A stretch of 64,000 nt of DNA from NCBI RefSeq assembly GCF_000278275.1, contig NZ_JH725147.1, positions 1,681,063-1,745,062 on the forward strand. Reading direction: 5' to 3'. Each line of letters begins with the position of its first letter. The stretch's first letter is position 1. The notes beneath the pieces were generated by a model. It made no database searches. It was not told the origin of the DNA and saw nothing but the letters and a program-made list of their open reading frames with translations. Origin of the DNA: Bartonella tamiae Th239. Its GTDB lineage: Bacteria; Pseudomonadota; Alphaproteobacteria; Rhizobiales; Rhizobiaceae. Below, piece after piece: positions 1 to 64,000 of this stretch. Both the position numbers and the translations under genes were made by a program.

Positions 1-2460
1 CTTTTTATTATGGCACCGATAGCACGTGGGCGCAAAGGCGAATTTAAAAAGGAAATGGCTGAGCTTTTAAAAAAAGGGTTTCAGCGTGTAAAAATTGATG
101 GTGTTTTTTACGAAATTAGTGATGCTCCAGCACTCGATAAAAAATTTAAACATGATATTGATGTTGTGGTCGATCGTATTGTTGTGCGCGCTGATTTAAC
201 GACACGTCTTGCCGATAGTTTAGAAACATCATTACGTCTTTCTGATGGTTTAGCTATTGCAGAATTGGCTGATAAACCCTTACCTGCCAATGAAACTGCG
301 GGCGGATCAGCCAATAAATCTAGAAATGAAACTCATGAAAATTTGCTTTTTTCAGAAAAATTTGCCTGCCCAGTTTCTGGTTTCACCATTCCTGAAATTG
401 AACCAAGACTTTTTTCTTTTAATAATCCTTTTGGTGCCTGTCCTCATTGTGATGGATTAGGAGTGAGACAATCAATTGATCCCAAACTTGTAGTGCCAGA
501 CGATCACTATACTTTAAAAGCAGGTGCCGTTGCCCCTTGGTCAAAATCCTCATCTCCCTATTATACTCAAACTTTAGAAGCCTTAGGTAAAGCCTATGGA
601 TTTAAATTGGGCAATAAATGGAAAGATCTTTCTGAAGAAGCCCGTCAAGCTATTTTATATGGTACTGGCAAAAAAGAAATCGAATTCATCTATAGTGATG
701 GGTTACGCTCCTATACAGTCAAAAAAACCTTTGAAGGCGTGATCCCTAATCTGGAACGGCGTTGGAAAGAAACAGATTCTGCATGGTCACGTGAAGAGAT
801 AGAACGCTATATGTCATCATCACCCTGCCCTGCATGTGATGGATATCGATTAAAACCAGAAGCTTTGGCTGTAAAAATTGACAAAATGCATATCGGACAA
901 GTATCTGAAATGTCAATTTCTAAAGCAGATCAATGGTTTAGTGAAGTTACTGAAAGTTTTACTGAAAAGCAACGCGATATTGCCAACCGAATTTTAAAAG
1001 AAATTCGTGAGAGATTAACCTTTCTCAATGATGTTGGTTTAGATTATCTCACATTATCACGTAATTCTGGCACGTTATCTGGAGGAGAAAGCCAGCGTAT
1101 TCGTCTTGCTTCACAAATTGGCTCTGGCTTAACAGGCGTGCTTTATGTGCTTGATGAACCCTCTATTGGTTTACACCAGCGTGATAATGCTCGTCTTCTT
1201 GAAACGCTTCATCATTTGCGTGATCTTGGCAATACCGTCATTGTGGTTGAGCATGATGAAGACGCGATATTAACATCAGATTATGTGGTTGATATAGGCC
1301 CTGCCGCAGGTGTGCAAGGAGGATATGTGATTGCACAAGGCACACCGAAAGACATTATGAATGAACCTGCGTCATTAACAGGGCAATATTTATCAGGAAA
1401 AATAGAAGTTCCAGTACCTGCACAAAGACGACAACTTTCAAAAACAAAAAAAATAAAAGTTGTCGGTGCCAGTGGGAACAATTTAAAAAATGTCAGTGCC
1501 GAAATACCACTAGGAACATTTACTTGTGTGACGGGTGTTTCTGGCGGCGGAAAATCAACATTTCTAATTGAAACATTATATAAAGCTGCTTCAAGAAAAA
1601 TAATGGGAAGCAGAGAACATCCTGCTGATTATAATAAAATTACAGGTCTCGAATTTCTTGATAAAGTCATTGATATTGATCAATCACCAATTGGACGAAC
1701 ACCGCGCTCTAACCCTGCAACATATACAGGAGCATTTACGCCCATTAGAGAATGGTTTGCGAGCCTGCCTGAAGCAAAAGCCCGCGGTTATCAAGCGGGT
1801 CGTTTTTCCTTTAATGTCAAAGGAGGACGGTGTGAAGCCTGTCAAGGTGATGGCGTTATAAAAATTGAAATGCATTTTCTGCCCGATGTTTATGTCACAT
1901 GTGATGTCTGTCAAGGCAAACGTTATAACCGTGAAACTCTTGATATCACGTTCAAAGGGAAATCAATTGCTGATGTTTTAGATATGACCGTTGAAGAGGG
2001 TGCTGTTTTTTTTCAAGCTGTACCTGCTATACGCGACAAGTTGGACACTCTTGTGAAAGTTGGATTGGGTTATGTCAAAGTTGGACAACAAGCCACGACG
2101 TTATCAGGCGGTGAAGCGCAACGTGTCAAGCTTGCAAAAGAGCTATCCCGAAAAGCAACTGGGCGCACATTATATATTTTGGATGAACCAACAACTGGCC
2201 TTCACTTCCATGATGTCGCTAAATTACTAGAAGTCTTGCACGAATTGGTTGATCAAGGAAATACTGTTGCAGTTATTGAACATAATTTAGAAGTGATTAA
2301 AACAGCTGATTGGGTCATTGATCTTGGACCAGAAGGTGGCGACGGGGGTGGAGATATTGTTGCTGTCGGCAGACCTGAAGATATCGTCAAAGTCGAACGT
2401 TCTTATACGGGACATTTTCTTAAAGAATTACTTGAAAGACGCCCTTTAAAACAATCTTAA
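1..2460 (+). CDS. uvrA: UvrA, excinuclease ABC subunit A (5'-truncated by window edge)
   Basis: DNA-damage recognition ATPase of nucleotide excision repair, working with UvrB and UvrC. The reading frame is open from base 1 and the first visible ATG (base 10) lies inside a conserved stretch, so about 150 N-terminal residues, including the first Walker A, lie outside the window. Counting from that ATG, zinc-binding CxxC pairs sit near residues 144, 273, 608 and 631. The first ABC signature ([12 protein letters not shown]) is near 356 and the second ([12 protein letters not shown]) near 698. The second Walker A reads GVSGGGKST near 510; I recall the Gly variant as usual in Rhizobiales. The gene converges on the porin, with a shared terminator between them. 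Any SOS box would lie upstream of the window. Confidence 0.97.
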
Positions 2461-2554
2461 TGATAAAATCATGAAATAAAACAAAAAGTTAAATGCATGA
2501 ATTTATATTAAATATGAAAATAATATATTATATAATAAAGATTTAAAACATAAA

Positions 2555-2583
2555 ATGGCGGCTTATTAGCCGCCATACTTTTT
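2555..2583. terminator. Bidirectional intrinsic terminator between uvrA and porin
   Basis: A perfect 8-bp stem (ATGGCGGC / GCCGCCAT) with a TTATTA loop. It is flanked by A-rich sequence on the left and a T5 run on the right, so it can stop transcription from both convergent genes. Confidence 0.85.
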
Positions 2584-2588
2584 ATAAA

Positions 2589-2622
2589 TCCAAAATAGGC
2601 TAAGTTCCAAAATAGGCTAAGT
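2589..2622. repeat. Perfect 17-bp tandem duplication downstream of the porin stop
   Basis: The unit TCCAAAATAGGCTAAGT occurs twice head-to-tail with no mismatch. It lies between the porin stop codon (2628-2630) and the shared terminator, in the porin 3' UTR. It is probably a recent slippage or duplication event. Confidence 0.9.
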
Positions 2623-2627
2623 ATTGT

Positions 2628-3866
2628 TTAAAAATTGCGTTGCATACGAACCATACCTTGAAACGCATCATCCCCATGGAAAGTTACACGAGCATCATCC
2701 GCCCATTTTTTGTCATTACCATAATTTAAATAACTCAATTCAGGAGTGATAACGAAACCAGGAACCAATTCATAGGCGACATTAATTGATGCACTGAAAA
2801 TATCGGTATCATCATAAGTCAACTGAGTATTGAAAGAGGCTTTTTTTGTTGCTTTAAAAGTACCCCCACCCCAGAGTGCCCAGTCACCACCCCAATCACC
2901 GTATTGGCTCGTATGCATTCTATAATAATAATCTCTCTTTCTTTTAGGATGATTTTCATTATAGACTTCATCATAGGCATAATAATCGTCATTCGACTTA
3001 TATCCCGCCATGATCCAAGCTGAAACACGATCCGTTATATTAAGGTTTACGCGAATTTTAGCAGCCCACTCTTCCCATCTGGCATCATAAGCGCCAATAG
3101 CTGCGATTGATCCCCATCCTTGTGCAAATTTGGCTCCAAATAACACATTAGGTGTATAATCATCAATTTGGCTACCACTATAAAAGTGCCGCGCAGCAGG
3201 ATCATAACGCTCACCTATGCCAGCATTGATACCAACGCGTTTTCCATTGCCCTTTAAATAGTAGTTATCACCTGGATTATCACTTCCCCCATTTGTTCCT
3301 TGTTCAACACCTATAATTGCAGAAAATCCATTATCAGTACTAAAAGTATAGCTTAAAACATTTGTACGTTGAAAAGTTCCGGGATTTACAATGTCATCAT
3401 TTAAGACTTTGCCAAGATATCCCGTCCAATGCCAAAAAATAGATTCATCAACACCAACGCGTAATCCACCAAGTTCGACATAAGCAAAATGCGCCTGACC
3501 ACTTAATGTGTCATGCCCATCATCCCATTGGTTACGAAGTTCAACCAATGTTCGCAGTGTTCCCCAATCCGTTTCACTTGCTGTTTGGAAACGCAACTCT
3601 GCCCTTGTGCGCCAATTATAGGTATCACGTGTTTTTCTACCTTTATAGGAAGAAACATTATCACCGCCCTTAATATCAACACGTAAATATCCACCAAGAC
3701 GCATACATGTTTGCGTGCCAGGAATGTAAAAATATCCCTCTCCATAAGCATCGCAAACCCGAACATAGTCTACTGGTTCAGGCTCAACAAGCACATCTGC
3801 AGCTTGGGCTGTTGCACTTATAAGTAATGCTGTCGCCGATACTGTTAATATTTTGACTATATTCAT
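2628..3866 (-). CDS. Outer-membrane porin, Omp2b/RopA type of Rhizobiales
   Basis: Trimeric general diffusion porin of the rhizobial outer membrane. The ATG at 3866 is chosen because it begins a clean 22-residue signal peptide (MNIVKIL..., cleavage after AQA). Upstream in-frame codons would add 32 hydrophilic residues. The mature N-terminus carries the family segment VxVCDAYGxGYFYIPGTxTCxRLGGYLRVD, with two cysteines. The rest alternates short aromatic-rich beta strands and ends in the outer-membrane-type terminal Phe (MQRNF). Length is 412 aa, close to family norms. It is a single copy here, with its own 3' terminator. The 17-bp tandem duplication lies just after the stop. Confidence 0.93.
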   Translation of the reverse strand: MNIVKILTVSATALLISATAQAADVLVEPEPVDYVRVCDAYGEGYFYIPGTQTCMRLGGYLRVDIKGGDNVSSYKGRKTRDTYNWRTRAELRFQTASETDWGTLRTLVELRNQWDDGHDTLSGQAHFAYVELGGLRVGVDESIFWHWTGYLGKVLNDDIVNPGTFQRTNVLSYTFSTDNGFSAIIGVEQGTNGGSDNPGDNYYLKGNGKRVGINAGIGERYDPAARHFYSGSQIDDYTPNVLFGAKFAQGWGSIAAIGAYDARWEEWAAKIRVNLNITDRVSAWIMAGYKSNDDYYAYDEVYNENHPKRKRDYYYRMHTSQYGDWGGDWALWGGGTFKATKKASFNTQLTYDDTDIFSASINVAYELVPGFVITPELSYLNYGNDKKWADDARVTFHGDDAFQGMVRMQRNF

Positions 3867-3975
3867 CCTAATATTCTCCCAAGATTTAACCACAATTGGA
3901 CTACATATTTCTTGGATAGACATAAGCTTAAAAAAACGAAAAACACAAAGCTGTGAGCACAATATTTTGTATTAT

Positions 3976-5583
3976 CTAAGTGATATTTTCATCACAGAAA
4001 AATTTCTTCAAAACAGTTGGTAACACAGTAATTAAATCTTCCGCAATTGTACCTCTTCCTGAATAGGTTCCACATTCTGCATGAAACCAAACCGCAGCAC
4101 AAGCGGCTTCAAATACAGGCATATTTTGGGCAACCAATCCACCTACAAGACCAGAAAGAACATCACCAGAACCTGCTGTCGCTAAATGGGGCGAGCCATT
4201 TACGGTGACTGCAATACGCCCACAAGGACTAGCAATAATTGTATCTGCTCCCTTATATACAATCACAGCACCACTTATCTTAGCCGCTTGTTTTGCTTTT
4301 TCAATACGTGTCATATGACAGCTTGCAAGCTCTGGAAACAAACGCTGAAACTCACCTTCATGTGGCGTCATAACAACATGAACATGTGACTCTTTTATTA
4401 AATTATAAAAGGCTTGAGGTTTTTTAGCAAGTGCTGTGAAAGCATCAGCATCCAGAACTAAGTGATCCACAACGTGTTTTAACAGAATAAACTGTATAAG
4501 GTCATGAGCACGATTGAAATCTCCAAATGCTGGCCCTAAAATAACAGAACGCACTTTGCGTTGTGATAGAAAAGACATTACATCATCATTATTATTTTCT
4601 GGATAAATCATTATACTAGTTAAATGATTTTGTAGAGCACAAACCGCCTCATCAGGCGCAATAATCGTCACAGCACCTGACCCAATTCTTGCAGCAGCAT
4701 ATGAAGCCAATCTTGCTGCCCCAGTAGCCCATGAAGGCCCTGAAAACACAACGGTATGACCACGACTATATTTATGCAGTTCATGAGTCATTTCAGGAAA
4801 GAAATGTTGCCAAAGAGCTGGCATATTCAATTTCAATTTTGGCTGAATTTTATCAAGAACATTATCGGATATACCAATATCGGTAAGAATAATATCACCA
4901 CAATAAGCACGTCCTGGATAACAAACATGACCAGGTTTTAAACGAAAAAAAGTGATGGTTTTATGTGCCATAAGCGCACCATTTAAAATCATTCCCGTTT
5001 CCCCCATCACCCCTGAAGGAAGATCAATGGCAAGAACAGGTGTTTTAGACTGGTTAATTTTGTCTATTAAATTTTTAATGTCACCATTAAGTTCACGATT
5101 GAAACCCGCGCCATAAAGTGCATCAACCACAAGATCAAACTTTTCAACATTAAATTCAGACAAGGGTTTTGCCTCAAAAGGTAAGTTTAAAAATGCCTTT
5201 TGAGCATCATCTGGTCGATGACGATCCACATCTGTAAAACACATCAACTCAAAACGTCTCTGTAAAACTTCTAAACCGCTTGGAACATTATCATGTTTTT
5301 GTTCATGCAAGACATTCCATAATTGTCGAGCAACAACAAAACCATCGCCACCATTATTTCCTGATCCACATAAAACGGCAATTTTTTGAGCTTTATCAAA
5401 AGTATTTAAAATATAGTCTGTAACTTTTGCACCAGCCCGCTCCATAAGCCAATATGTCTGATGATTATGAGCCTGTGCTGCAAGCATATCAGCATGTGCC
5501 ATTTCATTAGGTGTCAAAAGCTCTAAAGGTAATAACGGATTATTCAAACCAATTTTTGCATGTTTTTTAATCACAGCGCTCAT
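3976..5583 (-). CDS. nnr: Bifunctional NAD(P)H-hydrate epimerase / ADP-dependent NAD(P)H-hydrate dehydratase
   Basis: Repairs damaged NADHX/NADPHX. The N-terminal YjeF domain epimerises the R form, and the C-terminal ribokinase-like domain dehydrates the S form using ADP. The 535-residue protein shows the YjeF_N nucleotide loop (GSGNNGGDGF, about residue 94) and a DLPSGV motif. The C-terminal half carries TPHEGEFxRLFP and the GSGDVLSGLVGG loop of the dehydratase. It lies divergent from glnB with about 190 bp between start codons. The nnr-glnB-glnA arrangement is common in Rhizobiales. Fusion of both domains is the usual bacterial form. Confidence 0.93.
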   Translation of the reverse strand: MSAVIKKHAKIGLNNPLLPLELLTPNEMAHADMLAAQAHNHQTYWLMERAGAKVTDYILNTFDKAQKIAVLCGSGNNGGDGFVVARQLWNVLHEQKHDNVPSGLEVLQRRFELMCFTDVDRHRPDDAQKAFLNLPFEAKPLSEFNVEKFDLVVDALYGAGFNRELNGDIKNLIDKINQSKTPVLAIDLPSGVMGETGMILNGALMAHKTITFFRLKPGHVCYPGRAYCGDIILTDIGISDNVLDKIQPKLKLNMPALWQHFFPEMTHELHKYSRGHTVVFSGPSWATGAARLASYAAARIGSGAVTIIAPDEAVCALQNHLTSIMIYPENNNDDVMSFLSQRKVRSVILGPAFGDFNRAHDLIQFILLKHVVDHLVLDADAFTALAKKPQAFYNLIKESHVHVVMTPHEGEFQRLFPELASCHMTRIEKAKQAAKISGAVIVYKGADTIIASPCGRIAVTVNGSPHLATAGSGDVLSGLVGGLVAQNMPVFEAACAAVWFHAECGTYSGRGTIAEDLITVLPTVLKKFFCDENIT

Positions 5584-5707
5584 TTTAATATCACTTTACA
5601 ATCATTCTACTTTTATAAGCGTTATAAGATTACTTCTTTTTTTATACTCAAACGAGTTAATTTAATGAAAAAAATAGTTTTTTATTTTTTTAATAAAAAA
5701 TAATTTG

Positions 5708-5725
5708 TTGGCATGATTTATGCTT
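5708..5725 (+). promoter_or_regulatory. Sigma-54 (RpoN) promoter of glnB
   Basis: The sequence TTGGCATGATTTATGCTT has the invariant GG at 5710-5711 and GC at 5722-5723, separated by exactly 10 nt. This is the -24/-12 layout of RpoN promoters. It lies about 50 bp before the glnB ATG, with a GGAG ribosome site at about 5763-5766. I infer NtrC-dependent activation under nitrogen limitation; no enhancer site was identified. Confidence 0.8.
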
Positions 5726-5771
5726 GTATGTTTTTATGGCTTTACAACGCCATTTTAAAATCTGGAGATAG

Positions 5772-6116
<345 letters not shown>

Positions 6117-6282
6117 GAGCATCATTGAAGCACAATGTCTATAATATATTGGTAGTTTTTTTTGCAAAAAATAACTTCAATATTATAAAGTTTGTGTTTT
6201 TGAAATACATATTGAATACTCTCTAAAACGGCCAAGTTATATCCAGATTTACCATAATTATCTTTTAAAAAGGAAGTGTGAC

Positions 6283-7692
6283 ATGACTACTGCATCTGAC
6301 ATTATCAAACAAATCAACGATAATGATATTCGCTTTGTTGACCTGCGATTTACTGATCCTAGAGGTAAACTGCATCACGTAACAATGGATATTTCTGAAA
6401 TTAGTGAAGACAGTTTTGCCGATGGTATTATGTTTGACGGTTCATCTATTGCAGGCTGGAAAGCCATCAATGAATCTGACATGGTGTTGATGCCAGATCC
6501 AACCACCGCCCATATTGATCCTTTTTTTGCACAATCAACTTTGGTCATATTATGTGATATTCTTGATCCCAATTCAGGTGAATCCTATAATCGTGATCCT
6601 CGTTCTATTGCACGAAAAGCCGAAGCCTATCTCAAATCTTTAGGCATAGGCGATACAGTAAATGTTGGACCTGAAGCTGAATTTTTCATTTTTGACGATG
6701 TGCGATTTAAAACAGATCCTTACAATACTGGTTTTAAGTTAGATTCTAATGAATTACCATCGAATGACGATACTGACTACGAAATGGGCAATCTTGCACA
6801 TCGCCCTCGTATAAAAGGCGGATATTTTCCTGTTCCCCCTATCGATTCATGTCAAGATATGCGATCAGAGATGCTAACAGCATTAACGGATATGGGTGTT
6901 CGTGTTGAAAAGCATCACCATGAAGTCGCCGCCGCCCAGCATGAACTTGGCATTCGCTTTGATACTTTAGTGCGTGAAGCCGATAAAATGCAAATTTTTA
7001 AATATGTTGTTCATCAAGTTGCAAATTCATATGGGAAAACAGCAACTTTTATGCCGAAACCTATTTTTGGAGATAATGGATCTGGCATGCATGTTCATAT
7101 GTCAATTTGGAAAGATGGAAAACCTACATTTGCTGGGAATGAATATGCAGGACTTTCTGAAACATGTCTTTATTTTATTGGAGGTATTATCAAACATGCA
7201 AAAGCAATTAATGCTTTCACCAATCCATCAACAAACTCCTATAAAAGACTTGTACCTGGTTATGAAGCACCTGTCTTATTAGCCTATTCTGCAAGAAATC
7301 GGTCAGCCTCATGTCGTATTCCATTTGGCTCTTCTCCCTATTCTAAACGCGTGGAAGTAAGATTTCCAGATCCAACAGCCAATCCATATCTTGCATTTTC
7401 AGCCATTTTAATGGCGGGACTGGATGGCATTAAAAATAAAATACATCCTGGACAAGCTATGGATAAAGATCTTTATGATCTACCACCAAGTGAATTAAAG
7501 GAAATTCCGACCGTCGCGGCCAGTCTGCGCGAAGCATTGGAAGCACTTGATAAAGATCGCGCTTTTTTAAAGGCTGGGGATGTTTTTGATAATGATCAAA
7601 TTGATTCTTTCATTGAATTAAAAATGCAAGAAGTGATGCGTTATGAAATGACACCGCACCCTGTAGAATTTGATATGTATTATTCTGTATAA
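6283..7692 (+). CDS. glnA: Glutamine synthetase type I
   Basis: ATP-dependent amidation of glutamate to glutamine; cytoplasmic dodecamer. At 469 aa it matches GSI-beta enzymes. Visible motifs are FDGSSIAGW, the metal/ATP segment [10 protein letters not shown], and the NRSASCRIP substrate loop. Tyr398 in KDLYDLPP is the adenylylation site (Tyr397 without Met), so control by GlnE is expected. The ribosome site AAGGAAG precedes the ATG. Probably cotranscribed with glnB; the 166-bp gap also holds a sigma-54-like sequence with wrong spacing. A strong terminator follows. Confidence 0.98.
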
Positions 7693-7727
7693 TGCAAAAA
7701 TAATGCAAAAATTTATTTTAAATTGAT

Positions 7728-7757
7728 AAAATGGAGGCATAAGCCTCCATTTTATTT
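7728..7757 (+). terminator. Intrinsic terminator of glnBA
   Basis: A perfect 11-bp stem (AAAATGGAGGC / GCCTCCATTTT) with an ATAA loop and a T-rich 3' side, 35 bp after the glnA stop. Confidence 0.88.
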
Positions 7758-7844
7758 AACGCTTTTTCATCTTGCCATTTTCCTGTCACGCTTTGGTTTT
7801 AGCACCTGCACAATATTTACAATAAAAGGAAATGATGGGGTATT

Positions 7845-8390
7845 ATGATAATTAAACGTGGAGCAGTTTTTACTCTTGTTATTTTAACAGTTTTTTTTAC
7901 ACATTTTCATGCATACGCAGACAGCACTAATGATGAAAACCATTTAAGAACAGCGATAATTGACTATAAGATTGCGCTTGAAAATGGCGATGTACAGTCC
8001 ATTATGAAAACTATTCCACCGCAAATTATCAAAAAATTAGCGGAACAGTCAAAGATTGCACAAGAGCAATTCAACCAAATTATGATCAGTCAATTAGAAC
8101 AATTATCGACAATGTATAAAATCAATAAAACAAATATTGATTTTGATAAAAGGCGTTCAGGAAAATTCACTGATGGCACCTTATACTACATTATGCCACT
8201 CGAATTTAACATTACTATGCCTAATGCAATTAAAAGCCATGTCACAGGTGATTTGGTTGCAATTCAAGAAAACACTCATTGGTATTTTGTACGCGGTGAT
8301 GATCAATCAACATTACAATTTATGAACGAAACATTCCCTGGATTTGAAAAAATTGAACTCAATGCTTCCAAAGCACAACGCATTGAATAA
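7845..8390 (+). CDS. Secreted protein of unknown function
   Basis: I do not recognise the family. The 181-aa product starts with a signal peptide (MIIKRGAVF, hydrophobic to about residue 22, likely cleavage after AYA). The mature part is about 155 residues of mixed alpha/beta character. A helix-rich first half (HLRTAIIDYKIALENGDVQ) is followed by strand-rich segments ending in WYFVRGDDQSTLQF. The helix-then-sheet layout with an ALENGD turn resembles NTF2-like/DUF3828-type secreted folds, but that is only a shape argument. It stands alone between the glnA terminator and its own strong terminator, so it is monocistronic. Its codon use is AT-rich like its neighbours. Confidence 0.8.
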   Translation: MIIKRGAVFTLVILTVFFTHFHAYADSTNDENHLRTAIIDYKIALENGDVQSIMKTIPPQIIKKLAEQSKIAQEQFNQIMISQLEQLSTMYKINKTNIDFDKRRSGKFTDGTLYYIMPLEFNITMPNAIKSHVTGDLVAIQENTHWYFVRGDDQSTLQFMNETFPGFEKIELNASKAQRIE

Positions 8391-8407
8391 CTTAGAAAGT
8401 TATCTAA

Positions 8408-8446
8408 AAAATGCGTTTAATGTTATTTCACCATTAAACGCATTTT
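8408..8446 (+). terminator. Intrinsic terminator after the secreted protein gene
   Basis: A perfect 15-bp stem (AAAATGCGTTTAATG and its complement) around a 9-nt loop, 17 bp after the stop codon. The symmetric A/T flanks would also serve ohr transcription arriving from the other side. Confidence 0.85.
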
Positions 8447-8501
8447 AACAAATAAAAAAACAATCATTTCATTATAAAATCATTTTATACTAAGTTTTTT
8501 T

Positions 8502-8930
8502 CTAAACAATGCGAATTTGAACATCAACATTACCGCGCGTTGCATGGGAATATGGGCAAATTTCATTATGTGCCGTCATTGCAGCAACTTCAGCTTGTTG
8601 TTTGTCCAAACCTTCCAGATGTACATTCAACGTAACTGCAAGCTGAAAACCACCGCCTTTACGAGGACCAATACCTACCTCTGCCTTCACATAAGTACCA
8701 TCTTTGGCATCCAAACCAGCTTTTGACGCTGCAAGCCGAGTAGCTGATTCAAAACAGGCTGCATAACCAGAAGCAAAAAGTGTTTCTGGATTAGCACCAA
8801 CAGTTCCATCACCGCCCATTTCTTTGGGTTTTACAAGGACTAAATCAACCGCACCATCATCTGAATGCACATGACCCTCGCGGCCACCTTTTGCTGTTGA
8901 CGCTGTTTTATAAAGAATATTCGATAACAT
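8502..8930 (-). CDS. ohr: Organic hydroperoxide resistance protein Ohr (OsmC superfamily)
   Basis: Thiol peroxidase that reduces organic hydroperoxides, recycled by lipoylated enzymes. The second ATG (8930) is preferred: the AGGAG site directly abuts the ATG at 8936 but sits 6 nt before 8930. This gives 142 aa. The catalytic cysteines are Cys59 in GYAACFESA and Cys125 in NEICPYSHATRGN, with the conserved Arg and Glu of the active site upstream. The VHSDDG and FASGYAACF motifs separate Ohr from OsmC proper. No OhrR repressor gene is adjacent, unlike the common ohr-ohrR pair. Confidence 0.92.
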   Translation of the reverse strand: MLSNILYKTASTAKGGREGHVHSDDGAVDLVLVKPKEMGGDGTVGANPETLFASGYAACFESATRLAASKAGLDAKDGTYVKAEVGIGPRKGGGFQLAVTLNVHLEGLDKQQAEVAAMTAHNEICPYSHATRGNVDVQIRIV

Positions 8931-9046
8931 GAGCATCTCCTATTGTAACAGACAAAAGACACTTAAAAAAAGGACCTTTTGCCAGATTGATCATTCACAC
9001 ATGATCATCTCTTAAATTTTGCCTTTCGTCAAAGCAATTTTAAGTA

Positions 9047-9814
9047 TTATAACAAGTCTAATAATAAGACAGCAGCGTCAAAATCTTTGCGTTTATTATG
9101 ACGCATTTTTAGGGCTTCCTGATCTTCACCCCAATGTTCAATCGTCCAATCTTCTTCCAAATGTGCTAATTTCCAAGCCTCATCACTCGTAATATACTTA
9201 TCGTAAAGAGCCATGGCTAAAAGTGCAGAACCACTCAATGTCGTTATATTATGCAAAGCGGCAATAATAAAAGGGGATTTAATATCGCGCAGTAAACGAC
9301 CATAAGTTAATATTGCATCACGAGGCTGATCAACATGCATAACTCCTTCACTTAAAACAAAATGATAACCCCATTTTCGTTCAAACCAATCTATAATTGG
9401 ATCCCATAATTTAGTTTGTCTATCAACCAATTCCTTCGGTGAAGTAGCACGATAAAATAGTAAATCGCTTGCTAAAAAACGTAAAATATCTTCTTCAACC
9501 GCTTCCCGATTATCAGCGACACCATCAATCACAGTATTTACAAGACGTGTAATAGACATTTTTCTAGGATCGATAAAATCCTCTTGAACGTTAAACTCTA
9601 CTGATAAATGAGTGGCTAAATCTTGATTGGGGACGATCAATTCTTTTCTTCCCGGTGTCTTAACACATTTACCATCAAGCAAAACCGCAAAGCCATTATC
9701 TGTTGGTACAACTGTAGCATTGTCATAAAAGCGTTTAACAAAAGACTGTTGTGAAATATTTTGTGCCTTCTTAAGAAAAGTATTTTCTCCCGTATCATTC
9801 AAAATTTCACGCAT
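9047..9814 (-). CDS. Atp12-family F1-ATPase assembly chaperone
   Basis: Chaperone that binds the F1 alpha subunit during ATP synthase assembly, shared by alphaproteobacteria and mitochondria. The 255-aa protein shows the family N-terminal part (KRFYDNATVV...GFAVLLDGKxVKTPGRKELIVP). It continues with the helical segment MSITRLVNTVIDGV and ends with a conserved acidic helix (HLEEDWTIEHWGEDQEA). It lies 128 bp downstream of the RluC-like gene on the same strand. In many Rhizobiales these two genes are neighbours with a HAD hydrolase between them; that gene is absent here. Confidence 0.9.
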   Translation of the reverse strand: MREILNDTGENTFLKKAQNISQQSFVKRFYDNATVVPTDNGFAVLLDGKCVKTPGRKELIVPNQDLATHLSVEFNVQEDFIDPRKMSITRLVNTVIDGVADNREAVEEDILRFLASDLLFYRATSPKELVDRQTKLWDPIIDWFERKWGYHFVLSEGVMHVDQPRDAILTYGRLLRDIKSPFIIAALHNITTLSGSALLAMALYDKYITSDEAWKLAHLEEDWTIEHWGEDQEALKMRHNKRKDFDAAVLLLDLL

Positions 9815-9942
9815 ACTATTTCTTTCTTTGTACTTAAACTTTTTTTGAGCCAGATAAGAACGTTCATTCTTTAAATACGCTCTTCAACCACAGTTCATTT
9901 TACAGTAATCTATATAAAACACTGTTTAATAGTGAAAAATAT

Positions 9943-10926
9943 CTAATCACCTTCACCATCCATTTCATCGAAAGCCAAAAGATTGAAGCTTTGAACCATA
10001 TGTGGCGGCAAAGGTGCTGTTACATCAAGTAGACCACCAGACGGATTAGAAATGCGTATTCGCCTTGCATGAAGATGCAATCTATTTTGAATTCCACCTG
10101 GTAATTCCCAATTGGAATCAGAAAAAAAATATTTTGGATCACCAATAATCGGATGATTTATAAATGCAGCATGAACACGTAATTGATGAGTGCGCCCTGT
10201 ATAGGGTTCCATTTCCAACCAAGATAACACACGGCTTCTTGTATCTATGACGCGATAATGACTAACCGCATGATCAGAATCAGGCTCGCCATGTTCACAA
10301 ACGCGCATCTTATCACCATCGGCAGTTGCTTCTTTCACAAGCCACGTTGATATTTTATCTTGCTTCTTTTTTGGAACACCTCTAACCAACGCCCAATAAG
10401 TTTTTTTTGTATCTCTTGCACGAAACGCAGCTGTTAAAGATTGAGCCGCACCTCGAGATCGTGCAACCACTAAAACACCTGATGTATCACGATCAAGACG
10501 ATGAACAAGACGCGGTTTTTCTCCTTTTTTATTACGCCAAGCTTCAAGCATACCATCAACGTGACGCACGACTCCAGAACCACCTTGAACAGCCAATCCA
10601 GCTGGCTTATTAAAAACGTAGATCTTTGCGTCTTCATAAAGGAGCATTTGTTTTAAAACATCCCCATCATTTTGTCCGCGGATTGTTTTGCCCGTTAATA
10701 CAGCTTTACCTTTTTCATCAATGGGCAAAGGAGGTACTCGCAAAGATTGGCCCATTTCGAGTCGTGTATCCGCTTTAACACGACCGCCATCAACACGGAT
10801 TTGACCTGAGCGCAAAAGTTTTTGCAAATGTCCAAATCCAAGCCCAGGATAATGCACTTTAAACCAACGATCGAGACGCATACCATTTTCATCATCATCA
10901 ATTTTTTTTATTTCAACACCGGCCAT
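9943..10926 (-). CDS. RluA-family 23S rRNA pseudouridine synthase (RluC/RluD-like)
   Basis: Isomerises specific uridines in 23S rRNA. The start at 10926 is chosen for its AAGGAG site; the in-frame codon 7 triplets earlier lacks one. The 327-aa protein has an N-terminal S4 RNA-binding domain (residues about 10-75, RLDRWFKVHYPGLGFGHLQKLLRSGQIRVDG). The catalytic domain follows, with the HRLDRDTSGVLV motif containing the nucleophilic Asp, and the GRTHQLRVHAAF segment. The S4 domain points to RluC or RluD rather than RluA; I cannot choose between them. Confidence 0.9.
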   Translation of the reverse strand: MAGVEIKKIDDDENGMRLDRWFKVHYPGLGFGHLQKLLRSGQIRVDGGRVKADTRLEMGQSLRVPPLPIDEKGKAVLTGKTIRGQNDGDVLKQMLLYEDAKIYVFNKPAGLAVQGGSGVVRHVDGMLEAWRNKKGEKPRLVHRLDRDTSGVLVVARSRGAAQSLTAAFRARDTKKTYWALVRGVPKKKQDKISTWLVKEATADGDKMRVCEHGEPDSDHAVSHYRVIDTRSRVLSWLEMEPYTGRTHQLRVHAAFINHPIIGDPKYFFSDSNWELPGGIQNRLHLHARRIRISNPSGGLLDVTAPLPPHMVQSFNLLAFDEMDGEGD

Positions 10927-11126
10927 ATTTCTCTCCTTGCCGATCATCCTCTATCATTAACAAAAGACATTAGCGACCTGTTTATCACGTAGCGTTACAA
11001 ACAGTCGATAAAAGTGCCTTTCCCGGTCATAAATCTGGCGGTAGCGTTTACTATATAATGTGCAATATTTCATTTTGAAATTTTTCGAAAGATTTAACTA
11101 TTGTTTTTTGCTTTGGAGATTTAGAG

Positions 11127-12965
11127 TTGTCACTCTTTAAAACATATACACGTGCTATCAGCTATTTAATGACAGAAAAAAAAGCTGTTATCATTATTTG
11201 TGCTGCTAATATTTCAATGGCGGCTATACAGGTTTTTATACCAAAAATCTTTGGCTGGATTGTTGATGATCTTTCAGCAACCGCAACGGCGGTATCAGAT
11301 GGAATGGTTTTTAGCACAAGTGATACTTTTAGCACTGTTTTTCCCTATCTTGCGATTTGGACAGGTCTTGGTCTTTTTAGCATATTAACAACTGTTCTGA
11401 TTGATCGTGGCGCCGATCGTTTGGCTCATCGCCGCCGCCTTGGCGTTTTAACGCAATCCTATCAAAGCATTATCAATATGCCATTATCATGGCATCAAAA
11501 ACTAGGGACATCAAACGCCTTACATACAATGTTGCGAGCTTGCGAATCAATGGCAACAATGTGGCTTGAATTTATGCGTCAGCATTTAGCATCTACAATG
11601 CAACTGATCATTTTATTAAGTGTGGCTATATGGACAGACTATCGATTATCCGCAGTTCTGGTATCTTTAGGCATTATTTATATTATGATTGCGCGGCTTG
11701 TGATGTCCAAAACAAAACATGGGCAAGAGTCAGTTGAAAAACATCATCTCGCACTTTTTGAACATGTGACCGATTCTATTTCTAATGTTTCTGTTGTTCA
11801 AAGCTATAATCGTATTGAGGCAGAAAGCGCTCGATTGCTTGAAAACACAAAAAATGTTCTGAAAGCACAATATCCTGTCTTAAATTGGTGGGCATTGGCT
11901 TCGGGATTAAACCGTATGGCTTCAACCATGACTGTTTTAGTGGTTATTGTGTTAGGAACCTATCTTGTCAGTAAAGGCTTGTTAAATATTGGTGATGTTG
12001 TTGCTTTTGTATTTTTCTCACAAATGATGATTGGTCAGCTTGATCAAATTAGCAATTTTATCAATCTTATTGGCTCTAACCGTGCGAAACTTGATGCATT
12101 TTATGATATGATGGATTCAACTAAAAATGCAGCTGAACCTGATAATCTACCATCATTAAGCCATGTTAAAGGTGCCATACGTTTTGACCATGTCACACAT
12201 GAATTTTCCAATACGGGTCAAGGTGTGTATGATTTAAGCTTTGAGATTAAAGCTGGGCAAACAGTAGCCATTGTCGGCCCTACTGGTGCTGGAAAAACAA
12301 CACTTATCAATTTGCTTCAACGCGTATATGATCCAGCTGTAGGCCATATTACAATTGACGGTGTTGATACAAAAACTGTAAACCGCGCTTCGTTGCGCCA
12401 AACTATGGCGACGGTTTTCCAAGATGCTGGATTATTTAACCGCACAATTTATGAAAATATTGCCGTTGGACGTCCCGAAGCAGACGAAAACGAACTCTTT
12501 GAAGCTGCAAAAGCTGCTGCTGCTGATGATTTTATTGCTTTTAAAAGTGATGGATATCATACAAAAGTGGGCGAGCGGGGATCTTTACTTTCAGGTGGCG
12601 AACGCCAAAGATTAGCTATTGCAAGAGCCGTTTTAAAAAATTCGCCCATTTTGGTGCTGGATGAAGCCACAAGTGCATTAGATGTTGAAACAGAAGAGCG
12701 TGTCAAAAAAGCTATTGACCAAGTTAGTCAAAACCGTACAACCCTAATTATTGCGCACCGTTTATCTACAGTACGAAATGCTGATCTTGTCTTGTTTATG
12801 GATCGCGGTCGTGTGATTGAACAGGGCAGCTTTAATGATCTTGCACAAAAAGGTGGGCGCTTTACATCATTACTGAAAACAGGTGGTTTAACGATTGATC
12901 AACCAACGGTTAAGCCAGAAAGCGATAATGTTGTTGCTTTAAATAAATTTGCGCGAGCGCACTAA
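11127..12965 (+). CDS. ABC transporter permease/ATPase, NdvA/ChvA-like (cyclic beta-1,2-glucan exporter type)
   Basis: A half-transporter that acts as a homodimer in the inner membrane. It starts at TTG (11127), supported by GGAG at 11115-11118 and no better upstream codon. The 612-aa product has a six-helix membrane domain (about 15-310). The nucleotide-binding domain has Walker A GPTGAGKT at 384-391, signature LSGGERQ near 488, and Walker B ILVLDEATSALD. The N-terminal MSLFKTYTRAISYL and VFIPKIFGWIVDDLS resemble NdvA/ChvA, which export cyclic glucan to the periplasm. An MsbA-like lipid flippase is the alternative. No glucan synthase gene (ndvB/chvB) is in the window. Divergent from the RluC-like gene. 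Confidence 0.85.
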   Translation: MSLFKTYTRAISYLMTEKKAVIIICAANISMAAIQVFIPKIFGWIVDDLSATATAVSDGMVFSTSDTFSTVFPYLAIWTGLGLFSILTTVLIDRGADRLAHRRRLGVLTQSYQSIINMPLSWHQKLGTSNALHTMLRACESMATMWLEFMRQHLASTMQLIILLSVAIWTDYRLSAVLVSLGIIYIMIARLVMSKTKHGQESVEKHHLALFEHVTDSISNVSVVQSYNRIEAESARLLENTKNVLKAQYPVLNWWALASGLNRMASTMTVLVVIVLGTYLVSKGLLNIGDVVAFVFFSQMMIGQLDQISNFINLIGSNRAKLDAFYDMMDSTKNAAEPDNLPSLSHVKGAIRFDHVTHEFSNTGQGVYDLSFEIKAGQTVAIVGPTGAGKTTLINLLQRVYDPAVGHITIDGVDTKTVNRASLRQTMATVFQDAGLFNRTIYENIAVGRPEADENELFEAAKAAAADDFIAFKSDGYHTKVGERGSLLSGGERQRLAIARAVLKNSPILVLDEATSALDVETEERVKKAIDQVSQNRTTLIIAHRLSTVRNADLVLFMDRGRVIEQGSFNDLAQKGGRFTSLLKTGGLTIDQPTVKPESDNVVALNKFARAH

Positions 12966-13143
12966 ATTAAAGGATCAATCTTTACGCCTAAAATGATAAA
13001 TTTTCATAGTTAAATTCTAGGCATGTCATTAAATGAAAAAATTAAGAAGAATTATCAAAATATAAATACGATAGATCAGCAACGTATATAAAGAATTTGC
13101 ACTTTAAGAATCATGGTGCATAAAATGATCTATTATATCTTAT

Positions 13144-13185
13144 AAAGCTTTAATCTTGAATGAACCCGATTAAAGCTTTTTTAGA
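13144..13185. terminator. Bidirectional terminator between the NdvA-like gene and alaS
   Basis: A perfect 12-bp stem (AAAGCTTTAATC / GATTAAAGCTTT) with a 12-nt loop and a T-rich right flank. It serves the two convergent genes. The other bases of the 265-bp gap show nothing I recognise. Confidence 0.75.
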
Positions 13186-13230
13186 ATATTCATATAAAGC
13201 AAATGACAAAAAGAAATGAGCTTGATGGTG

Positions 13231-15897
13231 TTATTTCTTTAAGGCATTTTTTAAAGCAACTAGTGCATTTTCAGCTTTTGATCCATCAGGACCTCCTGCC
13301 TGTGCCATATCAGCACGACCACCACCGCCTTTTCCATCAACAGCTTCTGCAGCAATCCGCACTAAATCGACAGCGCTATACTTCGCGGTGAGATTTTCAC
13401 TGACAGCAATAACGATGCTTGCTTTATTATCTTCCGATAAACCAATAAAGACAACGATACCTTGCCCCAACTGCTCTAAGCCTGCTTGTGCCAAGGGTTT
13501 TAATTCACGCGGAGAAATACCCTTAATAATACTTGCTTTAAACGCAACGCCATTAATTTCTTCACTGTCACCATCCTTTTCTTGTAAAGATGACCCTTGA
13601 AGGGCTAATTTTTGGCGAGAATCCATTAATTCTTTTTCCAGCTTGCGTCGCTCTTCCACCAAAGTTTTAGTGCGCTCTAACGCTGTATGCGGTGTTGTTT
13701 TTAAAGCTGAAGCAATATTATGAACAGTTTTTTCCTGTTCTTTTAAATAAAGACGGGCGGCTTTTGCCGTTAAAGCTTCAATTCTGCGTACACCAGAGGC
13801 AACAGCTCCTTCTGACACAATTGTTATTAAACCTATATCACCTGTTCGCTTTACATGCGTACCACCACAAAGTTCAATGGACCATGCACGAGAAGTTAAA
13901 CTTTGCTGGTCTGATTTTTGTCCCATAGAAACAACCCGTACTTCATCCCCATATTTTTCACCAAATAATGCCATAGCACCTTCCGCAATGGCATCATCAA
14001 CCGCCATCAAACGAGTTGTTACCGCACTATTTTGTAAAACAATATCATTGGCTAAGTCTTCAATTTTTTTAAGTTCCTCTGGAAGAATTGGCTTTGGATG
14101 AGAAAAATCAAAACGCAATCTTTGAGAAGAAACAAGTGATCCTTTTTGAGCAACATGATTTCCTAAAACCTCTCTTAATGCTTCATGAAGCAAATGCGTT
14201 GCTGAATGGTTCGCACGAATTTGATGCCGGCGTTGATGATCGACATGCAACTCAACTTCATTATTTATATGAACAGATCCTTTTTCAACATGACCAATAT
14301 GAACAAAGACACCGTCTGCCCTTTTTTGGGTATCTTTGACGATAAATTCAAAATTTTCTCCCAAAATACTACCACTATCTCCAATTTGTCCGCCTGACTC
14401 ACCATAAAAAGGCGTTTGATTTAAAACAATCATAGCGTCTTGTCCTTCGCTAAGAGTGTCTACAATTACTCCGTCGCGGATAATAGCGGTTACAATAGCT
14501 TCAGCATTTTCAGTATCATAGCCCAAAAATTCGGTTACCCCGATTTTATCTCTTACGGTAAACCAAATTGTTTCCGTTGCTGCTTCTCCCGATCCAGACC
14601 AGTTTGCACGTGCTTCTGCCTTTTGGTTAGCCATTGCTTTATCAAAAGCTTCTGTGTCGACGCTTATATTGCGACGACGTAATGCATCTTGAGTTAAGTC
14701 AAGTGGAAAACCGTAAGTATCATAGAGTTTAAATGCGACATCGCCATCAAATTGATCACCAGAATCTAGATTTGCACTTGCTTCATTTAAAAGTAACAAT
14801 CCGCGTTCAAGCGTTTTTCGAAAACGTGTTTCTTCTAATTTTAATGTTTCTGAAATTAAGGATTCTGCACGCAATAACTCTGGATATGCCTGCCCCATTT
14901 CTCGAGTTAATGTAGGTAATAAACGCCACATTAAAGGTTCTTTTGTTCCTAGCAGTTGCGCATGCCGCATGGCTCGGCGCATAATACGCCGTAAAACATA
15001 ACCACGACCTTCATTAGAGGGTAAAACCCCATCAGCAATAAGAAAAGCTGAAGAACGTAAATGATCAGCAATAACGCGATGGCTGGCAACAAAATCTCCT
15101 TCGGCCTTAATCCCTGTTGCCTCTTCTGAAGCAGTGATGAGTGTACGAAAAAGGTCTATATCATAATTATCGTGAACACCTTGCAAAACTGCGGCAATAC
15201 GCTCCAATCCAATACCCGTATCTATAGAGGGACGCGGCAAATCAACGCGTTCTTCTTTAGACAATTGCTCAAATTGCATGAAGACAAGATTCCAAATTTC
15301 TATAAATCGATCACCATCTTCTTCAGGGCTCCCTGGAGGCCCCCCCCAAATTTTATCACCGTGATCATAGAAAATTTCAGAACAAGGTCCACAAGGTCCA
15401 GTATCCCCCATTGCCCAAAAATTATCATTAGTCGCTATGCGAATAATTTTATCATCTGAAAGTCCAGCGATTTTTTTCCAAAGATCAGCCGCGACTTCAT
15501 CATCATGATACACCGTTACAAGCAATTTTTCTTTCGGCAAAGCAAATTCGTTGGTTAATAAATTCCATGCGAAAAATATGGCCTCTTCTTTAAAATAATC
15601 GCCAAATGAAAAATTACCTAACATTTCAAAAAAAGTATGATGACGCGCTGTATAACCAACATTATCAAGATCATTATGTTTACCCCCAGCACGCACACAT
15701 TTTTGAGCAGTCGTTGCGCGTTTATAGGGACGTTGCTCAAGTCCTGTAAAAACGTTTTTAAATTGCACCATGCCAGCATTTGTGAACATTAATGTAGGAT
15801 CGTTACGAGGGACAAGTGGACTTGAAGAAATAATTTCATGACCTTGTCGACGGAAATATTCTAAAAATTGAGTCCTAATTTGATTTACACTATTCAT
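13231..15897 (-). CDS. alaS: Alanyl-tRNA synthetase
   Basis: Class II synthetase that charges tRNA-Ala and edits mischarged Ser/Gly. It is 888 aa, normal length. The aminoacylation core is N-terminal ([36 protein letters not shown]). The editing domain carries the zinc/catalytic motifs [11 protein letters not shown] and [13 protein letters not shown], and a DHHA1-type C-Ala domain ends with [15 protein letters not shown]8 homopolymer lies in the coding strand within the conserved [16 protein letters not shown] segment. It sits 425 bp downstream of recA on the same strand, an order common in alphaproteobacteria. Confidence 0.98.
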
Positions 15898-16322
15898 TGT
15901 TCACACCTAATTATCCGCAAAATTTAATATCTTACGGTCATTTCAACATTCTGATCTGTCTTTTAAAGTATATTGATAATTGTGGGAACCTATTTTTATT
16001 CATCATTTTAAGCAATTTATAATGCGAAAACAGTGACAATACAAAACCATCATTCTTAGTTTAAAAAAAAGCGGGCAATTTGCACCCTCAAAATTATGAA
16101 ATAAATTTTAATTTATGAATATAAAATATTTTATCACAATATAATTAAAAACAACTCATTTAAAAAAATATTTCATTATATACACTCATATTATGATAAT
16201 TTAAAGTTCATTAGCTTATAAATAGAGCAGTATATTGATTTTATATATAAATAAGGTCGCTGCGTATTTTTAAATACAGCGACCTTAAAAATTTAATAAC
16301 TAATCATTTGATCAAAAAATAT
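15898..16322. other. Intergenic region alaS-recA
   Basis: 425 bp of AT-rich DNA. It holds the recA terminator at its right end and presumably the alaS promoter. No open frame or RNA gene is visible. Confidence 0.6.
16252..16290 (-). terminator. Intrinsic terminator of recA
   Basis: A long stem (AAGGTCGCTG-GTATTT pairing with AAATAC-AGCGACCTT, one bulged C) about 30 bp beyond the recA stop, with an A/T-rich flank. Confidence 0.8.
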
Positions 16323-17405
16323 TTAAACAGCTTCACTTTCTTCCTGTGCATCTGGGCCACCATTTTCTAAAAGCTCAGCTGCAATCAATCCTGCATTTTG
16401 ACGAAGGGTTGTTTCAATTTCATCAGCCACTTCCTTATTTGCTCGTAAAAATTGTTTTGCATTTTCACGACCTTGACCCAAGCGTTGCGAATTATAAGAA
16501 AACCAAGCGCCTGATTTTTCTACAACTCCAGCCTTAACACCCAAATCAATCAACTCGCCAAGTTTAGAAACACCTTCCCCATACATGATATCAAATTCAA
16601 CTTGTTTAAAAGGTGGGGCAAGTTTATTTTTAACAACCTTTACACGTGTTTGATTACCAACCACTTCATCGCGGTCTTTAATTGCACCAATGCGTCGAAT
16701 ATCCAAACGAACAGAAGCATAAAATTTTAATGCATTACCACCAGTCGTTGTTTCAGGAGAACCAAACATTACACCAATTTTCATGCGAATTTGATTGATA
16801 AAAATAACCATCGTATTGGAACGCGCAATGGATGCTGTCAATTTGCGTAAAGCCTGGCTCATTAAACGCGCTTGCAAACCAGGAAGAGAATCCCCCATTT
16901 CACCATCAATTTCGGCCCGTGGAGTTAATGCTGCAACCGAATCTACCACCAAAACATCAACCGCACCAGAACGAACAAGCGTATCTGTGATTTCCAAAGC
17001 CTGCTCACCTGTATCTGGCTGAGAAATCAAAAGATTTTCCAAGTCAACGCCGAGCTTGCGTGCATAGACTGGATCAAGAGCATGTTCTGCATCAATAAAT
17101 GCACAAATACCACCACGTTTTTGTGCTTCAGCAATTGTATGCAATGCCAATGTTGTTTTACCGGAACTTTCCGGGCCATAAATTTCTACAATGCGTCCTT
17201 TAGGCAGGCCACCAACACCCAATGCAATATCAAGCGATAATGACCCCGTTGGTATTGTTTCAATTTCCACAACCTGCTCGTTTTGACCAAGGCGCATAAT
17301 AGAGCCTTTTCCAAAAGAACGCTCAATTTGTGAAAGGGCAGCATCTAAAGCTTTTGATTTGTCCACGGTTTTATCCTCAACGAGTCGCAATGAGTTTTGA
17401 GACAT
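16323..17405 (-). CDS. recA: Recombinase RecA
   Basis: Strand-exchange ATPase and coprotease for LexA cleavage. The protein is 360 aa with Walker A GPESSGKT at 77-84. Walker B and the [22 protein letters not shown] segment follow, then the L2 loop region ([33 protein letters not shown]) and an acidic C-terminal tail (DAQEESEAV). An alphaproteobacterial LexA box lies about 125 bp upstream of the start. It has its own terminator and is monocistronic. Confidence 0.99.
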
Positions 17406-17529
17406 TGTATACTAACCCTTTCTAAAAGTTGAAGTCTTGATTGACTATACTCACAAACTATTTTGTACTCTATTTGTTCTATTTTAGCAAGTATATTAAC
17501 TCTTTGAATATAAACAAATTTACAAAAAA

Positions 17530-17544
17530 GTTCTTGTCTTGTTC
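17530..17544 (-). promoter_or_regulatory. SOS box (LexA operator) of recA
   Basis: GTTC at 17530-17533 and GTTC at 17541-17544 are separated by exactly 7 nt. On the recA strand this reads GAAC-N7-GAAC. This direct-repeat form is the known LexA target in alphaproteobacteria, unlike the palindromic enterobacterial box. Confidence 0.85.
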
Positions 17545-17566
17545 TTATTTATTTGGATGATATGCA

Positions 17567-17598
17567 ATAAAAAAAGCCGCTATTACTATAGCGGCTTT
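17567..17598 (-). terminator. Terminator of the OmpA-like lipoprotein gene
   Basis: A 10-bp perfect stem (AAAGCCGCTA / TAGCGGCTTT) with a 6-nt loop. A plus-strand A run at 17567-17575 gives the U tract for minus-strand transcripts. It lies 30 bp after the stop, between that gene and the recA regulatory region. Confidence 0.85.
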
Positions 17599-17627
17599 CT
17601 ATAAAAAGATACCGATCTAATAATCGA

Positions 17628-18299
17628 TTAATATCCTGCCTGACGCAAAGGTGCGATTTGAATTTCTACGCGACGATTTTGAGCGCGCCCTGCTGGCGTT
17701 GCATTCGATGCGATGGGATTTGATGGACCATATCCCACGACCGATAGACGACGACCATCAACACCTTGACTGTTTAAATAATTTGCAACAGACAATGCAC
17801 GACGTTGTGAAAGGTCTTGGTTATGCTGCAGGCTACCTGTTGAATCGGTAAATCCAAGAACGTCAACAAGAGATTTTTCATATTTTTTCAATACAAGACC
17901 AACAGAATTCAATACAGGATAAAATTGCTGTTTCACTGCATCTTGGTCTGTATTAAATGTAATATTTCCTGGCATATTGAGCAATATTTGATCCCCGTTT
18001 CTTGTGACAGAAACGCCTGTGCCTTGCAATTGTGCACGCAATTCAGATTCTTGGCGATCCATATAATTTCCTATCAAACCACCACCAAGAGCACCAACAC
18101 CTGCACCTATTAAAACAGCATTACGTTGCGCACGACTGGAACCACCGACCAATAAACCACCTAATGCGCCAGCAACGGCACCGATCGTTGCTCCACCTGC
18201 AGTTTTTGAAATTTGGCTTTCACCTGTATAAGGGTTAGTTGTTGTACAAGCGGCCAAAATACTGCCAGACAAAAACAAAATACCAATTTTTTTTAACAT
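17628..18299 (-). CDS. OmpA-family lipoprotein with glycine zipper (YiaD/Pal-like)
   Basis: Outer-membrane lipoprotein expected to bind peptidoglycan. The start at 18299 is chosen because GGAGAG precedes it and it begins a lipoprotein signal (MLKKIGILFLSGSILAAC, lipobox Cys18). A longer in-frame start adds 14 polar residues. The 223-aa protein has a Gly/Ala-rich glycine-zipper segment (about 33-75, GGATIGAVAGALGGLLVGG). The C-terminal OmpA domain follows (about 105-220), with the diaminopimelate-contact region FTDSTGSLQHNQDLSQRRA and NRRVEI. It stands alone downstream of rarA. Confidence 0.9.
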   Translation of the reverse strand: MLKKIGILFLSGSILAACTTTNPYTGESQISKTAGGATIGAVAGALGGLLVGGSSRAQRNAVLIGAGVGALGGGLIGNYMDRQESELRAQLQGTGVSVTRNGDQILLNMPGNITFNTDQDAVKQQFYPVLNSVGLVLKKYEKSLVDVLGFTDSTGSLQHNQDLSQRRALSVANYLNSQGVDGRRLSVVGYGPSNPIASNATPAGRAQNRRVEIQIAPLRQAGY

Positions 18300-18405
18300 A
18301 TTGCTGTCTCTCCAGTCTAAAAGATAATTATCAATCCCCAAAAGGAAACTATTTTATTATTTTTAAAGCGTCTCAATGAAAATGAAAACCATTACTTAAC
18401 AAATA

Positions 18406-19731
18406 TCACTGTTTATTTGTTTTATAACGTTCATGTCTCAATTTTTCCCACCAATCCAAACGTTTTCGTATCTCCCGCTCAAAACCACGTTCTGGTGGAT
18501 TATAAAATACTTCACGTGACATTTTCTCAGGAAAATAATTTTGTCCAGAAAAAGCATCTGGTTGATCATGATCGTATAAATAGCCTTTTCCATACCCCTC
18601 TCCTTTCATGAGCTTTGTTGGCGCATTAAGAATATGTTTGGGTGGTAAAAGTGACCCATGATCACTTGCAGAGCGTCTCGCTGCTTTATAAGCGGTATAT
18701 ACGGCATTGGATTTTGGTGCTGTAGCAAGATAAACACATGCTTGTGCTAATGCCAATTCACCTTCAGGTGAACCTAGATAATCATAGGCATCTTTAGCAC
18801 TATTACAAATGATCAACGCTTGTGGATCTGCCAAGCCAATGTCTTCAACTGCCATTCGTACCAAACGTCTTCCAAGATAATGAGGATTTTCACCAGCATC
18901 TAACATGCGACATAAATAATAAAGAGCCGCATCTGGGTCTGAACCGCGAACCGATTTATGCAAAGCAGAAATAAGATTATAGTGTCCATCTTGACCTTTA
19001 TCGTAAAGCGGCGCACGTTTTTGAACAAGATCACGCAATAAATGCGCGTCTATCACTTCATTATCACGGCCACTTCGCCATATTTCTTCAGCAAGCGTTA
19101 AAATGGCCCGACCATCACCATCAGCCATTTGAACAAGCATAATACGCGCTTCTTCATCAAGAGGAAGTTTTTTACCTTCAATTTCTTCTGCTCTCATAAG
19201 CAAAGCATTAAGGCTTTCCTCATTATGTGGCTTGAAAGTTAAAACTCGTGCGCGAGATAAGAGCGCAGCATTAAGTTCAAATGAAGGATTTTCTGTTGTA
19301 GCACCAATTAATATAACAGTTCCATCTTCCATCACCGGTAAAAAACTGTCTTGTTGAGCACGATTAAAACGATGAATTTCATCAACAAACAAAAGCGTTT
19401 GGCGCCCAGACATTTGGCGTGCGCGTGCGCTTTCAAACACTTTTTTTAAATCACTTACGCCAGTAAAAATTGCCGATACTTGTTCAAAAGCCAAATTCGT
19501 TTCATTTGCGAGTAAACGCGCTAATGTTGTTTTGCCTGTTCCGGGAGGACCCCAAAAAATCATCGAACCTAATGAGCCTGCTTCAATCATTCTGCTAAGC
19601 ATTCCATCTTTACCTGTAAGATGATCTTGCCCTCTCACCTCACTTATGTGATGTGGCCGCATTCTCTCCGCTAATGGTTTATTTAAATCGCCGTGGGGAT
19701 TCATCTCGGGCGAAAAAAGATCACTACTCAA
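18406..19731 (-). CDS. rarA: Replication-associated recombination protein A (MgsA/WRNIP1 family AAA+ ATPase)
   Basis: AAA+ ATPase acting at stalled replication forks. The 441-aa protein shows Walker A GPPGTGKTT (about 59-67), Walker B LLFVDEIHRF, a sensor-1 region ILIGATTENPSFE and the C-terminal MgsA tetramerisation domain (SDHGSLLPPKHILNAPTKLMK). The gene starts 8 bp after the DegP-type protease stop, so the two are cotranscribed. This pairing recurs in Rhizobiales. Confidence 0.96.
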   Translation of the reverse strand: MSSDLFSPEMNPHGDLNKPLAERMRPHHISEVRGQDHLTGKDGMLSRMIEAGSLGSMIFWGPPGTGKTTLARLLANETNLAFEQVSAIFTGVSDLKKVFESARARQMSGRQTLLFVDEIHRFNRAQQDSFLPVMEDGTVILIGATTENPSFELNAALLSRARVLTFKPHNEESLNALLMRAEEIEGKKLPLDEEARIMLVQMADGDGRAILTLAEEIWRSGRDNEVIDAHLLRDLVQKRAPLYDKGQDGHYNLISALHKSVRGSDPDAALYYLCRMLDAGENPHYLGRRLVRMAVEDIGLADPQALIICNSAKDAYDYLGSPEGELALAQACVYLATAPKSNAVYTAYKAARRSASDHGSLLPPKHILNAPTKLMKGEGYGKGYLYDHDQPDAFSGQNYFPEKMSREVFYNPPERGFEREIRKRLDWWEKLRHERYKTNKQ

Positions 19732-19739
19732 AAATCACC

Positions 19740-21134
19740 TCAGCGAACAAATTGGCGTAACAACATACCGTTACGTTCATAAACCACTTGCCATATACGT
19801 GGACGTATTTCAGTAAGAATAGCTTGTAAATCTTCAACAGTTCTAACTTCAGCTCCATTAATCACACGAATAATATCACCAGATTGAAAAAGACGCGCTG
19901 CATTACTGTTGCGATCAACATTTTCAACAACAACACCTATTGCTTTAGGCGGCAAACGAAAACGATTGGTCATATAAGGAGCCAAATCAATGACCGTAAC
20001 ACCAGCAAACGGTGTGTCGCCATCGAGCTTTACTGACTTACTCATTTGATCTTGTGGTATTGCCGATAATGTTATCACTGTTGTATATTTTTTGCCATCG
20101 CGTAAATATTCTATATTAAGATCATGCCCAATCCCTGTGGTCATTAAACGATAACCCAAACCATCGGGATCATCTATTTTTGTATTTTGAGCACTTAAAA
20201 TAACATCACCAATCTTCAAACCAGCTTTTTGAGCAGGACTTCCATCAATTATATCCGTTACCATTGCACCATAGGGTTTTTCCATACCCAAAACTTCTGC
20301 AACATCAGGCGTCATGTTTTGAAAAGATGCACCAATATAGGGTGTTTGAAAATGATCCTCACCGCGTTTAACCGATTCCACAACGGCACGAACGAGATTA
20401 GCGGGAATAGCAAAACCAATACCAATAGAGCCTCCTGAGCGTGAATAAATCGCGGTATTAATACCAATAAGTTCACCCTTCATATCAATTAAAGCACCAC
20501 CAGAATTACCGGGATTAATCGCTGCATCTGTTTGAATAAAAAAATCAAAATTAGAAATGCCAACACGTGTACGCGCTTGGGCTGAAACAATACCACTGGT
20601 GACCGTTTGTCCAACACCAAAAGGATTTCCTATGGCTAGGACCAAATCACCCACTTCAACAGAATCAGAATTTCCTAAAGGCAAAATTGGAAATACAGCT
20701 CCCTTTGGTTCTATTTTCAAGACAGCAATATCTGTTGCCTCATCTTTTAAAACAACACGACTTTCAAATTCACGCCCATCTGACAAAGCCACTTTGATTT
20801 CATCCGCATCACGTATAACATGATAGTTTGTCACAATAAGTCCACTCGCATCAACGATAACACCTGATCCTAAAGAAGATTGAGTGCGTGATGGTCGATT
20901 TGGCATCGCACGACCAAAAAACTGTTCAAAAAAAGGATCATTCTCAAAAGGTGTACGCACGCGCACTTGGCGAGCGGCATAAACATTAACGACAGAAGGT
21001 ACAGTTTTTTTAACCAAAGGTGCAAAGGAAAGCTTAATTTCATTTTGAGATTGCGGAACTTCAGCAAAAGTTAAAACAGGCATAAAGGCTGTAAAAATAA
21101 CAAAAAGAATAAACGCCCATAAAGATTGTTTCAT
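19740..21134 (-). CDS. Periplasmic serine endoprotease, DegP/DegQ (Do) family
   Basis: Envelope quality-control protease and chaperone. The 464-aa precursor has a signal peptide (cleavage after TFA, residue 24). The trypsin-like domain carries triad residues His105 (NYHVIRDAD), Asp135 (EATDIAVLK) and Ser211 (NPGNSGGAL). Two PDZ domains follow (about 260-350 and 375-460; LGMEKPYGAMV and IGVVVENVD). The linker loop (FFEQFFGRAMPNRPSRTQSS) is shorter than in E. coli DegP, so DegQ-like is equally apt. First gene of a two-gene unit with rarA. Confidence 0.94.
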   Translation of the reverse strand: MKQSLWAFILFVIFTAFMPVLTFAEVPQSQNEIKLSFAPLVKKTVPSVVNVYAARQVRVRTPFENDPFFEQFFGRAMPNRPSRTQSSLGSGVIVDASGLIVTNYHVIRDADEIKVALSDGREFESRVVLKDEATDIAVLKIEPKGAVFPILPLGNSDSVEVGDLVLAIGNPFGVGQTVTSGIVSAQARTRVGISNFDFFIQTDAAINPGNSGGALIDMKGELIGINTAIYSRSGGSIGIGFAIPANLVRAVVESVKRGEDHFQTPYIGASFQNMTPDVAEVLGMEKPYGAMVTDIIDGSPAQKAGLKIGDVILSAQNTKIDDPDGLGYRLMTTGIGHDLNIEYLRDGKKYTTVITLSAIPQDQMSKSVKLDGDTPFAGVTVIDLAPYMTNRFRLPPKAIGVVVENVDRNSNAARLFQSGDIIRVINGAEVRTVEDLQAILTEIRPRIWQVVYERNGMLLRQFVR

Positions 21135-21506
21135 TGTATTTTCCTCGACAAATGCTTTAGTCCATAATATTCAATACATCATAGCTATAACGGTAATTAG
21201 GGCAAAAGAACGATAAATTTATCTTATTTTATCTCATTGCAGATGATGAAAGCAGTTATTTAAAAATATCTATATATAAATAACACGCTCCTTTAAAAAC
21301 AATGATTACTTTAACAAATATATTTCAAATTTTAAAATTTTAAAATAAGTCTCTTTATTAAGAGAAATATAAATAAATACGAAAACAATATGAGAAATCT
21401 TAATTAGTTTACTCAATATTTTATAAAACTATTATGATCTTAGACGAAATAAATATCATAAAAAAACCCGCTAAAAGCGGGTTTTAATTTTGTCTATAAT
21501 AAAAAT
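21135..21506. other. Intergenic region protease-rplQ
   Basis: 372 bp of very AT-rich DNA. It should hold the promoter of the DegP-type gene, and it contains the rplQ terminator at its right end. No frame, RNA or repeat was recognised. Confidence 0.6.
21461..21485 (-). terminator. Terminator of the ribosomal superoperon (after rplQ)
   Basis: A perfect 10-bp stem (AAAACCCGCT / AGCGGGTTTT) with an AAA loop. The plus-strand A6 run at 21461-21466 gives the U tract. It lies 21 bp past the rplQ stop. Confidence 0.9.
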
Positions 21507-21932
21507 TTACGCTGCATCAGCTTCTTTTGCTTCAGCTTCAACACGGGCACGATCAACTGCGCCTTTCGCTTCAACATTACGATCAACAAATTCAACTACA
21601 GCCATCGGTGCATTATCACCAGCACGATAACCCGCTTTCATGATACGAATATATCCACCATTGCGAGAAGCATAACGTGGTGCCAAAACATCAAAAAGTT
21701 TTGCAACTTGTTTTACATCCTTAATTGCTGAAATTGCTTGACGACGTGCGTGAAGATCACCACGCTTACCTAGAGTCACCAACTTTTCAACAATTGGTCT
21801 AATTTCTTTAGCCTTTGGAAGCGTCGTCACGATCTGCTCATGTTCAATCAACGATGTTGCCATATTGGCAAACATTGCTTTTCGGTGACTAGCAGTTCGG
21901 TTCAGCTTGCGGCCTGACTTACCGTGGCGCAT
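21507..21932 (-). CDS. rplQ: 50S ribosomal protein bL17
   Basis: Large-subunit protein near the exit-tunnel region. The 141-aa sequence opens with the diagnostic [20 protein letters not shown] and keeps [20 protein letters not shown]. Its Ala/Glu-rich C-terminal tail ([11 protein letters not shown]) is typical of alphaproteobacterial forms. Last gene of the alpha operon part, 23 bp after rpoA and directly before the terminator. Confidence 0.98.
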
Positions 21933-21955
21933 GAGCCTTCTCCTTAAAGTTTAAT

Positions 21956-22969
21956 TTAATATTGATCTTCATAACGTTTTGCAAGATCATCGATATTTTC
22001 TGGCGGCCAAGCAGGAATTTCCATACCAAGATGAAGTCCCATTGACGCCAAAACTTCCTTAATTTCATTTAATGATTTGCGACCAAAATTTGGAGTACGC
22101 AACATTTCAGATTCTGTCTTTTGTATAAGATCACCAATATAGACGATATTATCATTTTTAAGACAATTTGCTGAACGAACAGAAAGCTCCAACTCATCAA
22201 CTTTCTTAAGAAGGGCAGGATTAAACGCCAGTTCAGAAACTTGTTCCTGAGGTGCTTCTTTTTGTGGCTCTTCAAAGTTAACAAAAACTGAGAGTTGATC
22301 TTGTAAAATACGCGCTGCAAAAGCGACAGCATCTTCACTTGTTACCGCACCATTGGTTTCAATCATTAAGGTCAATTTATCATAATCAAGAACTTGACCT
22401 TCACGAGTATTTTCAACTTTATAAGACACTTTACGTACAGGTGAATAAAGACTATCAACAGGAATAAGTCCGATCGGTGCATCTTCTGCACGATTGCGCT
22501 CAGCAGGAACATAACCTTTTCCTGTATTTACAGTAAATTCCATTCGAATTTCTGCACCTTCATCCAATGTACAAATGACATGATCAGGATTTAAAACTTC
22601 AACATCGCCAACAGTCTGGATATCACCAGCTGTAACAATACCAGGTCCTTCTTTACGCACAACCATACGCTTAGGACCCTCACCTTCCATTTGAATAGCA
22701 ATTTCTTTAATATTCAAAATAATATCGGTCACATCCTCTCTAACACCAGCGATAGATGAAAATTCATGCAACACACCGTCAATTTGAACTGCTGTAACAG
22801 CAGCACCACGAAGAGATGACAATAACACACGACGCAAAGCATTTCCAAGGGTAAGCCCAAACCCACGCTCTAACGGCTCAGCAGTAACCACTGCTTTATT
22901 CGCACCATTTTCGGTATGAAATTCAACCTTATTTGGCTTAATCAATTCCTGCCAGTTTTTCTGGATCAT
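21956..22969 (-). CDS. rpoA: RNA polymerase alpha subunit
   Basis: Assembly platform of RNA polymerase; its C-terminal domain contacts UP elements and activators. The start at 22969 ([17 protein letters not shown]) matches the alphaproteobacterial N-terminus; an in-frame codon 30 bp upstream would add ten charged residues. It is 337 aa. The N-terminal assembly domain ([24 protein letters not shown]) runs to about 235. The alpha-CTD (about 265-325) carries [21 protein letters not shown] and the [16 protein letters not shown] helix. Confidence 0.99.
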
Positions 22970-23065
22970 ATTTTTATTCCTGTCCTTTACTTCCGTCACT
23001 ATTCAACCGCAACGGCCAGTCTGAACGCTGAAAGAACATCCTTCAGCAATGAAAAACATACTAGA

Positions 23066-23455
23066 TTAAACCCGACGTTTTTTACGTGGGCGGCAACCAT
23101 TATGAGGAATTGGGGTCACATCTCTTATTGATGTAATCACAAAACCTGCGGCTTGAAGAGCACGCAAAGCTGATTCACGACCAGAACCTGGACCACAAAC
23201 CTCAACTTCCAATGAACGCATACCATGCTCTTGCGCTTTTTTGGCACAATCTTCAGCGGCAACCTGAGCAGCGAAAGGTGTTGACTTACGAGAACCTTTA
23301 AAGCCTTGCGCACCAGCTGAAGACCATGCGATACCATTGCCTTGCGCATCCGTAATTGTAATTAAAGTATTATTAAACGTCGAATTCACATGGGCAACAC
23401 CCGATGAAATATTTTTACGTTCGCGACGACGAACACGTGTGGCATCCTTAGCCAT
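23066..23455 (-). CDS. rpsK: 30S ribosomal protein uS11
   Basis: Platform protein near the mRNA exit. The start at 23455 gives 129 aa beginning [17 protein letters not shown], the usual form. The upstream in-frame extension (MKKRCSCW...) is not homologous. [15 protein letters not shown] and the C-terminal [17 protein letters not shown] are diagnostic. It lies about 97 bp before rpoA and about 200 bp after rpsM; the latter gap is unusually wide and very AT-rich. Confidence 0.98.
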
Positions 23456-23653
23456 ATCTTTCCTTTCAACGATCTCTTCACCGCCGTAATTCCAGCAGCT
23501 ACACCTTTTTTTCACTGTTTATTTAAACTTAAAGCGCGTGAAAACACTTTTCTATTTTATAAAATAAAATCAACTTTTATTTTATATTTTTTTAAATAAA
23601 TACACTTTCATATGTTTTAGAAAATTATAAAATGCTAAATATTAAAGTGTGAA

Positions 23654-24022
23654 TTATTTCTTTTTGCCAGCGATCGCTTTTGCAGGACCTTTCCGCGTAC
23701 GCGCATTTGTATGCGTACGTTGACCACGAACAGGTAAAGAACGACGATGACGAAGTCCGCGATAGCAACCAAGATCCATCAAACGTTTAATATTCATCGC
23801 GACTTCGCGACGAAGATCACCTTCTACTTGATAATCACGATCAATTGCTTCACGTATTTGAAGAACTTCCGCATCTGACAACTCATTGACACGTCGTTCA
23901 GAAGGAATACCTACTTTTTCTACGATTTCTTTAGCAAATTTTTGTCCAATCCCGTGAATATATTGAAGTGCAATCACAACACGCTTATTCGTTGGGATGT
24001 TGACGCCAGCAATACGAGCCAC
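23654..24022 (-). CDS. rpsM: 30S ribosomal protein uS13
   Basis: Head protein bridging the subunits and touching the P-site tRNA. It is 122 aa, with [26 protein letters not shown] at the start and the basic C-terminal [24 protein letters not shown]. It opens the alpha-operon part. The gap of about 170 bp to adk could hold a separate promoter; rpmJ, found here in many bacteria, is absent. Confidence 0.98.
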
Positions 24023-24196
24023 GCCGGTTCTCCTTAAATTAAATTGTTAAACCGAATGAAATTTTCACTACGATTATGTATTGTATGATTTCATATAAAT
24101 GCAAGCAGTATAAGCTCACCATATAAGTTTTAAATTCTGTGAAGGATTCCGACACAAAAGTCAACACCCTTTCATAAATTCACAAAAAAGAGAAAA

Positions 24197-24775
24197 TTAA
24201 TGAAGCTGATTTTCTATTGATATCGATACTTCATCAACATTAGCCATACCATCAACAGTCTTCAACAAACCACTTTCTTGATAAAACGTCGATAAAGGGG
24301 CTGTTTTTTCATGATATTCTAACAAACGTTTTTCAAACGCTTCAACATTATCATCCGAACGAATGTTACCACCTGAAGCCAAAGTTTCTTCAACACGCTT
24401 TTTCATACGATCAACAAGAGCATTATGATTGACAACCAATTCAATAACAGCATCTAATTGCATATTTTTTTTCATTAAAATCTTTTCAAGTGCTTTAGCT
24501 TGACCAACTGTTCGTGGAAAACCGTCTAAAATAAAACCATTTCGACAGTCTTCATTTGAAATTCTTTCTTCCACGATTTGGTTAACAATGTCATCAGAAA
24601 CCAAACCACCATTGTCCATAATAGCTTTAGCACGCAAACCAATATCTGTCTTTTGTGCAACCGCTAATCGCAACATATCACCTGTAGACAATTGTGGAAT
24701 CTTATATTTTTCGATCAGTTTTTTTGCTTGTGTTCCTTTACCTGCACCAGGAGGCCCTAATAATATTAATCTCAT
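24197..24775 (-). CDS. adk: Adenylate kinase (short-LID form)
   Basis: Converts AMP and ATP to two ADP. The 192-aa enzyme has the P-loop [14 protein letters not shown] at residues 7-20, the AMP-binding segment QLSTGDMLR and the DGFPRT motif. The LID is short ([20 protein letters not shown]) and lacks the zinc-finger/long insertion of other bacterial forms, as usual in Rhizobiales. Its ATG overlaps the secY stop by 4 nt, so translation is coupled. Confidence 0.97.
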
Positions 24776-26118
24776 CTCCCTCTCTTTCCTCCACGCAATT
24801 TTGATTTTTTAATCAAACCCTCATATTGATGCGCAACGAGATGTCCTTGAATTTGAGAAATCGTATCGAGAGTAACGGTGACAACGATTAATAATGATGT
24901 ACCACCTAAAAACAACGGTACACCAAGACGAGCCATTAATAGTTCTGGCATAAGGCAAACCGCCACAATATAAATGGCACCAACGACAGTAATTCTTGTC
25001 AAAACATAATCAATATATTCAGCCGTACGTTCACCTGGACGAATACCTGGAATGAAACCAGAATGCTTCTTTAATTGGTCTGCTGTATCTTTTGGATTAA
25101 ACACAATTGCCGTATAGAAAAAACAGAAAAAAGCAATCAAAGAGCCATATAAAAGCATGTATAAAGGTTGTCCATGACTAAATAAATAAGCAGCCGTCTG
25201 CACCCATTGTGGCATATTTTCAGACATATCGTTCAACATGCCAGGCAGCATCAGCAAAGAGGATGCAAAAATAGCTGGAATAATACCCGCAGTATTTAGT
25301 TTTAATGGTAAATGTGATGTGTCACCCTGAAACATACGATTGCCAACTTGTCTTTTTGGATATTGAATGAGTATACGTCTTTGGGCGCGTTCAAAAAACA
25401 CAATAACCGCCAAAATTGCAACAACCATAACAACAATCACAAGCAACATTAAAGTCGATAAATCAGCAGAACTATGGGCTGTCAAAAGTTGAGCAATTGC
25501 GACAGGCAAATTAGCCACAATTCCTGCATAAATAAACAAGGAAATACCATTACCAACACCACGTGAAGTAATTTGCTCACCAAGCCACATTAAAAAGACA
25601 GTACCACCGACAAGTGTTATAACTGTCGTAATTCTAAAAAACATACCAGGGTTTGTTACAAATTGCTGCCCACTATCAAAACCACTTTCAAGAACAAAAG
25701 CAAGACCATAAGCCTGTAATATTGCTAAAAGAACAGTTCCATAGCGTGTATATTGATTGATAATTTTACGACCTGATTCTCCCTCTTTTTTCAAAGCTTC
25801 AAGAGAGGGCACAACTGATGTCATTAACTGTACAATAATGGATGCAGAAATATAAGGCATAATACCTAATGCAAAAATTGCCATACGCCCGACCGCGCCC
25901 CCCGCGAACATATTGAACATTCCCAACAAGCCTGAAGAATTTCCTTCAAAAGCCTGCCGCAAAACATCCGAATTAATGCCAGGCAAAGGAATATAAGTTC
26001 CTAACCGATAAACAAGAAGTGCACCAAGTGTAAACCATATGCGTTTTTTCAACTCAGTTGCACGAGAAAAAGCACCAAAATTCATGTTAGATGCGAGTTG
26101 TTCTGCGGCTGATGCCAT
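24772..26118 (-). CDS. secY: Protein translocase subunit SecY
   Basis: Channel of the SecYEG translocon. At 448 aa it has ten membrane segments, the PLPGIN segment after TM1, the plug region ([17 protein letters not shown]) and the cytoplasmic loops [16 protein letters not shown] and [20 protein letters not shown]. It overlaps adk by 4 nt. A terminator-like hairpin stands between rplO and secY, implying a separate or attenuated transcription unit. Confidence 0.98.
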
Positions 26119-26261
26119 CCATTTTCTCCGGTATCTGTTAATGGTTAAAAACCATTTTTATGATAATCTCAAATTTACAAAGCAAAAGATCATATCATCA
26201 AAATTCAGCTTGTATTGTCTTAATTTAACGTAATTTGCAATCAAAAATATTTTAACAAAAC

Positions 26262-26297
26262 AAAAAGCCTAGACTGGATGAAACACCCACTCTAGGC
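26262..26297 (-). terminator. Terminator-like hairpin between rplO and secY
   Basis: On the minus strand a 14-bp stem (GCCTAGAGTGGGTG pairing with CATCCAGTCTAGGC, one G-G mismatch and one G-U pair) has a TTT loop and a U5 tract from plus-strand A's at 26262-26266. It lies 24 bp after the rplO stop and about 145 bp before secY. It has the form of a full intrinsic terminator inside an otherwise continuous operon. Confidence 0.75.
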
Positions 26298-26320
26298 CTA
26301 ATGCAAATATAATATAATTT

Positions 26321-26791
26321 TTATTCAGGCTTAGCAGCAGGAAAATTAATCGATCCACCAACTTTTTCCACTTTTTCAATTGCTGCTTTAGAAGCACCTG
26401 CAATATCAAAAGATAACTTTGTTTTAAGCTCACCATCTGACAAAAGACGAACACCATCTTTTTCACGACGAATAATACCGGCCATTTTTAAAGCTTCTGC
26501 ATTTACTACTTTAGAAGCATCCAATTTACCAGCATCTAATGCTCTTTGAATACGTTCCAAAGATACTTCATTGAATCTTTTTGCAAAAATATTGGTAAAC
26601 CCACGCTTTGGTAAACGGCGATAGATCGGCATTTGACCGCCTTCAAAACCATTTAATGCAACACCAGAACGTGACTTTTGACCTTTTACACCACGTCCGC
26701 CAGTTTTACCAGTACCTGAGCCTATACCACGACCAACACGTTTGCGATTTTTTGTTGCGCCTTCTTGATCGCGCAGTTCATTGAGTTTCAT
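26321..26791 (-). CDS. rplO: 50S ribosomal protein uL15
   Basis: Late-assembly large-subunit protein. The 156-aa product begins [22 protein letters not shown]. It carries the glycine-rich [24 protein letters not shown] basic extension and the [18 protein letters not shown] motif. It lies 22 bp after rpmD and is followed by the rplO/secY hairpin. Confidence 0.98.
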
Positions 26792-26813
26792 TTTCTATAC
26801 TCCTGCGCCCAAA

Positions 26814-27020
26814 TTAACTTTCATCAATCACTTTAACAAGATGTTGCACTTTAGCAATCATACCACGAACAGCAGGAGTATCCTGCAAAGTACGACGACG
26901 ATGCATTTTATTCAAACCAAGCCCTTTTAAAGTAGCTCGCTGAACTTGCGGACGACGAATTGGGCTACCGATTTGCTCGACCGTTACAGTTTTACCGCTC
27001 AGAGTTTTTTTCTCAGCCAT
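26814..27020 (-). CDS. rpmD: 50S ribosomal protein uL30
   Basis: Small 68-aa large-subunit protein. The recognisable parts are [44 protein letters not shown], the eubacterial L30 fold. The leading [10 protein letters not shown] is typical of alphaproteobacteria. It lies between rpsE and rplO with gaps of 34 and 22 bp. Confidence 0.97.
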
Positions 27021-27054
27021 GTTTCAATTCCTTTATTTGATAAGCCCGAAAGGA

Positions 27055-27618
27055 CTATTCTTCCGAACCAATCAAATGTTGCCGACGTGCTTGCAATGTA
27101 GAATATTTAATTCCACGCTGTGCAGCAATATCTTTTGGGTGCATTTGGTGTTTCAAAGCATCGAATGTCGCACGAACCATATTATAAGGATTTGATGAAC
27201 CCAATGATTTAGCAACAACATCCTGCATACCTAAAGTCTCAAAAACAGCACGCATTGGTCCACCAGCGATAATACCAGTACCTGCTGGCGCTGAACGTAA
27301 CAAAACCTTACCAGCACCGTGTCGCCCTGACACATCATGATGCAATGTCCGTCCTGAGCGCAAAGGCACATAGATCATCTCACGTTTAGCAGATTCTGTA
27401 GCTTTACGAATAGCTTCAGGCACCTCACGCGCTTTACCATGTCCAAAGCCAACACGACCCTTTTGATCACCTACAACGACAAGCGCGGCAAAACCAAAAC
27501 GACGACCACCTTTTACAACTTTTGCAACACGATTAATATGAACAAGTTTATCTACAAATTCATTATCACGCTCTTCACGACGTTCATCGCGATTATTATT
27601 TCTTTCTTTTTGTGCCAT
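27055..27618 (-). CDS. rpsE: 30S ribosomal protein uS5
   Basis: Decoding-fidelity protein at the mRNA entry. The 187-aa sequence has a charged N-terminal extension (about residues 1-20, rich in Asn, Arg and Glu). The S5 double-stranded-RNA-binding domain follows ([30 protein letters not shown]) and then [29 protein letters not shown]. The extension is common in alphaproteobacteria. It lies about 80 bp after rplR. Confidence 0.98.
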
Positions 27619-27698
27619 TCCTCATTCCTTTTTCTTTTCCGGAAGCACGATAAAATTTAATAAATTATGAAATTTATTAAATCATTATATAAATGATT

Positions 27699-28061
27699 TT
27701 AAAAATTAAGACCACCTTCTCGAGCAGCCTCAGCTAATGCTTGAACACGACCATGATAAATATAGGAACCACGATCAAAAACTACGTCTTTTACACCAGC
27801 TTTACTTGCACGTTCAGCAATAAGCTTTCCGACTTGAGACGCGGCATTTTTATCAGCACCACTTTTAACAGATTTTTTTAAATCAGAATCCAAAGTCGAT
27901 GCTGAAACAACAGTATGACCACGAACATCATCAATGATCTGGGCATAAATATTTTGGTTTGATCGATGAACACTTAATCTTAAACGACCATTAGCAACCG
28001 ATTTAACCTGACGGCGAACACGTTGCGCGCGCCGATGAAGTATATTTTTAGGCGAAGCCAT
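27699..28061 (-). CDS. rplR: 50S ribosomal protein uL18
   Basis: 5S-rRNA-binding protein of the central protuberance. It is 120 aa, with [19 protein letters not shown] and the closing [17 protein letters not shown]. The gap to rplF is 12 bp. Confidence 0.98.
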
Positions 28062-28073
28062 GACGCAAAATCC

Positions 28074-28607
28074 TTATTTCTTCTTGCCTTCTTTACGCAC
28101 AATACGCTCATCCGCATATTTTACTCCCTTACCTTTATAAGGCTCAGGTCCACGATATTCACGAATTTCTGCGGCAACTTGTCCAACTTGTTGTTTACTA
28201 ATACCAGAAACAACTATCTCAGTAGGCTTAGGTACGACAACTGAAACGCCATTTGGCACTTCATACACGACATCATGACTAAATCCAAGAGAAAGCTGAA
28301 TATTTTTACCTTGCATTGCAGCACGATAACCAACACCATTGATTTCTAATTTTTTTTCAAAACCGTCTTTAACACCTTGAAAAATGTTTTCAATCATCGA
28401 TCGAGACATTCCCCATTTAGAACGAGCATCTTTTGACTGCGTTCGAGGCGTAACAAAAACCGAGTCATCCTCATACTTAACGATAACTTCGTCATTGACG
28501 ACATAACTTAATTCGCCCTTTGGACCTTTGGCTTTTACCAATTGCCCATCAACAGTTGCTGTAACACCAGCGGGAACCGGTACGGGCTTTTTTCCTATAC
28601 GAGACAT
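28074..28607 (-). CDS. rplF: 50S ribosomal protein uL6
   Basis: Large-subunit protein near the factor-binding site. The 177-aa sequence begins [21 protein letters not shown]. It has two similar alpha/beta domains and the conserved [24 protein letters not shown] near the C-terminus. It lies between rpsH and rplR. Confidence 0.98.
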
Positions 28608-28646
28608 TTTATCAACCTGTCTTTCTGCCTGTGCCTTTTACCATAT

Positions 28647-29045
28647 TTAGAATATACGGCAAAGAAGCTCCCCACCAACATTCTGTTCACGAGCTTCATG
28701 ATCTGCCATAACACCTTTAGGTGTTGACAAAACAGAAATACCCAACCCATTCGCAACCTGCGGAATAGATTTAACAGAAACATAAACACGACGACCTGGC
28801 TTCGATACACGAGAAATTTCACGAATAACAGAGGCACCGTCAAAATATTTTAATTCAATTTCAATTTCAGACTTACCATTATTGAAATCAACTTGATTAT
28901 AACCACGGATGTAACCTTCACTTTGAAGGACATCTAAAACGCGCGCACGTAATTTCGACGCTGGTGTAGAAACCGTCGCTTTTTTACGACCCATTGCATT
29001 TCTAATACGTGTTAGCATATCTCCAAGAGGATCTGACATAGACAT
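28647..29045 (-). CDS. rpsH: 30S ribosomal protein uS8
   Basis: Primary 16S-rRNA binder and, in E. coli, the translational repressor of the spc operon. The 132-aa protein begins [22 protein letters not shown] and ends with [31 protein letters not shown]. Autoregulation here is not shown by the sequence. It lies 14 bp after rpsN. Confidence 0.98.
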
Positions 29046-29059
29046 AAATGAAACTCCCC

Positions 29060-29365
29060 TTACCAGCTCGATTTAACAACACCAGGAATATGTCCTGATG
29101 AACCAAGATCACGCAATGCAATACGAGACATTTTTAATTTACGATAATAAGCACGAGGTCGCCCCGTTACTTCACAACGATTACGAATTCGAACTTTAGC
29201 AGAATTACGAGGCATTTCAGCCAATTGTATAGATGCATGAAAACGTTCTTCTAAAGAAACATTTTGATCCATAATTACTGCTTTTAGACGCGCACGACGA
29301 GCAGCATGGCGTTTAACCATAGACTGACGACGTTTATTTTTTTCAACGGCACTTGTTTTTGCCAT
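29060..29365 (-). CDS. rpsN: 30S ribosomal protein uS14 (long form, zinc-independent)
   Basis: Head protein. The 101-aa form lacks the CxxC...CxxC zinc motif of short uS14; only one Cys is seen, in [27 protein letters not shown]. This is the C-minus paralogue expected for proteobacteria. It lies 24 bp after rplE. Confidence 0.98.
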
Positions 29366-29389
29366 AACTTTACCTCGCTACGCTTGCCG

Positions 29390-29947
29390 TTACGAACGAA
29401 ACGGAAAATTGAAACCACGTAACAATTCACGTGCTTCACCATCCGTTTTTGCTGTCGTACAAACGATGATATCCATGCCCCAAATCTGATCAACTTTATC
29501 ATAGTTGATTTCTGGAAACACAATGTGTTCTTTAATACCCATAGCAAAATTACCACGGCCATCAAAACTTTTCGGATTAAGTCCACGAAAATCGCGAACC
29601 CTTGGCAACGCAATTGTCACCAACCGATCTATAAACTCAAACATACGATCTTTTCTAAGCGTCACTTTTGCACCTAATGGCATTCCTTCACGAACTTTAA
29701 AAGTCGCAATTGAATTACGTGCATACGTCACAACGGCTTTTTGACCAGTAATTAAAGCAAGATCTCCAGCCGCAAGAGCTGGTTTTTTTGAATCTGCAGT
29801 CGCCTCACCAACACCCATATTGATAACGACTTTGTCAATACGAGGAATTTGCAAGTGATTTTGATAATTAAATTTTTCTTGGAGAGACTTACGTACAACT
29901 TCAAGATAATGCGTTTTCAAACGCGGCTCTTGCTTTTTATCAGCCAT
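29390..29947 (-). CDS. rplE: 50S ribosomal protein uL5
   Basis: 5S-rRNA and P-site-tRNA contacting protein. The 185-aa product contains the [16 protein letters not shown] signature, the [27 protein letters not shown] core and the [25 protein letters not shown] end. Its start overlaps the end of rplX by 8 nt. Confidence 0.98.
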
Positions 29948-30254
29948 TTATCACCTCTCCTGAACGTTTTGCTACACGAACTTTCGTTCCATCCTTTTCG
30001 ATACGAATACCAACACGAGTTGGTTTACCATCTTTAGGATCAGAAATCGCCAAATTCGACAAATGAATAGGCCCTTCTTTAGTAACAATACCAGCTTCTT
30101 GAGTTTGCGTTTGTCGTTGATGGCGTTTTAACATATTAATGCCACGAACCAAAGCCGTTTCGTCTTTCGGATTGACCTTAATGACATCACCATTACGGCC
30201 TTTATCTTTACCAACCAAAACAACGACTTTATCGCCTTTACGAATTTTCTGCAT
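29940..30254 (-). CDS. rplX: 50S ribosomal protein uL24
   Basis: Assembly initiator protein. It is 104 aa, with the KOW motif [25 protein letters not shown] at the N-terminus and [22 protein letters not shown]. It lies 12 bp after rplN and overlaps rplE by 8 nt, which suggests translational coupling. Confidence 0.98.
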
Positions 30255-30266
30255 CGCTATAGCCCC

Positions 30267-30635
30267 TTATAGAACTTCTGGCGCGAGCGAAATGATCTTC
30301 ATATGGTTCTTACCACGCAATTCACGTGGAACCGGTCCAAAGATACGAGTACCGATCGGCTCTTTCTTGTTATCAACTAAAACAGCAGCGTTTTTATCAA
30401 AACGAATAACACTACCATCTGCACGACGAATATCTTTTGCTGTACGAACAACAACAGCTTTCATTACATCGCCTTTTTTTACGCGGCCGCGCGGAATAGC
30501 TTCTTTAACAGAAACGACAATAATATCGCCAACTGAAGCATATTTCCGCTTTGAACCGCCCAGCACCTTGATGCACATGACACGACGGGCGCCGGAATTA
30601 TCCGCTACGTCGAGGTTTGTTTGCATCTGAATCAT
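30267..30635 (-). CDS. rplN: 50S ribosomal protein uL14
   Basis: Intersubunit bridge protein. The start at 30635 gives the universal [27 protein letters not shown] and 122 aa. The in-frame extension from 30683 adds 16 residues not found in the family. First gene of the spc-like block, preceded by a 147-bp gap that marks the S10/spc boundary. Confidence 0.98.
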
Positions 30636-30736
30636 GACTGGCCGCCTTCTCTTAATGTTTACGTCCAGCTGTGCCTTTGACACATCTAGACTTGCCTGTC
30701 AAATATTGATTAAGATTTTTTAATATTATAAATCAA

Positions 30737-30753
30737 ATCGTTTAAAAAACGAT
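30737..30753 (-). terminator. Weak terminator-like hairpin downstream of rpsQ
   Basis: A 7-bp stem (ATCGTTT / AAACGAT) with a 3-nt loop, 30 bp after the rpsQ stop. The minus-strand 3' side reads TTGATTTATAAT, so the U tract is broken. It sits at the S10/spc junction in the 147-bp gap before rplN. Possibly partial termination or an mRNA 3'-end stabiliser. Confidence 0.4.
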
Positions 30754-30782
30754 AGTACTTAAAATAAAAAAATCCAAGTGAA

Positions 30783-31022
30783 TTAAGCAGTACCGTTATT
30801 TACAACGATCCAACGCTTATATTTCGAAATCGGTTTTGATTCTTGTATAGAAACATAATCACCGGTTTTGAATTGATTGTTCTCATCATGTGCTTTGTAT
30901 TTTTTAGACTGACGAATGGTTTTTTTCAATAATGGATGCGCATAACGACGCTCTACTTTAACCACTACAGTCTTATCACTTTTATCACTGACGACAACGC
31001 CTTGCAAAATGCGTTTAGGCAT
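30783..31022 (-). CDS. rpsQ: 30S ribosomal protein uS17
   Basis: Early-assembly 16S-rRNA binder. It is 79 aa: [47 protein letters not shown] plus the [16 protein letters not shown] end. Last gene of the S10-like block; a weak hairpin and a 147-bp gap follow. Confidence 0.98.
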
Positions 31023-31033
31023 ATCTAAAATCC

Positions 31034-31234
31034 TTAAGCCTTACTTTCAACCGCCTTTTGGCGGGCGATTGTTTTAATACGTGCAATATCACGGCGAACC
31101 TGTTTTACACGCGCTGTTTTTTCTAACTGACCGGTTGCTTTTTGAAAACGTAAATTAAATTGTTCTTTTTTCAACCGAGCTAAATCTTCACTCATCTGAT
31201 CGGGCGTTTTAGCCCGTACTTCTGCAGCTTTCAT
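31034..31234 (-). CDS. rpmC: 50S ribosomal protein uL29
   Basis: Tunnel-exit protein next to uL23. The 66-aa two-helix protein shows [38 protein letters not shown]. The spacings are 10 bp to rplP and 11 bp to rpsQ. Confidence 0.97.
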
Positions 31235-31244
31235 TGCGACCTCA

Positions 31245-31658
31245 TTAATCAGCTATACGCTGGATAAAACGTGTTTTTATCGGCAATTTTGCAGCACCTA
31301 AACGCAATGCTTCACGCGCTACTTCTTCAGGAACACCGTCAAGCTCAAACATAATACGTCCAGGAGCAACACGAGCCGCCCAATAATCAACACTTCCTTT
31401 ACCTTTACCCATACGAACTTCAGTAGGTTTTGATGTTACAGGAAGATCTGGAAAAATACGTATCCAAACACGACCAGAACGTTTCATATAACGTGTGATA
31501 GCACGACGAGCGGCTTCAATCTGACGTGCTGTTACACGATCAGGTTCAAGAGCCTTAAGACCGTAAGCACCAAAATTAAGATCCGTTCCACCTTTGGATG
31601 CACCGTGTATACGACCTTTAAATTGTTTACGGAACTTTGTGCGCTTTGGCTGCAACAT
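31245..31658 (-). CDS. rplP: 50S ribosomal protein uL16
   Basis: Organises the A-site region of the large subunit. The 137-aa protein begins [19 protein letters not shown] and contains [27 protein letters not shown], whose Arg is the hydroxylation region in other proteobacteria. It lies 36 bp after rpsC. Confidence 0.98.
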
Positions 31659-31694
31659 TGTCCATTACTCCAAATCTAATTTTATACGTCTCAA

Positions 31695-32405
31695 TCAAGT
31701 ATTTTCACGACGACGATTCGTGTTCGAACCTTGACTATCTGTTTCAGTTGCACGACGTTCAGAAGCCATAGGATCATGCTCAAGAATTTCTCCTTTAAAG
31801 ACCCAAACTTTAACACCGCAAATACCATAAGCGGTTTTTGCCTCTGCAGTACCATAATCAACATCTGCACGCAATGTATGAAGAGGAACACGTCCTTCAC
31901 GATACCATTCCATACGAGCAATTTCAGCACCACCCAAACGACCCGAACAATTAATACGAATACCTTCTGCACCCAAACGCATTGCAGATTGCACTGCACG
32001 CTTCATAGCACGTCTGAAAGCAACACGACGTTCTAATTGTTGAGCAATCGATTGTGCAATTAATGTTGCATCAATTTCAGGCTTACGAACTTCTACAATA
32101 TTTAAAGATGTATCAGCATTTGTCATTTCTGCCAATTTACGACGCAACTTTTCAATATCTGCACCTTTTTTACCAATAATAAGACCAGGTCTAGCAGAAT
32201 GAATTGTGACACGACATTTTTTATGCGGGCGTTCAATAACAACTTTTGCAATCGCTGCTTGCTTTAGTTCTTCCATGACATATTCACGAATTTTCAGATC
32301 TTCATGAAGCAACTTTCCATACTCACCAGTATCAGCATACCAACGAGAATCCCATGTACGATTAATGCCGAGACGAAGCCCGATTGGATTAATCTTTTGA
32401 CCCAT
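31695..32405 (-). CDS. rpsC: 30S ribosomal protein uS3
   Basis: mRNA-entry helicase-like protein. It is 236 aa, with the KH domain ([23 protein letters not shown], about 60-95) and the C-terminal [32 protein letters not shown]. The last 20 residues are a hydrophilic tail ([22 protein letters not shown]). It overlaps rplV by 1 nt. Confidence 0.98.
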
Positions 32406-32794
32406 TACGCGGCCTCCTCTTTTTCGGAAACTTCACGAACAATAATCGTTAAATGTGAAAATGGTCGCTCAATACGGCTTGCACGACCACGTCCACGAAC
32501 GTGAAAACGTTTCATGACAATTGATTTTCCAACATGAGCTTCAGCAACAATTAAAGAATCAACATCAAGATCATGATTATTTTCAGCATTAGCAATAGCT
32601 GATTCTAATGTTTTGCGAACTGTTTCAGCAATACGTTTACGTGAAAAATTAAGGTCAGCTATTGCTGCATTTACTTTTTTACCGCGGATCAATGCAGCAA
32701 CCAGATTAAGCTTCTGGGGACTTACACGAATCGTACGAGCAACAGCTTTTGCCTCGTTTTCTTTGAGCTGGCGTGGCGCCTTAGCTTTGCCCAT
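32405..32794 (-). CDS. rplV: 50S ribosomal protein uL22
   Basis: Lines the peptide exit tunnel through its beta-hairpin. The 129-aa sequence includes [19 protein letters not shown] and the hairpin tip region [22 protein letters not shown]. No deletion of the kind linked to macrolide resistance is apparent. It lies 2 bp after rpsS. Confidence 0.98.
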
Positions 32795-32796
32795 TG

Positions 32797-33075
32797 TTAT
32801 TTCCTCTTCGCTTTCTTGTCCGCACCATGACCATAATAAGTACGTGTTGGAGCAAACTCACCGAATTTATGACCCACCATTTCTTCGGATACTGACACAG
32901 GAACATGCTTGTTACCGTTATAAACACCGAATGTCAGACCAACAAATTGTGGCAAAATAGTTGAGCGCCTGCTCCACATTTTAATTACTTCATTACGACC
33001 GCTAGCACGTACCTTCTCAGCTTTCTTGAGAAGATAGCCATCGATAAACGGTCCTTTCCAAACTGAACGAGCCAT
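32797..33075 (-). CDS. rpsS: 30S ribosomal protein uS19
   Basis: Head protein contacting the A-site and P-site tRNA. It is 92 aa, beginning [21 protein letters not shown] and containing [42 protein letters not shown]. It lies 15 bp after rplB. Confidence 0.98.
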
Positions 33076-33090
33076 TATAGACTACCTCTC

Positions 33091-33924
33091 TTACTTCTTG
33101 CGCTGATGACGTGAGCGCATAATAAATTTATCTGTCGACTTATTAGAACGTGTACGCTTACCTTTTGTAGGTTTACCCCAAGGTGATACTGGATGACGAC
33201 CACCAGATGTACGACCTTCACCACCACCATGTGGGTGATCAACAGGATTCATAGCGACACCACGAACATGAGGACGCTTACCACGCCAACGTGAACGACC
33301 AGCCTTAGCATCATTAATATTACTGTTATCAGGATTTGAAACAGCACCAACAGTGGCATAGCAAAGACCAGAAACCAAACGTTGTTCGCCTGAATTCAAA
33401 CGCAATATTGCCATTCCTTGATCACGTCCAACAAGCTGCGCATAAGTACCTGCAGACCGCGCGATTTGACCACCTTTTCCTGGTTTCATTTCAATATTAT
33501 GAACAATGGTACCAATCGGCATTGAAGCAAGTGGCATAGCATTACCAGGCTTTACATCCGCATTTTGCCCTGCAAAAACTTTGTCTCCAACAGCCAAACG
33601 CTGTGGTGCTATAATATAACTAAGTTGACCATCTTCATATTTAACCAATGCAATAAAGGCAGTTCTATTCGGATCGTATTCAATACGTTCAACTTGTGCA
33701 TTCATACCACGCTTCAAACGTTTAAAATCAACAAAACGATATGTCCGTTTGTGACCACCACCTTGAAAGCGTGCTGTAACACGACCGCGATTATTACGAC
33801 CACCTTTAGAGGAAAGACCTTCAGTCAATGCTTTAACAGGTTTACCTTTAAAGAGACCTGATCGATCAACAATAACAAGCTGACGCTGGCCTGGCGTGGT
33901 CGGATTAAAGTGCTTTAGTGCCAT
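33091..33924 (-). CDS. rplB: 50S ribosomal protein uL2
   Basis: Peptidyl-transferase-centre protein. The 277-aa product has the OB and SH3-like domains and the highly conserved C-terminal [32 protein letters not shown], including the His implicated in peptide-bond formation. It lies between rplW and rpsS. Confidence 0.98.
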
Positions 33925-33944
33925 TATTCTATACTCCGAGCCTT

Positions 33945-34238
33945 TTATAGACCTGTCGAAACGTCGATTGACTGACCTTCTGCCAGTGTCACGATCGCTT
34001 TTTTGACATCACTTTGCCGACCAACAATACCTTTGAAACGTTTTACTTTACCTTTACGGTTAAGAGTATTTACAGCTGTCACTTTCACGCCAAAAAGCGA
34101 TTCAACAGCAGCTTTTATTTCAGGTTTTGTCGCTTTCGGCGCGACATTGAAAACGACTTGATTATTTTCAGAAATCAATGTCGATTTTTCAGTTATAACT
34201 GGACTGACAATTACGTCATAGTGGCGAAGATCCGTCAT
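33945..34238 (-). CDS. rplW: 50S ribosomal protein uL23
   Basis: Docking site for trigger factor and SRP at the tunnel exit. It is 97 aa, with [46 protein letters not shown]. Its start overlaps the rplD stop by 4 nt. Confidence 0.98.
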
Positions 34239-34855
34239 TTGAAACGCTCCTCAAGGGCTTCTACAGCAGCCTTGGATAAAACAAGCTTTCCACGGCGCAA
34301 TATATCATAAACATTGATACCCTGAACAGGAAGAAAATCGATATTCGGGATATTCGATGCAGCACGAGAAAAATTAACATCAAGCTCATTGCCGCCAATA
34401 AGTAAAGCATTTTTAAAACCTAACTTTTCAAAGTTAGATGTCAAAACTTTTGTTTTTGGTTCTTTTAAACTTAAATCATCAACGATGATTAAATCATTAG
34501 ACTTTAATTTAGCAGATAGCGCAAAACGCAATCCTAAAGCACGAACTTTTTTAGGTAAATCATGCGCATGACTGCGAGCAACAGGCCCATGAGCCTTACC
34601 ACCACCACGAAACTGTGGAGCACGCGCAGATGAATGACGCGCACGACCTGTGCCTTTTTGTTTGTACATCTTTGCACCAGTGCGTGAAACATCAGCACGA
34701 CTTTGAGTTTGATGCGTACCTTGTTGACGACGAGCAAGTTGCCAACGAACAACACGTTGGAGAATATCTTCTCTTGGGTCAAGACCAAAAACAGCATCAG
34801 AAAGAGTAACTTTCCCTGTCTCCTTGCCTTCCAGAGTCATAATATTGAGATCCAT
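34235..34855 (-). CDS. rplD: 50S ribosomal protein uL4
   Basis: Tunnel constriction protein and, in E. coli, autogenous repressor of the S10 operon. The 206-aa sequence shows the loop [43 protein letters not shown]. It overlaps rplC by 1 nt and rplW by 4 nt. No S10-leader-type structure is evident in the short gap before rpsJ. Confidence 0.98.
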
Positions 34856-35592
34856 TATTCGACTCCTTCATCTGCTGAAGCTGCAACAACTGGTGCTACT
34901 TCTGTTTGTACTTGAACAGCTTGACGAAGAGCCGCAGGCTTTGGTGCATTATCTGGCAAATTTATTTTGACAGCATCACGAACTAAAATCCATGCGCCTT
35001 TTGATCCTGGTACAGCACCGCGTACGAGAATAAGACCACGATCAGTATCAGTCGACACAACTTCAATATTTTGAGTTGTCACACGTGTACTCCCCATGTG
35101 ACCAGCCATTTTTTTGCCTTTAAATACTTTACCAGGATCTTGCCTTTGGCCTGTGGAACCATGCGCACGATGAGTAATAGAGTTACCATGCGAAGCACGA
35201 TGACCACCAAAATTATGACGCTTCATAACACCTGCAAATCCTTTACCAATTGACGTACCAGTTACGTCAACTTTTTGGCCAGGAACAAAATGTTCCGCTG
35301 TTATTTCAGCACCAACATCCAAAAGATTATCTGGAGTTACTCTAAATTCAGCAACTTTTGCTTTAGGCTCTACTGAAGCCTTAGCAAAATGACCACGCAT
35401 AGCTTGCGACGTATTTTTTACCTTCGCTAGCCCTACACCTAATTGAACAGCGGTATAGCCATTCTTTTCAACTGTCCGTTGCGCAACAACATGACAGTTA
35501 TCTAAACGTAGTACTGTTACTGGCACATGCTCTCCAGAGTCATTATAGACACGGGTCATGCCCAGTTTCTGTGCAATTACACCTGAACGCAT
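34855..35592 (-). CDS. rplC: 50S ribosomal protein uL3
   Basis: Early-assembly protein reaching the peptidyl-transferase centre. The start at 35592 ([16 protein letters not shown]) gives 245 aa; the 8-residue upstream extension is not family-like. It contains [21 protein letters not shown], with the Gln-methylation region nearby, and [17 protein letters not shown] Val/Ala-rich tail (about 220-245) extends beyond the E. coli length, as in other Rhizobiales. Confidence 0.98.
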
Positions 35593-35619
35593 CGGGTTCG
35601 TTCCTTCCGTCCCCAAGCC

Positions 35620-35928
35620 TTAAAGCTTGATCTCGACATCAACGCCAGCAGATAAATCGAGCTTCATAAGCGCGTCGACTGTCTGAGGCGTCGGATCAAC
35701 AATATCAAGAAGACGCTTATGTGTGCGCATTTCAAACTGCTCACGGCTCTTCTTATCGATGTGCGGCCCACGATTAACCGTAAATTTCTCAATTCGCGTT
35801 GGTAACGGAATCGGACCACGGACGTTGGCGCCAGTACGCTTAGCCGTCGACACAATCTCACGTGTCGAAGCGTCAAGGATCCGATGGTCAAACGCTTTTA
35901 AGCGAATTCGGATATTCTGACCGTTCAT
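35620..35928 (-). CDS. rpsJ: 30S ribosomal protein uS10
   Basis: Head protein, also the NusE antitermination factor. It is 102 aa, [26 protein letters not shown] with the loop [36 protein letters not shown]. First S10 gene, 65 bp after tuf; the gap contains a short imperfect inverted repeat (cgtctttt/aaaagacg) without a U tract. Confidence 0.98.
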
Positions 35929-35993
35929 ACTATTAACTTCCCTGTTATAGGAAACGTCTTTTTAAAAGACGCCCCTAACACTTAAAAAACATT

Positions 35994-37169
35994 TTATTCG
36001 ATGATTTGCGATACGATACCAGCACCGACTGTACGGCCACCTTCACGAATAGCAAAACGTAATTTTTCTTCCATCGCAATTGGAACAATCAAAGCAACAT
36101 CAACAGTAACATTGTCACCAGGCATTACCATTTCTGTTCCATCCAACAATGTAACAATTCCTGTCACATCTGTTGTACGAAAGTAAAACTGTGGACGATA
36201 ATTGGTGAAAAAAGGTGTATGACGTCCACCTTCATCTTTTGTAAGAATGTAAGCTTCTGCCTTAAACTTTGTATGCGGCGTCACTGTTCCAGGCTTCGCT
36301 AAAACTTGACCACGCTCAATCCCTTCACGATCAATACCACGCAAAAGAGCACCAATATTATCACCAGCTTCACCTTGATCTAGAAGCTTACGGAACATTT
36401 CAACGCCCGTTACTGTCGTTTTTGAAGTTGGACGTATACCTACAATCTCAATTTCTTCACCAACTTTAACAATTCCGCGCTCAACACGACCTGTAACAAC
36501 AGTACCACGACCCGAAATAGAAAATACATCTTCAATCGGCATCAAAAATGGCTGATCAACCGGACGTGATGGCGTTGGTATATAAGAATCAACTTCGCTC
36601 ATCAATAAACGTACAGCATCCTCGCCAATCGTTTTATTGCTATCATCAAGCGCTGCCAACGCTGATCCTTTAACAATCGGTATCTCATCACCAGGAAAAT
36701 CATATTTTGATAAAAGTTCACGAACTTCCAACTCAACAAGCTCTAAAAGCTCTTCATCATCAACCTGATCAACCTTGTTTAAAAAAACAACAATCGCTGG
36801 AACACCAACCTGACGCGCCAAAAGAATATGCTCACGTGTCTGAGGCATCGGACCATCAGCCGCCGACACAACCAATATCGCACCATCCATTTGTGCCGCA
36901 CCTGTGATCATGTTCTTAACGTAATCAGCATGACCCGGGCAATCAACGTGCGCATAGTGACGATTTTCCGTCTCATATTCAACATGAGCCGTCGAAATCG
37001 TTATGCCGCGTGAACGCTCTTCAGGCGCAGCATCAATCTGATCATAAGCCTTGAATTCTCCAAAGTATTTCGTAATCGCTGCCGTCAACGACGTCTTGCC
37101 ATGGTCAACGTGACCAATCGTGCCGATATTAACATGCGGCTTATTACGTTCAAATTTGCTCTTTGCCAT
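35994..37169 (-). CDS. tuf: Elongation factor Tu
   Basis: Delivers aminoacyl-tRNA to the ribosome. It is 391 aa with the G1 motif GHVDHGKTS (residues 19-26), [12 protein letters not shown] and the NKVD motif. The effector region is [18 protein letters not shown]. The slightly short length compared with E. coli (394) is normal in alphaproteobacteria. Only one copy is in the window; Rhizobiales often carry a second elsewhere. Confidence 0.99.
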
Positions 37170-37230
37170 TTGAGCTCTCCATTTTCTATCCGTTTAAGGA
37201 TTGAGTTGAAAGTTATACGTAACCGCTTGA

Positions 37231-39315
37231 TTACGCCATTTTTTTCTGAATTTCTTGAGCCACTGCCGTTGGTACTGGCTCATAATGATCAAATTGCATT
37301 GTATATTGCGCACGACCCTGACTCATTGAACGAAGTGTGTTAACATATCCAAACATGTTTGCCAACGGCACCATTGCATTAATAACTGTTGCTATTCCAC
37401 GAGCTTCAGTACCCGAAATTTGGCCACGTCTTGAGTTTAAATCACCAATAACATCACCAACATAATCTTCAGGTGTTACAACTTCAACCTTCATAATTGG
37501 TTCTAAAAGTTGTGCTCCAGCTTTTTGTGCGCCTTCACGAAATGCTGCGCGAGCGGCAATCTCAAACGCCAAAACAGAAGAGTCAACATCATGATAAGCA
37601 CCATCGATCAAAGTAGCTTTGACACCAAGCATAGGAAAACCTGCAAGAGGACCCGAACCCATCACACTATCAATACCTTTTTGTACACCAGGAATATACT
37701 CTTTAGGAACAGCACCACCAACAATTTTTGAGTCAAAAATAAAATCGTCACCTTCATGAGGCTCAAATATGATTTTAACACGCGCAAACTGTCCAGAACC
37801 ACCAGATTGTTTTTTATGCGTATAGTCAATTTCAGCTTCACGCGTAATCGTTTCACGATATGCAACTTGAGGCTGACCAATATTGGCTTCCACCTTAAAT
37901 TCACGCTTCATACGATCAACAATAATATCTAAATGAAGCTCACCCATACCAGCAATAATTGTTTGACCTGATTCTTCATCAGATTTGACACGGAAAGAAG
38001 GGTCTTCAGCAGCCAGACGATTAAGAGCAATACCCATTTTTTCCTGATCAGCCTTCGTTTTTGGCTCAATCGCAATTTCAATAACAGGCTCTGGAAATTC
38101 CATCCGTTCCAAAATGACCGGTTTCAATGGATCACAAAGCGTATCACCTGTTGTCGTCTCTTTGAGACCAGCTAAAGCAACAATATCCCCAGCAAAAGCT
38201 TCTTCAATATCCTCACGAGAATTCGAATGCATCTGCAACATACGACCAATACGCTCTTTTTTTCCTTTTACAGTATTTTCAAGAGAAACACCTTTTTGCA
38301 CTTTACCTGAATAAATACGACAAAAAGTTAGCGAACCAACAAAAGGATCATTCATGATTTTAAAAGCAAGCATTGACAAAGGCGCATCATCTGAAGACTG
38401 ACGCGTCGTCTCAGATTCAGTTTTTACATCAATACCAGCAATAGCAGGAACATCAACGGGTGAAGGCAAATAAGCAACAACTGCATCAAGCAAAGGTTGA
38501 ACACCTTTATTTTTAAAAGCAGTACCACAAAGAACAGGATGAAATTCAACTGCAATTGTACCACGACGAATAAGCTGAACAAGTTGTTCATTGGTCGGCA
38601 TATTACCTTCAAGATAAGCCTCTGTAGCGGCTTCATCAACCTCAACTGCCATTTCTATTAATTTTTCACGATACTCTTCAGCCTTTTCTTTCATATCAGC
38701 AGGAATATCAGAAACAATAGCCGCAGAACCAATAGAACCATCCCAAGTCAAGGCTTTCATCTCAATAAGATCAACGACACCTTCAAACTCGTTTTCAGCA
38801 CCAATTGGCAACTGCACCACAAGCGCTTTTGCACCAAGACGGGTACCAACCATTTCTACACTACGGTAAAAGTCAGCACCAATTTTGTCCATTTTGTTAA
38901 CAAAAACCATGCGTGGAACACGATACTTTTCCGCCTGACGCCAAACAGTTTCAGTTTGAGGCTCAACACCAGCGTTTGCATCAAGAAGCGCAATGGCACC
39001 ATCTAACACACGCAAAGAACGCTCAACTTCAATTGTAAAATCAACGTGCCCAGGAGTGTCAATAATATTAAAACGACGTTTTTTACCGTCTTTACCTTCC
39101 CAAAACGTTGTCGTTGCAGCAGAAGTAATTGTGATACCACGTTCTTGCTCTTGCTCCATCCAATCCATGGTTGAAGCACCGTCATGCGTTTCGCCAATTT
39201 TATGATTTCTCCCCGTATAGAAGAGAATACGTTCTGTCATCGTGGTTTTACCCGCATCAATATGCGCCATAATCCCAAAATTACGGTAATCTTCGATTTT
39301 ATATTCGCGGGCCAT
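37231..39315 (-). CDS. fusA: Elongation factor G
   Basis: Translocase GTPase. It is 694 aa, with G1 AHIDAGKTT near residue 17, [32 protein letters not shown] and the domain IV segment with [18 protein letters not shown]. The C-terminus [27 protein letters not shown] is the canonical FusA1 type. It lies in the str block between rpsG and tuf. Confidence 0.99.
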
Positions 39316-39350
39316 ATCTTTCGCCTTCGATTAAAAAAAATTCTATTTCT

Positions 39351-39833
<483 letters not shown>

Positions 39834-39839
39834 TCAAAC

Positions 39840-40211
39840 TTATTTAGGACGTTTTGCGCCATATTTTGAACGGCGCTGTTTACGGTTTTTAACACCTTGG
39901 GTATCCAAAACACCACGAATAATATGATAACGCACACCAGGCAAGTCTTTAACACGCCCACCACGGATCATCACAACCGAGTGTTCTTGAAGATTATGGC
40001 CCTCTCCAGGAATATAACCGATAACCTCAAAACCATTTGTTAAACGCACTTTAGCCACCTTGCGCAATGCTGAATTTGGCTTTTTAGGCGTCGTTGTGTA
40101 TACGCGTGTACATACACCACGCTTTTGTGGATTTGCTTGCAAGGCAGGCACTTTATTACGCTTTACCGGCACGACACGCGGTTTGCGAATTAACTGGTTT
40201 ACGGTAGGCAT
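39840..40211 (-). CDS. rpsL: 30S ribosomal protein uS12
   Basis: Decoding-centre protein. The start at 40211 gives [12 protein letters not shown] and 123 aa; six upstream in-frame residues are not homologous. The two lysines whose substitution gives streptomycin resistance are present in wild-type context ([12 protein letters not shown] and [10 protein letters not shown]). First gene of the superoperon; its promoter should lie in the 665-bp gap upstream. Confidence 0.98.
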
Positions 40212-40877
40212 ACAACCTTCCTCTTTCACTTTTTATTCATCTCGACCGCTTGGACGGATTAACTTAAACTTAGCCGTTTAATACAAAAATATATCTTCAG
40301 CACATACGACATTTTAAACAAACAATAAAACAGGCATCACTGCAATTTGCAGATCACCTGAACAAAAGCAGAGGAGACGCTAATCTCATGCACCCGTTAT
40401 ATGTTTACTTCAAAACCGTAAAATAAACCTTGTTTGAGACAAAATTCAAAACATGTCGCTATGAAAAATCAAATCTCACATTGGTTCTTATTTTGATCTT
40501 GATAACGGCAAAGCTTAAAATGGTCAAGTGGTTACATGCACAAAAATGCTTTAGAAAACAAAAAAACTGATTATTCATGTTATTCTGTGACTATTTCAGG
40601 CTTTATTTTATCATAATAAGCATAATTATAGATCAAATTACTTAAAATGCATCGTTTTGATCAACACGTCATATACACTAGCGCGTCATCATCCATAGCA
40701 ATTAAAACGATTCTGAATATAAAATTATACACAACAAGGCATTTAATGTTATGGATAGAAACTTAGGGTGCGTTATCTGATAATCATAAGGACAATTTAA
40801 TGTTCAAATTTTGATGCAAATGATTGCTCCATTTAAAATGTTATTTACTTTTTACATGACTTACAGGAATCGGACAC
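40212..40877. other. Divergent intergenic region rpsL / xthA
   Basis: 665 bp between divergent genes, the longest gap outside the island scar. It must hold the superoperon promoter(s) and the xthA promoter. I see no open frame, tRNA-like fold or strong hairpin. It is AT-rich, with no repeat worth naming. Confidence 0.6.
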
Positions 40878-41666
40878 GTGAAAATAGCAACATGGAATAT
40901 TGCTGGCATAAAAGCTCGTCATGATACATTAATAAAATGGCTTAAACACTATAAGCCCGACATTGTGTGCCTTCAAGAAGTAAAAAGCATTGATGAAAAT
41001 TTTCCGCGCGATGAAATAGAATCACTTGGTTACCATATTGAAACCCACGGTCAAAAAAGCTTTAACGGCGTCGCGCTATTGTCGAAAAAAACACCTGATG
41101 AAGTCCATAAAGGTCTTCCATGTAACGACAATGACGATCAAGCCCGTTACATTGAAGCGGTTTATTCTTCTCAAAATGGTGTTGTTCGTATTGCCTCACT
41201 TTATCTCCCTAATGGCAATCCAGTAAACACACTTAAATACTCATATAAAATCGGATGGCTTAAGAGATTATATGATCATGCTCATTCCTGCCTTAAAAAA
41301 GAAGAAATATTCATTATGGCAGGGGATTATAATGTTATCCCCTCCCCTTTAGATACTAAAAACCCAGAACTGTGGTCAAATGATGCCCTTTTTCTTAGCG
41401 AAATTAGGCAAGAATATCAGCGGATACTTAATTTAGGATATTACGATAGTATTCGATGTGTGACTGATGAATCCGTATATAGTTTTTGGGACTTTCAAGC
41501 TGGTGCATGGCCTAAAAATAATGGTATCCGTATTGATCATCTCTTATTGTCCCCAGAAGCTGCCGACAGATTATTAACAGCTTATATTCAACGCGATATA
41601 CGTGGTTGGGAAAAACCTTCCGACCATGCACCTGCCATGATTAAAATCAATGAATCGATAGCATAA
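40878..41666 (+). CDS. xthA: Exodeoxyribonuclease III (AP endonuclease)
   Basis: Base-excision-repair AP endonuclease and 3'-5' exonuclease. It starts at GTG (40878) with AGGA 9 nt upstream. The 262-aa enzyme keeps the fold's catalytic motifs: KIATWNIAG, CLQEVKS (metal-binding Glu), AGDYNVIPSP (Asp/Asn), RIDHLLLS and the closing SDHAPAMI His. One substitution is worth noting: NVIPSP replaces the more usual NVAP. Confidence 0.94.
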   Translation: MKIATWNIAGIKARHDTLIKWLKHYKPDIVCLQEVKSIDENFPRDEIESLGYHIETHGQKSFNGVALLSKKTPDEVHKGLPCNDNDDQARYIEAVYSSQNGVVRIASLYLPNGNPVNTLKYSYKIGWLKRLYDHAHSCLKKEEIFIMAGDYNVIPSPLDTKNPELWSNDALFLSEIRQEYQRILNLGYYDSIRCVTDESVYSFWDFQAGAWPKNNGIRIDHLLLSPEAADRLLTAYIQRDIRGWEKPSDHAPAMIKINESIA

Positions 41667-41813
41667 AATCCATCAAAGCATCATTAAATTGATTATAATC
41701 AAGTTTAAGCGATTGTCATAAAAGCTTAAAAATGTGATAACTGTTAAAATGAGAATTAGTCGTTTAACGACATTTTCATAAATAAATAAAAATAATAAAT
41801 GAGGAGAACATTC

Positions 41814-42719
41814 ATGAAAAAGAAACTTTTGGCTTTAACCACTATTTTATTTATGAGTGCAACAAGTGCATCACTTGGGCAACAACAAGATACACTTGAA
41901 AAAATTAAAGAAAGTGGAAGCATCACACTTGGTGTTCGTGAATCATCTGGGTTGGCCCAAGCTTTAGGCAACAGCAAATATGTCGGTTTTCACACCGAAA
42001 TGGCTGAACGCATCATTGATGATATTTCAAAAAAAATCGGCACACCGATTAAAATAAATTATTTACCAATTACATCGCAAAATCGCATCCCTTTGGTTCA
42101 AAACGGTACATATGATTTTGAATGTGGCTCCACAACAAATAATACTGCGCGTGCTAAAGAAGTTGCATTTGCTTATACAACTTATGTTGAGGAAGTTCGT
42201 ATTGCGACAAAAAAAGATTCCGGCATAAAAACAGTAGCAGATCTCAACGGAAAAACGGTGGCGACAACAACTGGTACAACTTCAGTTCAAACATTACGTA
42301 AAAACAAACGAGCCGAAAATATTAATTTTAGAGAAGTCAATGGCAAAGATCATGCTGATAGTTTCTTATTATTAGAATCAGGTCGAGCCGATGCCTTTAT
42401 TATGGATGGATCTATTCTTGCGGCAAATATTGCAAAATCAAAAGACCCCTCTCACTATGTTATGATTGACGATATTCTTTCAGTTGAACCCATTGCCTGT
42501 ATGATGCGTCTGAACGATGACAATTTAAAAAAGGCGATTGATGATAGTATTGAGCGCCAAGTAAAAGACGGGTCAATGGAAAAACTTTATAATAAATGGT
42601 TTTTAGAACCAATACCGCCATTGAATGTTGTCATTGGTCTTCCTTTATCAGACTCTACCAAATACGCGTGGGAACATTTAAATACTAAGCCTATGAACGA
42701 TTACGAAGAAAATAAATAG
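41814..42719 (+). CDS. gltI: Glutamate/aspartate ABC transporter, periplasmic binding protein
   Basis: Captures acidic amino acids in the periplasm. The ATG at 41814 is supported by GAGGAGA at 41801-41807; a start 5 codons earlier overlaps that site. The 301-aa precursor has a signal peptide (MKKKLLALTTILFMSATSASLG). The family-3 solute-binding fold follows, with SGSITLGVRESSGLAQ, CGSTTNNTARAKEVAFAYTTYVE and ATTTGTTSVQTLR, matching GltI rather than general amino-acid AapJ. It is followed by a 17-bp hairpin before the permease genes. Confidence 0.93.
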   Translation: MKKKLLALTTILFMSATSASLGQQQDTLEKIKESGSITLGVRESSGLAQALGNSKYVGFHTEMAERIIDDISKKIGTPIKINYLPITSQNRIPLVQNGTYDFECGSTTNNTARAKEVAFAYTTYVEEVRIATKKDSGIKTVADLNGKTVATTTGTTSVQTLRKNKRAENINFREVNGKDHADSFLLLESGRADAFIMDGSILAANIAKSKDPSHYVMIDDILSVEPIACMMRLNDDNLKKAIDDSIERQVKDGSMEKLYNKWFLEPIPPLNVVIGLPLSDSTKYAWEHLNTKPMNDYEENK

Positions 42720-42735
42720 GTCTTAATAATTCTTC

Positions 42736-42772
42736 AAAAGGCTTTTTCCATATTTTATGGAAAAAGCCTTTT
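42736..42772 (+). terminator. Perfect 17-bp hairpin between gltI and gltJ
   Basis: The arms AAAAGGCTTTTTCCATA and its exact complement enclose a TTT loop, starting 16 bp after the gltI stop. The TTTTAAAC 3' flank is only weakly U-rich. In ABC operons such hairpins usually stabilise the binding-protein mRNA or partly terminate, so that the binding protein exceeds the permease. Confidence 0.8.
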
Positions 42773-42836
42773 AAACACCTTGTTTCATAAAATTTTCGCG
42801 ATCATTAACGTATATATTTTTATCAGGATAGCATTT

Positions 42837-43589
42837 ATGGATTTTTCATTTCTTTGCATGGATGATCTCGATCAGGTTCAAATCCCAGGTTGTTTCGGGG
42901 AACCCGGCGTTAGTCATACCTATCTTGATACACTTATAACAGCTTTTGCCAATACCGCTATTTTGTCGGTATCTAGTCTTATATTAGCGATTATCGTTGG
43001 TGTTTTTTTTGGTACAATGCGAACATTACCCGCCACATCATTCATTAATCGTTTTTTACGTTTTATTTCACATATTTGGATTGAAGTCATGCGCAACATT
43101 CCTCTTCTTGTGCAAATATTTCTATGGTATTTTGTAGTACCTAAAATTTATCCTGTTGCTTTGGGGTTTCCACCTATTTTATTAGTCATTTTCGCGCTTG
43201 GTTTTTTTACCTCAGCACGTATTGCAGAACAAGTACGCTCAGGTATTGAATCCATTCCAAGAGGGCAACGTTATGCAGCAATGGCTATGGGATTTACGAC
43301 TTATCAAACATATCGCTATGTCATTTTACCAAGAGCCATGCGAACAATATTACCACCTTTGATCTCTGAAGCGATGGGAATTGTGAAAAACTCTGCAGTG
43401 GCATTTGCTGTCTCCATTCACGAATTAATGCAATTCCAATATCAATCGATTGAAGAAGTCAGCCATGTTTATGAAAACTATATCGTGGTCACTCTTCTTT
43501 ATGTGATCATTTCATTAGCAATATTTCTTATCATGTCACTCATTGAAAGATCTGTGAAAATTCCTGGATTTCAAAAGGAAGGGCGCTAA
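42837..43589 (+). CDS. gltJ: Glutamate/aspartate ABC transporter permease GltJ
   Basis: Inner-membrane subunit, paired with GltK. The ATG at 42837 (AGGA at 42825-42828) is preferred over an upstream TTG at 42780, which lies just past the hairpin and lacks a ribosome site. It is 250 aa with five or so membrane helices. A HisMQ-type domain carries the EAA-like loop (AAMAMGFTTYQTYRYVILPRAMRTILPPL) and the N-terminal CFGEPGVSHTYLDTLITAFANTAILSV typical of GltJ. Confidence 0.93.
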   Translation: MDFSFLCMDDLDQVQIPGCFGEPGVSHTYLDTLITAFANTAILSVSSLILAIIVGVFFGTMRTLPATSFINRFLRFISHIWIEVMRNIPLLVQIFLWYFVVPKIYPVALGFPPILLVIFALGFFTSARIAEQVRSGIESIPRGQRYAAMAMGFTTYQTYRYVILPRAMRTILPPLISEAMGIVKNSAVAFAVSIHELMQFQYQSIEEVSHVYENYIVVTLLYVIISLAIFLIMSLIERSVKIPGFQKEGR

Positions 43590-43591
43590 TT

Positions 43592-44308
43592 ATGTTCGAT
43601 TTTTTAGGTCCGACAATCGCTCAATATTTTACGTTTGATTTTTCAGGCTTTGACTTTTCATTTTTTACATTTGATGTATTTCGTTCTTACATTTTATCGG
43701 GTCTAATATTCAGTATAGTTTTAACAATTGTCGCTTCAATCTTAGGTCTGATATTGGGAACGCTTTTAGCAATGATGCGATTGTCACCATTTAAAATTAT
43801 CTCAGGAATTGCGACAATTTATATTACGGCCATGCGATCTATTCCTTTAGTCATGGTTATTTTATGGTTTTTTGTTCTTTTGCCTTTTATTACGGGTGAA
43901 TCAATTGGTGCGAACAAATCAGCCTTAATTACATTTACCCTTTTTGAAGCCGCGTATTTTGCTGAAATCATGAGGGCAGGTATTCGCTCAGTATCACAAG
44001 GACAAAAATTTGCAGCTCAAGCTCTTGGCATGACATATTGGCAAAGTATGATTATTGTTATTTTACCTCAAGCATTGAGGAATATGCTTCCTGTTCTTCT
44101 TACGCAGGTCATCATTTTATTTCAAGACACATCACTTGTTTATGCAATCAGTGGCAATGATTTGTTAAAAGGTTTTGATATTTTGGCCAATAATTTTGCT
44201 GTTAAACAAGAAGCATATATACTTGCTGCTGTTTTCTATTTCGTCATCTGTTTTACGTTATCTCAACTCGTGCGTTACGTTCAGAAAAAAGTATCTATTA
44301 TTCGTTAG
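43592..44308 (+). CDS. gltK: Glutamate/aspartate ABC transporter permease GltK
   Basis: Second membrane subunit. The 238-aa protein has a HisMQ domain with [39 protein letters not shown] and the [13 protein letters not shown] coupling loop. Its start lies 2 bp after the gltJ stop. Confidence 0.93.
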
Positions 44309-44321
44309 TGAGGAAATCATC

Positions 44322-45068
44322 ATGTCCGACCACATGATTGAAATGAAAAACGTATCTAAATGGTATGGAAAATTCAATGTTTTAAAAGAATGTTCAACAA
44401 CCATTGACAAAGGAGAAGTTGTTGTGGTTTGTGGACCATCAGGTTCAGGAAAATCAACACTTATCAAAACAATTAATGCCCTTGAACCCGTTCAAAAAGG
44501 AGAAATTTGGGTCAGCGGTAGTGCTGTGCATTCTCCTAAAACCAATTTAGCGAAACTACGCAGTCACGTCGGTATGGTGTTTCAACATTTTGAGCTTTTT
44601 CCTCATCTCTCCGTTATGGAAAATTTAACAATTGCCCAAAGAAAAGTTTTACATCGCAATAAAAAGGAAGCGATTGATCATGGCTTAAAATATCTTGATA
44701 GAGTTGGTTTAATTGATCATAAAGACAAATATCCAGGTCAATTATCAGGTGGGCAACAACAACGTGTTGCTATTGCACGGGCATTGACAATGGATCCTAT
44801 AGTCATGCTTTTTGATGAACCAACATCCGCACTTGATCCTGAAATGGTTGGTGAAGTTCTCGATGTGATGGTTGGACTTGCACAAGAAGGCATGACAATG
44901 ATATGCGTCACTCATGAAATGGGTTTTGCACGCAAAGTTTCTCACCGTGTGATATTTATGGATGAAGGTACAATCATCGAGGATTGCCCGTCAGATGATT
45001 TTTTTGCTGATCCTAAAGCACGCACTCCAAGAGCTCAAAATTTTCTTTCAAATATCCTTAGTCATTAA
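44322..45068 (+). CDS. gltL: Glutamate/aspartate ABC transporter ATP-binding protein GltL
   Basis: Energises the GltJK pore. The ATG at 44322 follows GTGAGGA 13 bp after the gltK stop; a longer in-frame start lies inside gltK. The 248-aa ATPase has Walker [10 protein letters not shown], the Q-loop [11 protein letters not shown], the [15 protein letters not shown] signature, and Walker [16 protein letters not shown]. Last gene of the operon. Confidence 0.95.
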
Positions 45069-45362
45069 ATACAAATTTAAAATTTTTTTTAATATTTTAA
45101 AATAGGTAGAATTGTCTTTCATCAAAATCTTATTTTATTTATTTAAGGATAATATCATTTTTATTGAAAATCCAACACAAAAACAACGTGCTTTTCATTA
45201 ATGATAAAATGTAAAACTAATATATTTGAGGCTCAAGACCTCATCTTTGGCAACTACAATGGATTTAAAAACAGTGAATAACTGTTTTGGTCTAAAGGAT
45301 GAAAACTCGATAAGAAAAAACATTAGAAAAAATTTTTCAATCATTTACATATAAAAAGACAA

Positions 45363-46157
45363 TTAGTAACTGCTCTGATTCCCAGACATATCATTTGCTA
45401 AAGAAATAGCCGTACGCCGATCTGCTTCTTCTGATAAAGCAAATGCACGTTCTTGCATTTCTCTGATCCAGTTTTGATCATTATGAGAGGCTTTTTCATA
45501 AGCTGCGGTCATCATAGCAAGACCGCGAACTGTTTTACCTGCCTGAAACAGCATATTGCCAAGCATAGCTTGAGCTGCCGCATTTCCTTTTTTTGCAGAA
45601 AGTTGAAACCAACGTGCGGCCTGAACAGAATTCACATCTCCGCCTTCGCCCGCTAATAACATACGACCCAATCTATATTGCGCTTCGGGATTACCAAAAT
45701 TTGTTGCCGCTTGCATATAAACACTGCGTGCATGAGCAATATCTTTTTTAACAGGTGAGTCGGGGATACCCGTATATAAGTATCCACCAATTTCAACCAA
45801 AGCATCCGAGAGATAGCTTTCATCCTCAGATCCTGGCTCGGCACCGTCCTGTACTATTTTCACAAAAAATTTAAAAGCTGCATAATCATTTTCAGTAACA
45901 CCGTCACCATCAGCATACATACGTGCAAGTTTCCAATTTGCACCAGTATGACCCATTTCAGCAGCATAACGAAGAGCCTTTAAAGCTTGGTCTTTATGAC
46001 CTTTTTTATAGGCAGATATACCTGTTTTAAAGAAATGTAATTGATTATCTGAGTCTGTTTTTTGAGAATTTATATCAAGACATAAACCATTTGAAAGACA
46101 CAATCCAAATGCAACAAAAGTTACACAAGCAATACATCTTTTTTTAAAAACACTCAT
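45363..46157 (-). CDS. exoR: ExoR-like periplasmic Sel1-repeat regulator
   Basis: In Sinorhizobium and Agrobacterium, ExoR is a periplasmic inhibitor of the ExoS(ChvG)/ChvI two-component system. The 264-aa protein has a signal peptide (about 1-26, ending NGLCLD). About four Sel1/TPR-like units follow: ALRYAAEMGHTGANWKLARMYADGDGV, the GIPDSPVKKDIAHARSVYMQAATNFG pair, AQYRLGRMLLAGEG and AAQAMLGNMLF. Length, unit order and these motifs agree with ExoR; a different Sel1 protein remains possible. No exoS or chvI is in the window. It stands alone, divergent from the lipoprotein gene. Confidence 0.65.
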   Translation of the reverse strand: MSVFKKRCIACVTFVAFGLCLSNGLCLDINSQKTDSDNQLHFFKTGISAYKKGHKDQALKALRYAAEMGHTGANWKLARMYADGDGVTENDYAAFKFFVKIVQDGAEPGSEDESYLSDALVEIGGYLYTGIPDSPVKKDIAHARSVYMQAATNFGNPEAQYRLGRMLLAGEGGDVNSVQAARWFQLSAKKGNAAAQAMLGNMLFQAGKTVRGLAMMTAAYEKASHNDQNWIREMQERAFALSEEADRRTAISLANDMSGNQSSY

Positions 46158-46464
46158 AGAACAACTTCCAAATCCACCCCTGCCATTTCATTGCTTTTAA
46201 GCAGCACACTGACAAATTGTATTGGCTTTGTGGTCGCAATGAGGCATTTTTCTTTTCAAAACACCTAGCATGATAAAGAGAAAATTTGTGTTGCTAATAC
46301 GCAACATTTTGCACTGTTTCAGTATTTGGTTAACGTATAGAAAAGAGAGTTTTTGAATTTACATTAATGCTACATTTATATAAAAGCTTTAAGAATAATG
46401 GTAACAATCCATGAGAAATATTAATTTATATATAGCGAACTGCGTACATGTTGGGCAAAATAAA

Positions 46465-46698
46465 ATGATGAATAGACGTTATCGTATGGCACTATGTTTG
46501 CTTTTAACTGCATTTTTATCAGCATGCAGCACTTTGGAAAAGCAAGATGAAATCAATAGCGACCTTGCGACAACAGGTTATTGGTATTTAGGCGATAATG
46601 GACAGCGCCAATGGAGAACTCTTAGTCCTTCTCAAATCACGACAGAAACGCCAGTTGTACAAAAAAATTATGCGTCTCCAGTAGGAAGCAATATGTAA
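46465..46698 (+). CDS. Small lipoprotein of unknown function
   Basis: The start at 46465 (MMNRRYRMALCLLLTAFLSAC) places a standard lipoprotein signal at the N-terminus. An in-frame ATG at 46411 would add 18 residues with no clear ribosome site. The lipobox is LSAC at Cys21. The mature 57 residues are polar and carry YWYLGDNGQRQWRTLSPSQI, which I cannot assign. The gene converges on valS with a shared terminator. Confidence 0.7.
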   Translation: MMNRRYRMALCLLLTAFLSACSTLEKQDEINSDLATTGYWYLGDNGQRQWRTLSPSQITTETPVVQKNYASPVGSNM

Positions 46699-46725
46699 AA
46701 CCGCCTAAAATAATAAGGCGGTTTT
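46697..46725. terminator. Bidirectional terminator between the small lipoprotein gene and valS
   Basis: A perfect 10-bp stem (AAAACCGCCT / AGGCGGTTTT) with a 9-nt A/T loop. The stem-end A/T runs give U tracts in both directions. It begins at the lipoprotein stop codon. Confidence 0.88.
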
Positions 46726-46763
46726 CATATGATCATTTAATTGATCAAAGCCAAACAAAAGGT

Positions 46764-49487
46764 TTAATCTAAACGTGATTTTGCCGATGAAACTTTTTCT
46801 TTCATTTGCATAAGTTCGACAAGTTTTTGTCTATCACTTTCAACAATATCTGGACGAGCATTGGCTATAAATTTAGGGTTCCCAAGTTTTTGATTGATTT
46901 TTGATATGTCTAAATCGATTTTGTTGATTTCCTTTTCTAAACGCTTTTTTTCTGCATCAAGATCGATAAGACGACCTAAAGGCAAGCAATATACAGTATC
47001 TCCTAAAACTATTTGTGCAGAAGATTCAGGAACCTCATCTGAATAATCAAGCGTTTCTATTCGGGACAATCGTTTTATAGCTGCCATATGCGTTTGTATT
47101 TTTTGTTTGATTAGATCATCTGCACCCACAATAACAAGTGGTGCTTGCGCTCCAGCTGGAACATTCATCTCTGATCGCACCGAACGAATGCCACTGATAA
47201 GATCAATCAACCAATTTATATCATCTGCTGCATCTTCATCATAAAAATCAACACTTGGCCAATCTGCCAATGCCAGCATTGTTTTGCGCGGTTTTTCAGA
47301 CGACGCAGTGAGTGCCCAAAGCTCTTCTGTCATATAGGGCATAAAAGGGTGAAGTAATTTATAGACTTCATCAAGAACAAAAGAAACACAACCCTGTGCC
47401 TCAGTTTTTGCATGATTATCATCACCATTGAATATCGGTTTTAAAAGTTCTAGATACCAATCACAAAGAAAATTCCAGATGAAACGATAAAGAAAGCTAG
47501 CCGCGTCATTAAAACGATATGTTTCAATCGCTTTGGTGACAGTTTCTACAGTTCTAGAAAGCTCTGTTAAAATCCATTTATTTAATGGTAGTGTGATCGT
47601 CTTAAGGTTAAAATTGGGGTCATGCTGAACCCCATTCATTTGAGCAAAACGTGTGGCATTCCATAATTTGGTTCCAAAATTACGATAGCCAGCGATACGT
47701 GCTGGATCAAGTTTTACATCTCGACCCTGTGCTGCCATAATTGCAAGTGTAAAACGCAAAGCGTCTGCGCCATACTCATCAATCAGTTCTAAAGGGTCGA
47801 TCACATTGCCCTTTGACTTAGACATTTTTGCACCATTTTTATCACGCACCAAAGCATGCATATAAATATTATGAAATGGAACATCCCCCATAAAGTGAAT
47901 GCCCATCATCATCATCCGTGCGACCCAAAAAAAGAGAATGTCAAAACCTGTAACGACAACGCTTGTAGGATAATATGTGCTTAACTCTAATGTTTTATCT
48001 GGCCAGCCAAGTGTAGAAAAAGGCCATAAAGCAGAAGAGAACCATGTATCTAAAACATCCAAATCCCGAATAAGTTCAACATCTTTGCCATAGTGTTTTT
48101 TGGCCTCAAGAATGGCGTCATTTTCGCTTTTCTCAACAAATATAGTGCCATCAGGTCCATACCATGCTGGAATTTGATGTCCCCACCATAATTGACGAGA
48201 AATACACCAAGGTTCAATATTTTCCATCCAATGATAATAAGTTTTTTCCCAATTTTTGGGCGTGATTGTAGTTTGACCCTTTTTGACAGCCTCAAGTGCC
48301 GGTTCAGCAAGCTTTGCAGCATTAACATACCACTGATCTGTTAATAATGGCTCAATGGGAACACCGCCACGGTCACCATGTGGCACCATATGAGGATGGT
48401 CCTCACTATGGCTTAAAAAGCCCCCCTCTTCCATTATTTCCAAAATTTTTTGTCTGGCGATAAAACGTTCAGTCATATCTAATGCATCGATCAGTAAATC
48501 GAGTGATTGGGATGATGGCAATCCATCCATAAATTCTTCATTATTACGCAAAAATATCTGAGCCTTTTGTGTCATAATATTAATGACACGCAAATTGTTA
48601 CGCCGGCCGACTTCAAAATCGTTAAAATCATGTGCTGGAGTGATCTTAACGGCACCAGACCCTGCTTCAGGATCTGCATAATCATCTCCAACAATGGGAA
48701 GTAACCGCCCGACAAATGGAAGAACTGCATTTTTTCCTATAAGGCTTTTATAGCGAGCATCATCAGGATTAACAGCAATACCAGTATCACCAAGCATAGT
48801 TTCTGGTCGTGTCGTTGCTACAATTATAAAAGTTGTCTCGTCATAAGGATCAAAGATTTTTCCTTCCAAAGGATAACGAAAATGCCAAAGATGCCCATGG
48901 ATTTCTTTTTGCTCAACCTCAAGATCAGAAATAGCGGTTAAAAGCTTTGGATCCCAATTGACCAGTCGTTTATCTTTATAAATTAATCCTTGTTTATAAA
49001 GAGATACAAAGACTTCTAAAACAGCCTTAGAAAGCCCTTCGTCCATTGTAAAACGTTCACGCGACCAATCACATGATGCACCTAGCCGACGCAATTGGTT
49101 TGCGATTAAGCCACCTGATTCTTCTCGCCATCGCCAAATACGTTCCACAAATTTTTCACGCCCCATTTCCTGTCGGCTTGGTTCATTGCGTTCTAAAAGT
49201 TGTCTTTCCACAACCATTTGTGTGGCGATGCCAGCATGATCCATTCCTGGTTGCCATAGGACATTTTTGCCACGCATACGTTCAAAACGCACCATAATGT
49301 CCTGTATCGTATTATTTAGTGCATGCCCCATATGTAAGGAACCTGTGACATTGGGTGGCGGTATAACAATACTAAACGCTTGCGCATTGGGATTAGCACC
49401 TGCACCGGCTTTAAAAGCGCCATTATCTTCCCAAGCTTTTGCAATACGAGGTTCAGTTACCCTTGCATCATAATTTTTTTCTAACAT
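46764..49487 (-). CDS. valS: Valyl-tRNA synthetase
   Basis: Class I synthetase with editing of Thr. It is 907 aa, with the HIGH-type motif in PPNVTGSLHMGHAL, the KMSKSKGNVIDPLELI motif, the CP1 editing domain (ATTRPETMLGDTGIAVNP) and a C-terminal coiled coil (about 845-905, RLIDLDAEKKRLEKEINKID). It is a stand-alone gene at the end of the pcm-tolC-popZ-valS group, all on the minus strand. Confidence 0.98.
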   Translation of the reverse strand: MLEKNYDARVTEPRIAKAWEDNGAFKAGAGANPNAQAFSIVIPPPNVTGSLHMGHALNNTIQDIMVRFERMRGKNVLWQPGMDHAGIATQMVVERQLLERNEPSRQEMGREKFVERIWRWREESGGLIANQLRRLGASCDWSRERFTMDEGLSKAVLEVFVSLYKQGLIYKDKRLVNWDPKLLTAISDLEVEQKEIHGHLWHFRYPLEGKIFDPYDETTFIIVATTRPETMLGDTGIAVNPDDARYKSLIGKNAVLPFVGRLLPIVGDDYADPEAGSGAVKITPAHDFNDFEVGRRNNLRVINIMTQKAQIFLRNNEEFMDGLPSSQSLDLLIDALDMTERFIARQKILEIMEEGGFLSHSEDHPHMVPHGDRGGVPIEPLLTDQWYVNAAKLAEPALEAVKKGQTTITPKNWEKTYYHWMENIEPWCISRQLWWGHQIPAWYGPDGTIFVEKSENDAILEAKKHYGKDVELIRDLDVLDTWFSSALWPFSTLGWPDKTLELSTYYPTSVVVTGFDILFFWVARMMMMGIHFMGDVPFHNIYMHALVRDKNGAKMSKSKGNVIDPLELIDEYGADALRFTLAIMAAQGRDVKLDPARIAGYRNFGTKLWNATRFAQMNGVQHDPNFNLKTITLPLNKWILTELSRTVETVTKAIETYRFNDAASFLYRFIWNFLCDWYLELLKPIFNGDDNHAKTEAQGCVSFVLDEVYKLLHPFMPYMTEELWALTASSEKPRKTMLALADWPSVDFYDEDAADDINWLIDLISGIRSVRSEMNVPAGAQAPLVIVGADDLIKQKIQTHMAAIKRLSRIETLDYSDEVPESSAQIVLGDTVYCLPLGRLIDLDAEKKRLEKEINKIDLDISKINQKLGNPKFIANARPDIVESDRQKLVELMQMKEKVSSAKSRLD

Positions 49488-49844
49488 TATCTATCCAGTG
49501 GCTCATTACGGCGGAATCAATTTATACGCTTATCAAAAGATATGTGAGATCAAATTAAAATCATCTCATATTGTCACCTTATAGGAAATGAAAGGACTTT
49601 TTTAAAGACCATTTCATCAGTCAAAAAAAGGATTCAATCCTATGAAAACTTATAATAGTTTTCTTTTATATCATGAAGAATATCTTTGATAGCAGATGAC
49701 AATGCTATATTTAAGTCACATATCAATAAGCAAGCACCAATCATCCCACAAACTTAATATTATAAATATGGAAACTACCAAAAATCATATTCAGACTGTA
49801 AAACATAAGTGAAACTTTTCCGAAAATCTTATAAAGAAGCTTAT
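49488..49844. other. Intergenic region valS-popZ
   Basis: 357 bp of AT-rich DNA upstream of valS. A short inverted element (AAGCTTATCTAAGCT) near the popZ stop is too weak to call a terminator. No frame or RNA was recognised. Confidence 0.55.
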
Positions 49845-50369
49845 CTAAGCTGATGTATAATATCCACGCAATGCCTTTATAACTTCTTCACGAACAATTT
49901 TTTCAACAAGAATAGGAAGTTGCTTTTCCATCCAACCATTCAAAACTTTACGAAGGTCTTCTTCAGCGATCGTTTCTACATTTTTAACAAAAGAAGACTC
50001 ATCAGTGGTTTTTGAATGAAACTTCTGTTTTTCATTTAAAGAATCAATTTCAAAATGACTGTCATTATCTGAAACACGCCTACTATAGCTTTGTTGATTT
50101 TTAAGGCGAAATGAATCAAGTTCAGGATCTAAAGCAAGACCAATACGCGCAGCTAATGCTTCCATAGCGTCATCAACGGATAATGAATCATATTGATCTT
50201 GTTGAAAATCATCATTAACCGCCTTCGTTTTATTCATATGATGATCTTTTTGATTGGCTAAATATTCTTTATCCTGTGCCGTATTTTCTTCTATAATTTC
50301 CCGGATAGAGGTTAATATTTCATCCATGGTTGGCTCACGCATTGCACTTGAACTTTGTGCCATCCCCAT
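49845..50369 (-). CDS. popZ: Polar organizing protein PopZ (DUF2497)
   Basis: Pole-localised scaffold that self-assembles and recruits chromosome-partition and cell-cycle factors in alphaproteobacteria. The 174-aa protein has the two hallmarks: the N-terminal EPTMDEILTSIREII helix and the C-terminal oligomerisation helices (LRKVLNGWMEKQLPILVEKIVREEVIKAL). Between them is a variable, Asp/Asn/Gln-rich linker of about 110 residues. ATGs at 50369 and 50363 are both possible. Position between valS and tolC is the usual rhizobial one. Confidence 0.9.
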   Translation of the reverse strand: MGMAQSSSAMREPTMDEILTSIREIIEENTAQDKEYLANQKDHHMNKTKAVNDDFQQDQYDSLSVDDAMEALAARIGLALDPELDSFRLKNQQSYSRRVSDNDSHFEIDSLNEKQKFHSKTTDESSFVKNVETIAEEDLRKVLNGWMEKQLPILVEKIVREEVIKALRGYYTSA

Positions 50370-50525
50370 AACCCCTTAATTTAAAAATCTAGTAAAAGAA
50401 TCATACATTATTATTAGCAAACTTAATCAAACTATAAAATGATTGAGAGACGTACAGCAAAAACAACACACAACTTTCTTTACTAAAAAAATGGAATAGC
50501 TTATTTTAAATCCAATTGGTATTCA

Positions 50526-50558
50526 TAAAAAAACGCCGCATTCACGGCGTTAAAAAAA
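50526..50558 (-). terminator. Terminator of tolC
   Basis: A perfect 7-bp GC-rich stem (AACGCCG / CGGCGTT) with a CATTCA loop, flanked by A7 on the left, which gives the U tract on the minus strand. It lies about 35 bp beyond the tolC stop. Confidence 0.85.
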
Positions 50559-50589
50559 TTAAAAAATTATTTATCGACAAATGATGTCA

Positions 50590-51945
50590 TTAGCGTCCAT
50601 CAGGTGTGCGTAAACCAATCCATTTATCTTTTACAGCCCGGTTATGTTCTTCTGGATTATAGGTCACAACTTGTAATCCTAAACGATCTGCTGTCATTTT
50701 TCCAATTGCTGATTGAACATTATAGCTGGCAACAACAACATTTCTTTCTGCCGTTACCAAAGAAATCTGAGCATTAATTAACTGTGAACGCGATTCCAAA
50801 ACATCTAATGTCGTGGCTTGACCAACACGATTTTCTTCAACACGACCATTTAAAGCAATCTGTGCAGCTCTAACACTGTCACGATATGCAATTACTGATG
50901 CACGCGCACCTTCAAGTTGTGACCAAGAAGATGCCAAATTTTCACGCACACTGTCTTGTGCCATATCAAGTTGTATACGTGCCTGCCCTAATTGCTCTTT
51001 TGATTGTCGAATTTGTGCAGATGTACGACCGCCCTGATAAATTGGAACATTCAAGGATAAACCTACAGAATTGGATGTACCGCTAACACCTGGACCATTA
51101 TAAGTTTCATTATAAGATGTACTTGCTGAAATATCCAATTGAGGCATCAATGCACCTTCCTTGGCTTTAACATTATATGAGCTTGCATCAATTAAATAAC
51201 GTGCATACAAAATTGCAGGATGAGTTGAAGCCCCAATTTTATATCCGACATCAGGTGTTTTAGGAATTTGGTTTGCCACAGGAGGACGCTCAAGCTTATC
51301 TGGATCATCACGGATGACTTGTCGATATACAGCTTCTGCTGATTGAACATCGGCCTGTGCAAGGCTCAATTCTGAAACTGCAACCGAACGAGCAGCTTCA
51401 GATTGCGCAAGATCAGTGCGTGTACCCTCACCGACATCAAGTTTTGCCCGATCAGAACGAACCTGTTCTTCTAAAGCGGCAAGATTTTCTCGTCTTAAAT
51501 CTGCGATACGACGATATTGAAACACATCTGCATATGCTGTTGCTGCATTTACTAAGATATTTTGTTCGGTATTTCGTAAAAATTCACGTTGTGCTTGTGC
51601 TTTCACTTCAGCAGACGCAACGGTATTTTTTGTCACAAAACCATCAAACACTTTTTGGCTTAATTGAATACCGATAGAACCCGTAGTTGTGTAATATTTT
51701 GTTGTAGGAGTTCGTCCGCGACCGTAAGTACCGAATCCTTCAATTTGAGGACGAAAATTTGATTTTGCGATTGCAATATCCTCATCCAAAATGCGTGTAC
51801 CAGCTCTTTCGCTATTTAAATTTCCATTATTCGTATAGGCTTTAGCAAGAGCCCCCATCAAAGTCTCAGCATGCGCAGAACCCGACGTAAAAACGGCGCC
51901 CGAAAGTAATAAAGCCGTTAAAAGAGCCTTTTTTGATTTTACCAC
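50590..51945 (-). CDS. tolC: TolC-family outer-membrane efflux/secretion channel
   Basis: Outer-membrane trimeric duct for RND efflux pumps and type I secretion. The 451-aa precursor has a signal peptide (cleavage near SAHA). The two-fold OEP repeat is visible, with helical hairpins (GYKIGASTHPAILYARYLIDASSYNVKAKEGALMPQLDIS) and GQATTLDVLESRSQLINAQISLVTAERNVVVASYNVQSAIG. No pump gene is adjacent, so it probably serves several partners. It is 148 bp downstream of the pcm-like gene. Confidence 0.93.
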   Translation of the reverse strand: MVKSKKALLTALLLSGAVFTSGSAHAETLMGALAKAYTNNGNLNSERAGTRILDEDIAIAKSNFRPQIEGFGTYGRGRTPTTKYYTTTGSIGIQLSQKVFDGFVTKNTVASAEVKAQAQREFLRNTEQNILVNAATAYADVFQYRRIADLRRENLAALEEQVRSDRAKLDVGEGTRTDLAQSEAARSVAVSELSLAQADVQSAEAVYRQVIRDDPDKLERPPVANQIPKTPDVGYKIGASTHPAILYARYLIDASSYNVKAKEGALMPQLDISASTSYNETYNGPGVSGTSNSVGLSLNVPIYQGGRTSAQIRQSKEQLGQARIQLDMAQDSVRENLASSWSQLEGARASVIAYRDSVRAAQIALNGRVEENRVGQATTLDVLESRSQLINAQISLVTAERNVVVASYNVQSAIGKMTADRLGLQVVTYNPEEHNRAVKDKWIGLRTPDGR

Positions 51946-52053
51946 AGCTATACCTCTACCAAATAATTCTATAAAATATAAATGCCCATTTAAAGATTCA
52001 TTTTATTCTTTATCGCATTCAAAACAAATTGCAATCTATGGAAACATTAAATT

Positions 52054-52078
52054 TTAAAAACGTTGCATATACGCAACC
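52054..52078 (-). terminator. Probable terminator after the pcm-like gene
   Basis: A GTTGC...GCAAC stem of 5 bp with an additional inner A/T pairing. On the minus strand it is followed by GTTTTTAAAATTT. It lies 15 bp past the stop. Short stem, so moderate support. Confidence 0.5.
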
Positions 52079-52092
52079 CTTTAATCGTATCA

Positions 52093-52767
52093 TCAAAACA
52101 CAAATTCAGGTATCTTTAAAAAATCTGCAAGTGGTTGAATAGCCAAATTAAAAAGACGCCTTGATGATACGACACCGTCTTCTTTGATATAAACCCTAGC
52201 AATACCAGCATTTCCTTGGCCTTCAACAACAACAAGTCGGCCACCTTCTTTAAGCTGTTTCAAAAGATCATCTGGTATAAAATCGACTGAACCTTCTAGA
52301 AAAATCACATCATATGGAGCTTCTTTAGAAAAGCCCACATGTAAGTCACCCAAAACTACAGCAACATTATCGAAACCATTATCATTTAGTAGTTTTACAG
52401 CATTTTTGGAAAGTTTTTCATCACTTTCCAAGGCAATAACGGAGCGCGCAAGTTGAGAAAACAGTGCGGCACTGTATCCATTACCTGTGCCAATATCGAG
52501 AACAACATCATCAGCCTTTATATCAGCTGCTTGAATAAGCTTGGCTAAAGCTGCAGGTTTCATCATGTAACGGGAAGAATTGTTTGAATTTTTATCTGTA
52601 AGAGGAATATCTTGATCGAGATAACTTAAATTTATCAAGGTTTCTGGAACGAATCTTTCTCGTTCTACAGTCAAAAAGGCCGCCAAAACAGGCAACTTCG
52701 TAACATCAACAGTACGAATTTGGTTATCAACCATTTTAAGACGAAGCTGTGCAAAATCAGTAGTCAT
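52093..52767 (-). CDS. Protein-L-isoaspartate O-methyltransferase family protein
   Basis: SAM-dependent methyltransferase of the PCMT family, which starts repair of isoaspartyl residues. It is 224 aa, with motif I VVLDIGTGNGYSAALFSQLA (about 80-100), ALESDE, and the post-I region. The usual substrate-loop Thr/Ser-rich signature (TISQPYIVA) is replaced by NSSRYMMKPAALAKLI. The short rhizobial tolC-linked type often shows this, so repair activity is not assured. A SAM methyltransferase fold is certain. Confidence 0.85.
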   Translation of the reverse strand: MTTDFAQLRLKMVDNQIRTVDVTKLPVLAAFLTVERERFVPETLINLSYLDQDIPLTDKNSNNSSRYMMKPAALAKLIQAADIKADDVVLDIGTGNGYSAALFSQLARSVIALESDEKLSKNAVKLLNDNGFDNVAVVLGDLHVGFSKEAPYDVIFLEGSVDFIPDDLLKQLKEGGRLVVVEGQGNAGIARVYIKEDGVVSSRRLFNLAIQPLADFLKIPEFVF

Positions 52768-53020
52768 ACCCTGACCTTTCCTTCTTCACATCTGTGTTTT
52801 ATGAAAACATTCATCACAGTGGAATAACAATATGCGACTTAAGTTAAGAAATAATGCTTATCGGTTTCGCAAAAAACAGCCTGCCCGTCAATGACAAGTT
52901 TATGCAATAATGAGAAATTAAATAATATAATCTACTGGAATTTGTTTTTTCAAAAGCTAAAACTGATCGTCAGCTATTGATACTGTGACATTCTATAACT
53001 TAATCACTTTGCATTTTAAG

Positions 53021-53094
53021 TGGAGGCCTCGCCCGGAATCGAACCGGGATACAAGGATTTGCAGTCCTCTGCGTAACCATTCCGCCACGAGGCC
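53021..53094 (-). tRNA. tRNA-Cys (GCA)
   Basis: Cloverleaf on the minus strand: acceptor GGCCTCG/CGAGGCC, discriminator T, encoded CCA (53021-53023), T-arm GGTTCGATTCC. The anticodon loop CTGCAAA has anticodon GCA at 53060-53062. Length is 74 nt including CCA. Confidence 0.97.
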
Positions 53095-53533
53095 TCATTT
53101 CAACTATGAAAAGGCTCATTAAGTCAAGGCGAGTGATCCGTCAAGGTATTATCCGCCTTTTCAAATAAGTTTCTTAATCATGAAGACGCTAAGCACAACT
53201 TTTTATTGCTTTTCGTTTTATCAATCAACAGGGTATAATATATCTAAAAACTTAAATTTCATGAAATAAAAGAAAATGATTCTCATTTTATATAAATGTA
53301 ATACGACATATTAATGTATCACGCACCTATAAATTTTTAAAATCGTAATATATTAAAGAGACATTATTATTGATCATTTTCTATAAAAGACCGTATTTTA
53401 CGTACGTCAAAAGATCATAAAAACAATAAAACAAAATATGTTTTGAATTTTTTTCAAAAAAAAGACTTTTTCCACTTGGCAAATCAGTATTGCATTTGCT
53501 ATAGCCCACCAACATTATACATTTGAGCACTGT
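53095..53533. other. Intergenic region between tRNA-Cys and tRNA-Asn
   Basis: 439 bp between divergent tRNA genes. It is AT-rich and should hold both promoters. No other feature was recognised. Confidence 0.55.
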
Positions 53534-53608
53534 TCCCCGGTAGCTCAGTGGTAGAGCAACCGGCTGTTAACCGGTTGGTCGCTGGTTCGAATCCGGCCCG
53601 GGGAGCCA
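53534..53608 (+). tRNA. tRNA-Asn (GTT)
   Basis: Acceptor TCCCCGG/CCGGGGA, discriminator G, encoded CCA (53606-53608). D-arm TAGCTCAGTGGTAGAGCA, anticodon loop CTGTTAA with GTT at 53566-53568, and T-arm GCTGGTTCGAATCCGGC. It borders the transposase-remnant region, the usual position for an island insertion point. Confidence 0.98.
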
Positions 53609-54600
53609 TTAGTTTTATAGCTAAATATTTGTCATTAAGTTTAAATTTGAAAATTAAGTTTAAAAAAATGCGTGTTGGGACCATTTTGAACCCATTTTAA
53701 GCACAATCAATAGCCCATACTGGGACTAAATTCATGCATTAAGATTGCTTACGCTAACCATTTTGTCAGGTTAATTCCAACTCGTCTATAAAAGACATGA
53801 AAATTGCATTTGACGCAAGCGTCAAATTAAGTCACTTATGAAGAGTGGTGGTTCTATTTTGCTTATATGTTTGTCTAATAATTAGATGCCTCTCATGATT
53901 AAAATAAATATGTATGTGTACTTTAACATGTGTGTATTTCTGTAAAATTATTATGCTTTAAAAATGTTGCATCGCTCGTTCTCGTCGGCAAAATCATAGG
54001 TAAGAATTCTCATAGTGATTATTAAGACGACGACCTGTTTGTTGTCGCTCTTCAACGCCAATATATTTAGTGTAGCATTATATGAAGCAAGTCTATCTGT
54101 TGTTATTATTTCTGAAAGCCCATTCTATTTCTTTTTTATAAGCCTCAAAAAAGCAGATTTATTGCGGCGCTTGGAAAAAATCATTCCAATACTTCACTTT
54201 CATGATCAACAATTCGACATAGATATTGTTTTCCTTTGATTTTAAAGAAAACTTTATTAGGCGCCACAGTCAATTAAAACATTCATTCTTATGTTTTTAC
54301 GAATAGAACAAGCGATTAATTTATAGAAATGAGAAAACCAATCACGAACATAATAAATAACCGCTAAACGGATAATTTGATGTGAAGTCTTAAAATACAT
54401 AAAAGGATTTATCTTGCTTACGACGTAATAAAATCACGTCATGGTTGAAACATATTTGTCTAACAATGCCTTAGATATTCTTTATATCAAAATATAATAA
54501 TTTAGCTGTCATATTTAACCAATTTTTTTCGTAAATATAATTTCTAATAACCTTTAAAAATTGAGGCTGTCATAGATAAAAGAAAATAATTACTAGTCTC
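53609..54600. other. Gene-free region downstream of tRNA-Asn
   Basis: About 1 kb without a convincing gene. A 74-codon open frame (54015-54239) has no recognisable similarity and no ribosome site, and I do not call it. A short palindrome lies at 53808-53827. A sequence at about 54563 (GAGGCTGTCATAGATAAAA) could be the left inverted repeat of the IS1595-type remnant that follows. Confidence 0.5.
53808..53827. repeat. Short perfect inverted repeat ATTTGACGC-AA-GCGTCAAAT
   Basis: Two 9-bp arms separated by 2 nt, unaccompanied by a U tract or an adjacent gene. The symmetry is that of a dimeric regulator's operator, but it could be residual island DNA. Confidence 0.7.
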
Positions 54601-54789
54601 ATATGGACAAGTCTCGTCATAAAAGTCGTCACTTACAAATACGGCAAAAACGAACTCTTCAAGTATTTTATCGCTGGTTCTAGTACCCGTTCAGCAGCCA
54701 CTTTATTAGGTATTAATCTTAATATAGCAATACTCTATTTTCATAAACTACGAGAGGCTATTGTAGCACATCTTGAACAAGAAACATAA
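54601..54789 (+). pseudogene. IS1595-family transposase, N-terminal remnant
   Basis: An open frame from about 54601 to the TAA at 54789 gives YGKNELFKYFIAGSSTRSAATLLGINLNIAILYFHKLREAI. This matches the helix-turn-helix N-terminus of IS1595/ISSpo3-type transposases (F-x-AG-x-T-x-R-x-AA pattern). There is no start codon in frame, and the catalytic DDE part is absent downstream. It is a truncated relic next to the IS3 relic. Confidence 0.65.
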
Positions 54790-54929
54790 GAAATAATGAG
54801 TGGCGCTTCAAATATTGTTTAAACAGAAAATTAGAAGTAGTTTAGGAAATTTAAGCATTTACGCTCAGTGGAGTTTTTGCCTGATTTTGGCTTAGATGTC
54901 GATGACAAGAGACATTACGATAATACGAC

Positions 54930-56125
54930 CATACCGAAACCATAGCGCAGCTTTTAAGCGAAAGTACCCCCTACTGCAATCAGGGGCAAGAAAACCTTAT
55001 TGGATTCTTTCACCACTTTGACGTACACGCAAACCAGATCAAGCAATGGAAAGATCAGCTTCTTGAGAAGGCGACTTTCATATTTGGTCATGAAGCCAAG
55101 GCAGAACAGTGCGCGCCCAGCGTTGATGTGAAGACGCTTTATGCCAAGATTGGGGAGCTGACTTTAGAGAATGATTTTTTATCAGGGGCGTTCAACACGG
55201 CGGGATTGCTGAGTGCAAAGAAATGATTGACCCTGAACACAAACTATCGATCTCACGCCAATCTAAGCTTTTAGGTTTCAGCCGTGGCAGTCTTTACTAT
55301 TCCCCGTGCCATGTATCAGATGGTGATTTGGCACTGATACGCCGAATTGACGAACTCCATTTTGAATATCGAATATCCGTTTGCGAGAAGCTGAATGTTG
55401 CAAGGGCTTTGAAAAGCGAAAGATGGAAGTCGGGCAACTAGATGTCGCCACGCAAATGAAGAAAATAGGGATAGAAGCGATATACCGCGACGGTCTAATA
55501 CCTCGAAGCCAACTTCTGCTCATAAAGTCTATCCCTATCTGCTGCGTCATCTGGCTGTGACATGGCTTAATCAGGTCTGGGCGATGGACATCAGCTATAT
55601 TCCCATAGCCTGTGGTTTTTTTATCTTTGTGTCGTTGTGGACTGGTTTAGTCGAAGGGTTTTGTCTTTGTGGCGGTCAATGACAATGGTAGCCGCTTTTT
55701 GCATAGGTGAGCGTCGTTAAGGAAGCACTTGCGCGTTATGGTAAACCCGACATATTCAATACCAACCAAGACTCACAATTGACGTCGATAGACTTCACGG
55801 CAGTACTACAGAACGCGCAAATCGCTATCTCAATGGATGGCAAGGGCGCGTGACGCCACAATGCCTTTGTTGAGCGATTTTGAAACAGTCAAATATGAGG
55901 AGGTTTATCTCCATACCTATAAGAGCGTTGCTAAGGCACGTGCTGGCATTGGCCGATATCTAACTTTTGCAATACCAGAAATCCACATTCATCGCTTGGT
56001 AGCGATAATACTGGATATGGCATACTTCAAAGCGTTGGAAACCATAATAATGACAGCGTGATCAAGACGCAAATTCACTTAACAAAACACTACAAACTGT
56101 TCAGACAAATTGAGCCATCTCTTAC
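54930..56125 (+). mobile_element. Remnant of an IS3-family insertion sequence
   Basis: The span covers the broken transposase plus a right-end stretch at about 56080-56125 (AAACTGTTCAGACAAATTGAG), the kind of end seen beyond orfB in this IS3 group. The left inverted repeat was not found, so the left boundary is approximate. Confidence 0.65.
54935..56061 (+). pseudogene. IS3-family transposase (orfAB), heavily decayed
   Basis: OrfA traces run RNHSAAFK, then FDVHANQIKQWKDQLLEKA and DVKTLYAKIGELTLENDFLSGA...GLLSAKK. OrfB starts in an overlapping frame at 55223 (MIDPEHKLSISRQSKLLGFSRGSLYYSP). It continues in other frames as VWAMDISYIPIACGF, LARYGKPDIFNTNQDSQLTSIDF, ISMDGKGA and KYEEVYLHTYKSVAKARAGIGRYLTF. 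At least five frameshifts and several stops (for example TAG at 55440) interrupt it. The DDE positions can be followed, but the protein cannot be made. Confidence 0.9.
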
Positions 56126-57217
56126 TGTCTAAAACGTAATCTTCACCCTTCGTGTTTTTTGACCTAAGCAGTTCCTACTTCAGTGAAATTATTTATCATT
56201 AAGCAAAAATTAGGCGAATTATCTTTTTTGGGGGCACGAATGAGAACGCATGGAATTGGTTTTCAAACAGTCGCAAATTGGAGACGAACTTCATAAAATT
56301 ATCGTTCTTTTTGATGGGTTTAGTGATAGTAACCTTAATATTTCTTTTATATCAAAAAAAACCATTGCTTTTGATGGCGATTAAAAAGCCACGACTTAAA
56401 GTCAAATAGTCACCTCCTGACAAGCAAGAACTCGTTGAGATTTTTTAAATTTTTTTTGTTGTGTAAGAAACGAAACGGAGAAAATTTGAGTAAAAAAACG
56501 GACAAATGACGGTTTGGTACTATTGTCATCAATCATCCGAGAATGGTTTTGCATAGCAAAAGAATAAGGAAAAGCTGGCTATTATGGTAATTCATAAAAG
56601 GTGAATAATTTTAAAAAAGACTTCTATTTATGAACTTCGAAAAATATCGCGATGTTAAATAATTATCCTTTTAAAAATATAAAATAATCAGCATACAAAT
56701 AATAACCTTATAAGAAAGGAAACAAATTTAAATGGATAAAAAAATATGCATAATAATTATATTCATTAAAATAATGTATAGAGACAAAATATTTATGTAG
56801 CTGTCGTCAAAGAAGCGGGTAAGAGTGCATCAAATTTCTGTTTCTTCTGGAGCAACTCTTGTTAATGTTATTGGCTCTAGCTTTGTGGTAGAGTAAATGA
56901 ATTTTAAACTAAGGTGATTATAGTGACAACCATAAACACATTATTTGATATTTATGCAAAGCCTCCGCATAGTGTAAAAATATAATCTAATATAATTTTA
57001 AGCTGGCGCCAAAAGAATTTTTTTTTAATATCTTTACTTCAATCAATAAAGACTTTCCTAAAACAGTAACTTTAATGTTTCTAAAAAACATAGTTGTGCT
57101 TCTTCATATAAAGAAAATAAATAATTCTTTAAAAGGTCATTCTATTTTCCATCATTTATAAAAGACACTATATATTGTAATGACGAATTAGAATTATTTT
57201 GAAAAATCAATATCAAA
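56126..57217. other. Gene-free, very AT-rich region before phnX
   Basis: About 1.1 kb. It has a 44-codon frame at 56250-56384 (MELVFKQSQIGDELHKIIV) and a fragment at about 56829-56897 reading ISVSSGATLVNVIGSS. The latter resembles autotransporter passenger repeats but is too short to assign. No intact gene and no clear terminator for phnX was found. It reads as decayed DNA. Confidence 0.45.
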
Positions 57218-58021
57218 TCAAGGACGCTCACCACACTCTATTAACTGTTCGATTTTATCAATGATAGGTAATAAATCAGCGACAGTATCAATGACAAAAT
57301 TTGCCCCAGCTTTACGGAATATGGGTTCAATTTTTTGTCGAAGTAACAAACGATCACTTTTATTCATAGCGTCATATTCTTTTTGTGTAAGCCCTGATTC
57401 ATTACCACTTAATGCAACAGCAACAGTCCAGCACCCTGCCTCTACCCCTTCCAGGATACCAACAATTGTATCATCAATTTTAACAACTGTTGAGGCTGGC
57501 CAAACATCAAGATCAAGAAATGTGCGGTACATATTAAGTGGCGTCGGGCGCCCATGTTTAACATCTCCAGCACAAACAAGATTATCAACAACATATCCTT
57601 GTTCAGCCGCAAGCGGTAAAATACGCTCCATGATTGAACGTGTATAGCCTGTAGTTGAACCTATTTTCATTCCACGATGTTTTAATTCAGTTATAACATC
57701 TATAGTGCCAGGAATAAGTGAAGCATATTTATGAATGATAGCTTCATTTAAAGGTACAAAAACATCATAAATCGCATCAATATCTTTTTCACTTGGCTCT
57801 TTTCCATATTTAGAAGTCCATGCCGCATGAATACGACTATTATTGATCATAGCTGTTATGTGATCATGCTTTGGTAATCCCATGGGCTGGCGGGCTTCTT
57901 CAAGAGTAACCTCTATGCCAAAACGTGAAAAAGTTTCAATGAATACCCCCATTGGAGCAAAAGAACCAAAATCAATAACAGTTCCAGCCCAATCAAATAC
58001 TACAGCTTTGAGATGCGACAT
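57218..58021 (-). CDS. phnX: Phosphonoacetaldehyde hydrolase (phosphonatase)
   Basis: HAD-superfamily enzyme that cleaves the C-P bond of phosphonoacetaldehyde to acetaldehyde and phosphate. The ATG at 58021 has AAGG upstream; a TTG 9 bp earlier is less likely. The 267-aa enzyme has the nucleophile Asp10 in FDWAGTVIDFG. The Schiff-base Lys51 sits in PMGLPKHDH, the residue that sets phosphonatases apart from other HAD enzymes. The later motifs GSTTGYTR and KIDDTIVGILEGVEAGCW follow. Last gene of the phosphonate operon, 21 bp after the FAD enzyme. Confidence 0.95.
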   Translation of the reverse strand: MSHLKAVVFDWAGTVIDFGSFAPMGVFIETFSRFGIEVTLEEARQPMGLPKHDHITAMINNSRIHAAWTSKYGKEPSEKDIDAIYDVFVPLNEAIIHKYASLIPGTIDVITELKHRGMKIGSTTGYTRSIMERILPLAAEQGYVVDNLVCAGDVKHGRPTPLNMYRTFLDLDVWPASTVVKIDDTIVGILEGVEAGCWTVAVALSGNESGLTQKEYDAMNKSDRLLLRQKIEPIFRKAGANFVIDTVADLLPIIDKIEQLIECGERP

Positions 58022-58042
58022 CTTATACAACCTTACTTTTAT

Positions 58043-59170
58043 TTATATATTATAAAGTTCATTCAATACTTCTTCACCTAAAGCAAAAGCAGTTGAAGCT
58101 CCTGTACCTCCGGTCACCACAACCAATCGAACATTAGGTTCGGGTCTATCTATCAGAACCGTTTTATCTGCTGAATATGCATAATCACCTATCCATCTTT
58201 TTACAATTTTACGCTTAGGAATATCGAAGACATCGTCAAGAGCTTCTAAAATCATATTATCAACATGATCTGAAGCAAAAGGTTGGGGACTATGTCCATA
58301 CACATGACTATCACCAACCACCAATGAACCATCAGCTGACTGAACAGCTATCAAATGAATACCAGCGGCACGTTTTTCGCTCTCTTCTTTATCAAGTCTT
58401 TCGGCCAATCCTCTCGCTTCAGGCAACGCACTAAACCCTTCATAGCGTGCCAAACTTAAGTCAGACATAATGGCTGCTTTTTGTTTAAAAATTCTTTCTG
58501 GCGCAACACGTAACATTTGTAATGTACAAATAGACAAATTATGTACAGCAATACGTTCAGGATAAAGTGTTGAAAAATCATTCCCAGGACATGCAATAAC
58601 GGTTTCAGCTGAAATAACCCCTTGTGTTGTTTGGAGTGTATTACCATTAATAGCATAAACAGACGTATTCCAAAAAAAATTAACATCGTGTTTTTTATGA
58701 AGCCATTTCGCGAGTTGCGGAATAACTAGAGCTGATTCAACACGCAATTCATGTGGGCTATATAATATATTTTTTATACCCTTTGTTTTAAGAGCTGGCA
58801 CATATTGCAAAGCCTGATCGACAGTAATCAAAGTGCATGATTGTCCCATATCTGTTTTAAGAAATGATTCCACAACATGAGCTGCTTCATCTCTATATGC
58901 AGGGATAACAAGACCAGAATGAATAATATCAAAACCAACTTCAGCGGCAATCTCAGCCCATATTTCACGACTACGTAACGCACGTTGATAATGTGCACCG
59001 GCACGTTGCCCTGTAACGGTGACAAAACCAAAATTACGAATTGATGCACCAATTGCATGTGGTGAACGCTCAATGACAATCACTTTTTTTCCCATGCGCA
59101 TAGCGGCAAGTGCTGTACCAAGTCCCACTATACCAGCACCAACAATTGCAATATCATAGCTTTTATTCAT
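58043..59170 (-). CDS. FAD-dependent amine oxidoreductase of phosphonate operons (TIGR03364/PbfD type)
   Basis: DAO-family flavoprotein. The start at 59170 (MNKSYDIAIVGAG) is chosen because the dinucleotide-binding motif GAGIVGLGTALAA should lie at the N-terminus. A 30-codon upstream extension would overlap the permease gene. It is 375 aa, with IGASIRNFGFVTVTGQ after the FAD loop and the C-terminal VVTGGTGASTAFALGEEV. Such proteins occur next to phnX and oxidise N-methyl-2-aminoethylphosphonate, and some 2-aminoethylphosphonate, to phosphonoacetaldehyde. Context here, without phnW, supports that role; substrate choice is inferred. Confidence 0.85.
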   Translation of the reverse strand: MNKSYDIAIVGAGIVGLGTALAAMRMGKKVIVIERSPHAIGASIRNFGFVTVTGQRAGAHYQRALRSREIWAEIAAEVGFDIIHSGLVIPAYRDEAAHVVESFLKTDMGQSCTLITVDQALQYVPALKTKGIKNILYSPHELRVESALVIPQLAKWLHKKHDVNFFWNTSVYAINGNTLQTTQGVISAETVIACPGNDFSTLYPERIAVHNLSICTLQMLRVAPERIFKQKAAIMSDLSLARYEGFSALPEARGLAERLDKEESEKRAAGIHLIAVQSADGSLVVGDSHVYGHSPQPFASDHVDNMILEALDDVFDIPKRKIVKRWIGDYAYSADKTVLIDRPEPNVRLVVVTGGTGASTAFALGEEVLNELYNI

Positions 59171-59183
59171 CGATATAATCTTC

Positions 59184-61223
59184 TTAACTGCTGCGCCAAT
59201 TATGCTGACGTCGTATGACAAAATTAGTAATAGTAGAATGCGCAATCCGAACAATGACATTTGTATAAAATATCATCATACCCATAGCAGCTGCGGCTGC
59301 AACATCACCAGCATCATCCATGTTTAGGACAGCAATTGAAGCAAGGGTTGTATTTGGACTATAAATAAATACCAATGCTGAAACGGTCGTCATAGCATTC
59401 ACAAATAAATATATCCAAATTTCAGAAATTGCAGGAAAACATACAGGTGCACTAACACGACCAAGAATACGCCAGAGTGGTTGCTTAAGTGATAAAGATA
59501 CAGACTCAAATTCACTATCCATTTGTTTTAATGCCGTTGTAGCAGTTAAATGAGGCACAGTATAAAGATGAGTAATGGTACAAATAACAAGTATAGCCAT
59601 TGTTCCATACAAAAAATGAAGCGGATTGGACGGATTATTAAAAAAGAAAATATATCCTAGACCAAGCACCATTCCAGGTATCGCCATTGGCATGATGGCT
59701 AAAAGCTGTAATAAAAACCGTCCTGCAGAAAACTCTTTAATTTTTTCAGTAATATAAGCACCACAAAAGACAACAACAATGCCTAGTGTTGCTACATAGA
59801 ATGCCAACTGTAGCGAATTCCAATAAGATGTCCAACCGCCACCATCCATGTGATTAAAGTCAAAATGACTCAATACAGGTGTTATATTATATGGCCAAAA
59901 TTTAGCAACAGAAGCAAGCTGACACATAGATACGAGCAATAAAATAAAAACTGAAACGACTAAGCATATAATAAAAAATATTATATCGCGTTTGCGGTTA
60001 ATATCTGGAGAATACGGCACTGCACGTGCTGTTAATTGTGAAATTTGCTTTTTACTTACAAAACGTTCGATACAAAACGCAAAAATTGCTGGCAAAAGGA
60101 GCAACATGGAAACAACAGCACCCATTTGGAAATTTTGTTGGCCAATAACTTGCTTATAAATATCGATAGCAAGCATTTGATAATCATCACCTATAACTTT
60201 TGGTACACCAAAATCTGTGACAACAAGTGTAAAAACAACAAATGCAGTTGAAATAAAACCATAACGAGCAGCAGGCAAAGTAATCGTTATAAATATTCTC
60301 AAAGGTGAGGCGCACAATACTTCAGCTGCTTCATATAAACGCTTATCGGCATTACCTAATGAGACGATCATAATAACTAACGCATGCGGAAATGTAAAAA
60401 AAATACTCGCTAATATAATACCAATAGGTCCATAAACACTTTGCCCCATCAATAATGGCGTAATAATCCCTTGCCGACCGAAAAGATAAACAAGACCGAT
60501 TGCGGGAAGCACAGATGGAATAAGAACGGGAATAAAAGCAACAAGACGAAATGCTGTTTTACCAACTATGCGTGTCCGTATGATGCCGTAAGCAAACAAG
60601 AATGCAATCGGTGTAACAATCAATGATACCAGAGCAGCAATCTTAAGCGAATTAAATATTGATTGACGTAAAAAAGACGTAGAAAAGTAATCAACAAAAT
60701 TGGCAATACTATATTGCATAACAGGCTTAATCTGCACATTCGCCAAATCTGAAGTCGAAAGCTCAATCCAATTACCATGTGGTAGAACTTTACCATCAAG
60801 CAATAATACTCCATCAAAGCTATTATCTAAAACACGATATAGCTCAATATTTTCAAGTTCTGTTTTTGGAATTATATTGGTTATCAATTCACGGCTACGT
60901 TCACTTGCACGCAAACCATGATTGGCAACATATTCACTTTTTTCTTGCCAATCAGCAAGTGTTATTTCATCTTGCCAAGCACCATTTTTCTTCATTAAAA
61001 TTTCAATAATACTTAAATCAAAACTAAAACTTTGAAATGCTTTAGATGCAAGCAATGTCAATGGTAAAACCAAAGTTATAAAAAAATAAAAAATAACAAT
61101 TAAAAGAAGACCTCTTTGTAACCATGAATCTTGAAGAACTAACTTATTACGATGAGATAATGAATTTGAAGAAAACTGTTGTAAAACAGCTGAATTTTCC
61201 TCACCCAATAAAATTTTTAACAT
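59184..61223 (-). CDS. Phosphonate (2-aminoethylphosphonate-type) ABC transporter, fused double permease
   Basis: The 679-aa inner-membrane protein carries two MetI-type permease domains in one chain. The first is at about 180-360 (coupling loop EAAEVLCASPLRIFITITLPAA). The second is at about 460-660 (DSEFESVSLSLKQPLWRILGRVSAPVC). This fused form matches PhnU2-type transporters. Helix 1 (about 36-60) is followed by about 110 hydrophilic residues (about 66-175), presumably periplasmic. Its start is 3 bp after the ATPase stop. It probably works as the complete pore. Confidence 0.88.
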   Translation of the reverse strand: MLKILLGEENSAVLQQFSSNSLSHRNKLVLQDSWLQRGLLLIVIFYFFITLVLPLTLLASKAFQSFSFDLSIIEILMKKNGAWQDEITLADWQEKSEYVANHGLRASERSRELITNIIPKTELENIELYRVLDNSFDGVLLLDGKVLPHGNWIELSTSDLANVQIKPVMQYSIANFVDYFSTSFLRQSIFNSLKIAALVSLIVTPIAFLFAYGIIRTRIVGKTAFRLVAFIPVLIPSVLPAIGLVYLFGRQGIITPLLMGQSVYGPIGIILASIFFTFPHALVIMIVSLGNADKRLYEAAEVLCASPLRIFITITLPAARYGFISTAFVVFTLVVTDFGVPKVIGDDYQMLAIDIYKQVIGQQNFQMGAVVSMLLLLPAIFAFCIERFVSKKQISQLTARAVPYSPDINRKRDIIFFIICLVVSVFILLLVSMCQLASVAKFWPYNITPVLSHFDFNHMDGGGWTSYWNSLQLAFYVATLGIVVVFCGAYITEKIKEFSAGRFLLQLLAIMPMAIPGMVLGLGYIFFFNNPSNPLHFLYGTMAILVICTITHLYTVPHLTATTALKQMDSEFESVSLSLKQPLWRILGRVSAPVCFPAISEIWIYLFVNAMTTVSALVFIYSPNTTLASIAVLNMDDAGDVAAAAAMGMMIFYTNVIVRIAHSTITNFVIRRQHNWRSS

Positions 61224-61226
61224 GAA

Positions 61227-62297
61227 TTACGCCGCTTCAAAGATGCGTAATTTTTCAAAAGGTAAGTGCATACTAATCATATCACCATGTGCAAAACTTT
61301 GCTGATATTTCGAAACACCAAAAATATCCGCCAAAATAGAAGAGCAATCAAGATCCCCACCGCTTAAACGAGCTCGCACAAATGAACCAAAGAATTCACT
61401 ATCATCAATACGCCCAATTATTGAGTTTTGTTCATAGCTACCAACATTACCAACTATGATATCTTCTGGGCGTATAGCTAAGACAATATTACGATTATCA
61501 ACCTTAGACGTATCTGTTGTAATCATCGATTTTCCGATGCGGACTTTATTTTCAGCAATAATTTCAGCAGGAATAAAATTCATTTCACCAATAAAATCCG
61601 CAACAAAACTATTTACTGGTGAAGCATATATATCGTGTGGTGTGCCTATTTGTTCTATTTGACCATCACGCATAACAACGATACGATCCGACATGGTAAG
61701 AGCTTCATGCTGATCATGAGTAACCATAATAGTTGTAACTCCAATATTGTGCTGTAATTCTTTCATTTCTTTACGCAGATGTGTTCGAACTCGCGCATCA
61801 AGGGCTGACAAAGGCTCATCAAGTAATAGAAGTGAAGGATTTGTTGCTAGTGCACGTGCAAGAGCAACACGCTGTTGTTGTCCGCCAGATAATTTTGCTG
61901 GATACTTGTCACCTTGATCAGCTAAACCGATCATTTCTAGTAACGAATTTACACGAAAATTAATTTTCGTGCGTTTTAAGCCACGTCCATGTAAACCGTA
62001 AGCAATATTTTGTTTCACTGTAAGATTAGGAAATAATGCATAAGATTGAAATACTATGCCAAAATCACGTTTTAAAGCTGGTTGATTAGTGACATCCTCA
62101 CCTTTAATAAAAATACGTCCTTCATTTTGACGTTCAAGTCCGGCTATCAATCTAAGAAGTGTTGTTTTACCACACCCTGAAGGCCCTAAAAAACATACGA
62201 ACTCCCCTTCTTCAATCGACAAAGAAACATCGTTAAGCGCTATAAAGTTTTTAAATCGCTTCATTGCATGATCAATTACAATATGTGGAGTCGTCAT
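61227..62297 (-). CDS. Phosphonate ABC transporter ATP-binding protein (PhnT2 type)
   Basis: Nucleotide-binding subunit of the putative 2-aminoethylphosphonate importer. It is 356 aa, with Walker A GPSGCGKT at 38-45, Q-loop VFQSYALFPNL, signature [15 protein letters not shown] near 140 and Walker B LLLLDEPLSALDARVR. A C-terminal TOBE-like domain (about 240-350, LAIRPEDIIV) is typical of the MalK/PotA group. A 20-bp perfect palindrome lies inside the coding region at 61952-61971. It is followed at 3 bp by the permease. Confidence 0.9.
   Translation of the reverse strand: MTTPHIVIDHAMKRFKNFIALNDVSLSIEEGEFVCFLGPSGCGKTTLLRLIAGLERQNEGRIFIKGEDVTNQPALKRDFGIVFQSYALFPNLTVKQNIAYGLHGRGLKRTKINFRVNSLLEMIGLADQGDKYPAKLSGGQQQRVALARALATNPSLLLLDEPLSALDARVRTHLRKEMKELQHNIGVTTIMVTHDQHEALTMSDRIVVMRDGQIEQIGTPHDIYASPVNSFVADFIGEMNFIPAEIIAENKVRIGKSMITTDTSKVDNRNIVLAIRPEDIIVGNVGSYEQNSIIGRIDDSEFFGSFVRARLSGGDLDCSSILADIFGVSKYQQSFAHGDMISMHLPFEKLRIFEAA
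61952..61971. repeat. 20-bp perfect palindrome within the phosphonate ATPase gene
   Basis: CACGAAAATT followed directly by its reverse complement, no spacer, encoding TKINFR. Its function, if any, is unknown. Confidence 0.75.
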
Positions 62298-62412
62298 TTT
62301 ATATTTTCCTTAGGAAATTAGTTTTTTGACACATTCGCTTTACTTAAATGATAGCCAAAAATTAATAGTCTTTAGCAAAAACAGGAAATGTTTGAGTCAT
62401 AAAACGTAAAAG

Positions 62413-63438
62413 TTAGTGAAATTGATCTTTCTTTTGGCTTCCAACATCAAAGCGTTTTGTCCACTCTGCTATAATGCGCTCACGATTTTGCGCTGCCCAA
62501 GAAAAATCATTATCAATCATTTTTTCATGAACGTTCTTAGGAAAATTTTCTACAGGCTTTTCAAATGATGGAACACCCAAAACACCATAGCCAACACTAT
62601 ACATGTTCATTGCTTCATCGCTAATTGAGAAATCTAACAACTTTTTTGCAGCGTCAAGATTTTTCGTTCCTTTAACAATGCCAATTGCTTCAGCTTCCCA
62701 ACCTATACCTTCTTGCGGAATGATAACTTCAATTGGTGCACCAGATGACTTTTCTTTTGCTCCACGAAAATCAAATGAAATACCAATGACAAATTCTCCA
62801 CGCGCTGCATCTTTACATGGCTTTGAACCTGAATGCGAATATGATGAAATGTTTTTATGTAAAGCATCCATATAGGACCAAGCTTTTTCTTCACCAAACA
62901 TTTGTATCCAGCCACTTACATCAAGAAATCCTGTCCCTGATGAAGCTGGATTGGGCATGACGATCATATCTTTATATTCAGGCTTTGCTAGATCAGCCCA
63001 GCTTTGCGGCATCGATACACCTACTTTTGCCAATTCAGCGGTATTGACACAAAGAGCGGCTGCATAAGCATCTAATCCCAACCAACTTGGAGGATTAGAA
63101 GCGTCACGAAATTTTGGTGTTAAACGCTCAACACCTTTAGCAGCATATGGTTCTAACATACCTTCATTTTTGAATAAAGCGAGAGAACTTGCTGAAACGC
63201 CCCAAATTACATCTGCCTTTGGATTATTTTTTTCAGCTAAAAGCTTGGCTGTAACAACACCTGTTGAATCTCTGACCCAATCAATCTTAATATCAGGATA
63301 AGCTGCTTCAAAAGTATCTTTATAACGTTTAAGATCTTCTGCTTCAAAAGCACTATAAACAGTTAAACGTGTTTCTGCTAATGCAGTGCTTGAAAAACAA
63401 ATCGTCGATAACATTATGATCGAAATAATTTTGTACAT
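62413..63438 (-). CDS. Phosphonate ABC transporter, periplasmic substrate-binding protein (PhnS2 type)
   Basis: Extracellular solute-binding family 1/6 protein. The 341-aa precursor has a signal peptide (cleavage after ALA, residue 21). The mature part begins with ETRLTVYSAFEAEDLKRYKDTFEAAYPDIKIDWVRDSTG, the iron/phosphonate-binder type, with later WLGLDAYAAALCVNTAELAK. An AGGAG ribosome site lies just upstream of the ATG at 63438. First gene of the operon, 115 bp before the ATPase; the gap lacks a strong hairpin. Confidence 0.9.
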   Translation of the reverse strand: MYKIISIIMLSTICFSSTALAETRLTVYSAFEAEDLKRYKDTFEAAYPDIKIDWVRDSTGVVTAKLLAEKNNPKADVIWGVSASSLALFKNEGMLEPYAAKGVERLTPKFRDASNPPSWLGLDAYAAALCVNTAELAKVGVSMPQSWADLAKPEYKDMIVMPNPASSGTGFLDVSGWIQMFGEEKAWSYMDALHKNISSYSHSGSKPCKDAARGEFVIGISFDFRGAKEKSSGAPIEVIIPQEGIGWEAEAIGIVKGTKNLDAAKKLLDFSISDEAMNMYSVGYGVLGVPSFEKPVENFPKNVHEKMIDNDFSWAAQNRERIIAEWTKRFDVGSQKKDQFH

Positions 63439-64000
63439 ACATTACTCCTACTTAAAATCATATTAAGCAGGCGTAATAATCATGTTATGTTACTGACATG
63501 TGACAAAATTAAAAAAGAATTTAATAAATAATCAATATCTAATTAATAAAGTCTCAACTAGAGATATTCTTACTGGAACCCATAAAACAAAAATATATTT
63601 GTCTTTTAATATATACTCTCAATCTTCCATCATTTATAGACTGCAACATTTCTTAAAATGAGCAATTATTTTATCATAAATGAATGTGACTGTAGTTTTA
63701 ACATAAACACAACAAATCTAATTAAGCGCATTCTTTAAATAATTAGAAAACAAAACATATAGCCCCTTACTCTCACTAAATTTGATGCCGCATACAAAAG
63801 GCCATTTTTTATAAAAATTTGGCGTAGTACGAATTATTAAATTAAATTTTTTGTTTTTTATTCAAAACACTCAGGCCTATTTCTTAGATGATAATGATTA
63901 AAATACATATTAGAATATTATGATGCATATATGGTAAATTTAGGCAGATATAGCTCTTATTACTCATGAAAGTTTTGGATCATTTCCATTTTTCAATCAA
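63439..64000. other. Region upstream of the phosphonate operon
   Basis: 562 bp up to the window edge without a convincing gene. It should contain the operon promoter. A small interrupted inverted repeat (CATGT...ACATG, about 63481-63500) could be an operator, but it is too short to be sure. No regulator gene is visible in the window. Confidence 0.5.

Follow-up and report, generated by a model that had tools for sequence, protein, structure and literature searches.

In this study, we report that the stretch of Bartonella chromosome following the tRNA-Asn gene is a genuine insertion hotspot, since empty sites, other cargo, and integrase-bearing elements occur there in congeners. We consider it probable that in Bartonella tamiae Th239 an old operon for the use of 2-aminoethylphosphonate (AEP) filled this long-lived slot of the genus, which extends from tRNA-Asn to a GNAT-rhodanese-helicase gene group, and that the gene desert next to the operon is a permissive zone collecting insertion sequences (IS). 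The occupant would be a complete five-gene AEP operon of the Shinella type, old in the lineage as its host-like codons suggest and kept intact, while the adjoining desert would have gathered insertion sequences, with at least one arriving in recent times. The tRNA-flanked genomic hotspot is a generally known notion, and the present slot resembles it in its tRNA border, its empty sites, and the unrelated occupants found in relatives; it differs in that neither an integrase nor an attachment (att) repeat was found at the slot in B. tamiae, and in being occupied by nothing more than a metabolic operon.

The window, by which we mean the whole analyzed stretch of 64,000 nucleotides (contig NZ_JH725147.1, forward-strand positions 1,681,063 to 1,745,062), contains the following features of the slot.

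53534..53608, plus strand: tRNA-Asn(GTT), bounding the variable slot on the left; in three congeners, elements with an integrase carry a repeat of its 3' end at their far end
53609..57217, no strand: gene desert without an ORF longer than 90 aa, from the ORF list
53814..54421, minus strand: frame-broken relic of an IS6-family transposase, from a protein match and DNA similarity to a copy in the same genome
54637..54786, plus strand: remnant (50 aa) of an IS1595-family transposase, from matches to plasmid records
54833..56117, plus strand: broken IS3-type element with an rve domain; two copies with other flanks in the same genome share about 99.7% identity with it
56961..57056, minus strand: remnant (32 aa) of a DUF2269 membrane-protein gene, E 2e-6
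57218..58030, minus strand: phnX, predicted phosphonoacetaldehyde hydrolase, TIGR01422
58043..59173, minus strand: pbfD-like gene, predicted FAD amine oxidase, TIGR03364
59184..61223, minus strand: phnU2, predicted 2-aminoethylphosphonate ABC permease, TIGR03262
61227..62297, minus strand: phnT2, predicted ABC ATPase, TIGR03265
62413..63438, minus strand: phnS2, predicted substrate-binding protein, TIGR03261
63439..63979, no strand: AT-rich spacer, 25.1% GC, from composition
63980..64000, minus strand: 3' terminus of a GNAT acetyltransferase gene extending to 64510, right border of the slot, present in 11 congeners

An earlier reading of this DNA, made from its letters and ORF list (the sequence-only reading), described the tRNA-Asn gene as followed by about 3.6 kb without an intact gene and then by a metabolic operon. 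Both statements were borne out, as no ORF longer than 90 aa occurs up to 57217, where five intact phosphonate genes begin, all on the minus strand (57218-63438). The complete interval in which no ORF reaches 100 aa spans 52768-57220 (4453 bp) and includes a tRNA-Cys gene; it is more than six times larger than the next largest such gap in 76.9 kb, which measures 690 bp. A search against Rfam returned two tRNAs and nothing else. To the right of the window, the GNAT acetyltransferase gene is followed by a rhodanese gene and then by a DEAD-box helicase gene.

Gene content and predicted function of the operon

All five genes of the operon score above curated cut-offs. PhnX matches its family with 333 bits against a cut-off of 220, and its residues D13 and K54, which we take to be the catalytic ones, are invariant among four homologues. 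The FAD oxidase reaches 418 bits against a cut-off of 285; its ORF extends to 59260, and because the family match begins only at residue 35, a start at 59173 appears likelier. Within its first quarter, the permease PhnU2 is longer by about 95 residues, a feature common only to loci L082, L091, and L119 among ten compared. No gene for the transaminase PhnW exceeded the family cut-off, the best TIGR03301 match in the genome being 36.9 bits against 360.8.

The enzyme activities of the oxidase and PhnX are predicted here from family membership. PhnS2 together with PhnT2-PhnU2 would import AEP, and probably N-methyl-AEP too; the PbfD-type oxidase would convert the substrate to phosphonoacetaldehyde, bypassing the usual PhnW step, and PhnX would then cleave the C-P bond to give acetaldehyde and phosphate. 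With the importer genes, the AEP route would be complete. The part of Zangelmi et al. 2023 (PMC10590968) drawn on here describes a PbfD1 enzyme, annotated as TIGR03364, that oxidizes N-methyl-AEP to phosphonoacetaldehyde with oxygen as acceptor, a PbfD2 enzyme that oxidizes AEP itself as well, with the same product and acceptor, and the release of phosphate thereafter by PhnX. The B. tamiae genes resemble this hydrolytic AEP pathway without PhnW in that a TIGR03364 oxidase adjoins phnX and no phnW exceeds the cut-off; they differ in the host genus and in having the importer genes in the same operon, and the PbfD class is assigned here from TIGR03364 and not from a subgroup. Titles and opening lines of abstracts in the Bartonella literature on phosphonate yielded no paper on such an operon in the genus, and PMC7363004, in the portion available, concerns the C-P lyase of rhizobia only.

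As a separate observation, the best candidate for a Pho box upstream of phnS2 agreed with the consensus at 11 of 14 positions, a score that is met six times in 76.9 kb, and we do not count it as evidence.

Insertion-sequence relics in the gene desert

The sequence-only reading noted relics of two IS families in the desert; relics are indeed present, but they represent three families, namely IS6, IS1595, and an IS3 type. The IS6 relic, assigned to its family by NCBIfam, is matched in two frames over the whole transposase length by a 232-aa IS6 transposase encoded elsewhere in the genome (E 9e-43), and one control stretch of equal length gave no match. At the DNA level, 53763-54342 and 54348-54470 show 72.5-75% similarity to the genomic copy with the open 232-aa frame. 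The IS1595 piece matches 16 plasmid records, with E-values of 6e-7 to 4e-6 in the eight listed, four of which carry the IS1595 label and four of which are unlabelled; the same frame is also matched by two PHROG families of unknown function.

These data bear on the possibility that IS6-type transposition carried the operon in as a translocatable unit, which we regard as very improbable. An IS6 relic does lie to the left of the operon and an IS6 transposase gene with its frame open is present in the genome, but that left copy is 2.8 kb off and much decayed, and no IS6 sequence was found on the other side. The right-hand spacer (63439-63979), in which neither an IS remnant nor a tRNA-end repeat was found, is unmatched among the listed matches to loci of the B. 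tamiae genome and in 159 other loci.

The third element, for which the name IS3 is our own label and not that of a database, has an rve domain (E 1e-4, below the curated cut-off) and also matches a transposase family of the phage library PHROGs. Compared with a related element at locus L183, whose frame stays constant, it has at least five frame changes, at least one in the orfA part and four in orfB; L183 lacks a transposase annotation, has two frames in its own orfB, and is not a proven intact standard. The DNA of the element recurs without gaps at two other places in the genome, with 99.69% identity over 1285 bp (C1:724724-726008) and 99.66% over 1178 bp (C1:741568-742745), and these copies have differing flanking sequence and identical stops in the rve frame. 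Since near-identical copies elsewhere carry other flanks, the broken element is a recent arrival that was already dead when copied, its spread presumably being driven by something else, either recombination or a transposase acting in trans; it therefore gives little information on the age or decay of the slot. Three of the six rve places in the genome are IS3-type copies and one is the IS6 gene, while the remaining two showed no DNA match to the desert. Because two additional partial copies stop at unread sequence, an intact master copy may exist in the genome.

A Pfam scan of all six frames of the desert, with stops read as X, detected the rve domain only and overlooked the IS6 and IS1595 relics, and PHROGs returned four families, two of transposases and two whose function is unknown. 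When the desert was compared by tblastx with 159 loci outside the B. tamiae genome, 45 matches were obtained at 1e-4; all those listed fall on L183, and no homology to congener inserts or to related operon loci is found among them.

The region of the same genome beside the broken IS3-type copies (C1:705000-744999; L049, L050) is a repeat-rich surface-sugar gene region. It contains an inverted 2.09-kb duplication, 100% identical, with an lpxK-like gene and a partial kdtA-like gene, and a 1.8-kb unit present in three near-identical copies with sugar-modification-like genes (all names assigned by eye).

Occupants of the tRNA-Asn slot in other Bartonella genomes

An empty tRNA-Asn site, which the sequence-only reading proposed to look for in relatives, was found in three congeners, where a GNAT homologue follows tRNA-Asn after 295 bp (G005) or 288 bp (G007 and G089). 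The other clade of the genus shows no GNAT or rhodanese match at the slot, and there the helicase gene lies 0.4-0.8 kb past the tRNA in 5 of 16 loci (L057, L058, L059, L064, and L068). We could determine how far pcm lies from the helicase gene in 54 of 71 genomes, 53 of them congeners, in which both genes are on one contig and less than 100 kb apart; of the 17 left out, twelve have the genes split over contigs, two have them far apart, and three lack a helicase match at E 1e-120. This distance ranges from 0.7 to 72 kb: it is below 2.1 kb in 31 congeners, 2.1-5 kb in 11, and 10-72 kb in another 11, compared with 13.0 kb in B. tamiae. A rough control is the group formed by the helicase gene with the next two genes: it remains together in 10/16 loci, only its first two genes are seen in 2/16, and none of the three is in the covered stretch in 4/16.

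Large inserts of 8.7-34 kb separate tRNA-Asn from the GNAT gene in eight congeners (G006, G013, G020, G062, G064, G083, G084, and G090). All eight contain a GST-like gene (labelled by eye), and seven, with the exception of G013, have the membrane PQQ dehydrogenase gene gcd with pqqB-pqqC-pqqE. One autotransporter-like ORF is matched in seven as well (exception G020), genes pcaD, pcaC, pcaH, pcaB, and pobA occur in two (G062 and G064), and the G013 insert also holds metE-like pieces (by eye). In G064, nine insert proteins were confirmed by NCBIfam, and the tenth, the autotransporter-like ORF (by eye), had no match at 1e-50. Eleven query genes taken from the congener inserts have no match in the B. 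tamiae slot, nor in the corresponding intervals of G031 and G072. In loci L168-L169 (G064) and L174-L175 (G062), gcd-pqq genes are followed by genes for protocatechuate and 4-hydroxybenzoate degradation and by ABC-transporter-like genes (by eye).

It is a rather speculative idea that the slot serves one branch of the genus as a dedicated metabolic docking site, in which entire catabolic cassettes (gcd-pqq, pca-pob, and phn) would be exchanged by recombination between the conserved flanks, perhaps with the gene transfer agent of the genus as carrier, and that the phages of the other branch attach at this tRNA end. The first branch is presumably insect-associated, and we assume that the other clade lives in blood.

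An integrase near the far end of the interval was found in 3 of 17 genomes searched (G031, G072, and G033); for G016 and G023, which were searched too, the helicase match lies on another contig. In all three cases the 3' end of tRNA-Asn is repeated exactly beside the integrase, over 18 bp in G031, 28 bp in G072, and 37 bp in G033, and the combination is the signature of integration into tRNA-Asn. Prophage-like elements are seen at tRNA-Asn in the same genomes (L161-L163 in G031, L164-L167 in G072, and L060 with L182 in G033), and no literature on a Bartonella prophage at tRNA-Asn was found.

The tRNA-Asn 3' end is thus a real attachment site in the genus, as the three repeats attest, which speaks for the origin proposed by the sequence-only reading, that a prophage, integrative conjugative element (ICE), or island integrated at tRNA-Asn brought in the operon and then decayed, losing its integrase and right att site. 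We nevertheless consider this origin unlikely for the B. tamiae locus. No integrase was found between pcm and the helicase gene at E 1e-6, the three PF00589 places of the genome lying elsewhere, nor in the same interval of the eight congeners with large inserts, and at E 0.1 neither the desert nor the right spacer is matched by the three genus integrases. An integrase in an advanced state of decay could have been overlooked, because the Pfam scan overlooked the IS6 and IS1595 relics too. The 15-base end of tRNA-Asn, searched in the whole genome with 0-1 mismatch, occurs as a single copy, which is the tRNA itself. Right of the desert, a search of both strands as far as 76.9 kb, allowing 8 mismatches in 30, detected no repeat of the 3' end, nor was one detected in the eight large-insert congeners; the same test detects the repeats of G031, G072, and G033, and therefore a fresh att site would have shown. 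Neither the integrase nor the tRNA-end repeat that had been suggested right of position 64000 was accordingly found. Pfam and PHROGs together show just transposase and the two unknown-function families on the IS1595 piece. Since no integrase and no second tRNA end were found, the composition is host-like, and the IS3-type copy is recent, the view of the desert as the remnant of a decayed integrated element is not supported.

Relatives and descent of the operon

No real counterpart of the oxidase was found among 70 congeners, of which 38 gave weak matches, the best being 27.2 bits over 73 residues compared with 892 bits in B. tamiae itself. In a search of 36 congeners PhnX was likewise not found, apart from one match of 27% identity and 19.7 bits. 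An operon at the same locus in all relatives, which the sequence-only reading named as the observation contrary to it, was not seen.

A collection of 84,980 species contains 356 PhnX relatives, of which the best 80 were used. The closest among these 80 belong to tropici-group Rhizobium (63-68% identity), Brucella and Ochrobactrum (64%), and Shinella (65%). The same five-gene order is found in 5 of the 80 loci (L082, L091, L108, L126, and L143), and all five genes occur in other arrangements in L106, L119, L124, and L125. The operons of Shinella zoogloeoides PQ7 (L091) and Rhizobiales bacterium AFS002495 (L082) share the order phnS2-phnT2-phnU2-FAD oxidase-phnX with 57-69% identity per gene, as well as the extra PhnU2 stretch, and differ in having no flanking gene in common. 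Likewise, no other ORF of 49.0-76.9 kb was matched at 1e-5 in the 80 loci, which cover up to 8 kb on each side; tRNAs lie inside three of them.

In a tree of ten concatenated operons (2145 columns), the B. tamiae operon groups with L091 and L082 with support of 100/100, its row being flagged for odd letter make-up. In the PhnX tree it stands on a long branch (1.03) that is basal in a clade of 23 (support 100/88), mostly Rhizobiaceae-Brucellaceae, and in a quick tree of the oxidase, where the row is again flagged for odd letter make-up and the branch is long, it groups with Rhizobium tropici relatives (SH-aLRT 90). The single-gene trees of PhnX and the oxidase thus disagree on the nearest kin and are both compatible with vertical descent. 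The GC3 of the five operon genes is 22.2-23.5%, compared with 25.7 +- 2.3% in 37 other ORFs of at least 200 aa. A foreign base composition was consequently not found in the operon, and its host-like composition gives no date. Because GC3 is host-like, a transfer, if any, would be old.

Vertical retention, in which the operon was ancestral to the genus and lost in both main congener clades, emptiness elsewhere being due to deletion, is a possible explanation that we hold to be improbable, though worth weighing. It agrees with the host-like GC3, with the basal place of PhnX in its clade, and with a midpoint-rooted tree in which the B. tamiae genome forms a long branch, sister to the GNAT-sharing clade, and lies between the two main congener clades, so that two losses would be enough. 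Against it stand the lack of a real oxidase match in 70/70 congeners, the flanking genes that are not shared with the loci of the 80 relatives, the other cargo held in the slot by other lineages, and the finding of PhnU2 permease relatives on 136 plasmid records from several genera, although all of these are below 60% identity.

The operon is best read as cargo, because the slot is a hotspot and the oxidase is without a real counterpart in 70 congeners. The earlier suggestion that the phosphonate genes are cargo is thereby supported in part, whereas their origin from a decayed element is not; the direction and vehicle of any transfer are what we infer.

Overall, the locus, with a probably acquired old AEP operon in a long-lived slot, illustrates a genomic hotspot clearly though in a largely familiar form, with real metabolic cargo and an ordinary IS graveyard beside it. 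Through the operon, one species of this host-restricted genus would have a source of phosphorus (and of nitrogen) for which the oxidase gene was found in none of the 70 congeners. The slot itself is a single genomic address where metabolic and phage cargo is exchanged in the genus, and it can be inspected in each newly sequenced Bartonella genome.
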